From Cytidiella melzeri (Eukaryota; Basidiomycota; Agaricomycetes; Polyporales; Irpicaceae): DNA of 64,000 bases. The position numbers and the translations under genes are program-made. Below, one piece after another: positions 1 to 64,000 of this stretch. Below the pieces are notes generated by a model. That model had not been told where the DNA came from. It saw nothing but the letters and a program-made list of their open reading frames with translations, and searched no databases. The DNA lies in the NCBI GenBank assembly GCA_022592445.1, contig JABYQR010000168.1, positions 29,535 to 93,534 of the forward strand. Reading direction: 5' to 3'. The stretch's first letter is position 1, and the number at the start of each line of letters is the position of its first letter.

Positions 1-79
1 CAATTTCACTTCAATTGACAGGATGTTTGTACCAAGATGTTGCCACAAGATAGAGCTATCCAATGGTGTATAATATGTA

Positions 80-342
80 CAGATTTGTACCCATGTGCAG
101 TCTGTAAAAATTAAAAACTGCAATTTTGATTGCAAAAGTGATCTGATAGAAAGTTATAAAGGACTGATAACAAGGCCAGTGTGATGCCGTCGGCTGTATT
201 CATTGTTTTGTTATGGACACTGTTAATTTCTGTATTCTGCCATCAGATTCCCACAGTTTGGGGGACAACAAGGTCACATCTGAAAAGGCATCAATGTGCT
301 GGAGCACACTGGAACAATTCTTCTTCATTCTTCAGGAATTGT
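80..342 (+). repeat. Dispersed repeat, left copy of an inverted pair
   Basis: This stretch matches the reverse complement of about 2020-2245 with scattered mismatches and small gaps. Shared blocks include CCCATGTGCAG, a run around TGTATTCATTG and the block ATCAATGTGCTGG. No protein-coding potential is evident; the short open frame here is the same repeat read in frame. The copy is cut off on the right by LTR sequence starting near 343. The element family is unknown; it could be an old MITE or a DNA-transposon remnant. Confidence 0.6.
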
Positions 343-876
343 AACACATGGCTCAGCCCATAGCTAGGGTTTGACGTCATAGATACCGTTCACATGGACT
401 CCTTTTGTTCTTTCCCTATTGTTCTCTTTAAGGAAGGATGTTCTCACAGGTGTGGGAATGGAATACAATAGTTGGTCTCCTTTTAGATAGATTCTCTCAC
501 GAGTAGAGTTCTTGGCAAGGTGTAGACAATAGCTATTGTTCTCCTTTAGGTAGTTCTTTTGTTCTTTGTTCACACAGCTTCTTGCAAAGCCTGCCCTCAA
601 CATGGTCTGTGCGCAGGTCCCTAAAGTCTATATAAGCAGCTACATGTATGCTCCTAGCCCCCATCTTGACCTCTTGGTCTTTACTGGGCTAGGTAAGCCA
701 ACCCCCTCTTGTACTACATATTGGGTAGTATCAATTCTAACTTGGTCTTTACTGGGCTAGCTTTCTGAATAAGTTTGATAGCTGGTGAACGCATTGTGCT
801 TCACGCCTGCCACCACCTCCTCCTCGTCATCCACATTGTGTCCCTGTTTGTCACGTCGAGCCCTGTCTCTGTGTCA
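343..876 (+). mobile_element. Truncated solo LTR, type B
   Basis: This is the reverse complement of most of the complete LTR at 52968-53725. The 5' part is missing and the 3' end is CTGTGTCA. It contains the same TATATA segment, the same intron-like GTAAGC...TTCTAAC...CTAG cassette and the same internal open frame on the minus strand. It directly abuts a type-A LTR at 877, so the pair looks like a recombinant or nested remnant. No target-site duplication was found. Confidence 0.8.
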
Positions 877-1615
877 GTCACAAGTTTACAGCAGTAGGCG
901 CCTATCTAGAGTGCTTGTTTTCTGGCTAGAAGTGTTACCAGACCTAACCCTAACCCGGGTCACGTGACATCCTGCCTTATTTATCAATAGTCCAGACCCA
1001 AACCCTAGACTCAATCTGGAGTGGTTCCAGATCAACCTAGGCCATTGTTCTATTGTTCCCCTTCCATTGTTAGGGATTTCCCAGGGATTCCTTCCGTTCT
1101 TGTTATCCTATTGTCTTCCGTCTATTGTCTTTTGTCTATTGTTAGGGATTCCCCAGGGATTCCCCCAGTTTCTATTGTCCTATTGTTCCTGTTCTATTGT
1201 TCTATTGTTCTATTGTTCTAGCTCTATTGTTCTATGTACCCTGGCCCCTGATTGTTACCCTGGTCCTTTATTGTTCTATTGTTACTCCAGCCCCACAGTT
1301 ACTCCAGTCCGTAGTGTGGGAACTTGTGCACAGACCATCCAGACACAGTATATATAGTAGACCTTACTCTCCCTAGCTCTGCATCTTGACCTCTCTGTCA
1401 TTTGCACTGCTAGGTGAGTTACTGCATGTAGCATAGCATCATACCTTTTTAACTCTGTCATTTGCAGTGCTAGTATCCAGCCTCTGTGCCTGCTTGCCTG
1501 CTTATCATTGACTTTGACCTCATTGTCGTTGTTGGAGATCCCTTTCCACTTTTATCCCACATCTACTCCACCCTTGTTTAGGATTTATCAGTCTATCAGC
1601 AGTTGCTCCGCAACA
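877..1615 (+). mobile_element. Degraded solo LTR, type A
   Basis: It is homologous in reverse complement to the solo LTR at 4841-5595 and to the chromovirus LTR at 61508-62247. It lacks roughly the first 38 bases and ends GCTCCGCAACA. It keeps the CTATTGTT-rich tract, a TATATATAG box near 1351 and the GTGAGT...CAG-type cassette downstream. It is more diverged and richer in T than the other copies, so it is probably the oldest. Confidence 0.8.
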
Positions 1616-2019
1616 ACACGTGATTACCTTCCTTGAGGTCTAGTGTGCTTATGCTTGGTCCCTCTGTGTCCAGGGAGTGTATTAGTGCTTCAACGTAAAA
1701 TGCAGATCATTAGATTTGAATTTGAACTTATGTGGGATTATTTACAATGGTGATAGCCATTTCACTTGCAAAATTATTGATAACAATGATCATATATCAT
1801 TTTGTGATTGGATACATACTGGTAGACATACCAAATACAAGTATGGAAAATGTTCAGTTGCATGATATATATGCTCTACCAATTAAACACTACCTATATT
1901 CAAGATGAACAACGCATTTATACCATGAAGTCTGGGACTTCAGAACTTGTATCTTGCCACTTGCTGGCCCTACTCCCGCAAGAGTGTATAGGTGTGCACT
2001 TCCTGGGGAAAACAGGTGT

Positions 2020-2245
2020 CAATGAAGAAGGATTGTTGCAGTGTTCACCAGCACATTGATGCTTTGTCAGATGTGGCCCTCTTGGCCCCCAAAGTGTGGG
2101 AATTTGATTATACATACCAACAGCAGCAGTTCTAATATCAAATCAATGAATACAGTCAATGGCATTAGCCTTGCTTTGTTATCATTCCTTGAAATCTGTA
2201 TCTGATCACTTTTTGATTTTTTACAGGCTGCACATGGGCCCGAAT
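2020..2245 (-). repeat. Dispersed repeat, right copy of the inverted pair
   Basis: It is the reverse complement of 80-342. Both copies carry a frame reading around QIP..WG and HQCAG. The family is unknown. Confidence 0.55.
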
Positions 2246-2669
2246 ATATGTAAGTGATCTGAACTCCAATGTCATAATTGTTATGCCAGTTTAATGAGAT
2301 ATTATCTCAGTCTTATAGAAGTATATATGCTGTTCCAAGCACTGTGCTAACCCGTGCCAGGGTTACAATATACACTAAGTATAATTCACTGGATAGCTCT
2401 ACCTTGCCCCAACATCCTGGTACAAACTAATTGTCAATTGGTGTAGAATTGAGCAGATTATAACCATTAAGCAAAAAATGTTGCCCAGACTCAGATTATA
2501 ACTCCACTCTTGTACTTCTTGTTGGCACATATATAAGATGATGTCAAATCTCGGCACAGTGATCAAATTTGTTGCAGACATGTACAGGAATCTACAAACA
2601 TTGATTTGAGAAAGAATTACCATCAGAACACAGCCTATTTGAGACATGTACAGCAATCCATAAACATTA

Positions 2670-2788
2670 GGGTGGTTCAGAGTTTGACTGTGTCACATCT
2701 TTGTGACTATGTAATGCAACAAGTGCCCCTCAGACCGGTTCCATAGCTGGTGCTGCAAGCTGCAAGCTGCACCAACTCTGAACGACCC
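2670..2788. mobile_element. MITE with TA target duplication
   Basis: The terminal inverted repeats GGGTGGTTCAGAGTT and AACTCTGAACGACCC differ at one position and are flanked by TA on each side (2668-2669 and 2789-2790). The 119-bp interior has no coding capacity. It includes a near palindrome built on GCTGCAAGCTGCAAGCTGC. The TA duplication points to a Tc1/mariner-type nonautonomous element. Confidence 0.75.
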
Positions 2789-3825
2789 TATTATTTAGTC
2801 TCTAAGCAGCCATTACCCATGTTTTGTGTGCTGATTCTAACAAGACATTTCCAATCCCTATAGCATGTAATTTTTATCTTGCATCAACAGTGGGCACTGC
2901 AATTGATTGTTTCACAAAGTGCCACAAACATTAGTTGCTTTATACAACAAGGTCACTATCAGAACACAGGACAAGGCAGTTCAGACATCAACAGGACACA
3001 TTTAACATGTTTTGGAAGTTGTTTTCAAAGATTTCTCCAACCCTTTTATTGTCAGAGTATGTAAACCATTCCTTTCATCAGCAGTGAGTGCTAATGAGCA
3101 CTGCAGCTGATGGTTGCATCAGCAGGAAACACTGCACAAGATTGATGATGATACATAAAGCCCCTTACTACCATTGGTGACTACCTGTATCAATGTACAC
3201 TTTCTTTGACTGCAACCAAAGTTTTCAATTGCAACACAGTTACTTATTTCCTTTCAGCTGCTTATCAAAGATGTCACCAATTGCTAATGCATTACCAAAG
3301 TCAATACCCATAACTAGATTACTTGGCGAGGTTATTTAACAGGAACAGAGTTGTTCATAACTCGTTTATTTGCTATCAGTAACATAATCACTCAGCAAAA
3401 TAGCTATTCTATACCAATTTACTTGGTCAAGCTGCTACCAGTAGCAAAGTCACTTGATAATCTGATTTAAAAGTACTATATCAATCCAATCTTCAGGGAT
3501 TGTACTTGCCACTTCCAAGCTCTGATGATGCTAGTGTTAGCCTCGAGTTCCAGCTCTGCCATTGATTCTTGCTACCTAAGTGGTTGCAGGTGATTATTGG
3601 TCCAAATTTTCAAGCTGCAGTGCTTTTACACCACCATCTTCATTAATACCCTTCTTTCAGTTCTACTCTGTGGGCTGTTTCAAATCACACATGAGGCAGA
3701 ACACAAAATCAGTAAACCAGCCTAACTTTTTGTAGTAAATGCAATGAGAGCCTTATCAGACCTCATCAATGTAGAAAATTAGGCATGGATCAAAGGGTTG
3801 TTGGTGCAAGTCACTTTTGCTATGA

Positions 3826-3833
3826 GCTTTCAG
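3826..3833. repeat. hAT target-site duplication, left copy
   Basis: GCTTTCAG occurs immediately outside the left TIR and again at 7785-7792 immediately outside the right TIR. An 8-bp duplication is the hallmark of hAT transposases. Confidence 0.9.
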
Positions 3834-4101
3834 TAAAGCATAGCACGGGTGCACCCGCGGATCAACCTGCACCTGTACCCGCAGGTATGTGGTGCAGCAA
3901 TCCTCCTACCCAGAACCACGCAGGTAAGTTAGCGCCGGGTACCTGACCCGCAGGTACAGGTACCCACCACATACGGGTCACCCACAGGTAGAATTCTGCT
4001 TACTCATTTAGGATATACATGTGGTAGCTAGGAGCCTGTTGAACAGACAGTAATTCTTAGACTATAGATAGCACTGACACTAGATACGCAAGAACAGTAA
4101 A

Positions 4102-4377
4102 CAGTAAAGCTGCATCCCAATCTTTCCTCCTCGCCGTTGTCACGTTTGCCCTCTCCACATCTGTAATCAACAGATTGGGGCGTTGTAGTGTCTCAAACAC
4201 GCTCGCGTTGCTCCCCTGGCACATCAGCACCGTCCCGTCCAGGTGCCGCTCTTGCGTGTGGTTCATGTCAACGGCGTACAGGATTGTGCCGGCTGAGGGC
4301 GAGCGGATCTTCCAGATTGTGCCTCTGAGAGGGTGTCCGGCATTGAAGGGGATGATCGTCAAGCCTTGGCATTTAGA
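4102..4377 (-). pseudogene. Captured fragment of CPSF100/CFT2 polyadenylation factor
   Basis: About 92 residues match the metallo-beta-lactamase/beta-CASP region of cleavage and polyadenylation specificity factor subunit 2. The family pattern GLTIIPFNAGH..GGTIWKI appears here as ..PLRGTIWKI. It is followed by LYAVDMNH..ERHLDG and by RPNLLITD and a basic RRK motif. No start, upstream or downstream CFT2 exons exist here. It is joined directly to the end of the kinase fragment and ends in an unrelated tail close to the left TIR. It is therefore an internal piece of a host gene carried by the hAT element, not a functional factor. Confidence 0.85.
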
Positions 4378-6393
4378 CCGTCCAGGAGTTCTTGAGGCTT
4401 TTCCAGGTTCTTCAACATGCCAATGGACATGAATGCCCAGGTATCCTGATAGAGTAATCACTAAGAGTAATGTATGCAACTATGAAAACCCTACTCACGC
4501 TTCAATAATTTTAGTTCTTGTATTTTTGGCCAGGAATCACTGCCACAGCGTTGGCATGATCCCAATTGCATAGGAGTCCTAGCGCTCTATACACCCCGTG
4601 CTTGTCCAACCCGTCCTCCAGCATAACGTTCCCCAAGCTGATGTCTCAATGCAGAATCTTGGATTGTGTCTCGTGCGCAGACTCAATCACTAACAGCACA
4701 AATTAGCCTCCAGATGAAGCACAAAGCGTTTGAAACAATGAACTTACCTGTGACGACATCACAAAACGCGGTCACATACTCCTTCAAGTTATTGGTTGAC
4801 TCTATGGGGTATGCGACCCGTTGCACAATTTGGTGATGAGTGTCGCGGAGCGACTGCTGCTATGCTGATAACCCTAAAAGGGGAGTGAAGTAGAGAGGAA
4901 GGGGGTGGATCTCCAACGACGACAACGAGGTCAAAGTCGATGATGAGCAGGCAAGCAGGCACTGGGGCCGGATACTGGCAGTGCAAATGACGAAGTTAAT
5001 AGCATGCTTATACTAGGTTACATTGAGTAACTCACCTGGCAGTGCAAATGACGAAGAGGTCAAGATGCAGAACCAGGGAGGGTAAGGGGTACTATATATA
5101 CTGTGTCTGGGTGGTCTGTGCACCAGTTCCCACACTAGGGACTGGAGTAACTGTGGGACTGGAGTAACAATAGAACAATAAGGAACCCGGGTAACTGTCA
5201 AAGACCGGGGTAACTGTCAAGGACCTGAGTAACTGTCAAGGACCTGAGTAACTGTCAAGGACCTGAGTAACTGTCGAGGACCAGGGTACGTAGAACAATA
5301 GAAATAGAACAATACAACAATAGAACAATAAGACCTGGGGGAATCCCTGGGGAATCCCCATCAATGGAAGAGGAACAATAGAACAATAGCCTAGGTTGAT
5401 CTGGAACCGCTCCAGACTGAGTCTAGGGTTTGGGTCTGGACTATTGATAAATAAGGCAGGATGTCACGTGACCCAGGTTAGGGTTAGGTCCGGTAACACT
5501 CCTAGCCGGGAAATAAGCGCTCTAGATAGGCGCCTAAGTCTGTAAACTTGTGAAAATATTGGAAAAATCCGGTCTCTGTTGGACTATCCATGTCAATGAG
5601 TGTGAACACGCAATATTGAATACCCAACAGGAAACATCTGGTAGGTCGTCCATGCCTCAGATCTTGTCATCTGTGCCTTCCCATCACTGCTCTTCACGTT
5701 ACCTCCACAAATCAACCGAGGCACATGTGGCACACCGTACTTCTCCAAGAGCTTGTAGACCTCGGTCTCGGTCTGTAGAAGGTGGTGGTTGACACGCCAC
5801 GTGTCCTTCAAGAACAACACAGTGTGGTCTTGCTCTTGGGAGACAGTGACGTATCCGTGTGTGGCATGACCAACAGTCGACGTGGACTTGAAGACGGGAC
5901 ACCTGACCAACAACTTCATGTTCCGTTTCTTGTCCTCCACCAACATCTCATAGACAGGATAGTTTCCGCTGAACGTGTCCTCGATCTTGGGCAGCTTGCA
6001 GCGCTCTTTCTTCCTGAACATGTCGATCACCTCCCTAAACACGTTCTCGTCTGTCTTGTCAGCCAACCAAGCAGTCGGATCCCATCCTTTGGCCTCGTCC
6101 GACATGTGATTGTGGCACCAAAAGAACTGTGCCAGAAGGAGGGGCTGCTCGATGTAGTTGAACAACTCGCTCACAATTGCTCCGGTGTGGTCCCAGTCAA
6201 CCCATCTTGTATCGTTAGTCATGTGGTATGCATAACCCCAGGCCTTGACTCGCTCCTTGACGCAGCGGCAGTTGTCAAGAATACCACTCAGGTAAGGGTT
6301 ACTGGTGATGAGTTGCGGCAAAGCCTGCCACTTGTAGGGAGGAGCAATGAGACGAGGACGGTCGGGCCGAACATTGGTTGGGCTAGGATTCGA
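4378..6393 (-). pseudogene. Captured FunK1-type protein kinase, broken
   Basis: Read on the minus strand, this is a fungal-type protein kinase (FunK1, PF17667). Its N-lobe side lies around 5601-6393 (VLFLKDTWR, FPVGYSILRV). The catalytic loop lies near 4640-4660 as LH*DISLGNVMLEDG, and FMSIGMLKN follows near 4400-4425 as in the FunK1 C-lobe. The arginine of the HRD motif is a TGA stop. Canonical introns are visible (GTAAGT...GTTAG near 4690-4748; GTGAGT near 4500). A solo LTR with 5-bp duplication splits it at 4841-5595, with the frame continuing exactly across it. It ends abruptly at the CFT2 fragment. Other frame breaks near 4510-4540 are likely. Confidence 0.85.
4841..5595 (-). mobile_element. 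Solo LTR, type A, complete
   Basis: This is a 755-bp LTR, TGACATGG...GCGACA on the minus strand. It is flanked by the perfect 5-bp duplication ATGAG (4836-4840 and 5596-5600). It is homologous over its length to the chromovirus LTR at 61508-62247, so it is the recombination scar of the same Ty3 family. It contains five 19-bp tandem repeats of the GTAACTGTCAAGGACCTGA type (about 5188-5282), a TATATATA box near 5091 and the repeat-flanked intron-like cassette. It interrupts the captured kinase. Confidence 0.95.
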
Positions 6394-6419
6394 CAGCTGG
6401 AAAGGATCTTGAGGCCATC

Positions 6420-7598
6420 CGAGAGAGGTATCAGAGGTCGTGTGAATCTCGAGCTGCGACCTGCATTGGAGAAATTATTTGGCATGGCTAAATGGGACAA
6501 GGACGGGAAGCAGGGGCTACAGCATCAGCGACTGTCTGTAAACGAGTGGGCTCTATTGAGTGAGCTTGGCGTGCTGCTGGGCGTAAGTACCATTTTCAGA
6601 TTATGATGCTACAACTAAGTCAGCCACCTGCAGGATTTTCTCGATGCAACAAACCACATATTGCAAACCAATACACCTCTCTTGCATGAAGTCATCCCGG
6701 TCATAGACATACTTACCGTGGCACTTGAAGACATGGCGGAGAACGTGTTTGCATCAGGTGCTGTCCGCTTGGCAGCTGCTCAAGGCCTTCAGGTGCTGAA
6801 CAAGTACTACTCCAAAACTGATGACTCTGTAATGTATCGCCTGCCATGAGTGAGTACCTTGAAGAGTCAGATGTTTCTTATTAGCTGTTTCTAACTGTGT
6901 TTTCCTTGCAGTGCTCCACCCTTGGTACAAGACGAAGTATTTCCGAGATATGAATTGGCCTTCTGAATGGATTTGCACGGCAGAGGACCTTCTGCGGGAG
7001 CAGTGGCAGAGCAACTATAGGCCCTCTGACCCAGCATTGGATAGCCGTGACGCCTTGCAACCAACGCTGGCAGTTCGGGCTGCTCCAGTACGTTTTCAAT
7101 ATTTGAGAGGACTTGGAATTGACTTGTTGGATCTTTCTGTAGCCTGGACATTGACGACCAAATGATCGCTTTGCAAAACTCGATCAATACGGGCAAAATA
7201 GCAATGCTATCAATGTTCTCGATGAATATCTTCAGTTGTTGTGCCTCATTGATGTCAACAATCCTTTGCAGCATTGGAATGGCATTCTAGTGTCCAGCAA
7301 CAATACGCACAAGCGAGCACTTGCGCAAATGGCCATTGACTTCTTGTCGGCACCGGCTTTGTCAACCGATGTTGAGCGTGCTTTCTTGTGCGGTGGCCTC
7401 ACTGTCTCAAAACGGCGTCATTCTCTGAACAATGAGTCTACTCGTGCTGCAACTGTTCTGAGTTCATGGGCTTCTATTCCGGGTGTCATACCTGAGGAGG
7501 AGATACTACAGGTCTTTCAAGATAAAAACAAACGGCCAAAGAAGGGCAAAGAGAAGGCTATTGCTGTAGATACTGATGTACATGTTGTCGAAGATTAA
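6420..7598 (+). pseudogene. hAT transposase, C-terminal half
   Basis: Spliced segments read as a hAT transposase. First comes an EWALLSELGVLLG segment, then PLLHEVIPVIDIL, then a YRLPMMLHPWYKTKYF join across a GTGAGT...TTGCAG intron. The dimerisation domain at 7262-7480 follows (NPLQHWN, ALAQMAIDFLSAPALS, DVERAFLCGG, RRHSLNNE). Introns at about 6582-6633 (GTAAGT...CTGCAG), 6850-6910 and 7089-7142 look canonical. One junction near 7143-7165 leaves the frame unclear. The RNase H-like N-terminal region with the first catalytic aspartates is not seen; kinase and CFT2 fragments occupy that part of the element. Confidence 0.8.
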
Positions 7599-7784
7599 AT
7601 TCTTTCTTTCTTTTGCTTACCCGCAGGTTGACCCGCAGGTATCATACTTCTCAGATGGCTGACCCACACCTGTAGCTAACCTGCACCACAGGTATGTGCT
7701 ACCCATGAGTCAATATACCCGTGGGTTGTTGTGAGGGTTAACCTATGAGTACCTATAGGTAACCTGCACCCGTGCTATGCTTTA

Positions 7785-7792
7785 GCTTTCAG
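7785..7792. repeat. hAT target-site duplication, right copy
   Basis: GCTTTCAG, identical to 3826-3833. Confidence 0.9.
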
Positions 7793-8208
7793 ATGCAAAT
7801 TATGTTGCTAATATAGATTGATGTTAAGGCTGTGTACACTACTAGCCTGTGGCGGTGTAAACATGGACCAATGTGAACCACATTCAGTATCAAAAAAAGA
7901 TTGTGGCACAAATGCACTGCAGCTTGAAACTTGATCTAAAATTTCAACAGTCAAAGGACACAGCCTGAATCAGGTCAGAGGGTTTCCCTGTATGAGCACA
8001 GCACATGGAACCACAATGTATATAAAGTCCATGGCTACTCAGCTACTAAGACCCCTACCTCCAAGTATTTTCCCTTTTCATTGCTTCAGCGCTGGCCGGT
8101 AAGCAGATCATTGTAGCTTACACCTTGGGTTGTTGTGTTCAAATTCTTCTTCAATACAGCTTACAGTCTCTTCAAACACCCTTCCACATTCAATATTTTT
8201 GCCTTGTC
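7793..8208 (+). promoter_or_regulatory. Promoter and 5' leader of secreted-protein copy 1
   Basis: This is homologous to 11.5-11.8 kb upstream of the intact paralogue. It has TATATAAAG near 8019-8028 (TATAAAG in copy 2) and the shared block CAGCGCTGG.CGGTAAG, which starts a 5'-UTR intron ending in a CAG-type acceptor before the ATG. The distal promoter continues on the other side of the hAT insertion (about 3560-3833), so the transposon separated promoter parts by nearly 4 kb. Confidence 0.6.
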
Positions 8209-8889
8209 ATGCACTTCTCGACCGTGCTGTTCGCCGCCATTGTCACCGGCGTGATCCAGATTGCGACTGTATCTGCCATCCCGTACAGCCGCTATTCCCC
8301 TGATAGCGGCCTCTATTCCCACTATATATTACAAATAAAAGATAGTATTATTACTACTATTATTGCCCACAACAATATTAGTGCCCAATATGGTAATCCC
8401 CTGCCACTTCCTATTTTTCCCCTCTTGCTGTGTCCGCTCCAACGCACTTCTTGCCATCACCTCCAACTTGTCCTCGCCCTTGTTGCCCTCCTCCTCGCCA
8501 CTCATTGTTTAGTACACACTTGTGGCCTGGTACCGATTTGACACGCCTGTGGCGTAGTCAAAAACCGCATTGAGCAGTCTGACGACACTCATTCGCTGAC
8601 CGGACGCAAAGGAGGTCTTGTGGGGTAGGATTCGGATAGGATTGTGCAGGTTTTGGACTGCAGGTATGTCACCTTCTCATCTTCAGCCCTTGCCACGCTT
8701 TACCTAGCCACGCAGCTGAGCCCCAGTTGCACCCACTTGAACGGTAAGTTGTGTCAGTCATCTTTCTCATCTCCCTTTCTCCGTACAACATGTCTGTGGG
8801 AAGGTGCGAGAACGAGCGGCCGCAGAGTTACACAACACTTAAGCCGTCTCACTCAATCCAGCTGCAGATGTGTCTGTCATCATTGGTTA

Positions 8890-9062
8890 CAACAGTGAGT
8901 TGTCGTTGCCCTCACCCTCGCCCTTGTTGTTGCCCTTGCCCTTGCCCTTGTTGCCCTCTTGCCCTTGCCTGTTGTTGCCCTCTTGCCCTTGCCTGTTGTT
9001 GCCCTTGCCCTTGCCCTTGTTGCCCTCTTGCCCTTGTTGCCCTTGTTGCCCTCTTGCCCTTG

Positions 9063-9103
<41 letters not shown>

Positions 9104-9330
9104 TCCCTCTCCCTTGTTGCCCTCTCCCTTGTTGCCCTCGTTGTTGCCCTTGCCCTCTCCCTTGTTGTTGCCCTTGCCCTCATTGTTGCCCTTGCCCTTG
9201 ACTGCTATCACTCTCGCTTTTGCCTTTTCTCTCGCCCTCTCCCTTCCATGTCCTCGCCCTCAGCGTTTCTTGTCCTTGCCCTCTCCCTTTCGCACCTTTG
9301 CCCTTGCTGTTGCTCTCGGCCTCACCCTCA
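8890..9330. repeat. CCCTTG / CCCTCA hexanucleotide microsatellite
   Basis: The stretch consists of variants of TTGCCC, CCCTTG and CCCTCA, with about eight near-perfect CCCTCA units around 9062-9105. All six frames stay open because stop codons cannot form easily, so long Leu/Pro or Arg/Gly frames appear on both strands. These should not be annotated as genes. Confidence 0.9.
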
Positions 9331-9561
9331 CTGCTGGTTTCACTCCTGCTTTTGCTATCTCAGTTGTCGTAGACACCTGTGTTGTTCTGGGACTGCCTGT
9401 GGCGTCCAATTGCTCCCGCATCTTGTGCGACTGTGTCGCCAGAGCTGCTTTGTAAACCTGTGCAACTGTGTTGCCCAGCTGCATAAGTTGGATTGGACAG
9501 ACTCTGAGGTGAGTTCCGTCACAAGCTGCATACATCCTTACCGATGTCCATCTCCATCTAG

Positions 9562-9945
9562 ATGGTGCACCACAGGCTCAATGAACGGGAGGCCAACCCC
9601 AATCCATACGTCAACTTCATCGTCCCTCTGCCAGTCTGAGATGCAGCTGCCCAGGAGGATGCCAGACAGCTGCTCCGAGCCTTGATGGCGCAGGTCAAGC
9701 CTGTCATGAAGGCTCATCAACTTCAGGTGAACAGCATCGAGGAGGTATGTCCATGTCAGTTCAAGCGACTACATGTATGGGGATTCTGACCATGTTATGT
9801 TCAGTACCATGGTGTGCACACTGTATGTGCTAATCTATTACACAAAGATTGCGTATTGATGGCTAACACCTCTTCAGAACAAACAAATCAGACCATCTGG
9901 CATGTTCCGTCTGTGGTACGCCTAGAGGTGAAAGTGACTGGGAAG
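9562..9945 (+). pseudogene. WLM-domain metalloprotease (Wss1-like) fragment
   Basis: From the ATG at 9562 the frame reads MVHHRLNEREANPNPYVNFI, then hits an in-frame TGA. It continues DARQLLRALMAQVKPVMKAH, which matches the start of fungal WLM (Wss1-like) proteins, and stops at a GTATGT donor near 9747. Around 9880-9925 another piece reads ACSVCGTPRGES, like the C-terminal zinc finger of the same family. The catalytic HELAH region is absent. It is a processed-down host gene fragment inside the TIR element. Confidence 0.6.
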
Positions 9946-10738
9946 GGGTCTCCGGATAACATGGCTTTTGTATTGTACTATGAGCGTTGAATTCACAATT
10001 TGTTTGTTTATGTAAATTGCTACTGAGAACCTGAAGTTCATGCCTCAAGAAAGAAGTGGCATCCTTACCTGGTAAGCACAGCAAATTGACATAGACTTTG
10101 AAAATGAACAGGTGCTCACACCCTTTGCATACTGGAGTAGCACCTTTAGCTATGCGGTGATCGGCGTGTTTGATCTTTCAACAGTCAACGTCAACAGTTA
10201 ATCAGTAAAGTACTACTCCCCACCCCCCCTCCCCCTCCTCCTCTCCCCTTCTCTCGCTCTTTCAATGCCTATTTCACCCTTGCCCATCCAGCCCCTTCTC
10301 CCACATTTCCTGTCCCTATCCTGTCGTAGCCCTTGCGCCATCCCTGTCTTTTCTACCTCGCGTGCCTGATGTGCCTGACTGTCTCACATTTCTATCTATT
10401 CTTGTTGCCGTCTCAACCCAAAACATGTTTCTTCGCTGGGGATTTCCTTTTTGGTAACTATTATTCTTCTCTGCATGATCATCTGTAATAATACTATCTT
10501 TTAATTGTAAGCAGCTCATTCCCATGTTCCCCGTGGCAACTCTGCACAGCTCACCTCCAAGGTTGCTGCACTGCGCTCGGGAGATGAACCGAGAAAAGCC
10601 CCTGCCGAACCAGTGATAAAAGTAACCCCGCCGTCTCCCACAAGCAAGAAACTTGCCCTCCCCGAGTCCAAACTTGAAGACGACATTAGGATAGTAGTAC
10701 AAGGGCCGTATCGCCCAAAATCCCCTCCACATCTCTAG

Positions 10739-11110
10739 TATTATGCCACGTTGCGCTCCATATCTATCTCCCACCTACCTGCCGCCCTAACGCGGAAAGT
10801 CCGGTTCCCCAAGGACTTTCCCCACCCTCGCTCACTGCCTACATACAATATGAAAGCACACCTCTGGTTTTACGTCGCGAGCTGTCCCGTGCTTCCCACC
10901 TCCTCCCTCGTTCACTCGCGCTCCTTCTGGTGTCATGCATGAGTCTATTGTACACTACCCCACAATTGCTTGAGATTTGTAGAATAAAATTGCCTTACCG
11001 CAACATATGGAGTCAGCCACTTTCAACCACGACTGCACACCTGACAATGCTCTCATCAGCCCGAGCTGCGGCTCATTGAAGTCGACGAAGTTCTCGTAGT
11101 AGTGTGGAAT
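10739..11110. repeat. Tandem duplication, downstream part of copy 1
   Basis: The segment after the secreted-protein stop is homologous to 12170-12570. Shared blocks include TAACGCGGAA.GTCCGGTT, TTTTACGT.GCGAG and GACAATGCTCTCATC. A short minus-strand frame at about 11020-11115 (YYENFVDFNEPQLG) may be a remnant of a further gene but is not recognised. Confidence 0.65.
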
Positions 11111-11803
11111 CATGATCTAGCAACTTTACAGCTTAACTGACAACTCTCGAATATTTTGCCTATTCCAGATGCGAAAACGGCGAGCGAGACTGCTTACGTG
11201 CTCCCTCCCGTGAAACTGAATCCGAGACCTGGCCCTTCAATGTCCGACAGGCATGTACCCTCCTCCGCTGTCCTCTTCCGTACGAGTATGATGGCAGAAT
11301 ATGCGTCTGCTGTGTTGTAGAGATTGGTGGAGGCCTCGCATAGGCTTGAGGTGGTAACGGTGGTTGGGAGACCTGAGGCTGCTGTAGTCGTATACAGTAC
11401 TGAAGATCTTGTTAGTTGCAGGAAATCGTTGGTACAAGTCTCAACTATGTATCAAGCTGCAGCGCTTTCATGCCACCATCTTCAAAGGTACCTGTTTCAG
11501 TTCCACGTTGCGAGCCGTGTCGAAGCACGATTGAGGCAGCACACAAAGCCTCCTCAGAGGTCATCCGAAAATGACCGTTCCCCTGTGTGGGCGGGCACAG
11601 CATATGAAGCCACAAAATAGAATATAAAGATCCTTGCCACCCAGCTAACAAGTCTCCAGCTCCAGGTCTTTTTAATTTTACTTGCTCCAGCGCTGGTCGG
11701 TAAGTTGATTGCCATTCTCGCCTGGGTTCAATGTACTGACATTCATTCTTACAGCTTACAGTCTTTTCATACCCCCTTCGACATTCTATATCTTCCGCTC
11801 GTC
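11111..11803. promoter_or_regulatory. Upstream region of secreted-protein copy 2
   Basis: No gene is recognised. From about 11420 it matches 3560-3833 plus 7793-8208. A TATAAAG box lies near 11622. A 5'-UTR intron is likely, with donor CGGTAAGTTG at 11698 and acceptor TTACAG before about 11757. Sequence from 11111 to about 11290 shows nothing identifiable. Confidence 0.5.
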
Positions 11804-12160
11804 ATGCACTTCTCGACCCCTCTCTTGCTGTTTACAGCTATCGTCACCGGCGCGTTTCATACAGTGACCGCGTCTGCCATCCCAAAAGGCCACCCTTTCC
11901 AATATTCCCCCAGTGCCGTAGATAGCATTGACATCAACTCGCAGTCGCAGGAACCAAAGCCTCCCATAATCTTGCGGCATCACTACCACGTGCTGCCTTC
12001 AGAACGCAAGCCGCCTCGGGCTCCAGAACGCAAGCCGCCTCGCAAAAGCCTGCCGCCGAAGTCTGGTATAAGAATAACAATAACCCGGCCGCCCGAGCCT
12101 GACGAATACACCCCGCCTTCGCCTCAGAAGACCCTGGACCCCGGTCTACTCCAACCATAG
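11804..12160 (+). CDS. Small secreted protein, copy 2
   Basis: A 118-residue open frame begins MHFSTPLLLFTAIVTGAFHT, a signal peptide with likely cleavage after TASA. The mature part is rich in proline, lysine and serine, with a tandem motif ERKPPR (ERKPPRAPERKPPRK). No enzyme domain and no cysteine-rich effector pattern is seen. Its start follows a probable 5'-UTR intron, as in copy 1 and in the third related-looking gene at 42568. It is the intact member of a local tandem duplication; its sister was destroyed by transposons. Function is unknown; secretion is inferred from the signal peptide. Confidence 0.65.
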   Translation: MHFSTPLLLFTAIVTGAFHTVTASAIPKGHPFQYSPSAVDSIDINSQSQEPKPPIILRHHYHVLPSERKPPRAPERKPPRKSLPPKSGIRITITRPPEPDEYTPPSPQKTLDPGLLQP

Positions 12161-12860
12161 AGCCACACTTTGTTGGTCCCGCGCTGCATAGTGTTCTCTC
12201 ACTACCTATTAACGCGGAATGTCCGGTTTCCCTGAGGACTTCTCCCACCCTCTCTCATCGCTGTCTCCCTACTAGTAGATACAATAACCCTCTATGAGCA
12301 CGCCTCTAGTTTTACGTTGCGAGTTGTCGTTGTCCCGCCCTCCCCGCATCAATTCCCCTCGTTCACTCGCGCTCCTCTGTATCATATTAGGCGTGACTCC
12401 AGTTAGTCTAAAGTACACTGCTCGGACTGCTTTTGTGCGATATGGCTGACTTTGCCTGTTCACAACATACATAGTCAACCGAGTTCAACCCCAATTACAC
12501 ATTCGACAATGCTCTCATCGGCCCGAGCTGCAGCTCTTCAACGTTCTGGTAGCAGCTCTACTTTACAGCCGCTGCCGAATCCAAATGAGGTATTAAAGCG
12601 ACGAGCTATACTGCACGTCGTCGGACAAGGCAGTATACCGTCACCTTGACTGGTATTCGCATTCCCGTTGAGCAAGGATACCGTCGACGACGATTGTAAG
12701 GAGAGACTTTGCTAGACGAGATCAATAAACAATCTGGCACGGCAGAGTGAGACTTTCGTTGTCACCGAATCTGCCATGAGGCCATGAGGGCAATGACACA
12801 AAGAATCTCCAGAGAATACCCACACATAAATTCCAACAATATAAGCATAAAACATCATGA
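12161..12860. other. Duplicated downstream region, no firm gene
   Basis: To about 12570 it is the sister of 10739-11110. A short frame from 12509 (MLSSARAAALQRSGSS) is not conserved enough between the copies to call a gene. The remainder up to the antiporter stop holds nothing recognisable. Confidence 0.5.
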
Positions 12861-15841
12861 TCATGAAGACGACGCTTGCAGTACTAGCAAACTGGCATTC
12901 ACGTTCTTCACCACAAACGCAGAGCCCACGTCGCCCAGCGTCTTGGTCGTCTCAGGACTCAACGTAGCACCGGTCTCCGACAGCAGAGCTCCTATTTCAG
13001 CGGCGTGGCTCTCAATCGCCATCTGTCTCGAGCGACCGAGCACCACAATTGGCCTCAGACGCGAGGACTGAATGAACGTCCTCGACGAGGCGTCAAGAAC
13101 AGAGTGGAGAGGAAGGGATGTCGTTTCTTCCGAAAAAGTGACTCTGCTCAGGGCAGCTGCAACCTCCGGCACAGGCTGAGAAGTGTACTTTTCCCACTGG
13201 ATATTGTCTGCCGAGTCGGACGCCAGGCGTGTTTGAGTGTCGCGCGCAGCGTACACAGTATCCGGGAATCCCTGCTGCAAACATCAGCTCGTCAGCTCCC
13301 GCGCATGCGTGAACCCAAAATTGAGGATGCCAATAACTCACAGCTATAGTATTGTGCAATTCAGGTTTTTCGATGGAATTGAGGGGCGTCAAATCGTGTG
13401 CGTCAACATTGGTGAATCGCACAACGGTGGCTGTTGTAGACGGATTCATGCACAGCTGCACCACGAAAGACAACGCAAGCCTGTCATCTGGGCCGCCAAG
13501 GTAAGGCAGGAAGATATGCTGGCCGGCCTGCTCGTCGACGTCCTGAGACACACCTCGGTCGACGAAGAGCGCGGCGTCATTGTGTGCAGCAAGGAACATC
13601 TTGCGAAACGTTTGTGCTTGTACCGACGAAAAGTTGACGGTGTTGGCTACGGGCGAGAATGAGCTGCCTTCGAGAGGTGGCACATCCTCAAGAGAGGCGC
13701 TGCTCGTGCTCCAGGGCAAGACAACCATTTGCGAAGAAGTCTTCTTGACGTGCTCGGCAGCGTATGATGAGAAATCGTCATAGCCCACGATAGCCAAAGC
13801 GGTAGATACAGCCATGCGATTGAGTGAACCGAACGTTCGAACAACGGAGAGGACAGGGTCGCTGCGAGCAAGAGAATCCGCGAACTGGGACTTCAACACC
13901 GCTGACGTTCTGTTCGTCAATTCGATCAAACGAAGAGCATCAAGGTGAATACGAGATGGCGCAGAAAGCTTCCGAGTTTGGTCATATGCGATCCCAGGAG
14001 GGGTGGCAGGAGTAGAAGCCTGCTCATCGGTGGAAGACCTGCTACCATCCAAGGACGTACGGCCAGCAGGGAATTGCAGCAATTGCAAAAAAGTCATGAC
14101 CGCAGGAAGCTGTTCAATTTTCTCGAGCACGATGGAGAAGTGCGTCTTAAGGACTTCTTCATGCTGCCTTGAGCTTCCCGCTACAGCTTCTGCGTCAGCT
14201 TTACGAGATACAGCGTCCTGGTCAGCTCCAACACGTCCGCGAATCCTCTCGGGGTAAAAGGCGAGGGTGAGTGGCGTGGTCATGAAGGTCAACACTAGCG
14301 CGTGTAGCACGAACATGGAGAACGTGCGGGTGTTGAGGATGCCAGCGCTGAGACCGACGTTGAGAACGATGAGCTCCACCAAACTGTAGCAACCGTGTCA
14401 GTAGGAGCCGCGCCGGGATCATTGAATGCGCTTACCCCTTGCAACTCATTAAAGCACCGACAGCCCCCGACTCTCGCCAGTTGAATCCAAAGGCTTTGGC
14501 GGTGAGGCCACAAGCGATAAACTTTGAGAAGAACGCGATGACACAGATAAGTATTGTGTATCCCCACGTGATCCCATTGTTGAGAAGGCCAAGGTTAGTC
14601 CTCAGTCCCGTATATGCGAAATACTGAGATAACGCGATAAGCATGGATAATTATGGACGGAAGGCGCCACTCACTAGAGGGATAAATATCAAGGACACAA
14701 GATCCTCCAACTTCTCAACCAAGGCAATTGCATATCCATTGTCATGTGGAATGATCAGTCCAGCCAAGAAGCCACCAAAGATAGCATGAATACCAATGAT
14801 GTCGGTGAAAAAAGCAGAGACGAAGACAATGACGAGTGTAAGGGTCATCATCGTCGTTGTCGGCGTACCGTTCTCCAGGCTGCCAGTGCGTCGGCAGAGC
14901 CATCTGTAGCCCCACTTGACTGGAACAAGAAGAAAGATGACGTAGCCTATCGCTGTGAGCAGGACCCACAGTGCTGTGAGACCGCTGCCGGCATTGACAA
15001 GGGCAACCGTGAGGGCCAGCAATATCCATCCCACAACCTAAAGCAGAGTATCATAAGCAAGAGGCATTCAAAAAAAGAACTTGTTGAACATACGTCGTTG
15101 CCTACACCAGCAGCAAGAGTGATCGCGCCAACAGGATCGTCAAGTAAATTGAGCTCAGTGAGAATGCGGCAGAGCACTGGGAAGGCTGTGATGCCAATGG
15201 CCACGGCGGTGAATAGAAGGAAGTAGCCAAAGTTGACGGTGTTATCCACGAATTCATGATAGATTGGCACACCAAGGGCCGCGCCGAGCCCAAGAGGAAT
15301 AACGAGTCCAGCAACGGATATAGCCGTAGCGGACCTGAAGTTCCTCTTGACGATGCGCACGTCAATTTCGAGACCGACCAGGAAGAGGAACAGGACAAGT
15401 CCGATAGTAGCAGTCAGGTTGAGCAAGGGCAACGAGGCCGTAGGAAAGATGCTATTGGAGAAGTTGGGAATGCGACCCATGATAGACGGTCCAAGAATGA
15501 CACCGCCGATAACTTCTGAGATGACCCTCGGCTGACGGATAGGCCGCAGCAAGATAGCCAACAGCTGGGTCATTGCCAAGATGACAACTACAGCATCGTC
15601 AAACTAAAGGTCTTTGGGCAGAGCTTCTAAGTCACTCACTGAGTTGTATGGCCCATAGTTGAAATGGGTCTGCGCTGTTGTATGATGCTGGATTTGAGCC
15701 AACGAAGATACCAGCCTAGCACATGATTCGTCAGTCATGGTAGTTGTGACTGAGGACACAGGGGCTCACCTGCTGCGGGGCCTGTGCACGGCGATTCAAG
15801 GTGCTGGAAGTCTCGTACATGCTCCTCGACAAGACACCCAT
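12861..15841 (-). CDS. K+(Na+)/H+ antiporter, KHA1/CPA2 type
   Basis: This is a monovalent cation/proton exchanger of the CPA2 family (yeast Kha1-like), expected in endosomal or Golgi membranes for pH and potassium balance. The chosen start MGVLSRSMYETSS at 15841 joins, across a GTGAGC...TGCTAG intron, to GIFVGSNPASYN and then to many membrane segments. These include VISEVIGGVILGPS and FLVGLEIDVRIVKRNF, the antiporter core of this family. Further exons carry IIGIHAIFGGFLAGLIIP and LLNNGITWGYTIL. The long cytosolic C-terminal region (about 14250-12861) resembles the nucleotide-binding-like tail of Kha1. At least five short canonical introns are visible, and the gene looks intact. An 85-bp sequence just upstream is repeated near 24.3 kb. 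Confidence 0.9.
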
Positions 15842-15857
15842 CGTGAAAGCCGTGGAC

Positions 15858-15945
15858 GTGAGGACAGTCAGCCCGCACAACCAGTTGCCTTATACGGATG
15901 TCACGTGCAAGCACGGGAACTCGGCTCGGAGACGTGCGAGATTAC
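15858..15945 (+). repeat. Dispersed 85-bp repeat upstream of the antiporter
   Basis: It contains the block AGGACAGTCAGCCCGCACAA and the following 16 bases, all identical to the reverse complement of about 24262-24345. Further partial matches follow. It lies immediately 5' of the antiporter start. Confidence 0.7.
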
Positions 15946-16990
15946 GATCCTGCCACGTGAGGGGCGGTTCACCACGACAGTTCGAGACATCGAAGACCAA
16001 CGTCGCCACCACCACTCTTGAACTCTCGCCAGTGAATACATTCGCTGCGTTGAGTGATGTTTACGGTGAGTCTCATTCAATCGCGGTTTGCAACGGTAGG
16101 AACGGGTGCCATAGTTGAACGCGATACAAACCCGAAGCATTTGGCTGTGTTTCGAACGAGTGCAAGGATTGGGCAGGTGTGACATAGGTTGATTGGGATG
16201 GCCACGAGTAGTGATGAATATGACTACCACTAGTGTACATTGTATGATTCTTTGCGCTTCTGTGCACGTCTCTCAGCAGGGGGTGCCATAATATCAGGGT
16301 ATATTCGTTGTGTTACATCTCGTAAAAAAACAAAACGTTATCGCACAATACCTACCACTGTAAACCCGAGCATTACAATATAACATTGAGCAAACTTTAT
16401 CTCACACAATCTCTGTACCTGGAAAGTTATAAACACCCGGCACCCGCGATAATGGTCCGCGGGCCACTTTATCTTGCATGGTAATACGTTTTAATATCTC
16501 CACCCACAGTTTACATTGCAAGATAATCTCGCCGCCAGTAGTTTATATTGTCATACACATCAATGCAATGCTTTCAAGGCAGTAATTCTTGCATTAGGGT
16601 GCATAGCAACAATGGCAATGGATTGAACAGTGCAATGGCGAGAACATCAGCTAATCAATAATACAGCGCGAGCATGGTGAAAGCAATAGCAGAACAGCTA
16701 CAGCGAGGTACAGTGTCCAGGTTGAAAAGAAATTGAGAACATCGCGAGAGCAGACACATGCAGAGACAGGAGCAGAAAACTGGAATGCGAGAGCATTGCA
16801 GGCGGAGGTGGGTGTCATTGAATTGTACCGACCGTGAGCCTAGGTGTCAAGGTCGATTTGACGAGCAACTCGAAAGGAGATTTCTGCATAACATTTGGAC
16901 AGAGAGCAGCACATCCTTGGCGCTGGCGGCAGTCTATCATCAGGCGAACGTCAGAATTCGGAAAAAAATTCTGGGTAGCACATCACTCAC
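15946..16990. other. Intergenic region with MULE-end-like sequence
   Basis: No gene is seen. Around 16310-16480 the blocks AAACAAAACGTTATCGC and ATAAACACCCGGCACC..GCGATAATG resemble the sequence beside the MULE gene at 21000-21070. This suggests a small nonautonomous relative or shared terminal sequence. Confidence 0.35.
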
Positions 16991-17800
16991 CTAACAGATG
17001 CGCCGAATGAGGCTTGGACATTGGAAGGCATGGCCCCGTCTCTTGTAGGAAGGGAAGTACTAAAATAATCCATTGTGTGAGACTGTATGCGCAAAAAGAA
17101 AATTGCGTGCGTACGTATCCACGTATAGTTGGTAGGCAACCACTCCGGCCAGGGCAACGACTAGAAGAGTAAGAATATAATTGTTGCGCTTGAAGAATGC
17201 ATATGTTCGGACGAACAGGATGACCTCTGAGGTAACCTGATTCCACATTGCAAGTGCGACGGGAATCTGACCGATACACGTTGAATACCTTAATTCTATC
17301 GGGTCCACAAAACTTCAGCTACCCACGCGATAAATCTTCTCGCACTCCTCAATGGTGTGGTTCGTGCAGAAGGCCCAGAGAAGGTATGGTACCACAGCGA
17401 TGACCCAATAGCTGGTTGACGGGAGTCTGTTAGCTTGAAGTCGGTTTCACACATGACTGTGAGGGCTCACCGACAGAGTAAGTACGCGACTTTGACCGGC
17501 GTCCAATGTGTCTTTCATATCTGCGAACATCGTCACCTTTGTGTATGCGCGTCGGGCGATAAGCTACCGCGCCACTCACGAAACGATTCTCTAGGCAGCG
17601 CTATGGTCCAGTCCCAAACGACGATGGTGTCTACATGACAACTATTAGTGATTGAAGCAAAGAGTGAAGAAGTTGCACTCACACATTGCTGAACAAATCA
17701 GTGGTCAGGGTCAGGTGTCCCTTCTACCGGCGAGGTTGAGAGTGTACTTACCACAAACAATGGACCGTAGTACTAGAATCGCCAACGCACAGAGTCAGCA
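16991..17800 (-). pseudogene. DUF6533-type membrane protein, apparently truncated
   Basis: Short exons on the minus strand give VVWDWTIALPRE, WTPVKVAYLLCR, YWVIAVVPYLLWAF..ECEKIYRV and VALAMWNQVTSEVILFVRTY. A further exon gives LPFLQETGPCLP..PHSAHLLG. This is the order and spacing of the N-terminal half of Agaricomycete multi-pass DUF6533 proteins of unknown function. After HSAHLLG a GTGAGT donor follows, but no continuing transmembrane exons are recognisable down to 16600. It is probably truncated, or the remaining exons have diverged. The first exon upstream of VVWDW is also uncertain. Confidence 0.6.
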
Positions 17801-18501
17801 TACGGCGGCAGGGTCTGGGGCAAAGACGTATGCGAAGATGAGGTACGCGGTTGTCTGGGGTGAATCTGGCATGTTGGTCAGACTTGCACGGGTGAATGCG
17901 GCATTGCTTGAGGTCTATGACCGCACTCAGAGAGTTGAGTGGACGGTAGAGCTGATCTTGGAGGGCGTCGTTGTTGGTGAGCAGTGGGGAGAGAGAGAGG
18001 AGATGGTGGTTGGGGGGAGACGATGACGGCAAGAGCGAGAGCGCCGAAGATGGGGTAGGGAAGAGTGAAGGGGGTCGATCCACCACATGATGTGAAGCAA
18101 GCCACTGGAAGGAGATGACCAGCAAGAAAAACCATCACTTCGGGAACTGCAGAATCAGGCCTACTCTCGGTCTTCACTGCACACTTTCAGGTCAGCTTCA
18201 TCACGCAGACACCGTGGTCCTAGTACAAGAGACTTTGACGGAAGAGGGCGTGGACAAGGGGGACATCTTGGTGATGCTCGAGCGAGAGGTCGCGGAAGAG
18301 GACAGCCTGACATGCGATTACGAATGAACGCCATGTTGGAACAGATCAAGAGGGATTATGCGTAATATCAGCGATGGAAACTTGATGCTCAGACATGGAC
18401 TCCCTAGCATTACCGTGACATACAAGCCTTAAGGAGCATTTTGCTGCCGTATATTCGTAGTATGAACGAAATTACATGGCGAGATCAAATTATATAACCT
18501 G
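17801..18501. other. No recognisable gene
   Basis: Several overlapping short frames exist on both strands, but none carries a known motif or a convincing exon structure. Confidence 0.4.
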
Positions 18502-20710
18502 TTACTTGGACTCGGATCTGTTTTCTTTCTCGGGGTCGTCGACAACCATTTCCTCAGTTCCGCCCGATGTCGACGCTTCTGGCTGGGACTGCTCTACCAC
18601 CGGCGGCTCCTCTGAGGATTTAACGAAACGTTCGCCTAGAGTCAACGGTTTCGTAGGTGCCACGAGAATTGACGTCGTCGACGACAGTGGTTGTGGGCGG
18701 TTGCTAAGATGTCCGGGGCTTGCATCATCGAGTTCATCTACCAGACCCAAAGCTTTATGATCAAGGCTCACAGATCCTGCAGGTGGGATAATGGAGGCAA
18801 TGTTGCCAGTTTCAGCTGCTGGAAGGGATAGCGGTGATGGTGGGGGACTGCGGGATTGAGACCGTCGAGCATCATCATGTAAGAAGGGGATAGGTGAGAA
18901 CATGGGAGTCGCTGGAGCCGACGATGATACCAGCGGGACAATTGAAAGTGCCATGGCTGTAGGTCTTGCGCCGTCTTTATCGTTCGAGACGGGGAATGTG
19001 TCCCACGTAGACGTGACCAAGGTCGTCCTTTCACAAATATTTTCCAAGGAACTTATATTCTTTTCGAGGATGTAGACATAGCTCGCATAGACGTTGAATT
19101 GTAAAGGGAGCACTGCCAGCGCCTCTGATTAGTACTAGCTAGTGAAGTTTAGATGAACGCGCACCCGTCGAGCTCGTCCAATTTAGCATATATCGCTTCC
19201 TTCATGCATACGGTCTCATCCTGCGTCAAGATTGCCTTGGGTGCTTCATTGGAATCGTTCGGGTTGCGAAGGCGCGGTGGAAATGGCGGCAAATTCAGTC
19301 CTCCGGATTGCGTTTGGCAAGAAGGTGACACTAACTGAGGAGTTGGCAGCGCATCGTTTGACTGCGATAGATATAGGGAGATATTCTTTACTATGCGTTC
19401 AGCTATGGTGCACGTCACTTAGACGCCACCAAGTTTGTACAAGTCACGTGAGCGGCAAAATTGCTCAGAAAAAAAAAATCCGACTTTGACGACAGGCGGC
19501 GGAGCATCGCGCACTAGATTTCCGGCCAGGATGACAGGTGGCGGGGCATCTCACTAAAATTTTTGAGTCTTAGTCATAGTGGCATCAAGTCTATACTTTG
19601 ATAAAAGTAGCTATTCCATACATGTTGCTCTACTAGTATCTCATGGCTGGTCCTCGAAACTGCAGAGCCAAACAAGAGGCAGCTCAGCATGCCAGAGAAG
19701 GCCGCGCGTGAGCACACCTTGCACGACGAGAGTTACTGCTGACACGCGCTATTGATACAGTCGCCAAGTCCGAGCACAGCACTCTCAATGAGAATGAGCA
19801 TAGCAACACTGTCACCGGTGATTGCTCTCGGGATAGCAGTGTCGACGGCTGGACTGATGGAGAGTTAGAAATTGCCAGTGGGGCTAATGGTGAGGACTCA
19901 CAGGATGTTGGGGATGAGATGCTGCGGCTGCAAGTTGAGGACTCAGATGAGGAGTTGGAAGTTGAGGAATTAGAGGGCGAGGAACTGGACCAGAGCCTGC
20001 AAAGGAGGGAGAGCTGGAGACAGGCATGGCTTGATTTGTCGTTCTCATTGCTGGTAAACGGAGGTTGGAGCATCGCACGTGGAGATTTATTGACATGTAT
20101 AAAGAAGGCTTGGATGTGAAAGAGGCTCAGCGCAAAGTCCAATCATTCAGTTCCCACCGATACACCTCCCATCGTCGAGTCCCAGAGCGGCTGGCAAAAA
20201 TGATGGATGGCTGACATAATATACCATATATAGTAATGGCAATTTCTATACATGGCAGTGGCAAAATCGGCCGACACAACATTTTTGATTTCAAAAGCTA
20301 CGGACAATTCCTCTAGAGGGATTACTATGCACGTTATTCTTGATCTATTCACAAGAGCAACTAATTATTGCCATCAGGGTTGATGTTCCCGAAACCTTGT
20401 ACAAAAGTGGTGGTGTCTAAGTGACGTGCACCATAGCTGATGTCGAGTACATGCGAAATGAATCGCGCACCTTATCAAGCTTATGCTTGATAATGTCTCG
20501 AAGTCGCGTCCACGCCGTTCTGCAAGGGCTATAAGCACTCTGGAAACCCATGTGCCAGCACAAGTATTCACGTTACTTCATCTGTGGACGCGATTTGCTC
20601 CAACACTTCATCGTGTTCTGCTAGCTCGAAGGATGATTAATATGTCTCAATTGCAAAGCGCACACGTCGCATACCTTTCAAGCGTTGAGCTTTGCATTGT
20701 TCCGGTCATG
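18502..20710 (-). pseudogene. PPP4R2-like protein phosphatase 4 regulatory subunit, frameshifted
   Basis: The family (PF09184) binds the PP4 catalytic subunit and acts in DNA-damage and cell-cycle control. Exons on the minus strand give EHDEVLEQIAST, WTRLRDIIKHKLDK and, after an intron, NISLYLSQSND..LPPFPPR. After the next intron, at 19115-19034, comes APFTIQRLCELCLHPRKEY and then FLGKYL. Here the frame hits TGA. The expected continuation ERTTLVTSTWDTFP lies in the next frame, as if 8 bases were missing. The tail then stays open to 18502 (KALGLVDELDD). The intron after KLDK contains a 1028-bp mariner-like element. The 5' end near 20640-20710 is not resolved. It is either a recent pseudogene or an assembly error. 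Confidence 0.75.
19406..20433 (+). mobile_element. Tc1/mariner-like element in a PPP4R2 intron
   Basis: Inverted repeats of about 38 bp, 35 matching, begin TGGTGCACGTCACTTAGAC at 19406 and end at 20433. Both are flanked by TA (19404-19405 and 20434-20435) within a palindromic CAGCTAGCTG target. The interior has decayed plus-strand coding sequence: an acidic stretch (about 19919-20010), then frames reading HRTWRFIDMYKEGLDVKEAQ. This resembles the start of a transposase without its catalytic region. It is therefore a deletion derivative. It sits inside an intron and does not break the host reading frame. Confidence 0.8.
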
Positions 20711-21010
20711 TCACGAAAGAGGGCGTTGACGATAGTGGTCGTGTGTAAAGGACGTGGTGGTGGCTGTTTATCACAGCGCACTACATACATACTTCGACGT
20801 CGTGGTCGCCAGCGCCTTGCATCCGGTCCCAGACGCGGTGTGACATGATGTGACAGCTGTAATAATGGTTAACAATGTAATATATTACTGCCACTACTGT
20901 TTTACATTGAGTGCTGGGCCTTTACATTAGTTTAAAATTGTTTACCACATGCCACTTGGCCTTTACAATGCAATCTAAACGACCTGCCTTATGCGGACAT
21001 AATTATAATG
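20711..21010. other. AT-rich spacer with MULE-like subterminal repeats
   Basis: Repeated GGCCTTTACA.TG and TTTACATT.A motifs lie next to the MULE stop codon. They may be terminal sequence of that element, but no matching opposite end was found. Confidence 0.35.
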
Positions 21011-24000
21011 TCATGCGCGCGCGATAAACCCCCGGCACGCAATATAAAGCGCGATAATGTTTTGTTTATTTACCCTATGTAAACGAATGGATGGAGGCGG
21101 AGGGGAATAAGAAGACCTGAAGGTACCTAGCACTCCAGGGTCATGTAAACGAAGCATGCGGTCGAGGTGTCCGACAATGGTCTTCAGGTTTGAGCGAAGA
21201 CTCTGCGCGCGTTGGATGTCTGTGTCTGCAGCTTCATCGAGATGAGCTTGACTTAGCCAATCACTGAGCTGGACAAGTTTGGGTGTGACGACCTCTAGGT
21301 CATGGAATGTGCGTGCTATAGTTTGCTCGTTGAGTGCTTGCTGATTCGACCGTTCGAGTTCCGCGAAGTCCCTGCCGTGGTGCGCTGGCCTATCAGACGT
21401 GGCAACAGAGGATGCCAGCATGTCATCCTCATTATCGTCTTCAATAGTGTTCGGGCTGGTGTAACCAGACCCAGTCTCACTCGTGCGTTCGGTGTGAGCA
21501 TCGATGTCGAGGGGGTTGTCGTTGTCCATGTCGGAGTCCTCCGCCACTTGCGAAAAGAAGAGGCCTGTGTGCAACCCATTCATTGAGGTGAGATCTGCGC
21601 TTTCGCGCACAATCTCGTCGATTACAAGTGACGCACGGGTAATAGGATTGAGGTTTACCTCGGACAGGGATGATGATGACGGCTCGGAGAATTCGGAGGG
21701 GTGGGAGATGGATATTGCTGCAGCACGACGACGAGCTTGAACCAGGTACGCCTCCTCTTTGGTATTCGGCAGCCATGATCGAAACACAGGTAGCTGAAGA
21801 TTTTGTGTTGTGCGAAGGATCTCAGCACGCACTACTGCTGCACGGATATGCTTGCAGGCGCCGCCGTGGCGTTGAAAGTCGGGACAGCTGCAAGTCACAG
21901 TGTCACCACCGGAAAACGAGATCGTGTACGTCACAGGATTCTGGTTGTGCTCCATAGCGAGGGATGAGTAGCACATGAAAGTGTACGTGCCCGACTGATC
22001 ATCCAAGGTTGGAATGCTGATCTGGTTATTGGTGACAAGAGACACGGCTCCTAGATCTCTCTCCTCGTCAACAGCCCAGTATGCGATTGGTGTGAAGGGG
22101 ACTGATGTGCGCCCGTGTACATCCATAATCGCAGAGCCACCAGGGAGTCGTTTCAGCATTGTGTTCCGTCGGTGAGTCTCCATGTCTTCAACAGCGCGTT
22201 GCTGAAAGATGGACGGGAGGGCATATAGGATGAGAATGTGAACGAGGATGTCGATGCGAAGTCGGCGCCCGCTATTCTGCCATCGCCGTAAGTGCTTCCG
22301 TTTCAGAACTCCATTAAATGACTCAAGATGATTCGTTGTGGGAACAATCTCGTTTATAGTGCACTTCAAGAACACTGCTGCTCGGAGTCGTCCCGCTTTT
22401 GACCAACTCTGCCAAAGGGCCTCGCGAAGCCAGTATGTCTCCAAATATTCTAGATGCTTCAACGCACCCTCCGCAACCGCTGAGTCACACTCACTCGAAT
22501 CTTGCAGAGCAATCATATCCACCTTCTCGTTGGTGACCAGTGCTCGAGCGCTCCTGAAGTCCTCCGATTCAAGGAGAAGGTCCTCCAGCTGCCGAAGACG
22601 CTGTCGAACGTCGTGATGTTCAGAAGAAGAACCCTTCAATGCCTTTAGCCGGTGATTCTTCCATGACTGCCGCAAGTGGAACTTGCATATCAGCAGTAGC
22701 ACGCGAGGAAAAACCCGAAGGAGGGCACCGCGTTCCATCAGGTCAGTGTCCGTAATTGCCACCCACACCTCAAATTCTTCATCATCTTGACTACTCATTG
22801 CCAGCCTCCATGCATTCAAAAGCCTCGCGAGGACGTCCGCATCGTAGCCTGCGGCTGTCTTCTGATTTGAGCCCGGTGCAGAAAACAGAAGAAAGGCAAG
22901 AGGTATTCTGCGGTTCTTCTCGTCAATGCCCATTACAATAAATAGCAGCATCTTCTTGTCACTGATGCCGAACGTTCCGTCAAGAAGCACCTGCGAGTGG
23001 TGCCCATATTTCCAAGCTGCGGCCTTCATTTCCAGTGTGGCTATGCAGACCTCCAGACGTCCTTCATGTGCGGTTCGAGGCGCATAATGGAAGATCGCCT
23101 CGAAAAGTGTTCTGTTGAACTGCGGTGAGTCTTGATCAAGCCATTCATGAAGATTGATGTAGTCTTTCTGAATGATCTTGACTCCTCGTAGACGATGGAA
23201 CTGCCGATACAGCGAGCGGTTGTCGCTGTTATGAAGAAGCCAGCGGTAGCGGGATGTCGTAATGTCTCGAGGCATGTCATCATAGCCGTGAGTTGCAAAA
23301 AGTTCGCGGTTTATTTTCTTCACCTCTTCGAGAGAGACACCTGCCTTCAGACGGCGAAGAGCATCTTCGTATACTGACGGATGAACCGGCCAGACAGGTG
23401 ATCGTGAGATGGGGCTGGTACGGCATTTTTCATTATGATCGAGGTAGCCGCGGATTAGGATTATTCGGTGAGTCTGAGTGTGGTACAGGATTTCGCAGTG
23501 AGCTAAACACCCAGTAGAATCAAAGGGATTGTTCCGCTTTGCTGAGCCGCGCTCGGTATGATTGTAACTGCACGAACTTTCTATCCGGTGGGTTTCAGCC
23601 TTCGTGTCCAGTATAAGCCATACTCACCATTGATACAGAACCCTCCGAGTCTCCCTCTCCCCTGAGCCATCCTTCTTTGACCATCTACTACACCATTTGT
23701 TTTGCAAAGCCTCGAGGTCGTCAAAATCGATCAGGTTGGCCGCCAAAACCGCACTTGCGGTGAGTTGGTCCTGCTCGCTCTTTGCGTCGAATTTCTGAAT
23801 AAAGTGTTCATGACGCTGGTAGATGCCCGCGATTGCATCGCGTTGGCTTGAGTCAAGAGCGAGGTGATCAAGATAAATACTGGACAGCTCACGGGGCTGT
23901 CTATAAGGTGCTGCTCCACTGGCGACTGCTTCATCCACATGTACAAAGCCCCTGAACCCCTGTTGAGTCTGGGCCGAGTGAGTTTTTCTGCTCCTCTTCT

Positions 24001-24022
24001 GTAGTGGGCGCGGGGTTGACAT
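21011..24022 (-). CDS. MULE-type transposase with SWIM zinc finger
   Basis: Exons 24022-23628 and 23567-21011 join across a GTGAGT...GTGCAG intron to give about 980 uninterrupted residues. The DDE core includes LLDGTFGISDKK (first Asp) and ITDTDLMERGALL, then LLICKFHLRQSW (second Asp and the CxxH motif). NHLESFNGVLKRKH supplies the glutamate region. A SWIM finger CSCPDFQRHGGACKHI follows. The C-terminal 250 residues are acidic and serine-rich. It is intact while most neighbouring transposons are broken, so it could be a recently active or domesticated copy. Clear Mutator TIRs and 9-bp target duplications were not found. Confidence 0.9.
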
Positions 24023-24829
24023 TGGTATGGAATGAGACCTATAGTAAAAATTTCGTGGCGTATACTATGATGCGACGTGACCCAGCCGCGTCGTCAGTCG
24101 CACTACACCGGACTTCACAATTTTACTTATGCTATAAACAAATATATTTGATGGTTTCTTACTTTGGGACCGGGCCTCTTATTCCCACGCATAGTACTGC
24201 TATTGTTGCGAACCGCGAGCTGAACCTCACACTGAACCGCCGTCCACTCACTACGATCGCTATCTTGGCCACGAGCCCGCCGAGTTGCCGACGCGTGCAT
24301 GTGACTACCGTATAAGGCAACTGGTTGTGCGGGCTGACTGTCCTGGACGTGAGACGACGGGGGTCTGAGACGAGGTGCAAGTATGATATAAACCTGAACA
24401 CAGGAACGATGTAGTTGAAGCGCCGGAGATCTCGATTTGTGATTGCCGTCCAGACTGTGCCTGGCATTGCCAGGCCAAAACGATCGGGCACAGCGCGAAC
24501 ATATTGCGGCCAACACGAACAGTCAGCCAAGTACATACCATGAAAGTCCCTTGCACCAAAACAGACAGGTTGTGAAACACAGCGCCAGTCTTTCTGACAC
24601 AAAGTCCCAGGTATCGCAAACACTAAGTGGCAGTTAGGAAACAAGTAAGTTATTTGGCAAAGTTCCGGTGTGTCTACAGTAACCACCAAGAGAACAAGCG
24701 TGGGCTTCGAGGATAGCATATTGCCATTCGTGCGTTGGTACAGACAGACAGTCGTACTGTCGCCCGGATTCCGTTAGCTTGCGTAAGTCTGTAAGGTTTG
24801 CGCCCGTATAATATCGAGTCAGTCAAGCA
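24023..24829. other. No firm gene; contains dispersed repeat
   Basis: A minus-strand frame at 24159-24719 is long but shows no recognised domain, and part of it is the 85-bp repeat shared with 15858-15945. Treated as noncoding. Confidence 0.4.
24262..24345 (-). repeat. Dispersed 85-bp repeat, second copy
   Basis: It is the reverse complement of 15858-15945 with a 36-base identical core. Its relation to any promoter here is unclear. Confidence 0.7.
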
Positions 24830-25502
24830 TCACGAGTCGGAACTACATCCACGGCATCCTGGAACAGCACCGACCACGGTTTAGTGTAAGATGTAGCCAA
24901 TGACACGCGGAGCGCTTACCGCAATGAACACACTCAACCACAGTACCTTGACGGACTTGAGTTTTGGGCACGCGACAAATACAAGTAGAACCTTGATAGT
25001 TCATGTCCTGAGGGAGCTGGATTAGGTATGTTTATCACCCGCTACATCTATGACGAAACACACCCGGGATTGAATACACCGCAAGCAGCATAGTTTCTCA
25101 TAGCCTGCTTTCTTCCACTTAGCGATCAAGCTGTCAATATGGTGAGTCCGTGGGGAATGAGGGAAGAGCGTCGCAATAATACTCACTTTGCATCTGCATA
25201 GCCTTCCTTCAAGAGCCAGTCATACAGCTCTCTGCTAATGGCTTCCCGCTTGTAGTACAGCTCGTATATATACCTGGAGCGTGTATGGGCAATCCTCATG
25301 ATCGGCCACAGAGACTCTGCCTTGCGCTTGCCCTCGTGCGACTCGTTCTCCGCGTCGCGCATCTTCTTGGCGTAGTCATCGAGAATCTACATTCGCATAA
25401 GAAGGTGTCCCAAAGATGAAAAGCAGCATCCATACGCACACCTTCGATCTCTTCATAGCCATCCGGAGGCCTCTTCGTTCTCGACGTACGGATTTTGGGC
25501 AT
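24830..25502 (-). CDS. BUD31: Pre-mRNA splicing factor BUD31 (G10 family)
   Basis: BUD31 is a small zinc-binding component of the activated spliceosome. It begins [20 protein letters not shown] at 25502, the family start. Downstream exons give [48 protein letters not shown] and [19 protein letters not shown]. The cysteine-rich end is CICRVPK..ECVHCGCRGC. The last residues are completed by a GTAAGC...TTCCAG intron and a TGA at 24830. Length is about 145 residues, as in other eukaryotes. Four or five short introns have canonical ends. The longer in-frame extension upstream of the ATG is not part of the family. It is divergently oriented to the HVA22-type gene, with about 330 bp shared upstream. 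Confidence 0.95.
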
Positions 25503-25828
25503 GCTGGAAGACGGCAAGAGGCAGCTGGTCACCAACACCCAATCGCCAACTGATTGCGGCTCTGCACACGTGACTGCCTCGTTGTGGACGCGCTGTTTGG
25601 GCGCTTTTAGCGCGCTCGGGCTCGTCTGCAACAACCACCATTGCTTTCCATCGTTTGGCACTCAGCTTTGGGGCAATTATTGCGCTCACGTCGCATCACA
25701 CACTTGGCTTTACCACCTCTACTCTCATTTTGCTACATCACACTACGTACGATCAATCTCTGGATGCTCGAGTTGACATATTGGACCAGCAAGCATAAAT
25801 AAGACTCGCCAATTGAGGCCTTGTCGAC

Positions 25829-27689
25829 ATGGGTGTCGTGGTCCCAGTCCTGCGTACAGCATTTGTGCTGCTGAACATCTACGAGACCTTTAAAACCCTG
25901 AAACCCCCTCCTTCCTCGCGCAATGGCGGCCAGCCAAGTGTACGTGCATTGAGCCAGAGGAAGCGGAACATGAAGGGGTGTTTGTCCGTCTGGTTAATAT
26001 GGGTGCGCTTCGCAACGTGCGATTAATCCTTTTCATTGACATCAGTTTAGTTCTGCTACGCATTCTACGAACGTACGGCAGATGCCTTCGTCGGGATCTT
26101 CATCCCGTTCTATAGCGAGATCAAGTCCATCGTCTTGCTGTTCTTCATTCTCACCCGTGCAAAGGTGAGTCAAAGACACAATTGACGTAACTGCATCATT
26201 TACGTGGCATAAGGGTGCCGAACCTCTGTATTTACATGTTATCCGACCTCTAGTCAAGCCCTACTCAGACACTCTGGACTCGTTGCTTGACCTCGGACAT
26301 CACGTCGGCGATGTTATTCTGGTGTTTGCCGCCGTTCCCGTCCATTTCATATCAATGTTCTATAACCGTTGGCTCGGAACAGTGTTTGGAAAAGCTCAGG
26401 CAGCAGAGGCCGTCTCAGATCTAAAACCTTTTATCGTAGACGTACCCGGAGCAGAGGAAGCACCCGTCATTCCGCCATACCCGTCCGATCTACCTGCCGA
26501 TCCTGCTTTGGCTTACGGTACCACTCGTACTCGACAGCGGCCATTACAGGGCGCCCACCAACGTGCCACGAGCGGTAACGAGGCTATTAGAAAACCTCAG
26601 ATTTATGCTTCAAGCTCCTCGCAAAAGATCTGGAAACCACCTGCTTCCGCGTGCGACGACTCGCCTCCCGCTGCACCTCAGGTCCTTCCCACCCCTCCTG
26701 TTGGAGGCCACCTTCATCTCACTGAGAGCCGCGAGATTGATGAATGGAGGCAGTATGAACCTTTCCCTTCTGCATATCCAGTCTCGCCCATCCAAGCCCC
26801 TACGCAATTACCATCCATGACCGCATTTGGAGGCATTTACGCCGCTCCAGTGGATCCTCCGCCGGCGTATTCACGATCACCCTCCTCCGGTGCTGAGCAG
26901 GGTTTTCAGCGGTCGCTCCAGCCACCGCGTGAGTCTTTGAACCCCGACTCCGTCGATGACTTGAGCGACGACCACCAATCGCATACTGGGGTTCACACAG
27001 ATGACGACGAAATGTCTGTCGATGATGATTACGAGGATGAAGAGGACGAAGAAGATGACTTCGATGTAACGTTGCGCACGCCGCGACGTATCACGCGCGC
27101 AAATAACATGTCGAACATGACCTCTACTTCAGTGGACAATTCGACTGGCTTAAGCACGGTCGACCATGATTCTGGTTTCCGTACCCGCACAGAATCGGAG
27201 TCAACGACGTCCGACGTCATTTCTCACACTGGCCATAAACGAGCATTATCAGCTCAGGCAGAGGAGGATGTCCCTACGCGTCCGCCGCTGAAAGCGAAGA
27301 TATCAGACAACGGGACTATCCGCGCTAAGCCAACGACGCGCCCTCGCGTTCGCCCTCCAGCGGTAACACGTACCGATTCTCGCGCATCCGAATCATCAGC
27401 TAGTGGCATAGAAAACCGCAAAGCTATGACTGCTGACTTTGGGAAAAAGCAACGGGGGGCAGCGTCGCCATCGAGGAAGGAGCTCATCCGTCGCGCGTCT
27501 GTCCGCGCTGTGGGGACTAATACTAGGTCCAAGGCTGATGGTACTCGTCCCGTCGCTCGCAAGACGACTGGGATTCCGCGAGCTCCGCTGGCCAACGAGG
27601 CCGTGAAACCTGCGACACGGCCTTTAGTGGCCAGATCGAAAACTGGCAGCTCGACGGACAGCGTAAAGGCGGGGACAGCAACTAATTAG
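25829..27689 (+). CDS. TB2/DP1/HVA22 (REEP/Yop1-like) ER-shaping protein
   Basis: Exons at 25829-26002, about 26050-26164 and 26214-27689 give MGVVVPVLRTAFVLLNIYET, then FCYAFYERTADAFVGIFIPF and YSEIKSIVLLFFILTRAKGA. LYLHVIRPLVKPY follows. This is the reticulon-like hairpin domain (PF03134), which bends tubular ER membrane. The remaining 400 residues are a low-complexity cytosolic tail: a run of Asp/Glu at 27005-27060, then basic Arg/Lys/Thr-rich sequence. Introns are 44-49 nt with GT-AG ends. Such long tails are common in basidiomycete members. It appears intact. Confidence 0.9.
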
Positions 27690-27815
27690 AGAGACTCACG
27701 GACATAGATTTTCTCGGATAGCATTGAACAACACGCACATTGCTCATTCCTGTACTATAGCAGCCTGGATTAAGTTATCCAACAAACATGACTACGTTAG
27801 ACGAAGTTATCACGG

Positions 27816-30700
27816 TCAAACTTGCTGAAACTGTAACGTTCTCTCTCGTGCGCTTTCCTCTCGCTGTCGTCTCCACATCGCATAAGTGTGAGGCTGTTTG
27901 CAACGCTTGTCCAGCGCGAATACCAACTCGTCGCTGAACATGGTCTTCTCAGGTGCGTACCATGCACGCCACCGGTCCATGGGTCCCTTATTCGCAACCG
28001 CTTGGTACTGTGGCCTTTCATAACAGACTGATTCGCGGTAATGTATCAGGTCCAGGCAGGCTTCGGGTGTTGAATGTGTCTGACCATAGACAACGTCTTC
28101 ATCGGGCCTGTCCTCCGAAAGGCGTTCTACGATAATAGCTAGCACCTGGTCCCAGTGCTCACGGTAACGCAATGCACGCGGTAAATGTATCATCGTAAGG
28201 ACCGCCTCGCAACGTCTGAATAGTTCGCGAGGCTTGAAGCCCTGAACCGTGCGGAAGTCAGAGATGATGGCGTCGGCGAGGTTTCCAGGAATTTCCGATC
28301 GATGTCCTGGGATAACGAGCAGTTGAGGGTGAAGAAGCTAAACAGAGGGTATAAACGGCGTACCGTGCGTATTCCCTTTGAACAGAGCCTTCATTTGGTC
28401 TGGATCTCCTAATCCGTTGTAGGCAATCGCACGACCAGTCAGAGCTGGCCAAAGGAAGACGTCGACGAAAAAACGGGCCGTTTGTCGCTGCGCAAGCAGT
28501 TTCCGGAGAAGCTCAATGTAGGCCGAGTCCATGTACACGCGATGATTAAATTGCGGACCATGAAGGTTTGATATCGTAACAAGGACATCTTGTAAGAGGT
28601 TAGTGTCGCTGGCGGGTGATTTCGAAGCACAGTCTACAAGTTCAAATAGTCATTCCCGGATAGTAAGTTGACAATCGGCTGACATGCGTCCAAGCCACTG
28701 GTATAGTTCTTGGTACGAAGGGTCATGCGTGTTGATTTGTCCTTCCTGGCCATGTAACCAGAGTGCAGTCAGGATACCGCGCAAGCACTTCCACGAGGTA
28801 TCGAAATCCAAGTTTATCTGGCGCAAAAGCTGCCTGACCTGGTTTATCAACACCAGTATTCTGCCGTCTGGAGGTACACCCGAGTCGTATCGGCGCGCGT
28901 AGCATCCTTCAATCAGTATGGCGCAGAACTTTTCGACATGTGGAATGAACACTCCCGTGACGATAGAAAGTGCACTAGGTGGTGCTTGCACGCCGGTACG
29001 GTGGAGGGATATTAAAAGCGCGAGCATCCATGTGATCTCTGGGTGCAACCTAGGATTCATGCGAGGATTGTGAACTGTAAGTTGGCCTCCACCTAGTTCT
29101 AGGAACTTATTGAAGTGCTTGCAAGCGAGTTCGAGCACGAAAGAGTTTGACCGGTGGCTCAGGACTCGCAGGTCAAGAACGACAGGTGATCTGAGGGCAA
29201 CTTCACCAAAAGTTTGAAGCCTGTGCTGCACGACCCGCACGATAAACGTCATTACCGTCGAGAAGGAAGGCTGGACCTGTTCGAGAGACTCGGCAATAGT
29301 GGTGGCCAACAACTCGTCGTTCGACTGAATCGCATCCACAGCAGCCAAAATATCCGCGTCTGCATCCTCGTTCGAAATCGCCTCTTGTTCACGGTTCTTC
29401 CCGCCAGTCACCGAATTATGAACGAGGGATTCGAGAAAGGGTGGTATCATGTAGTCTTTTGTGAAACAAAGAAAGAGTGGGCTCAGAGGTAGCAGTGCGA
29501 TGATGTATAGCACGTAAGCAACTAAAATGATGCCGCGTCGAAGTAGATGCAGGGGTTTGAGGAAGGTGGTCCTGTACGGACAGTGTGGGTACAGGACAGG
29601 CAATAGAATTGCCACGGAGATGCAAAAGGCCCAACCAATCACTAATGGAAGGGTGGTACGATAAATGCTTTCGTGTACCGACGCTGTGAGAGAACAAAGG
29701 CCAGCGAAGAACAAGCCCAGTGCGATCTGTAGAAGGAGCGGCAAGGCGGCCGCAATCTCGAAGACTTTCCACTTCCGCAGCGCGGGGTACCGCAGATGAC
29801 GAACACGAAGCCTAGCTTGCGGCGAGGGGATCTCGGCGGCAAGGTATTCACGAAGCCACTGTTTCACGAGAATACCGAAGGAGGCAGTGACCAAACTAAC
29901 GATAAGGCTTGCGAACCACAATATGTTCGTCACTATGTCACTGTGTGCAGCTTGAAAAGGAATCGAAGTGCCAGTGGTGGGTGCAGTAGAGTTGAGGTAT
30001 CCAGACTCAAAGCGATAGCCTGCTGTCTGTGTCTCGATCCGCTCAAGCACCTGCAGCGCCTGGTTCAAAGGCTGGGGTTGGAGATTTGGATAAAGAGCCA
30101 CCAGAAACGCAGACAAAACTGCTGAGAATAGACCGGCCTGGAATTCATGAGTATAGGATATTAACACCATGAAGTTTACTCACAAAGACCAGTAGCGTAT
30201 CGATGTCGTCTTTGTAGTCTTCGATCTTCTCCTGATCAAAGTCCCTAACGACTTGCGCCATTGCTGACCATCCAGTTGGCTGTCCAGAGAGGACATACTT
30301 GACGTCTCCCGTCCGGTCGTCTGTTAGCGGTGCTTGGCGCAGCGGCTTCCGCTGGAATATACGAGCCTTCTGCTCTGCGTCTGTTGAAAACATCACTAAA
30401 TGGTACTTGAACGCAACGACGGTGAACTGTACCTGTGTCACTGCGTTCTGCGGTACCACTGGTAGGAGGTGGTTTCCTCGTGGCTTCTGGCGCATCCTGC
30501 TGTCCAAGATCCTTACGCTCTCTTGATTTCTTCCACTCCACCCACGCCTTCCACTCCTCGAACTCCAACCACTCTCTATCCTCAGGTGCTCGGGTTTCCT
30601 GAGCTGTATTTGCACTGGGGTGCTGCCCCTCCGCGTTGTCGAGAGACGAATGTGCTTCAGGGCTGCGTGGCTGAAACTGCGAATGCGGAGTCTGCTCCAT
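27816..30700 (-). CDS. DUF6535 membrane protein
   Basis: It starts MEQTPHSQFQPRSPEA at 30700 with a charged N-terminal region. The DUF6535 domain spans an intron: DYKDDIDTLLVFV / AGLFSAVLSAFLVALYPNLQ, then WFASLIVSLVTASFGILVKQ and WLREY. Four hydrophobic segments follow between 30120 and 29440. The long C-terminal part is helical and unannotated and ends TLQFQQV at 27816. Function is unknown; the family is expanded in Agaricomycetes. An in-frame TGA at about 28648-28650 separates the main exon from the next coding segment (CASKSPASDTNLLQDVLV). Either a very short 39-nt intron removes it, or the gene is broken or ends there. Confidence 0.75.
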
Positions 30701-30927
30701 ATCTTGCTTAGAGATGAGAGGAGGAGGAGAGAAGCAACTCACTGAGCACAGCACCGTTTGGCTATGAGCTTGAGGGCTATACTCAGGTGTAGGCTGATGC
30801 TGGGCGTATTAGCATTACTAGTCCATTCATGGAAGGAGTCGGACCTCGTGGCGCTTGTGCCCAACTGTGAGGAACCCGGCGGTCGCTCCCTAACCTTTAC
30901 ACTTCACCACTGTCTCACCAGTTCGCT

Positions 30928-31352
30928 ATGCCTGTCCCCTGGGAAGCGTTGATACCGTTCGGTGAGAGATGTTGTAACGGTCTCCTATGTTCGCTGCAGC
31001 ATTGAGACCATATACAATTAGGTCTGGTCACCACCATGTTCGCGGCCGCTGGGACGCTGCTCAACGTCTCAAAGCGCGCCCAGAACCAAGGGAAGGTTCG
31101 TTCACGGTCTCACTCACGTCTGTTCGCACTGATATATCTCTTCTCAGCCTATTCGGTATCACCTAGATGCTTGGGATGAAATGATGATGGACAGGGACAA
31201 GAGATTAACAGGCCATGAACGAGGACAGTCGGTGCGTCTGCTTTCACTGTTCACCAATTTTTACTCAGATAGCTGACGAATCTACGCAGACCGAGCCAAT
31301 AGCACCTGCAAGCTTTGCCACAAGCAGCGCGTGGTACACAGAGAGAGCGTAG
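30928..31352 (+). CDS. NADH:ubiquinone oxidoreductase subunit NDUFA1 (MWFE)
   Basis: Four exons, 30928-30961, 31022-31095, 31148-31231 and 31290-31352, give a protein of about 84 residues. It begins MPVPWEALIPFGLVTTMFAA, a single transmembrane segment, and continues RYHLDAWDEMMMDRDKRLTG and HERGQS. The W..MM.RD.R.TG motif is the signature of this accessory membrane subunit of mitochondrial complex I. All introns have GT-AG ends and are 52-60 nt. It converges on the lipoate ligase with about 105 bp between the stop codons. Confidence 0.92.
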
Positions 31353-31457
31353 TATTCCACCTTCTCATCATCGTAATGTTTATTCAGTGAATATAAAGCA
31401 TTTGCTTCTCAATACAGCGCGCAACTACAATAGGACACAAGCTTAAGTAGCAGGCTA

Positions 31458-32942
31458 CTATGTGGACATCGCGGTCTGCAGCCAATGCCAAATGTCCTTC
31501 AGAGCGCGATGCTGCTCTACGGCAATTCCGACTTCCCCGAGGTTGCTACTTTCGACAAATGCATATTTCTGGCCTTTTAAGGAGGTGGACAGCTCTCGAA
31601 GCAGGTGCGACACCTCCTCGGGGGCGTCTGGGCTTTCGAAATCGCAACGAAGGATTAGACCGTGCTTCGAGTGAATACGCGCGATCTGAGACAGCTTCTT
31701 GAAAATCGACAGTCCTACTTTGAAGTTATCTGGTACCACTCACCAGTTTGCCCCAGAAAAAGGACTGTTGTATCGTATATGTGAATTCGGGTGTTTGCCC
31801 AAATGCCCAGTCCCATCGCTGTCGGAAAACATCAACGTTTTCCTAGTCTGAAGTACAAACGAAAGAAACCTACCGGTATCTCCTCTATACCGTTACGAAT
31901 GTACTCAATACCGGCAGTCTGTTCCGTCTCTTCAACTTCTTGCACCTGAACCATTGAATACATACGCTGGTATACCGCTGAAGAACCCACAGCACTTACG
32001 TCTTCTTCATTGCCATATTCTTCTCGAAAAGCCTTCACTGCTGCTTCCACAAAGTCTTCGTGGGTGACAGTCGGGTTGTACTGCTGTAGGTTGCAGACCG
32101 GCGATCTCACCGAAGCAACACCCTTTGTTTCCATAGTAGCCTGGACGTAGTTTAGTGGATTAATCCTTGCTACGATGGATCAAGGACGACCTTGTTGGTG
32201 CGAAGTAAATCTCCTAGGGTTTCCAGCTGCGTAGAAATGAGCATCGTGCCATGGTGGTACGCTCGGTTGTTCACAATTTTGTACGCTGATCCCGAGACGT
32301 AGTTGCAAGAAACCAGATTAGCTGACCGGTTGGTATGTAACGCAGGCGGTACATATCTTGTCTTTGCCGACACATATGTCGTTTCGGTCGTTAACGTTTG
32401 CGTCAATGCCCAATGAACGCACAGCGCGAAGTACAACCTGCGCGGTCGTGCGCCGGTCGAATGACGTGCGAGAGAGATGTATAGAGAAATTGGTGTTCCC
32501 TAAGTCCTGTGCGCAAGGATGAGCTGTACCCTTTCTATCCTAACAGAAGGCGTCGTACATGATAGACCGTCCCACCACCACTCCGTCTTCTGATGAACGG
32601 AATCCCCGTCCTACGGGAAGCAGACGAGTTGACCTCTTTCCACGGGTTTTGATTCCTGCCAATGACAACACACGGCTTGTCGCGGTAAAGTAAGAGAAGC
32701 GGTTCCTTGTGAGACTTGTGTCTGAATAGCCTTCAAAGAACGACGATGAGTTTGCGGTGCATGAGCCAGGAAAGACTCGGAGGTACTGACCAATCCTCTA
32801 AAGAGAGGTTGAATAGTGGATTGACTGAGTTGGACACATAGATAGAATTATTAGGGTTGAGATGTACCGACGATGTTGTAGAGAATAGGCGTGGTACAAA
32901 CCACCGAGTTATAGACCTGCGAGCATCGTGGAGAAATGGCAT
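31458..32942 (-). CDS. Lipoate-protein ligase A (AIM22/LplA-like)
   Basis: The enzyme attaches lipoate to mitochondrial dehydrogenase subunits. The start MPFLHDARRSITRWFVPRLF resembles a mitochondrial targeting peptide. Key motifs follow in order: LLLLYRDKPCVVIGRNQNPW, RRRSGGGTVYH, DLGNTNFSIHLSR, NDRNDICVGKDK joined to VSGSAYKI, AYHHGTML, SVRSPVCNL and WDWAFGQTPEFTY. The C-terminal exon ends at 31458. The lysine-to-valine join in the substrate-binding motif lies across a 58-nt gap (32299-32356) that begins ATATGT and ends CTAC, so it appears to be an AT-AC intron. The other introns are GT-AG. Confidence 0.9.
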
Positions 32943-33108
32943 GAGTGACGGTGAGCAAGTCAGACGCGTCTCATTCGCGCACGAATACAATCTGCCAGGC
33001 GCGTGTAGCGAGAGTAGTACTTTCGGCTGGTAAAAGTCGGTATTGCAGCATCACACAGAATCATACACGCTGTTTGGATGAAATAAACAGGGGAAGGGAA
33101 CCCAACAG

Positions 33109-34338
33109 CTAATCGTCCGGTGGTTCAGACAATTCGCTGCTCATGTCGCTCGCCTCACCCTCCTCCAGCTCTTCCTCTCTCGCCTTCTTCTTCAGTTTTT
33201 CTATCGGTTCCTCTGCCAGCTCGCCCATCTCGATATCGTCGTCCTCTCCTTCCTCCAGCTCCGTCCTGGACTGGCTATCTGTCATGGGTAACGGCGTGCC
33301 TGCGTTCGAGCGCAGCAAAGGTGTCGATGGCGATGACGACTGCGGCAAGAAGGCTTTTACAGCTGGGTTCAGGATTCTGGAAAGCGATGCACTGCTTGCT
33401 GTGGCTTTCGTGTCTTGAAGGTCCTCCTTCTCGTCAGAGATTTCCCCGGTCTCCGCTCGTTGTCGAGGCTCCATGTCGACATCGTCGTCTTCGCCTTGCT
33501 GCGAATCTGGAACGGGAGTACCTGGACGGGAGGTTTCTGTGACGTCTGCGTCTTGCTTCCCCATAATACGCAGATCCTGTATGCTGGAGATGACAACTTC
33601 TAAAGCCAATTGCTGGGCGTGTAATATATTATTCTGGTTTTCGTGCTCAGCCTGAGTAGCGAGTATATCATTCTCGATAGCAGTGATTGACCTAACATGA
33701 CGCAGGTTGAGGGACATTCTGAAGCATCAGTTCTGAAATCACGTACTGTTCGAGCTCCTCTCTGGTAGGCAATGTGTTGATCTTCTCTGCTATCACATCG
33801 TATTCTATCTTCCGCCTTCGCTGAAGCTGAGCCTGTTCTAGGGAGACCTTGAGAGCTTCAATCTGCTCCGTTAAAGAGGCGTGTTCATTCTCTGCATGCT
33901 CGTTCAACTTCATCCCTAGAAGGACTGCGCCACAGCTACTCACCAATGCGTTCTCTCTCCCTCTGATACTCCTCAATCTGCCTAGCCTCGGCCTCGCATA
34001 CCATCAAGCTTTTCTTCAATGAGAGGTTGAAAGACGCGAGCTCCACGAGGAACGACTCCCTTGCATCGTCTATGGCCACCGAGCCTTCAGGCGTTGCTGT
34101 TACGGCAGTATTGTACGCCACGGTAGTGTAGTGGAAGAATTTCTTCGTGACTTTGCGCAATATCTTCTCATCGTTGGTAATACGCGTATGTATGATTGAA
34201 TCTTTGCGACAAAATCAACGTGAATACATGCCTGCAATAGCCAGAGAACTCACCTTCTTGCTGTAGTGACATTGCAGGTATGGGTATAGGTGGTGGTAAG
34301 CCTCCCGTTTGCGGCATGGACGTTTGGCTAGCAGACAT
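33109..34338 (-). CDS. THO complex subunit 7 (THOC7-like)
   Basis: THO couples transcription with mRNA export. It starts MSASQTSMPQTGG at 34338, followed by an intron and then KILRKVTKKFFHYTTVAYN. The Tho7 coiled-coil region is SLKKSLMVCEAEARQIEEYQ..ENEHASLTEQIEALK. IEYDVIAEKINTLPTREELE follows, the family signature (PF05615), then SITAIENDILATQAEHENQN. The last 140 residues are an acidic Glu/Asp/Ser-rich tail. Introns near 34250, 33945 and 33725 are canonical. It appears intact, and its stop lies about 165 bp from the lipoate ligase start. Confidence 0.9.
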
Positions 34339-34537
34339 GTTGTTGCTTGAATGCCAACAGTGAAGTTTACCGCCTCTGGCGCGCCGTGCACACAAGATGC
34401 GACAGAGGCAAACCAGCGGTGGCTGAGCAGAACTAAGAATGACAGGAGCACTGAGACCGTTTCAGTTCAATCTTCAGTATAGGCGCTCATCCAATGATCT
34501 CGCGTAAGTAGGTTATGTACTGGGGAATACATTTTAG

Positions 34538-36922
34538 CTAACACGGTTTGTATCTAGGGATCGTTTCGACCAAAAGAGGGAGAGAAGCCTTTGTGCTCGT
34601 CGGCCCAACGGTTGGATATGAGGGCGAAGCAAAATTCCATGTTATCTCTTTGTCTGCAAGCGAAAACCTGAAAGACTCCAAGAGCACCGATAGCACAACT
34701 TCTATGAGATTCGTTGTCAAAATGAGGGTTTATGAGTCAGCAAGATATATATATATACTTACTCATCTCGAGCTGGGAGAACTTGAAACCACTAAGGCAA
34801 CAGGTGATTCAATTGTATCCTTACGCTGTAAGCAGTAAACAGAGCGTACATGCATGAACGGCCTCCGCCTAGAAAAGTCATCCTGGGTGATGCTTCTGAG
34901 TGAGGGAAGTTAGTGAGAGCACGAACACAAAGCTTACTGATGTGAATACACGCCAGGAATCTTGGCTTTCAGGATCGTTTCCGGAAGAGGGGACAGCCAA
35001 CGCTCGGGTTTCCACTGGTGAGCATCATCTCCCCATAGCGCCTTATTGCGGTTGCATGCTCTGGTAGCGACCATGATGAATGTTCCATTGGGTACGACGA
35101 TTTGATTCATAGTTCGACCGTCAATACCAGTTATGGGGTTTGACAAAGGCAGAATAACATCTTGGTGTGCCCTGAGACAAAGGTCAGGGAATACTTCCAT
35201 AAGTGCGAGGCTTCGCAAAGTATAGCTCACTCTCGCGCGGCGAGGTTCGACGGCGGGTACCTTGTTGACAATGATGAGTGAAGATACTAACGCGAGGTCG
35301 CACGCATTATTCGGAGCTTTTCAACTCACAATCGAAGCGTTTCTCGGCATATAGCATCCAAAAAAGGAAGATCAACCAACTGATCATAAGAAATGTCGCT
35401 ATCATGCCGAGCATTTGTTATTTCGTCCCGAAGTCTCTCCTGTGCTTCTGGATGTTGGGCTAACAAGTGAAGGATGCGCGCGAGCGCAGTTGAGGTGGTA
35501 TCTGTGGCTGCAAAGCACAGTGTACTGCTTTTGCTCAGCTGACAAATCAGAAGGAAGGTATCATGTTCACTCACGAAACCTGGGCGACCAACTCTTCTTC
35601 AGAAAGCTTCTCTTCCTCGGCAGCTTCGGTGTTTGCTTTCACTGCAGGCATCAATAATATCAAATCACACATCTGCAGAGACGGTGAAATATCGTGAGCT
35701 CACGTAGTATACTCATGATGTCCTTGCCTTCCCCCACTTGATGTACAACCGTTTCATCCCCTTTCTCCAGTGCAGCCTTCTTGCCATGATACACGTGGCG
35801 CGAGGTGCTTTCCAGCGTGTCAATAACATGTATCGCCTTCTGTACATGTGGATTGGGCCATCGTTCGGCGACCCATCGTTGGAATCCTGGCGAACCAAGT
35901 TTCCGCAGTCTGTGCGATAGCATCCTAAACGGAGTTAGTGCCCATGCTGTCGGGCTGTGAGATAGGGTTCAGCTAGCTTTCCAACATACACACGCGAATG
36001 CATCCCGCTCACACAAGGTCCTTGATTGCCTCTCCGAAAGGATGAATGGCGTCTTCCGTGAGAGGGTCGAAAGAGTAGCCAAGGCCTCCTTGGCCAATCA
36101 ACTCAAGAGCCGTACGGTTCATCCAATGAAGCATGTCGATTTCTACTGGCGTGTCGCTGACCCTTGCCTCTATAGCAGTGCGCAGCTAGGTCGTAAAAGT
36201 CAGTGCTGTTCCATCTTCTCTGAGATAACACCTGCCCTATGTATGGCTTGATAGAATATTGGCGTGACTTGGCGCAGGTGGGCTATCGAGAAGACAGGAT
36301 TTAGCAGCTTCCTTTGTTTGCGGTGGTGTTCGCCTAGTGGCTTTGTGAGACTCGTGTCTAGTGAGTCATGTTTGAAGACGCACCCAGGGTCGCCAGTAGG
36401 CTCGGACCAAATATAACGTGGTTGGATCTACACAAGGGTAACAATAAATCCGAGTGCCACGCTGGACAGACCAGTAGCCGCGTTGGCACACGAACGCAAC
36501 AAACCAATAGGGTTCTTCGAAAACATTCTGGTCTTTGACGACGACATGTTGCAAGGCCAATGAATCGTAGACATACAGAGCCCTGCTCTGCAAAAAGACG
36601 CTGTCAGTCATCTTCAGCGTTACCTCGCCAGCGTGAAAACCTGTGCACACATTGAACAGCCCGTTGAATTTGACGACCGGCGCATACCTGCGCATCAACT
36701 CGTCGTGATAGTCCCAAGCATGTCGGTGGAATAGCGAACCAACGTTTCCTGCTCAAAGTCGTCAGTGTTCCACACGCAAGAGGTTCGCAACTAACCTTTC
36801 CAGAAAGATGTTGCAGGCGGTCCTGGGATGTTATCGAGTGGCGATCTCGTACAGAGGACATTGTATAACTTCCGAAGCAGCCAGACCAAAATCAGCAAGC
36901 CAGTACCAAGAGCGACTGACAT
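34538..36922 (-). CDS. Cytochrome P450 monooxygenase (CYP64-like clan)
   Basis: An N-terminal membrane anchor (SVALGTGLLILVWLL) is followed by the proline hinge IPGPPATSFWKG. The I-helix end is AATDTTSTALARILHLL, the K-helix ETLR appears as ICRETLRL, and the PERF-type motif as WKPERW. The heme loop FLGGGRSCIGFKFSQLEMK is recovered by joining two tiny exons across GTACGC...CTTAG and GTAAGT...CATAG introns, so the cysteine ligand is present. It ends IPRYKPC at 34538. There are a dozen or so introns. An upstream start at 37009 in the same frame is possible and would lengthen the anchor. The substrate cannot be told. It appears functional. Confidence 0.88.
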
Positions 36923-37009
36923 CGTCACAGCTCCTGCGCCCAGTAGAATCAAGGTTGAAGCTCTGAAGGTACTAGTCAGAGCAAATGTTCTGTCTATCTT
37001 GATGTTCAA

Positions 37010-37322
37010 ACACTTTCATATTCGAGTCACGCCGCTGCCGTGAGAGAATAGGAGGATCCAGGGTAACGGTTTGACTTGCACATGGTCCACCGACGACCCT
37101 TTATCAGCGCGTCAGGGTCGTAGCAATGACCGCACTACACGCACGTCCAAAACTGGGCAGAGAAGCGCGGCCAGCGTACCTGTAACGGATGGATAACAGC
37201 ATAGATAGAAGCAAGTCTGATATTCCGGATGTGGGGTGAATGGATGATTCCTGACAAGCGTGAGCTGTGCTAGGTCATGCGACTCTGTGCACCACAACAA
37301 GACTGTTGTACATCACTGAAAT
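37010..37322. other. Intergenic, nothing recognised
   Basis: This is the spacer between the P450 5' end and the 3' end of the NOL11/UTP8-like gene. No motif or RNA gene is recognised. Confidence 0.5.
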
Positions 37323-40223
37323 TCAGAAGACCAGCTCTTCTACCTGGTACACACCGACAGCAATCGCTGCTTGTTCGTGGGCCTCCTTTCTCTTCTTTCT
37401 CCAGTCACCGGTCAAATCCGGTTTTTCAGGTCCATGAGCTGCTTCATGCACCATTTTGCTGTGTGCGTTCACAAACGGCTCTAGCGGACCGCGTAGCAGC
37501 TCGAGATCATCCGTGAACGTTGCTTCTGGTTCGATATAGGAGAAGATACGACGCAGGATGTCGTATGACGGAGGATAGGAAAGGAGGGACAAAAAAGAGG
37601 AGTCGAGAATGGTCTGAACGAAGCTCAAGATCTGTAGACAATCAGCAAAGGGTTGGGTACACCCGAGGAGAGTACAAACCTTTTCAGCCGGAGGATGCCT
37701 ATGCTTCCTCTTCCTCTGTTCCTCGTACAGGGGCACCAGAGCGCCGTGCAGGTCCTTCTTGGTCCCCTCTGGAAAGAGCTGAGGCTCCTCTTCCGCATAC
37801 GAGCGAAGCCATTCTGCAAGAAGCCCAAGCACTGAAGTAAGGGCTTCTGCGTCACTGAAATGCCTTCGCAGTGCCAGCCTGAGTGCAGGTGCCGAAGTCG
37901 GATATGTGACGCATAATGGAAGAACCGAGGAGAGTGAGGGCAGCGAAGAATCTACGCCGCTGTCCACTTCCATGGCTGAGTCATCCGTGAGTGGCTGTTT
38001 CTCTCGTTGCCGTGCTGTCGTCGCTGATGTGCTCAAGAGAGAGACCAAGTGATCTTCGGGAATGTCGTTCACGGTTTTGACCGCGAGTATCATAGATGCC
38101 TTAGTAGTGCAAGTCAGTATGACTACCAAGCGAGTAGAACGGATTCTCACTCACCCAGTCTTTTCTCAGACGCAGAGCGGGCAGCAAACCACCAGAGACC
38201 ATATTCGAGCTAATGCAACGTCTGTCGAGCAGATGTCGTACAACTTTCGGAGAATATGAAGGGTCTACGCCGGGTCCTTTGGGCGGTCGCAAGACGATGT
38301 CTAGTACTTGCTTCACAAACTCGTAGCCATAAGGAACTCTCGGCGCACCAGGTCTCGAGGATGCTGTGGCGCCTTCAGACTCCGCGTGTGCGTGTGCAGC
38401 CCAATTAAGATACGTCTCGTCCACTGCCTCCACTCTCTTTTGATCCATGCTAGTACGCATAACCCTGATGCATTTCGCTTGATCGGCATTCAAAGTCGTC
38501 ACTGAAGGCTTTACAGCAACTGATTTAGTTGTCAGCCACTTCTCGCTTGCTGCCGCGCGACCAAGAGCATTCGCTACAGTGGAAGTAGCAGGAACTGTGT
38601 AAGGAATCACCAGAATGGAAGAGCGCTGTGTAACGTCGTTGGATGGTCGATTTTCATGTCCTTGTGGTAAGTCGTTTGCCATGCCTGTGGCAGGGTTTGC
38701 ACTGAGGACAAGGAAGGCTTGCTTAGCAGCTCCTGAGGCCGCAACAAGCTGAATGTTGATCCCGTGTTTCTTGTGGCGAGTGACTGAGGAAGGGATTGTC
38801 AAAGACCTAGATGCTAACAAGACACCATATTGCAAGTCCCACAATAACAGGACAAGCTCAGGAGACGCGGCGCCAGTGACACCTGCCAAAAGGACATGTG
38901 ACGATCCGAGAGAAAGAAGAGACAATTCGTCGAGAGGAGTAGCTATTCCAGCGTTTGCCACGAAAGACAGGTTCCTCAAGCATATAGTCAAAGAGGGTTT
39001 GAGGAGCGTGATTTTTGCGTGATCGAGGGAGTCGATCTGAAGAGCATACCAGTCCCCTGACCGTGCTGAAAAATTTGGTCAGTATTCTGAACAGAGGCGA
39101 TTTCCGGAATATTTACAGAGGATGGAGACAAAGCCCGATTCGCTGCATGATACGCCAGCGATGTCCTGATGGTGATTCAATATCATTAGCGCAGCGTACT
39201 GTAGAACAAGACTTACCACTTCGGCTGTAGGAATTGGACATTCGCCAAGCGCAGTGATTTTACTTGGTTCTGCACCAAGCATCGTCAAATGAACCTGCGG
39301 ACCTGCTTTTACCAGCAGAACCACTACCGCGCCTTGTTTGAAACCAGACCGAGTAGGTACGAATGAGCATGACCGTCGACAGAACACGAAGCTCCAAATC
39401 AAACGAGTACTTGTGTCCGAGGGTGAATATGTATGTTGCACGTTTACCTCACTATCCGTGATGGTGACTTCTCCGCCGCCTCCTATAAACAACACGCTAT
39501 TTGAGAGCTCATCGTTTACCGCAATACTTGAAACGCGGTGTGGAAGCTACGACATCGAGCAATGAGAGGTCAACAAAATCAGGTCAAAGTCTTCAAGCTC
39601 ACCACAGAAGAGTACATTCGCTGCTGCACCGAAGAGGAACTACCTTCACCCGACGCGTTGTCTATCCATACGCGCACAGTGCGACCTCTCTCGTCAGTTT
39701 TGATTCCCTGCACGTTCTCCATGACTGCATATACGGCACTGTGCGAGCCTTCCGGGGTTGAGCTGATGCGAGAAATTGCAGGACATGAGAACACAGTGGA
39801 CGGTCCCAGCGTGTGCGAGATTACAGGATGCAATGTCGAAAGCTAGAGGGTAGTGTAAACATTGCATTAGTCAACGTGTGAACGACGCTCAGCAGCGTAT
39901 TGGAAGACTGGGGTAGAGGTGTATATCTGCACTGTCCAACAGCTATTTATTGACAAGAAGTGTGAGCAACTCACGTCTAATATGTGTAATCCATCTCCTT
40001 GTGCTGCTGCCAAGACATGTCCCTCGGACCCAAGGCCATTTTGATGAGTAGCATAAATATTAGCTAGCTTAAGCGTTGAACTGTTCACATAAGGGCCGAG
40101 TTTGTGCGGTAAAGAGTAGCTCGATAACAAGAATGGGTCACCGACAGAGGTGCTCATGAGTGAAGGTATGAGATTTCGAATAGCACTGAGCAGTCCAAAA
40201 ACTTTGGGCGTGAGCAGCGGCAT
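37323..40223 (-). CDS. NOL11/UTP8-like small-subunit processome protein
   Basis: It starts MPLLTPKVFGLLSAIRNLIP at 40223. Exons through 38991 give beta-strand-rich sequence consistent with a propeller (AVYAVMENVQGIK, VRVWIDNASGEG). The C-terminal half is helical (RLRKDWASMILAVKTVNDIP across an intron). The final segment PPSYDILRRIFSYIEPEATF..GVYQVEELVF matches the pattern at the C-terminus of NOL11 (PP..I..I...L.ANF..., ..YSIE.LELF). NOL11/Utp8 act in the t-UTP module that starts pre-rRNA transcription and processing in the nucleolus. Several short introns are present. The assignment rests mainly on the C-terminal pattern and overall architecture. Confidence 0.6.
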
Positions 40224-40607
40224 AAGCCCGGGCCGGAATGTCTCCCTTCAGGTTGGGGTTAAGGACATAAGCTAGAGACTCCGAAAGCTGCGTTTGGGAC
40301 CTTTGGGTGGCTATGCATGTTGATCATATAACATACTCTTGAGAGTCGAGAGAGAGAGCAGTGAGACATAATAAGGAACCAGCAAAGGATTGTGTCAAGT
40401 TCATTTTCCAGTTCGCTTATGTACTGCTAGCGGCTGGAATATCCGAGCTTCCCCCAAGCTATGCGTGGCGTCCACGCAGGAATCGACTGATTCGGCTCTT
40501 CCTCTGCAAAAACTTCGACCTTCAGCAGCCAGCTGCGCCATAAAACCCTCACATCGACTCCCATCGCTGACGGCTGCGCCTTGCTCGCTCAACGACGTCG
40601 CACTCAA
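40224..40607 (+). promoter_or_regulatory. Divergent promoter region
   Basis: This is the shared upstream region of the NOL11/UTP8-like gene (minus) and the acyltransferase (plus). No specific element was identified with confidence. Confidence 0.4.
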
Positions 40608-41832
40608 ATGTCCGTATTCGGCCTCATCAAGTCTTTGGTGTATATCTCTCTCCCAGTGTTCGCACTTCACACACTCTCGAAAAGTTCGCCCATCATACGG
40701 TACTATGTTCGGGCTACCATGTACCTCTCCACGCTTGGTGCTGCCTCGATTTGGGGTGCGATAGTCAGTGTGGGGATGAACGTAGTAGGCGACCGGTATG
40801 ATGTCAACTGGGTTGTAGCGAGGAGTTTCTATGCAGTCGCAAGTCGAGTCATGGACATCAAGTTAGAGCTAGAGGGTGGAGAATATCTCGAGACTCGTCC
40901 AGCGATACTGGTGGGAAACCACCAGAGTATGCTTGACATTCTCTACCTCGGCAGGTGAGTCTCCATAGTCGTGCATCTCTGCCAGGAATATAAACGAACC
41001 ATTGACAGAGTCATGCCACGACGTTCGTCTATCATGGCGAAGAAAGAGTTGCAATGGTCACCCTTACTCGGGCAATTCATGACTCTCGCTGGCGCGGTCT
41101 TTGTAGATCGCGGCAACAACGCAAAGGCAGTTCGGTCTCTGCAGGCAGCTGCCCAGACAATAAAGACACGCAACACGTCTCTGTGGATGTTTCCAGAGGG
41201 AACACGCTCGATGCGTGAGGAAAACGATATGCTTCCGTTCAAGAAGGGCGCATTCCACATGGCCGTGGAGGCTGGCGTCCCCATTGTGCCGGTCGTATGC
41301 GAGAACTACTGGAGGTTGTACAGGAAGGGTGTCTTTAATACGGGAACGCTCAAGATTAAAGGTCTGTCCCGCAAGTCCTACCTCCTCCTTGTTGTGAGCC
41401 TGATTAAGCATGCCGCCAGTGCTTCCCCCTGTTCCTACTGCTGGACTGGCCGCATCAGACGTTGCCGCTCTGGCAGTTCGCGTTCGGGAGATGATGGTAG
41501 AAGCTTTACGCGAGATTTCCGTACCTGTGCCTTCAACAGGCTCAGGCAAGAAACCGGCCGGCGACATCACTGTACCTCCGCCCTCATCCTCACCAGCTGA
41601 GAAATCTGCTCCTGTCGCGGACGATGCTCTCACTCACATTCTCCCTTCTGTAACGGAAGCCGGCCCCGACGCCTCTGCAACCCTCTCGAGATCCGAAAGT
41701 CGCGCTTCCACCAACTTCTCGGAGGAGCAATCGTCGCCGACGCTGAGTCGTCATGGGCTGGAAGGGAGCGAGACTGGCGTAGAGACGGAAGAGGATGAGG
41801 GAATGGTTCTGGTTGGGCGCCCTACAGTTTGA
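40608..41832 (+). CDS. 1-acyl-sn-glycerol-3-phosphate acyltransferase
   Basis: The enzyme converts lysophosphatidate to phosphatidate in ER membranes. Exons 40608-40955, 41009-41361 and 41420-41832 join in frame. MSVFGLIKSLVYISLPVFAL is a membrane segment. The catalytic motif NHQSMLD (NHxxxxD) comes next, followed by WMFPEGTRS for the phosphate-binding EGTR motif. VPIVPVVCENYWRLY is also typical. The third exon is a Pro/Ser-rich tail ending EDEGMVLVGRPTV. A degraded copy of that tail and the following 3' sequence lies 1.1 kb downstream and is the insertion site of a LINE. The gene itself appears intact. Confidence 0.93.
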
Positions 41833-42567
41833 GGGTGCCGATCACGAGAGTAAGGCTTATAATGTTGGGAGATGTGATCTATCCTAGGATATAGGACCGG
41901 GCATTTTTGGTGATATCATCGGCATTTATATTGTAACAGGAACCTTTTTCGCCATGGCTAGAGAACATTTCGGGATGCACTTCGGCCATTACCCAGGTTC
42001 CACGGAGGAATATTGCTCCTCGTTTGGTACGTACGTCTCGTGGGCTTTACTTAGGTATCCATTCCTCGAAGTGACTAGATGGTGCTTAGGTTCACAGTTT
42101 TTGAATGATAAACATTGTACTACGCTTCCCAATGTTAACCAAAACGCTCGCGCTCACTGATGCCATTGACTCAGTTGAGAGGCGAAACGAGATCATCTAT
42201 TGGTCAGAACCACTGCCCAACCACTGCCTCATTCGCAGCGGTCACTAGCTACATAATCTTGTTGATGAAACGTGTTTCATCTGCAACTTTGTCCAGACGG
42301 CATGGTCACATAAATACACCGCTCTATCGTCGAGGGCTCCGGGTCCCAGCCTCTCCCAATCTCTTTCGGGTCAAGCCAACTTTATTCTTGCAGGTGCTGG
42401 TCGGTAAGTACGTAGAGTGCGGATCCTCGTTTCTTCCCATTGACCAACTACGACGATGAACAGCCTCACCTTTCGTTCTCACTTGACGACTTTGTCCTTG
42501 CTGGTCAAACTCCACTTTTACATTCCACAAACACTTCCACCGTATCGTCGCTGTCGATTGTAACAAT
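41833..42567 (+). promoter_or_regulatory. 3' flank of acyltransferase and leader of secreted-peptide gene
   Basis: There is no coding region. Near 42394 GTGCTGGTCGGTAAGTACG resembles the 5'-UTR intron donor context (GCGCTGGTCGGTAAGT) of the secreted-protein genes at 8 and 11.7 kb. A similar leader intron is therefore likely. Confidence 0.45.
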
Positions 42568-42798
42568 ATGCGTTTTGCTACCGTCGCCACTCTCGCCGTC
42601 GCTGCGGTTATTGCCAGCCCTGCCTATGCGGCACCCGTTCACCGCAACGCTGCAGGCGCTCTCGCTTTGAGCACACCTGAAGCCTTGAACACGGCATACG
42701 CGGATACAACGAGTTGGCTGCACGTGGCTCCGCGGGCTCCTCCAGGTTATCGAAATTTCTCAAAAGCTTCAGTCGTGACCCCAACAACACGCTTTTGA
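42568..42798 (+). CDS. Small secreted peptide
   Basis: A 76-residue open frame starts MRFATVATLAVAAVIASPAY with predicted cleavage after AYA, followed by APVHRNAAGALALS. The remainder is short and low in cysteine, and the end (SKASVVTPTTRF) may be altered if an intron exists before 42800. It shares the leader layout with the secreted genes at 8209 and 11804. Function is unknown. Confidence 0.55.
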   Translation: MRFATVATLAVAAVIASPAYAAPVHRNAAGALALSTPEALNTAYADTTSWLHVAPRAPPGYRNFSKASVVTPTTRF

Positions 42799-42929
42799 CT
42801 TTTGGACCCTGGTTAGAACGTAAGTTAAGACCATGAAGGACCTTGAGCTCCTTGCTCGATATGTGTAAGTGTTTTAGTGATCAGTTTGAAGATCACTTGA
42901 CTGACTTGTTGTGTTTTAGGGACTTCCAG

Positions 42930-42983
42930 TCTCGCAGCCTCAGAACTGGACGTAGCTCGAGACGGAGGAGGATGAAAGGATGG
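42930..42983 (+). repeat. Partial duplicate of the acyltransferase 3' end (left part)
   Basis: ACTGGACGTAGCTCGAGACGGAGGAGGATGAAAGGATGG resembles 41778-41811 at the end of the acyltransferase (GGCGTAGAGACGGAAGAGGATGAGGGAATGG). The match continues at 54298 on the other side of the LINE. Confidence 0.7.
42969..42983. repeat. LINE target-site duplication, left copy
   Basis: The 15-bp sequence AGGATGAAAGGATGG is repeated exactly at 54283-54297, directly after the poly(A) tract. Confidence 0.9.
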
Positions 42984-43940
42984 TAAAGGAACCACCACCA
43001 CCACATCCTGGCGCTAGCCACGGGAGCCCCTAGGGACTCCCTAAAAAACAGAAGTGACCCTTCTGAGGATGAGCAACGAGAGTTGCGGAGAGTAGCGAAC
43101 CTACTCTCGAGGTTTCCTCCACTCCCAGACACCAGTCGGGAGAGCACCAGCATACGCACGAAAGCTCCCCACTCAGCGCAAAACAAGCAAACGACGCACA
43201 CTCAACTCACGAAGGAACGCCACGATAAGCGAGGGTAAAGTAAATGCAAGAGCCGGCGCAAAGAGGGAGTGCCCACACGACCAGACAACACCGCCTACAA
43301 AGAAACCGAACGATGAGCTGGCAGCGTCCAAGCCAAACGCCCGCACAGGAAGGGGGGAGACAAGGGACGAAGGTAAACGAATAGAATAAACCCCCTTCAT
43401 ACGAGCACAAGACGAGAGAACGAAGGCACGAGAACGCCCACAGAGTGCTCGACGAGCTCGACAGCGAGAGCGACCACGACCTAGCCAGAAAGAACTAAAT
43501 TTATGACGACAAGTAAATAAATAAATGATAATTTCGCTAATAAATAAAACACAAACACGCCATCACCACGTGTGGCCCCACTGGACAGGCCGCGAGGCGG
43601 CTACTCACCCTCGAACTTCAAGGAAGACGACAGGGGAACACAAAGACCACAAAAATGATTACATGTCTACCCATAAGCATACACATATGAAACATGCCAC
43701 CAGAATACCACCCATGGAGCGACAAAAGAAAACACCATTCCCCAAGGTGACGTACCCAGCCCACACCGCATAAACACCCCATCTTACGTGACAAACCAAA
43801 AGGGACTACTAGACATCCCGCCTCCCACGATGAAGCGGCCTTGACAGCCTAAAGCAAAAGCCTAACAACCCTGAAGCAGGTGCTATAAAAGACAGACCCC
43901 ACAGCGGTGAACAACAAACACCAATCACACCCGCCCACTC
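42984..43940 (+). promoter_or_regulatory. LINE 5' untranslated region
   Basis: The leader is 957 bp without long coding frames and A/C-rich on the sense strand, with an AT-rich patch at 43505-43555. It presumably contains the internal promoter. A short stem can form from CTCCC (43120) with GGGAG (43137). No ribozyme fold could be assigned by eye. Confidence 0.5.
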
Positions 43941-44585
43941 ATGCCGCTCCTTACCACAATCCGACTCTTCTTCGCATCCTTCCTTCTACGCTCTCCCTCA
44001 GAGACAGACGAGGCAATTGATATGAGTATGCGACACGGGGGCCACGACCTCGAATCTGGCCCTGAGCAACTCCTAGACAATAGCCAATCCTTCCACAGCA
44101 GAGACGCCACGCTCCCCCAAAGGGACAAATCCAAGCCCTGCCTCGAGCAGTCGGTGGAAAGAGGTGCCCCACCGCCTCCCATACAGACGACCCTCAACGC
44201 CTACATCTTTCCAAGCTACCCCCTCACACTCTACCTGGCCAAAAAACCCGCAAACCCAGTCCAAACGGGAACAACCATCGACCTCCCCCACGTAGAGAGG
44301 AAGACGCACCCCATCGAAGGGAAAGTGATGGGAGTTAGAGGTTTTGACGAAGGGTGGGTAGAGTTCGTGGTAGAGTATGGGGAAGAGCAAAGGAGGGACA
44401 GCCTGATGGTCCCGCTCATCTGGGCAAAACTCTCTGGCGAAGAACAACGCCTCTACACGCTGACGCCTCTCCTGAAGCAGCCAGGCCAAGGGAGAGTCGT
44501 CCCAGACACCACCCAACAGCATTTCTCCCCCTACGTCAGCATCCTCTCGGACCTGCAGGGAGGGAGTCGAGCCTGGCGGGACTAG
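43941..44585 (+). CDS. Extra upstream ORF of the LINE (ORF0), unknown function
   Basis: A 214-residue frame starts MPLLTTIRLFFASFLLRSPS. It lies inside the target-site duplications and on the same strand as ORF1 and ORF2. The middle (about 80-170) is rich in beta-strand-forming residues: IEGKVMGVRGFDEGWVEFVV, then RRDSLMVPLIWAKLSGEEQR. This is reminiscent of small SH3-like folds, but no known domain is recognised. No zinc knuckle or RRM is seen. Described LINEs of this group usually have two ORFs, so this one is unusual. Confidence 0.55.
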   Translation: MPLLTTIRLFFASFLLRSPSETDEAIDMSMRHGGHDLESGPEQLLDNSQSFHSRDATLPQRDKSKPCLEQSVERGAPPPPIQTTLNAYIFPSYPLTLYLAKKPANPVQTGTTIDLPHVERKTHPIEGKVMGVRGFDEGWVEFVVEYGEEQRRDSLMVPLIWAKLSGEEQRLYTLTPLLKQPGQGRVVPDTTQQHFSPYVSILSDLQGGSRAWRD

Positions 44586-45305
44586 TGCGCGGGGAGAGAG
44601 ACGCGGAACGACAGGGCTGGCAGGAAGAGCGCTGATAGTGAGGAAAAAGACGCCCGCTCCTAACTTAGGGATATTAGTAATCAACGAACCCGTTCTGGAT
44701 AACTTAGTCATCATACTCGAGTACAGACGTTCCTTACTCCGCCACCATTCCACTCGCGCTAATACCACACTTACCCTCTACCCCCTGAGCAACCCGACCA
44801 ACAAAGGAACATCCTGAAGTGTAAGTGAGCACAAACGAGAACGGAACAGACAGTAGAGACGAGAGTGAAAAAAAAAAAAAGACGCGAAAGTCCAGGAACG
44901 ACGCCAAGACGCGGCCGAGAGCGGAAAAAGCATGACAGTGAGTGACAGAAGTGCCACAGTAAAACAACGGACAGAGAACTTACCGACGACGATGCACCAA
45001 TCAGCAAAAGGAAACGGCGAATCCCACCCGAAAAATGCGAAGTCGAGGTGGAGCGCCGGAACGAACCTTGAACAAGAACAGCCCAGCGGTTCTGGTAGCC
45101 AACAAGGACGCGGCGCGAAAGCCCAACTGACAGCGACGTAGACCATCCAACAAGGGCGGAGGACAGGAACAATCGAGGGCCAACAGGCCAGGAACGAGGG
45201 TGGGACTCACAACGCAGACCCACGGCCATGGAGCCATAAATACGAAAGGTACGCACCTACGACCATCAGCGATACAGCACTCACATCCTACACAATAGTC
45301 CCACA
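44586..45305 (+). other. LINE spacer between ORF0 and ORF1
   Basis: No coding region is seen in the sense direction. A 14-A run lies near 44868-44881. Antisense frames here are compositional artefacts. Confidence 0.5.
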
Positions 45306-47615
45306 ATGACTTCGAGCATCCCAACCACCCCTCCAGCCTGGAGCAGAACTCCATCGCCCCAGCCTCAACCTAACCCCAGCTACGAAAAATCCTTCCCTAC
45401 TCCAGAGGCAGCAGCTAAACTGACGATCGCCGAAAAAAGCCAACGCAACAGGGCTCTGAGGGCTCTGAGGGCGGAGACGGAGTCGAAGAAAATGGCGGAG
45501 ATCAACAAGGAAAAGGCGAGGTCGACAGACGAACACACACTCCCCACCCCCATCTCAGCAGCGCAACCGAAACCAGCAGCGACAGTCGAGAACGAGTTGG
45601 AAAGGCCCTCAGCAGAGGAGCGAGAGACAGGGGAGAGCGCGGAAATTAGGCCCTCCACGACAGACAACAACACCCTCTTCAGCCCTGTCATGAGAGGAAT
45701 GAGACGCGAAGGAAGAGCACGTGCCGCCACGACGGACAACGAACGCATCGCATCCGAGAACCGGTACAGTCTCTTAGGCCAGAACAGAGAAGCGACTGGC
45801 GAGATAGACGGAGTGGTGACCCAAGAGGTAAGGCAAAAGTCTGTGGGACAGAGCGACGACCTAGTACTCACAAACGATCCCCTCTCTCTCTACACCCAGG
45901 GCGAGGACGCAACCCAGGGCAGCCCAACGAACTCCCTGGCTAAGAGGAGTGGAAAGAAGGGAAAGCGAAGGGCCTCCACCGCCCTGGTCATGATGTCAAA
46001 GGCCAACCGGACGGGGGAACCCAATACCCCCCCCCGAGTCCAACAAAGCCAGAGGCGCACCGTACGACAGCGCGGCCTCGCCACTCGCTGGGTACAGAGC
46101 GGCAAGCAGGGCAGGATGCCTAGCTAGCCAAAGCCTGGAGGGGACGGTTGTCACCGAGGACGGACCAGCCGATGAAGAGTTGTGGAACGCGACGGACAAC
46201 CCCATCCTCCTCTCGGCCATCCTGGGGAGGCAGGAAGAGGATGGGATCGACCGCCGGAACAGCCTCGACGAGACAACCACGCCCCTCCCCCACGAGAGCA
46301 ACTCGGACGGTCTGCCAGCGGGACCATGCCCCTGCCAGCACGAGCCACGCCCACTCCGTCTCCACCACAGCCCACCTTCGCGGTCCACGACGCCGACGCG
46401 AACGAGCCTGAGGAGAACGAGCAAAACGACTCAGTCCCGAGCACGCCAATCCCGGAGAGAGTCGACCTACCTGAGCACCCTCCAGCCCCGACACCTACAA
46501 CACCAATGGTGTTGGACGAGGAGTACCTCTTCGACCTTGAGCCTACGCCGGAGATGGGGCCTCACGAGCCAGTAACCCAGAAGCCGCGCGAGCTGGAGTT
46601 CGCGTCACCAACGCAGGGCTTTGAGCTTCCGGCAGGCAACGACCCGTGTTTCGCCTACAACACGCTCTCGGAGGACCAGGCGGAGGAGTGGCCAAGGACT
46701 CCTGGAGCCACCTTTCTGGTCCGCCTGGCAGGGAAGGGATGCCCAACCAGCCAGACGGAAAAGGCCAGAAAGGAGGAAACCCTCTCCATCCTCCGCAGAA
46801 CGGTGGGAGCACCGAAAGACATCCGCATTGTGGCCCCCGCGTCAGCGAACCCGCACGGTGGAAATAAAGCCCCCCCGCACAACTTCCTCATCCACAACGT
46901 CAGTGAACAATACTATGATTATATCAGAGCCTACGGCGCCTGCATATCCACAGTCGAAGGCACGCTCTTTTTCTCCCCGAACCACCCGCTCTTCGACTCC
47001 TACGTAGGGAGCATAGACGGCTTCGACGACGCGGACGAGCAGCAAATATACGGGCTCGTGAGCAAGGCCATCGACAAACAGAACGTGACAGGTCTCCTCG
47101 AATACCTCGTGATCGGCGAGGAACACCTCGCGCATCTCACGCCAGACGAAGCGGTGAACACGATCAGGAGCTCCCTCCGAGTGACGATCGTGGAGGCCAA
47201 GGGCCAGGACACGGACAGCCACCGCGTTGCACACTTATTCATGGACCCTCCCACGTCCGACATAACGCGCTGGCGAAAATTCAGAGACACGATCATGGGC
47301 GCGAAATTCAAGGACCCTATTCTAGGGATGTACATCGCAGCCTTCAAAGGATGGCACTGCGGAATATGTACGAGCATGCTCCACCCCACGCCAATCTGCC
47401 CGATAATCGTGGAGAAGGGCTGGTTGTACGACAAGAACATCAGGGCCTCGCCGAACGCCGCGAAACCGCCACCTCCGGCCACGTCGCAGGCGGCCTTCAC
47501 CACGATGGAGCAGGGGCAAGGCGAGAGGAGCGCGAGAGAAAGCCGAGGGGGCAGAGGCCGAGGAGGCCGCGGCAGGGGTAGTAGAGGCAGAGGCGGAAGA
47601 GGGCGTAACATATGA
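45306..47615 (+). CDS. LINE ORF1, gag-like RNA-binding protein with RGG tail
   Basis: It begins MTSSIPTTPPAWSRTPSPQP. The N-terminal 270 residues are Pro/Ser/Glu-rich and disordered. The frame shifts at about 46110-46140 into LEGTVVTEDGPADEELWNAT and shifts back near 46330-46345 into TPTPSPPQPTFAVHDADANE. The two shifts compensate each other. The folded half (46560-47460) includes FLIHNVSEQYYDYIRAYGAC and WHCGICTSMLHPTPICP, where a Cys/His cluster replaces the usual zinc knuckles. The end is an RGG/GRGG tail ending RGRNI, expected to bind RNA. The shifts may be mutations or sequencing errors. Confidence 0.7.
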
Positions 47616-48192
47616 GCTGTATAGCGATCGGCCTGCGTCGTACCGCCACAAACCCGTGCTTGCCCCGAATAATTACTTAACAGGTAGCCACATCAGTCAA
47701 TACAAAACCTATAATGATTGGAGTTTAATGAAATAACATCCTCGAGGGATAGAACGTAGTGAAAAGAACAAAGCCACCCATGTCTAAACCAACCAGCAAG
47801 GAGACCAGGAACACAACGGACAACCGAACACTTGTAGAAACGCGGTGGGTGCAAACCTGACGGCCCAAATATACTGACTCAGGCTGACACCTGAGGACAG
47901 GAAAGCCAGACAGGAAAATAACACAACTACAGAGGGGGAGGCACGCCCTCGGAGGTCTTAGACTGCCATGGTCAGACGCAGACAAAACTGGACATGGTAG
48001 GGATAACGGCCAGAAACGTCCTCACGTCTCTCTACCGGTCGTAAGGAAGACGGAAACCGCCTTTTCAGGCTGACCGCCAATAACCCGCACAACACAATAA
48101 CAGACACACACAATCGGTATATCAAAACGGAACGGTACTCAGCCTCCCTGAGGACAGAGGCAGACGTTCTCTGCCCGCCAATAACTCTGCCA
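47616..48192 (+). other. LINE spacer between ORF1 and ORF2
   Basis: This 577-bp noncoding stretch is long compared with the few-base spacers of many LINEs. How ORF2 is translated is not evident. Confidence 0.5.
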
Positions 48193-51100
48193 ATGACGAC
48201 CCCAGGGAGTTCGGAGACGGGCATGAACTACCAACACCACCCCTTCATCTCTCCCTACCCCCCTCCCCCCCCCCAGAACGCAATACAAAACCCAGACGCA
48301 CCCGTGACGCCTGTTGGAAGCCCTGCTGGCAGAGACGACAGCGGGATGGACACCAGTCGGCCACGGAAATCGCGCCAACGCCGCACAGCGGCGACAATAC
48401 AAATCGCATCCCTCAACATGAAAGGAAGGGGTGCGAACATGGCTGGCTCAACGGTCAGCGAGAAATGGAACCGAATGAACGAACTGGTGAGGACAAGGAA
48501 ACTAGCAGTAGTAGCGGTACAGGAAACGCACCTGACCCAATCACACGTCGATGACCTCCACAGTCTTTTCGGCAAGCGACTGCACATAATCCACTCAGAA
48601 CCACCGGAGCGAGCAAGTGCCGCCCAAGGAGTGGCCTTTGTGATAAATAAGGAGCGGCTTGATGCGGAAAAAGTTAGTGTGGAAGAGATAGTCCCAGGTA
48701 GAGCGATGATGCTCACCCTTACATGGCATAAAGTAGTAACAATGAGAATACTAAATGTCTATGCTCCCAACAACCACGCAGATAACGAGGCCCTATGGAG
48801 GGAGCTAGAAAGACACTGGACCGAGAACGACACCCTGAGACCGGACGCAATGGTAGGGGATTTCAACATAGTAGAGAGAGGGATAGACCGCTTCCCAGCA
48901 AGGATGGACCCAAGTGGCCCAAGAGCTGCCCTGCAAGACCTATGCACACTCCTCAACCTAACCGATGCATGGAGAGAGGCCTACCCTGACACGAGAATGT
49001 ACACATATAACCAGGAATCAGGCATAGCCATGTCAAGACTAGATAGAGTATACCTCTCACCAACCCTAGCCAGAACAGCAGTGGACTGGGTGTCAGACCC
49101 GGTTGAGGGAATACCATCCGACCACATGATGGTATCGGTATCCCTGACGGACAGCAAACTCCCCTTTGTGGGTGATGGAAGGTGGGTGATCCCAAAAACG
49201 TTGCTAGCAGACCACACCTTCAGACAATACGTAGTAGAAAAAGGAAGAGACCTACTAGAGAGGGTACCCAACGAACGGCAGAGGACTGTAACGCACAACG
49301 CACAGACGTTGTTTGCGGATTTCAAACGTGACATCGTCGCGACGGCGAGGGATATGGCGAGGATCAATATCCCAAAAATGTCGAGAAGGATTGAGAAGCT
49401 AAAGCGAGAGAGAGAACACATACTCAACATAGTACCCTACGGGGAGGAAGAGAACAGGGGCCGTGACGCCGCGATGCTACTGGGACGAATTAAGGAGCTA
49501 GAGGCCCGACGCTTCAACTCGACCAGGAAGGCGGTAAGAGTCAACAACTGGGTGTACGGGGAGCAGATCAATAAGAGCTGGATCAGAACTAATAAACCAA
49601 CCGCACCGAGGGATATAATGATGAGCCTGCGGGACCCAGAGCCGGGCTGGCCCAGGGGGCACCCAGAACACGACCCTTATGACCCCCCGATTTACATTAA
49701 GAGGACGGACAAGATGGCGGAGGCAGCGGCACTCTACCATGACCAGGTCCAAACAGACAGACTCCACGATACAAGCCCCCACGGACGCCAGCGAGACATT
49801 GAGGATGTGCTGGAACATCTGGAACAAAAGTTTAATCACAAAGCAAGAGAAGACCTAAAAGCAAAACTGACCTGGGAGTGCCTCGAGGACGCCCTAAAAC
49901 ACTGCAGCGTAGGTAAAGCACCAGGAACGGACGGCGTGCCGTACGAATTATGGAAGGAAGTACACCGCCAATACGTCACAATCTCACGAAACGAGAAAGC
50001 AACGGCAAACCAGAAGAGAGGGGTCTTCAACATCCTGGAAGCCCTCCAACTAGTGTTCAATGACGTCCAGGAACACGGAGTAGTGGAAGGCTCGAACCTT
50101 GCAGAAGGGTGGATTGTCCCAATATACAAAAAGAAGGACAGACGAGAGATTGCCAACTATAGGCCAATCACCCTACTAAACACCGACTATAAGCTGTTCA
50201 CAAAAGCGATATCAATGAAGTTTGCCAAATGGATCCACAAAGTCATCCACCCAGCACAGGCAGGCTTCATCCCAAAAAGGTCAATTTTTGACCAGACGAA
50301 CCTGGCCCGAGTAATGACTGACTACGCGGAAGCAACTGAGGAAAATGGAGTAATAATAGCTTTAGACCAAGAGAAAGCGTACGACAAAATAGCACACGAC
50401 TTCCTATGGGGCACCTTGAAAGCCCTGGGAGTCCCAACGGAACTTATCAGAACAATCCGGTCACTATACGAGTCCGCATACTCCTGTGTAATGATAAACG
50501 GAGTGATGAGCAAAAAATATCGAGTCACCAGAGGAGTGAGACAAGGGGACCCACTGTCATGCCTATTGTTTAACATGGCAATTGAATCCTTGGCATGCAT
50601 GCTGAGAGCCTCAGGACTGAACGGGTATCACCTGCCGGGGATGACGGAAAGGCTGATCACTACGCTGTTCGCGGACGACACAACCATCTACCTGTCAGAA
50701 AATGACGAATACTCGGAACTGCAACGGATTCTGGCCAAGTGGTGCAGAGGATCACGGGCGAAGTTCAACCTGGAGAAAACAGAGATAATACCAGTAGGGA
50801 CAAAAAGGTACAGAACACGGGTAGTGACAACCAGATCCTTCAGCCACTCAAAGGAAAAGGTCCCAGACGGGATAAGAATTGCAGAGGACGGCACCTTGAC
50901 CCGCATACTGGGGGTATGGATCGGGAACGAAGTCGATGACGAAGCCCCGTGGCAGCCGATCCTCCGTAAAATTAAAGAACGCCTGAAGGAATGGGAAAGA
51001 CCAGGATTGACAATCTTCGGGAGACGCCTGATCATCAACATGGAGATAGGAGGGAGGATGCAGTACATGACCAAGGTGCAAGGCCTCCCCACCCACGTGA

Positions 51101-52967
51101 GAGAAGAACTGGTAAAAATAATAAGGTCCTTTATATGGCCGAACTGCACAACGCCGCCAGTGGGCCTCGATACCCTGTACAGGCCAGCGAAAGAGGGAGG
51201 GATAGCCCTGCTGGACGTCAAAGCGAGAGCAAAAGCGATTACACTCACTTGGCTGAAGCCTTTCCTGGACCTATCCAGATCCCGACCAGCATGGGCCTAC
51301 GCGGTGGACGCAATGCTGGCCATAAACGCGACGGTGACAGGCCCAAAATACGATAAAGAGTCCAAGCTCCAATATTTCCTACAAACCTGGAAGGTAAATG
51401 CCAGTGCGAATACCGCCCTGCCGAGTTACCTCAAAACCCTGGTGAACCTAGCGAAGGAGACTGGGGTGAGCTTTAACGCACTCAAGCTGGGGCCGAGACT
51501 CAAGAAGAAGCTGCCGATTTGGTTGCACGTAGGGATAGGAGACGAACTGAGAGCCATCAACAATAAGAAAACAAGCAAGTGCTTGAGGCAACGCCACCAT
51601 ATCAAGACGGTGGGGCAACTTAAGACGCTAGTGTCCTACGGGACCCTAACGACAAGGGATAGTAACAAGCACTTCCCAAAGAAAAAATGCTGCACCTTCT
51701 GCGCGAAAATGAGGGAGATCAGCCACTGCCCCTCACCGTACCAATGCTACGAAGCAGCCAAGGGGCTGTACGAGAAGCTCACTCCGAAATGGAACCCAAG
51801 CTACCGCCAGGAGAAGGACGGACTGCCCCTAACGAGAAACAGGAAGAGGAGGAACGAAGAGCGAGCAGGAACGGACCTACCAATAGTGTACGACCCGTCT
51901 CTGACAATACACAGTGAGATAGCGCAATGCTTTCGAATTTTCACGGACGGACAACAGCAATCCAGGAACCCGACTGAACGCCCCGTGACGCGGCGGATAA
52001 CCCGAGGACCCTTGGTAATCTACACAGACGGCTCCTGCACAGATAACGGAACACGGAATGCAAAAGCAGGAGCGGGAATATGGGTGGGAGTAGGCCACCC
52101 CCTGAACGCAGCAGTACGAGTAAGAGGGCCAACCCAGACAAACCAGATGGGAGAACTTACCGCAATCCTACATGCCCTAGCCTCTGCACCCCGAGTAATG
52201 CCGCTCCGTATAGTCACAGACTCGAGATACTGCGTAGAAGGCATCACATCCCATGCAACCAAGTGGGAGGAAAAGGGCTGGTTGGGAGTACAAAACAAGG
52301 AACTCTTCAAAGCTATCATAGCGTGGGGAAGAGCGCGATCAGCAACTACCGAGTTGTGCTGGGTCAAGGGACACACCGGAGTCGAAGGAAACGAAGAGGC
52401 CAACAGGCTGGCGGCGAACGGGGCACAGCTCCCCACCCCGCAAGACGAGGGGCCGGAGGTGCCAAGGGAATACCTCCTGAGTGGGGCACAGATAAAATCC
52501 GTGACCCAAAAAATCCTGTATAGGGGATTGATGGAAAATCAGCAATACGCCCCGCGGAACAGCACGAGAGACCAGATAAGTCGTATCGTCAGCGAAATAC
52601 TGGCTGAGACAGGGGTGGAACCCACGGAAGAATCCCTTTGGAGGGCGATCAGGAGTAGGCATAACAGCAGGAACATCACATACTTCCTGTGGAGAGTCAT
52701 ACATAACGCCTTCCGTTGTGGGAGATGGTGGCTGAACATACCAGGATATGAGCACAGAAGCGAATGCGCAATATGCGGACACACAGACTCCATGGAGCAT
52801 ATCCTCCTGCAATGCCAGGCGATCAGACAACTCCAAGTATGGACCCTAATGAGGGATATAATGAAGAAAAAGACAGGCAACCTCCCAGATATAACCCTAG
52901 GGACGGTGGTGGGGGCAAACCTAATCACGATAAGAACGGAGAGAGGAGAGACACTACAAGGAACGAC

Positions 52968-53725
52968 TGTCACGGAGACGGAGCTCAACGCAGCAACTAG
53001 GGACACGATGTGGACGACGACGACGAGGTGGTGGCAGGCGTGTAGCACAATGCTCTCACCAACTATAAACCTTATTCAGGTAGCTAGCCCAGTAAAGACC
53101 AAGTTAGTATTGGGTACTACCAGCTATGTAGTACAGAGGGGGTTTGCTTACCTAGCCCAGTAAAGACCAAGAGGTCGAGATGGGGGGCTAGGAGCGTACA
53201 TGTAGCAGTATATATAGACTTCAGGGACCTGCGCACAGACCATGTTGAGGGCAGGCTTTGCAAGAAGCCGTGTGAACGAAGAACAAAAGGACTACCTAAA
53301 GGAGAACAATAGCTATTGTCTAGACCTTGCCAAGAACTCTACCCGTGAGAGAATCTATTCAAAAGGAGACCAACTATTGTATTCCATTCCCACACCTGTG
53401 AGAACATCCTTCCATAAAGAGAACAATAGGGAAAGAACAATAAGGAGCCCATGTGGACGGTATCTATGACGTCAAACCCTAGCTATGGGCTGAGCCATGT
53501 GTCTGTAGCCATGTGGTCTTACTTAAGCTAAGTCACATGCTAGTGTGACGTAGTAGCAAGTAATGTGACCGTGTGGAGCGTCTAAGCCACGTGATACGGG
53601 CGCTTAATAGACGTGCAAAGGAGTTTATGCAGAGAGAATTGAAACTAGGTTGTAGCCCGGAGTTTTACAGATAAAAACAAGAGGTAAATTGCGAAAATTA
53701 AGGGCTAGTCAGGCCATCCATGACA
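52968..53725 (-). mobile_element. Solo LTR, type B, complete, inside LINE ORF2
   Basis: This 758-bp LTR, TGTCATGG...GTGACA on the minus strand, is flanked by the perfect 5-bp duplication ACGAC (52963-52967 and 53726-53730). It is related to type A in ends, size, TATATATA box (about 53209) and intron-like cassette, so it is probably from a sister Ty3 subfamily. A truncated second copy lies at 343-876. An internal frame (53242-53469) is conserved between copies by homology only. Confidence 0.95.
53084..53151 (-). promoter_or_regulatory. Intron-like cassette within the type B LTR
   Basis: On the minus strand, GTAAGC (53151-53146) and the branch-like TACTAAC (53109-53103) are followed by an AG acceptor at 53085-53084, giving a 68-nt interval. 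The same sequence, CTTGGTCTTTACTGGGCTAG, ends at the donor and again at the acceptor. It lies about 60 nt downstream of TATATATA, so it would be in the transcribed leader. Confidence 0.55.
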
Positions 53726-54200
53726 ACGACGCGCCTCTTCCGGATAGTGACGATCGAGTCGGCACACCTGATATGGAAAATGCGTTGCGAGAGGGTGATT
53801 GAGCACGCGGACCAGCCTGACTGGGAGTACACGGAGGAGACGGTCTCGCGCCGCTGGCACCATGCGATTAACCTACGCCTCCAAATGGATGTGGCCATGA
53901 CGCACCCGAAGTACCCAAAAACCAAAGGCCTGAGCCGCAAGTTAACACTGCGGACATGGTCAGGGACACTAGAGGACGAACACAACCTACCACGAGACTG
54001 GATAAACTATACAGGGGTTTTAGTGGGTAGGGTGGATCCTGAGCGAAGGCGACCGAATGACCTACCAAATGGGCCAGGGAGTCAACCAAGCGAGGAAGGA
54101 CCACCCAGTCCCACACAACCGCCCTAGAGGCAGAGTGCGAGAAAGCATTGTGGTTACCGTGCCATGAGAACATAGAGGGTGAAACTCCCTCGTATCAGCT

Positions 54201-54238
54201 GGGGAAGGGGGGTCCGTAATGCGGACCGCCCCTCCCCC
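54201..54238 (+). promoter_or_regulatory. LINE 3' hairpin before poly(A)
   Basis: GGTCCG and CGGACC pair around a TAATG loop. The stem extends with GGGGAAGGGG against CCCCTCCCCC, apart from one bulged G. It lies 16 bp before the poly(A) tract. A 3' stem-loop is a known recognition element for reverse transcriptases of some LINE groups. Confidence 0.6.
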
Positions 54239-54251
54239 GTTTAGGCTCTAC

Positions 54252-54282
<31 letters not shown>

Positions 54283-54287
<5 letters not shown>

Positions 54288-54297
54288 GAAAGGATGG
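54283..54297. repeat. LINE target-site duplication, right copy
   Basis: AGGATGAAAGGATGG, identical to 42969-42983. Confidence 0.9.
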
Positions 54298-54360
54298 TTC
54301 TGGTTGAGCGCCCTATAGTGCCGGTAAGGCTTGTATTGTTGGGAGCTGTGATCTAGTCTC
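54298..54360 (+). repeat. Partial duplicate of the acyltransferase 3' end (right part)
   Basis: TTCTGGTTGAGCGCCCTATAGT and the following AAGGCTTGTATTGTTGGGAG and TGTGATCTA match 41812-41885 (TTCTGGTTGGGCGCCCTACAGT, AAGGCTTATAATGTTGGGAG, TGTGATCTA). Confidence 0.75.
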
Positions 54361-55640
54361 GTTCCCAGACATTATGGGACACGACCTCGCTACGCTCGGG
54401 GACGAGACAAAAGACGACTCGCTGACACTCGTACCTAAAATAGAAATCTTTCCATTTCTGGACACTGATTGATGCGAAACCGTTTTTTCGTGAAAGACCA
54501 TGATTCATGTCAGCATAACGTCTGGTCCGTTTCGCCCTTCCGGGTGTAGATGACCCTGTCACATGTCGTAATCTGTGGGTGTTCGCGATAAGATAACGGT
54601 GAGAACTCGAATCTGTTACCTTGATAGCTCACCACCAGTGCGACAACAGCAGCTCGTTCGGTTCGGCCACCCTCTCTCTCATTGTCGCCCTCAGCCACCG
54701 TGTCGCCTTTCACCCTGTACCACCCGCTGCTATCAAACATGAAACTTCTTTGCACATTCTCACCTTTGCCATACCTCTGGGGAGGTCTCCGAGGCGCGAC
54801 TCGAGTCAGACAGCGCGGACAAGAGAACGGAGGGAGCACCTGGAGCCGAAAAACGCGAGGGTGGTAGCTCGCATCAAGTCGGCAGAGGTAGACGAGAGTG
54901 GGGTTGGGTGAGTGCACACACACCCGTTATTGTTTGCATACTCCCAGACTTAACACCCTCCATGTTGTGCGAGCGCTCGCGTTCGAAGCCTCTCAGTTAA
55001 TCACATCTGAGGAACGTGTCCAAGCGCTGCTTGAAATCTAAAAAGAAGTCAAAGCTCAAATTCTCAATGCAAAGAAGAAACACCTCAAGGTACGTTCCCC
55101 GCTCGTGCAACCACCGCTGACAAGAAAAATGACTACGCGACGTGCGTACCGCAGCTTGCACAAGTAGTGCTCGACGCAGGATGCATGTCAGCGGCGCTTC
55201 TTAAACAACCCATCTGGACAACCCAGTTTGCTCGTCGACATCCAGGAGCGTGGATGAGGCCCATTCGCGCTGATGCCTCAGACGGCTAAGAACTCGACGA
55301 CGATCAAGCTCGAAGGCGCCGAGGTATACCAGTACGGGCTTACCCTCCCACACATCTACCACAAAATCAAGGTCACCATGAATAACGGCAAGTGGAATGG
55401 CACGTCAGGAAGGGGCGGAAAAAATATCATATTCTTCTTTGGGTGCCATAATTTATGAGAGTATAAAATAAGAATATTTATGGACGAGAGGGACGAGGGG
55501 GACGAGGGGAAGGCAATAAAATACGACAAGCGGGATGGTGCGTTGCCCGACGCGTGCTATCAACGGAAAGATTAGACAGACGCGCATAGATCAAGCGCAC
55601 GTGACAGGGTCATCTACACCCACAAGGGCGAAACGGACCA
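54361..55640. other. No firm gene
   Basis: Possible remnants include HVVRALAFEASQLITSEERV at about 54963-55040, interrupted by stops, and a short frame from 55273 (MPQTAKNSTTIKLEGAEVYQ). Neither is recognised. Short imperfect GGGACGAG repeats occur at 55485-55515. Confidence 0.35.
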
Positions 55641-55683
55641 TCCTCTCTTGTACCGGTACCACCACCATCGAAGACAGACGCCC

Positions 55684-58600
55684 ATGACTACTCCTTCGAC
55701 TCTCGACGTACCTATGGCGACAGCAGCGCGAACGAAGTCCAGCTCACCTACAGCTGGACCAGTTCGAAGAGAGGGCTCTGTGGAGCCCTTTGAACCATAC
55801 GGGGGCAGACCTAAAAAATCTGCTCCCAAATCTTTGACCTCGAAAGAGGCCCCTGCCTTGCAGGACCCCGAGGTCTCTAGTGGTGCAACTACTAGAGACC
55901 TCAAACCAATCCCTGAGGGTTCCACCGCCCCTGCGCATAGCTCGGGTGCTGGCTCGCATGGGACTCAACTTCATGCCCCCCCGACGTATGCGACTATTGT
56001 CCAAACGTCGCAGGCGAATGAGGTGCCGTTGCAGGTAAGCATACGCACCCCCCAACTATCCATCGATCCACGTGCCTGTCATCTGATGGGCACAAGGATT
56101 TACTTTGCGCAATATGGGACTGCGCTTACATTCGTGTTTCGAATTCAGATTCCGACATCGACCCAGGCTGTTCCAGACGGGTCTAATCCTTTCCAAGGGC
56201 GAACGCACACCAGTGAGCCCGAGGACAGAAACCAATCGCAGCGAACCGAGGAAGGATCTATCCTTCACGCATTCGTGTGCAGAGGCGAGAACGCAGTGGG
56301 TGACATCCTGGATCGTGTCATCGAGTCGTTCGACAATATCGCGATGGCGGCCCCTAGTTGGGACCCGTCTGGCGCGTTCTTTGCGGAGCTGCCTGTAGGT
56401 AGGCGGGAATTCGCTCGTAATCGCATCGTGGGTCTGTTACAGATGGTGACAGACCATTTCGAGGCGTACTTCCGAAAGTGGGACCCTGCTTCCCCTTCTC
56501 TCCTCATTGCGTCTACTCAGGCGCACAGACACATCGAGGCCTCAACGTTTATCTGGGGCACGGTGTCCGAGATGGCTTCCAGCGTCAGTCAGATTCGCTC
56601 TGACATGGCCAAGCTGCGTAGTGAGTGGAGGCTCAGGTTCCAACAGGAACATATGGAAGTGGACGACGAGGCTTTGCCGTCGTATGCCCGCCCGACAAAA
56701 GCGTCTGCAGCCAAGGGACCTGGTCCCAAGGCCAAAAAGACGCTCGACTCGATTTGTGTTGCTCCCGGTTGTGCCTCTCGTAGAGAGCGTGGCGGCGCGG
56801 TAAGCGATGCGATGACTTCTGCGGACGAGGGTGGTGTCGCCTCCGAAGCTGAAGAAATCATGACACCGGGAGCTCGGAGGAGCTACGCCGATGCCACCAA
56901 AGCAAAAGGGAAAGACAAGGCGCCGGCCAAGTCTCCGTTCGAGGGTATGCACCCATCTGTCGCGCTGAGCCATCGCCAGCGCCAAGCAGCGGCTGCCAAG
57001 AAGGCGGCTGCTTCTGCTTCCACATCGACGACTGCTTCTCCTGCTACTGTGGCGGGAGAAACCAGTCTTGGCAAGCGTCCGCGTGCGGACTCCACTCACA
57101 CCACGGAGCGCCCTGACACTCCATCTACTGCAGCTCCGCCAGCGAAGAAGCTTCGGACTGCTGACGACTGGTTCAAGTCGCTCTCGGTGGAGATGATCAA
57201 CAACTTCGCCCTGGGATTACGAGTCTTGGGCCCTACGGCCGTTGACTTTAGCATTGACCAGATCCTAGCGACTGGTCAACGAATGGGCTCCTTCGGTTTC
57301 CCAATCAAGGTGTCCTCCCAATCTGTCCCCCCCCTCCTCCTGCTCCGGCGAACCCCCCTGCAAATGCTTCGGCAGGACAGGGTGCGAATACCCCGGCAGC
57401 ACGAGACAAAGGAAAGGGGAAAATTGTTGTTCCAGGCACCCACCCTGCGAGTAACACCAAGCCAGATGCGAGAGCAAATCTCGTACGTGAGCCTAAGCCT
57501 AAGGCCCCCGTCGTCCATGCCCCCCGGCCTCCAGAGTCTAAGACTACGGTGGTGATTACGTTCCACCAGTCTGCTGACGAGGGGTCAATCCGCAAGGAAG
57601 AGGAAGTTCGAGCCATTGTGGCCCGACTTTATCATAGCTGGCAGCTTGCTGAGCACGAAAGAAGGGAGGCGCGACGACCACCCTCCAACCGAAACTGAAT
57701 CCTGTTATCAGGGTGAAGTGGGACGAGAAACGGCGAAACCAGCTGCAGTTGGCTTTCCAAGTGCGTCCCGAACTCAACTTCGTGAATTGGCTCGAAGACG
57801 TCTGGACGAAGATGACCACTGAGGATCTCGCTGGTTATCCCCTGTCCTCCTCATACCCTCCGTCCTCTTGGTACATATGTACACGTCGATGGCGGAACTC
57901 GTGATCCAGGCTTGCCCAAGCAAGGATCTATCAATTCAGGATATCTTCGCGGAAATGTCGAGGAACAATCCTGAGGTTTTCCACACCTGGTCCCGTCGAA
58001 CTACACCCCTGTCGCGTTCTGGGGTGCTGGTCATAGGAAAGGCTCTCCAGGGCCCCTCCATATCTTCGCGTATGACGTTGGCGGCGAGGTCGCCCAACGC
58101 CTCATCCAGGAGAGAGTTACCATCGGCTCGAAAAAGTGCTCTTTAGTACTTGCTCAGTCGACGGCTCGTGTTGCGATGTGCACTCACTGCCATCGTATTG
58201 GACACTGGAGGGACCAGTGCAAAAACGGAGCGTTCGAATGGTGCAAGGTCTGCCCAGCGAACCACAGGACGGAGGACCATAATGAGGTTGCTCCTTGCTG
58301 TATCCCCACAAGGGAGAGGCTTCAGACAGAAACGTGGCCGTGTCCGAACGAACACTGGATCTGTGCAAATTGTGGTAAGACTGGCCACGGACATTACTCG
58401 AACAGATGCTCGAGGTACTCGAAGCGGGTGACATTTTTTTTTTTTTTTTTTTTTTTATCTTATTTATGTTCATGGTATCATGATGTGCTGTACATGTCAT
58501 AGAGGTCTGAACTTGTGCATTGTAAACTCGCACATAGCAACCATACGTCCACGCAGGTTAGTACAGACCCGACAGGGTCCTGTCTGAGTTATACCCCCTG

Positions 58601-59165
58601 TAGCTCCTAAAGACCTCAATTCTACTCTGTCTTTAGTGAGTTTTTCTAGTCTCACCATGTCTATATATTGTCTTTACTCATGTTACTGCTCCTCGTTGTC
58701 GTCTCTTTTTTCATCATTACCTGTCGTCATCGTCCACGCATTCGTCGTCGTTCCTTCCCGTCGTCACTTCCTCGCTCTTCATAAGAGTTTGTTGTGTTCT
58801 TGACACGGAGACAAGGCGTATATGCAAGGCGTCGACCCCGCCACCCACTTCGTCGGGATGTCCCGGCTGTTCCATGCAAGGCTGGTCGTCAGTTGGACAA
58901 CAACGCGACCAAGTCTGCTAACCGCGCCATTCGCACTCAGAAGAAGCGAGCCGAAGAGGCTGCAGCGGCTCTGATTGCAGCGAAGGATCATGAAGGGAAT
59001 GTTCCCATGCGCGAGTCGACCCCGGTCGCTGGCCCATCGACACAACGCAAGCGCGTTAAGTCTGGAAGGTACGAGGCATTGTCGGAAGTCGCAGAGACGT
59101 CTGAGGATGATGTTGAGATTATCGGTGCTGGCGCCTCTGAGATAGAGGATGGTCAGCACGAATAG
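55684..59165 (+). pseudogene. LINE-2 ORF1, gag-like with zinc knuckles, frameshifted and interrupted
   Basis: From MTTPSTLDVPMATAARTKSS the frame is open to about 57320. A C-run (57327-57334) then marks a shift into PAPANPPANASAGQGANTPA. Further shifts occur near 57690 (VKWDEKRRNQLQLAFQVRPE) and 57990-58010 (HIFAYDVGGEVAQRLIQERV). The zinc knuckles CTHCHRIGHWRDQC and CANCGKTGHGHYSNRC lie at 58176-58410. A poly(T)-headed insert follows at 58434-58800. The frame continues exactly after it (RRQGVYARRRPRHPL) to the stop at 59165 with a basic and acidic tail. The protein is a nucleic-acid-binding chaperone of the retrotransposon. Confidence 0.8.
58434..58800 (-). mobile_element. Poly(A)-tailed retroposon inserted in LINE-2 ORF1
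   Basis: A 23-T run (58434-58456) marks the poly(A) of a minus-strand insert, flanked by TGACA at 58429-58433 and 58801-58805. The 367-bp body has no recognised reverse transcriptase. The host ORF1 reads through in the same frame when insert plus one duplication (372 bp) is removed. It is a SINE-like or 5'-truncated LINE product. Confidence 0.8.
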
Positions 59166-59213
59166 CTGATAGCTCGTTTGTAAAATAACTGCTACTTCCT
59201 TTTTTATGTATTG

Positions 59214-61507
59214 TGACAACCGTAACATGATACCCAGAACGCCGAGCCCAATCAGGGCAGAGCCCCTGACACCCATACACCGTGAGAGTCAAGTGTCACC
59301 CATGTACTCTAGAGACCAATCACCCGACTTCTGGTGGGTGCCCCTGAGTATAGAACGGCTTATGAAGCCCGGATGTCATCCTTTGATTATGTCAGAGAAG
59401 ATGAGTTCCTTGAGAATCGTGTGCTGCACCCGGACATGACGCGCACAAATCTCGCAGGAACTTCCTACATGATGCAGCTCACACGCCGCGTCGCGTCACA
59501 CGTCCACGCCCTCAGAGGGAAACACGTGTTATGTCCCCCGACGATCTGTTCCCAAATCTTGCCGCATGGCGCGGCAGATCTGGGTATAATTCTGAACAAA
59601 CAACACCATCACCACACGTCACTCCTGTTCAGAGAGTGATGCATGCGCCTGCAATGGTTAATGATCGCGACATTTCCCCAGATGACATTGTTGAATACGA
59701 TGCAACTTTCTGGGAGGCAGAGGAGGGATATGGACGTTCTCCACTCCTCCTGACACATCTGACCCCAGTACCATGTCTGTATCTGATGCCAATGAAGAAA
59801 CCCTCTGACACTGAACAATGTGCCAGTCGGAGGGGACAGCCCGACTGAGCCCTCGGAGTTAAGCTTGTCATCAGTCCAGCTTACTCCACAATTGACCGGA
59901 TCACTTGCTGGTCGTCTTCAAATGCCTCGGGAATCACATGCTGTTGATGATGCGTGGGATTTACCGAGTCTCCGGATGCATACCCCTACGCCCTCCATAG
60001 TGGATTATATGTCTGCATGGAGTTCAATTCCAGGTCCAAGTATGGACCCACGCACACCGATCAGGCAAACATCACGGGAACCTGATCGAGAAGAACTACG
60101 TTCGCAAATTTATGCGCAATCTCTAGATTATACATCTGATGATGCGACCCCCCCGTCACAGAGACGCTTACCTGCCCTGGCTGATTCATCACCAGACATC
60201 CCGCTGGCTACGTTGTCCAACCTACCGACGGGCGAGGGATATTTCCTTTCGTCGCCTGACATCCCGCTTGCGCACTTTAAAAGAATGCGAGAGCGGTTAG
60301 AAAATCTTGAATTTAGTGGTGACAGCCTTTTACAACCGTCATCTGAAGTTCAATCTGTACATAGTGGTAATGTCCAATCTTCTCCTGACATACCTCTAGC
60401 GAGCCTTGTTGCTCCTACTCAGCCGGATCTTGACGAACTCCTTGACGTCGAGGATGCTGACCCCACCATGAGGTGCATTAGTGCCAATGTTCAAAAGTCT
60501 CGATACAACATGTCTTCGTTGCTCGAGAGATATCGTGATTGGGATATAATCTGCGTTCAAGAACCATTCTGGGGACACATTAAAAATGTTGCCTCCATGA
60601 CGAACAAAGAGGGTGAAGCATACATGCAAACAGTTGCCCACCGTGAGTTCATCAGTATTGGTGCTCAGGAAAAAGCGCGAGCAATGGTGTTCATGAACAA
60701 GCGTTGGAAAGCGCATATGCCTCGGCTGCGGTCTGACCTCATTAATCATAATGACATCAACTGCGTCGCAATGGATATTGGAGATAGAGTCATGACCTTC
60801 TTAAATGTCTACAATTCTCATGAAGCAAACTCGGCTCTCACTTACCTGGAGAACCATGTTTCTACATTACCACACATTACCTTCATGTGTGGGGACTTCA
60901 ATATTCGCCACCCAAACTGGGATAAAAACGAACAAAATAATCGTCGCCCTCGTTATTTAAGACAAGGGGACGATCTCATTGCTCTTTCTGAGATGGAGCT
61001 GGGACTTGTGCTGCTTAATGACCTGTACGGGCCTCCAACGTGGCGCTCAAACAATTCGGACAATCGTCCAGGTGTACTCGATTTGGTGTGGGCAGATCCG
61101 GCATATATTCCGGGCTCGTTACACATCAATTCTGATGGTCGTAATAATAGTGACCACTCCATATTGGAATGGGATGTATATGTTGATAGTAAGCCTGAGA
61201 TTGGGCCTACAATTGGCAAAGTATCTGCAGCAGGGCGTGAATTCGTCAAACGAGTGCGGAAAGGGATTGATCTTATCCTACGGGATGGGGAGTACAGTTC
61301 GAGGGAACAAGTGGAGAATGCAACAGAGCGCTTCAATCTATGGGCGCAAGAAGCATGGAATAGCTTGGCTGCTGTGCCAGACTTGAGCCAAGCGGCAAAA
61401 GGGTGGTGGAATGCTGAATGTTCCGCTGCTGCAAAAGCTTCTAGGATTGCGCAGAAAGCATCGGATGATGCTTCGAGGGCATATCGAAAAGCGACCAAAG
61501 TAAACAT
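59214..61507 (+). pseudogene. LINE-2 ORF2: endonuclease domain, truncated
   Basis: The N-terminal region (59214-59820) is frameshifted more than once. From 59820 an open frame contains three SSPDIPLA repeats (60190-60405), then an EEP endonuclease: RCISANVQKSRYN, DIICVQEPFWG, FMCGDFNIRHPNWD, GVLDLVWAD, NNSDHSILEW. The catalytic Asn, Glu, Asp and His are present. The linker toward the reverse transcriptase ends in KATKVNI, where the chromovirus LTR begins. No reverse transcriptase of this element is in the window. Confidence 0.88.
61503..61507. repeat. Candidate chromovirus target-site duplication (left)
   Basis: AACAT precedes the LTR. Its partner should follow the other LTR outside the window. 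Confidence 0.4.
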
Positions 61508-62247
61508 TGTCGCAGAGCGACTGCTGTTATGCTGCTAAACCCTAAATAAGGGTGGAAGAGGGATGATGGTGAAAGAGGAAAGGGATCTCCAACGACGACA
61601 GCAAGGTCAGAGTCGATGATAAGCAGGCAAGCAGGCACAGGGGCCGGATACTGGCAGTGCAAATGACGAAGTTAATATTATCCTTATACTAGGTTACATG
61701 GAGTAACTCACCTGGCAGTGCAAATGACGAAGAGGTCAAGATGCAGAACCAGGGAGGGTAAGGGGTACTATATATACTGGGTCTGGGTGGTCTGTGCACC
61801 AGTTCCCACACTAGGGACTGGAGTAACTGTGGGACTGGAGTAACAATAGAACAATAAAGAACCCGGGTAACTGTCAAGGACCTGGGTAACTGTCAAGGAC
61901 CTGAGTAACTGTCAAGGACCAGGGTAACTGTCAAGGACCAGGGTACGTAGAACAATAATAGGATAAGAACAATAGAACAATAAGACCTGGGGGAATCCCT
62001 GGGGAATCCCCATCAATGGAAGAGGAACAATAGAACAATAGCCTAGGTTGATCTGGAACCGCTCCAGACTGAGTCTAGGGTTTGGGTCTGGACTATTGAT
62101 AAATAAGGCAGGATGTCACGTGACCCGGGTTAGGGTTAGGTCCGGTAACACTCCTAGCCGGAAAATAAGCGCTCTAGATAGGCGCCCAAGGCTGTAAACT
62201 TGTGACATTGTTGGAAAAATCCGGTCTCTGTTGGACTATCCATGTCA
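61508..62247 (-). mobile_element. 3' LTR of a Ty3 chromovirus (type A)
   Basis: This 740-bp LTR runs TGACATGG...GCGACA on the minus strand. It is followed on its internal side by the polypurine tract AGGAGGGGGG (62250-62262 on the plus-strand complement). It holds a TATATATA box at 61769-61776 and four 19-bp GTAACTGTCAAGGACC-type repeats (about 61866-61945). The GTGAGT...CAG cassette spans 61711-61651 with TATTAAC inside. Confidence 0.93.
61651..61711 (-). promoter_or_regulatory. Intron-like cassette within the type A LTR
   Basis: On the minus strand, GTGAGT at 61711-61706, TATTAAC at 61677-61671 and a CAG acceptor at 61651 give 61 nt. The sequence CTTCGTCATTTGCACTGCCAG, slightly over one helical repeat long, ends at both donor and acceptor. 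The solo LTR at 4841-5595 and the old copy at 877-1615 keep the same arrangement. Confidence 0.55.
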
Positions 62248-62265
62248 TTACCCCCCTCCTAAAAT

Positions 62266-64000
62266 TCATCGCCTCGATGAACTAAGACCAGGGACTCTAC
62301 CATCTGCCCACTCGAGGTCAGATGCAATAGCTTCTGTGATGTTCTCCAACGGTTTCCAAGGAATGGAGTCGAAGAGTGCTTTGGGCAATTTCTGGGGTGC
62401 ATTGGTATGTCTGGCATGGAACTCTGCAATGCTCTCTTTCGCATTGGTCAGATTTACTGCAGGTTCCCACGTTACATCACCTTCTCCATAGCCTTTCCAT
62501 TTGACTAGGTACTGCATTTGCTTCCGATAGATCCGACTGTCTAGGATCTTCTCGACTTCATAGACTTGTTGATCATCTACTATGATCGGTGCTGGTGGTT
62601 CTGGTATGAGGCCGTTTACTTCGTTTCCTCGATACGGAGATAGCCGTTCAACGTTGATGTTGTCATGAACACGATATCCGGATTTGAGTTTGATCCAATA
62701 TGTATGTTCACCGGTTTTCTGAAGAATTGTGAAGGGACCAAGCTGTCTAGGCCCTAGCTTGTCAGACTGCTGATGTACTTTGACGTTCTTGGAAGACAAC
62801 CACACGAGGTCCCCTTCCTTGAAGACTGGAGTAGTTCTACGGGTGTATCCGGAAGCTTCGGCCATCTTTTCCTTAGATAGACGTGAGGCAGCTTCAGCTT
62901 CTGCCCGAACCTGTCTGAGCTTTTCTAGGCGTGCGTCTAGGTTCGGCATACGACTTTGACGACCGATGGGGATGGTAAAGTCCGGTAAATACCCGTACAT
63001 GACTTCAAACGGAGAGTGCTGCGTAGATGAGTTGACACGAGAGTTGATGGCGAATTCAGCCACTGGGATGTATTCTGCCCAATCATCTTGTCGTTGGTCA
63101 ACAAAGAGTCGTAGAATCTTTTCTACCTCTTGATTTGTTCTTTCCGTTTGACCATTGGCCTGAGGGTGGTAGGCGGTAGTCATGGCGCCAGTGATGCCTA
63201 GCCGTTTGTACAACGCTTGCATGACACGAGCTGCAAACTGGGGTCCTCTATCAGATATAAACTGTCGGGGAATGCCGTGGAGTCTGAACACTTCTTTGAT
63301 GTGAAGGTCGGCTATACCGTCAGCTGTGACAGTAGACTGTGTTGGGATTACATGTGTTTGCTTGCTGTACAAGTCTGTGTACACGGCAATCATGTCGAAC
63401 CCTTTACTACGTGGGAGTGGTCCAACTAAGTCTACACCAACCACCTTCCAAGGTCCGTCTGGTACTTCGATGGGCTGTATTGGGGCCACAGGGTGCTGTG
63501 CTGGTTTGGTTCGTTGACACTTGTCACATCCGAGGACGTATTGTTCTACAAATGATGCCATGCGAGGCCACCAATAATGCCGTGTGACTAACTCCAGGCT
63601 TGCGTGTTTGCCGGGATGTCCTGCTGGTAACGCATCATGGCATCGTCGTACAATCTCCCTACGAACTTCTCGATCCTTCGGAATGTACAGCTTCCCTTTG
63701 TAGTAGACCAGTCCATTGTCTTCTTCCCACTCAAGTCCACCGTCAGTCAACTTTCGGGGTCCATCCTTTCTAAGTTTGGCTAGTCCCTGGACTACCTCTG
63801 CTTCTCGAATACTGATGTCCTTAATTCGTGACTCTAACGGATCTGACTCCAGAGTACTTGAGGCGGCTATTGTCTGGAAGTATTCAGGTTTCAGCACAAC
63901 TTGTTCCTTGTTGTCTGATGCATCTAGAACTTCCAGGGTTCTGACTCGGGATAATGGGTCCCTTGAGTAAGGGTCTTTCCAGGTTTGTGTGTTAACACAA
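62266..64000 (-). CDS. Ty3 chromovirus Pol: integrase and chromodomain (partial)
   Basis: The frame is open to the right edge, so protease, reverse transcriptase and RNase H lie outside. Visible parts include an HHCC zinc-binding domain (HPGKHASLELVTRHYWWP..CDKCQRTK). The integrase core has its first Asp in VVGVDLVGPLP, its second in FISDRGPQF and its Glu in NGQTERTNQEVEK. A GPFTILQKTGEHTYWIKL segment precedes a chromodomain (YEVEKILDSR, QYLVKWKGYG, TWEPAVNL) that directs insertion by reading chromatin. No frameshift is seen, so this copy may be recent. Confidence 0.95.
   Translation of the reverse strand, partial: CVNTQTWKDPYSRDPLSRVRTLEVLDASDNKEQVVLKPEYFQTIAASSTLESDPLESRIKDISIREAEVVQGLAKLRKDGPRKLTDGGLEWEEDNGLVYYKGKLYIPKDREVRREIVRRCHDALPAGHPGKHASLELVTRHYWWPRMASFVEQYVLGCDKCQRTKPAQHPVAPIQPIEVPDGPWKVVGVDLVGPLPRSKGFDMIAVYTDLYSKQTHVIPTQSTVTADGIADLHIKEVFRLHGIPRQFISDRGPQFAARVMQALYKRLGITGAMTTAYHPQANGQTERTNQEVEKILRLFVDQRQDDWAEYIPVAEFAINSRVNSSTQHSPFEVMYGYLPDFTIPIGRQSRMPNLDARLEKLRQVRAEAEAASRLSKEKMAEASGYTRRTTPVFKEGDLVWLSSKNVKVHQQSDKLGPRQLGPFTILQKTGEHTYWIKLKSGYRVHDNINVERLSPYRGNEVNGLIPEPPAPIIVDDQQVYEVEKILDSRIYRKQMQYLVKWKGYGEGDVTWEPAVNLTNAKESIAEFHARHTNAPQKLPKALFDSIPWKPLENITEAIASDLEWADGRVPGLSSSRR

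Follow-up and report, generated by a model that had tools for sequence, protein, structure and literature searches.

Host gene fragments, probably copied in during break repair, in a hAT element of Cytidiella melzeri that is likely an internally deleted copy

Boundaries and content of the element

The window, a 64,000-nucleotide stretch of a Cytidiella melzeri contig, contains a hAT element of 3,951 bp at positions 3834-7784. The element is bounded by 20-bp terminal inverted repeats (TIRs; 3834-3853 on the plus strand and 7765-7784 on the minus strand) that are complementary at 20/20 positions, and the 8-bp target-site duplication (TSD) gctttcag can be read from the sequence on both sides (3826-3833 and 7785-7792), exactly as the original prediction had it. 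Short TIRs, an 8-bp TSD and a transposase dimerisation region, the features of the hAT superfamily, are all present. The left (3834-4102) and right (7599-7784) end regions, both on the plus strand, are common to a larger family. Outer inverted repeats around the element suggest the presence of an older element.

The left end region is followed by three host gene fragments on the minus strand, for each of which a donor locus was found on another contig of the same genome. A fragment of CFT2/CPSF100 (4103-4374) is 93.8% identical to its donor (C113:222394-222665); it matches Pfam Lactamase_B_6 (E 1.2e-17), and the donor piece matches PDB chains labelled CPSF subunit 2 and Protein CFT2. Next to it lies a fragment of a FunK1 kinase gene (PF17667, E 2.5e-9), which is 89-94% identical to its donors C301/C52 depending on the part: 89-90% for the 3' part (4375-4843), in which two inferred introns are kept, and 94% for the 5' part (5596-6196). 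The two parts are separated by a nested non-autonomous insert of 752 bp (4844-5595), which carries a 19-bp minisatellite and is flanked by its own 8-bp duplication ATGAGTGT (4836-4843 and 5596-5603). Both genes had been predicted as fragments fused end to end opposite the transposase; their identity and strand hold, whereas the FunK1 fragment is not joined as a whole but split by the insert. The prediction of two captured genes was an undercount, since a third, heparinase II/III-like fragment is found at 6197-6447 (donor C60, 93.5-94.3%). This piece appears to contain the end of an intron and has an 81-bp in-frame coding deletion, joined at 6289/6290; the donor translation shows coding sequence across the gap, which rules out a lost intron. 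The heparinase name, like that of the zinc finger in the sister copies, comes from Pfam matches under curated cut-offs.

Between this block and the right end region the C-terminal part of a hAT transposase gene survives on the plus strand (6448-7598), with the dimerisation domain within 7236-7598 (PF05699; E 2.3e-6, and 1.2e-10 in the C154 frame); the N-terminal half of the transposase is absent. On the minus strand an open frame of 293 codons (5593-6474) fuses the heparinase-like and FunK1 pieces and ends at a stop codon within the nested insert. The heparinase-FunK1 join is in frame; that between CFT2 and FunK1 is out of frame.

A family with layered captured genes

Searching the same genome yielded family ends on at least 24 other contigs (at least 19 left-end and at least 20 right-end matches). 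Eight copies, the window copy and seven others, could be read from end to end. They share the same two ends, so that the TIR pair of the window delimits one element and not two, and each has its own TSD (exact in seven, with 7/8 bases in one). Paralogous empty sites were not found for the window copy; elsewhere in the genome its left flank has just two matching loci, both of them short pieces.

CFT2-derived DNA is present in 13 of the 19 copies examined; the copies C211, C728, C231, C218, C197, C305, C137, C588, C428 and C258 were not all covered in full. The captured CFT2 DNA has thus been amplified along with the element. Other host sequences accompany it in different combinations: a zinc finger in C154, C474 and C241; EMC4 and the zinc finger in C711 and C728; a homeobox piece together with a 35-bp zinc-finger remnant in C570, C496 and C211; the homeobox piece in the shortened copy C346; and homeobox and zinc-finger pieces in the partly read C428. 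C258 has the widest CFT2 span and one host sequence without a name. The family as a whole thus contains six named donor genes and one unnamed sequence, of which the window copy has three. The homeobox name is a source's label on one homologue, and the nearest homeobox protein is that of Irpex rosettiformis; neither the homeobox donor frame nor the C258 fragment could be named through Pfam. The interior of C48 was rejected as a capture, as it corresponds to another abundant repeat.

In the sister copies the further host pieces are situated between parts of the older CFT2 piece. A tree of the right ends clusters the capture groups with four changes, the minimum, and none of 200 shuffles gave a value as low; several groups are weakly supported in this tree (22/0 for the FunK1 group), and the pair formed by C154 and C474 requires two changes. 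Of the joins read by eye, most share about 0-5 bp and some have short fillers; at one join inside CFT2 the shared stretch is imperfect and up to 16 bases long. C258 and the other copies leave the hAT left end for CFT2 at one hAT base (to within about 2 bp) but enter CFT2 at different positions (4 versus 1501 in L045). Since the same hAT base meets different CFT2 positions, a single capture followed by deletion explains this join poorly.

Of particular relevance to the window copy is the 5,541-bp element C61, which has the same CFT2, FunK1 and heparinase-like block, with the same joins, upstream of a whole transposase-coding region. The window copy lacks positions 1875-4222 of the C61 element. 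The transposase region of C61 aligns with that of C154 over 3,386 bp (96.8% identity), and it is covered in six of the eight end-to-end copies (C61, C154, C474, C711, C570 and C496). Frames were listed for the first five of these: C61 has a stop at a place where C154 stays open, and C154 in turn is readable only with a frame change, which C61 does without. With the N-terminal frame no Pfam match exceeded the cut-off, and a middle frame had no match in the PDB.

Introns and coding capacity

Six introns lie wholly inside captured stretches. Five of them are kept (two each in FunK1 and CFT2, one in EMC4), as judged from GT-AG signals and reading frames. Because introns are kept, most pieces look as if they were copied from genomic DNA. 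The sixth is a 62-bp GC-AG intron of the homeobox donor, which is exactly missing in all three copies that cover the site (C570, C496 and C211). That this intron is real is supported by a protein of Irpex rosettiformis, which is continuous across the exon junction. Its absence hints that the homeobox piece may derive from a spliced template. Two gaps in CFT2 (2370-2516 and 2356-2537 in L045) were considered as further lost introns and rejected, as their joins do not coincide with the splice sites.

The analysis detected no selection for a chimeric protein. The dN/dS ratio of FunK1 is 0.45 between C301 and C61 and 0.54 between C301 and the window copy, compared with 0.16 between the two FunK1 donors. 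In both the window copy and C61, 229 codons of the FunK1 exon are free of stops, but this would also be expected by chance (P 0.18 and 0.47, respectively), and stops occur in the following FunK1 exon of the window copy and early in the fusion frame of C61. In the FunK1 piece of the window copy 39 of 77 CpG sites are lost, in line with the expectation for silenced DNA. Six of the seven donors have the same orientation (two-sided binomial P 0.125, not significant), the orientation of the seventh, carried in C258, being judged from open frames only. A one-orientation rule, proposed when the count stood at 6/6, was dropped once this donor appeared reversed.

Origin of the captured block

The original prediction was a Pack-hAT in which the host fragments occupy the place of the transposase N-terminus. 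A strict Pack-TYPE element of this kind, non-autonomous and with its interior exchanged for host genes where the transposase N-terminus had been, agrees with the window copy taken alone, in which that half is absent. C61 contradicts it, provided that this copy did not itself arise by recombination, and we consider it unlikely; the label does not suit an element that keeps half a transposase and has a relative with the whole region. As the captured block of C61 lies upstream of the transposase region, the N-terminus of the window copy was most likely lost secondarily, by internal deletion. Capture of genes by a hAT element, the core of the prediction, is supported. The nested insert and the possible older element around the locus could also suggest that neighbouring elements, at least two, or an artefact of assembly give the appearance of a composite. 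The perfect TIR pair and the matching TSD argue against this, and the donors on other contigs together with the identical joins on the independent contig C61 rule out chance or a one-off assembly error, which makes a composite scarcely credible.

Capture of spliced transcripts (cDNA) as the general route of the family, as with histone H3 in ascomycete hATs, would account for the homeobox piece: among random deletions that have 3 bp or more of microhomology, the exact loss of the intron is one of 7,090 options, or one of 422 at 50-80 bp. However, CAG is present at both borders of this intron, so that an end-joining deletion could mimic splicing, and the five kept introns, as well as the apparent intron end in the heparinase-like piece, make such a general route highly improbable. 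It is also very unlikely, on present sequence evidence, that the block is selected as a chimeric gene or as a source of regulatory antisense RNA against the donors. The in-frame heparinase-FunK1 join, the in-frame 81-bp deletion, the stop-free FunK1 codons and the prevailing donor orientation would fit such a role, whereas the chance expectation for stops, the stops elsewhere, the out-of-frame CFT2 join, the loss of CpG sites and the non-significant orientation bias speak against it.

It appears very probable that the window hAT with its three host pieces is an internally deleted relative of C61, and that the pieces were copied in during break repair. A piece of CFT2 would first have entered an early copy, in the spacer that separates its left end from the transposase. 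Breaks that arose later in this dispensable spacer would have been mended through template switching, which brought zinc-finger, EMC4, homeobox, FunK1 and heparinase-like pieces into different lineages, with genomic DNA as the main template and possibly a spliced transcript for the homeobox piece. The enlarged elements would then have been spread by the transposase. About 2.35 kb, with the N-terminal half of the transposase in it, would have been deleted from the window copy, which would be mobile only with transposase from another copy. The family is thus likely to have picked up host genes repeatedly while its broken DNA underwent repair. The wider suggestion that it acts as a gene-collecting platform, with an early CFT2 piece as a landing spacer beside the transposase that received pieces of five or more further genes, from genomic DNA in most cases and from a spliced transcript in at least one, so that a single family would use both DNA and RNA templates, is a tentative one, to which we give slightly less than an even chance.

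The way in which cut-and-paste transposons come by host genes is under debate, with gap filling, template switching and transcript capture as the proposed routes. With the donors in the same genome, joins readable at base level and coexisting layers, both the order of capture and the kind of template are directly testable in this family.

Gene capture by hAT elements of ascomycete fungi is already in print (PMC3538342, PMC6710886). The histone-H3 hAT of Pyrenophora tritici-repentis is described as a form of about 5.6 kb, in which a full-length transposase accompanies a host gene taken up by the element, together with a shorter recombinant that still has the dimerisation domain, much as in the present family; the account gives one named gene and an ORF without assigned function (PMC3538342), whereas here one copy has three genes and the family six named genes and one unnamed sequence, in layers. 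The H3 hAT of Pseudocercospora and relatives likewise has TIRs of about 20 bp, an 8-bp TSD and an amplified housekeeping gene, but as described it carries a single intron-less, transcript-derived and RIP-mutated gene, in contrast to the many donors, mostly kept introns and CpG decay seen here (PMC6710886). Plant Pack-TYPE elements, including Pack-hATs, also carry host coding fragments between hAT TIRs and are defined in that source as lacking a transposase (PMC8903248), the region of which is kept in six of our eight end-to-end copies. Captured gene fragments are further reported for the hAT-class animal Pack-TIRs (PMC8277862) and maize Ds2/Ds-l4 (PMC3260210), where they are explained by gap filling, by template switching or by errors of repair; the gene filler of the maize elements includes introns (PMC3260210). 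Each element in these accounts has a single donor, whereas here successive donors are nested in an older piece. What is new relative to the single-gene fungal hATs and the plant and animal Pack-TIRs is capture in series and in layers within a single hAT family of a basidiomycete, which extends fungal hAT gene capture beyond the single-gene ascomycete case. Finally, the gene-capturing Helitrons of Pleurotus are likewise Agaricomycete transposons with host gene fragments; these are rolling-circle elements (PMC4289320), whereas the window element has both TIRs and an 8-bp TSD and is therefore not a Helitron.

Structure of the element in the window

The genome searched comprised 49.7 Mb in 731 contigs (designated by C-numbers, which also serve for the family copy that a contig carries), with the window at C77:29535-93534. 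At 3834-7784 the predicted hAT element is indeed found, with perfect TIRs of 20 bp and an 8-bp duplication (gctttcag) on either side. Its internal borders were set by alignment to donor loci. The hAT left end (3834-4102) is followed by a CFT2 fragment (4103-4374; donor on C113, 93.8%), named from Pfam and PDB relatives, and by a FunK1 fragment, named from Pfam, in two parts (4375-4843, 89-90%, and 5596-6196, 94%; donors on C301 and C52). These two genes were correctly recognized in the original prediction, as both match donors and Pfam, but a third was overlooked. The stretch 6197-6447 is derived from C60 (93.5-94.3%), a locus with a weak, below cut-off match to heparinase II/III, and is here called heparinase-like. 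The minus-strand open frame of 293 codons (5593-6474) is a heparinase-like/FunK1 fusion rather than FunK1 by itself. Position 1832 of the heparinase-like donor (L063) is joined to transposase sequence, one base being common to both; what remains of the transposase gene, its C-terminal part (6448-7598; Pfam), and the hAT right end complete the element.

It had been proposed that host genes were acquired in exchange for the transposase N-terminus. In the related copy on C61 (C61:1522-7062; 5,541 bp, own duplication GAACATAA), the block of three host pieces precedes an entire transposase region, and thus the element did not make such a swap.

Inverted repeats outside the element (3596-3640 and 7856-7932; 83% over 36 nt) suggest its insertion into an older TIR element. 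Elsewhere in the genome the left flank has short matches only (C715, C22). A low-complexity run of short repeats, in which several frames are open, lies some 1.1 kb to the right (8887-9211).

Captured content across the hAT family

At least 19 left and at least 20 right ends of the family were found on 25 contigs, the window's own included, and each of the 8 copies read end to end has its own duplication. The content survey covered 19 copies, some of them partly; the diverged left end on C148 and the right-end-only contigs C137, C218, C588, C305 and C197 were set aside. CFT2-derived DNA is present in 13 of the 19. The other six are copies with a shortened left end (C48, C250, C231) and diverged relatives (C50, C180, C457). 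On C48 an abundant repeat (L013, from C48:36468 onward; more than 35 near-full-length matches) breaks the left end.

The copies with CFT2 could be grouped by what else they carry. FunK1 and heparinase-like pieces are found in C61 and the window copy, and a zinc-finger piece (donor on C29; weak Pfam match, E 0.0075, below cut-off) in C154, C474 and C241. C711 and C728 combine the zinc finger with EMC4 (donor on C14; strong Pfam match, E 7.6e-38). A homeobox gene (donor on C40; label taken from a homologue) accompanies 35 bp of zinc finger in C570, C496 and C211. Placed with these were C346, a shortened copy (CFT2, homeobox), and C428, read in part (homeobox, zinc finger, CFT2). C258 has the widest CFT2 span, part of which is nearer to the second of two CFT2 paralogues on C113 (L045 and L052; about 15 kb apart, 82% over 1.1 kb); both paralogues appear to have acted as donors. 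C258 also holds 431 bp of unnamed host sequence (L009:540-970; 96% to C223 and C111), apparently coding on the transposase strand.

The further pieces interrupt the CFT2 piece; in two of the groups they also adjoin a shortened zinc-finger piece. This layout suggests capture in the order CFT2, zinc finger, and then EMC4 or homeobox. The FunK1 and heparinase-like pieces likewise lie inside CFT2. For C258 and for the other copies alike, the hAT base at which the left end joins CFT2 is the same to within about 2 bp, but the point reached in CFT2 differs. In a tree of the right ends the capture groups cluster, with 4 changes, the minimum, a value as low as which occurred in none of 200 shuffles; support for single groups is weak, and the pair C154/C474 requires two changes.

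In the best-matching open-licence literature, we encountered histone H3 captured by ascomycete hATs (PMC3538342; PMC6710886), Pack-TYPE elements in plants (PMC8903248), Pack-TIRs in animals (PMC8277862), maize Ds with gene filler (PMC3260210), Pleurotus Helitrons with captured genes (PMC4289320) and a TET/JBP dioxygenase encoded by fungal DNA transposons (PMC12730594). In the titles and abstract openings of these best matches, no basidiomycete hAT was described as having captured several genes in succession; a prior description may exist elsewhere.

The template of capture

Introns, inferred from splice signals and reading frames, are kept in several pieces. The 1,062 bases of FunK1 in C61 align gap-free with the donor and span two introns; one intron is kept in the EMC4 piece of C711, one in CFT2 of C258 and another in CFT2 of C154, with its 5' splice site altered. 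The heparinase-like piece appears to include the end of an intron. For all four pieces, DNA is thus the most likely template.

The homeobox piece alone is better explained by a spliced template. All three copies covering the site lack exactly the donor's 62-bp GC-AG intron, and the homologous protein of Irpex rosettiformis is continuous across the exon junction. (Among the matches listed, this species, at 54%, and Hermanssonia centrifuga, both Polyporales, provide the best named homologues of the donor, followed by Trametopsis, Phanerochaete, Phlebiopsis, Pleurotus and Grifola. The host itself probably belongs to the Polyporales.) Since CAG stands at each border, end joining could also have removed the 62 bp. 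Under random deletion between shared sequences of at least 3 bp, the exact interval is one of 7,090 options, or one of 422 at 50-80 bp; given about six internal deletions in captured pieces (counted by eye), exact loss of the intron has a chance of about 0.1-1.5 percent.

Fate of the captured FunK1 sequence

Across the 1,062 bases of the FunK1 piece, the window copy differs from the donor on C301 at 88 positions and C61 at 60; lost CpG sites number 39 of 77 in the window copy and 19 in C61. Such a pattern of CpG loss would fit methylated, silenced DNA. The FunK1 exon is stop-free over 229 codons in both copies, as expected by chance (P 0.18 for the window copy, 0.47 for C61). The dN/dS is 0.45 for C301-C61 and 0.54 for C301-window, compared with 0.16 for the two FunK1 donors. 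By stop codons and dN/dS of FunK1 in these two copies, no selection on a chimeric product was detected.

The window's FunK1 fragment is interrupted by a 752-bp insert (4844-5595), which has its own 8-bp duplication ATGAGTGT and contains a 19-bp minisatellite; the site is uncut in C61. Relatives of the insert are found within the family copies C570, C258 and C428, and also on C137, C588, C241 and C250.
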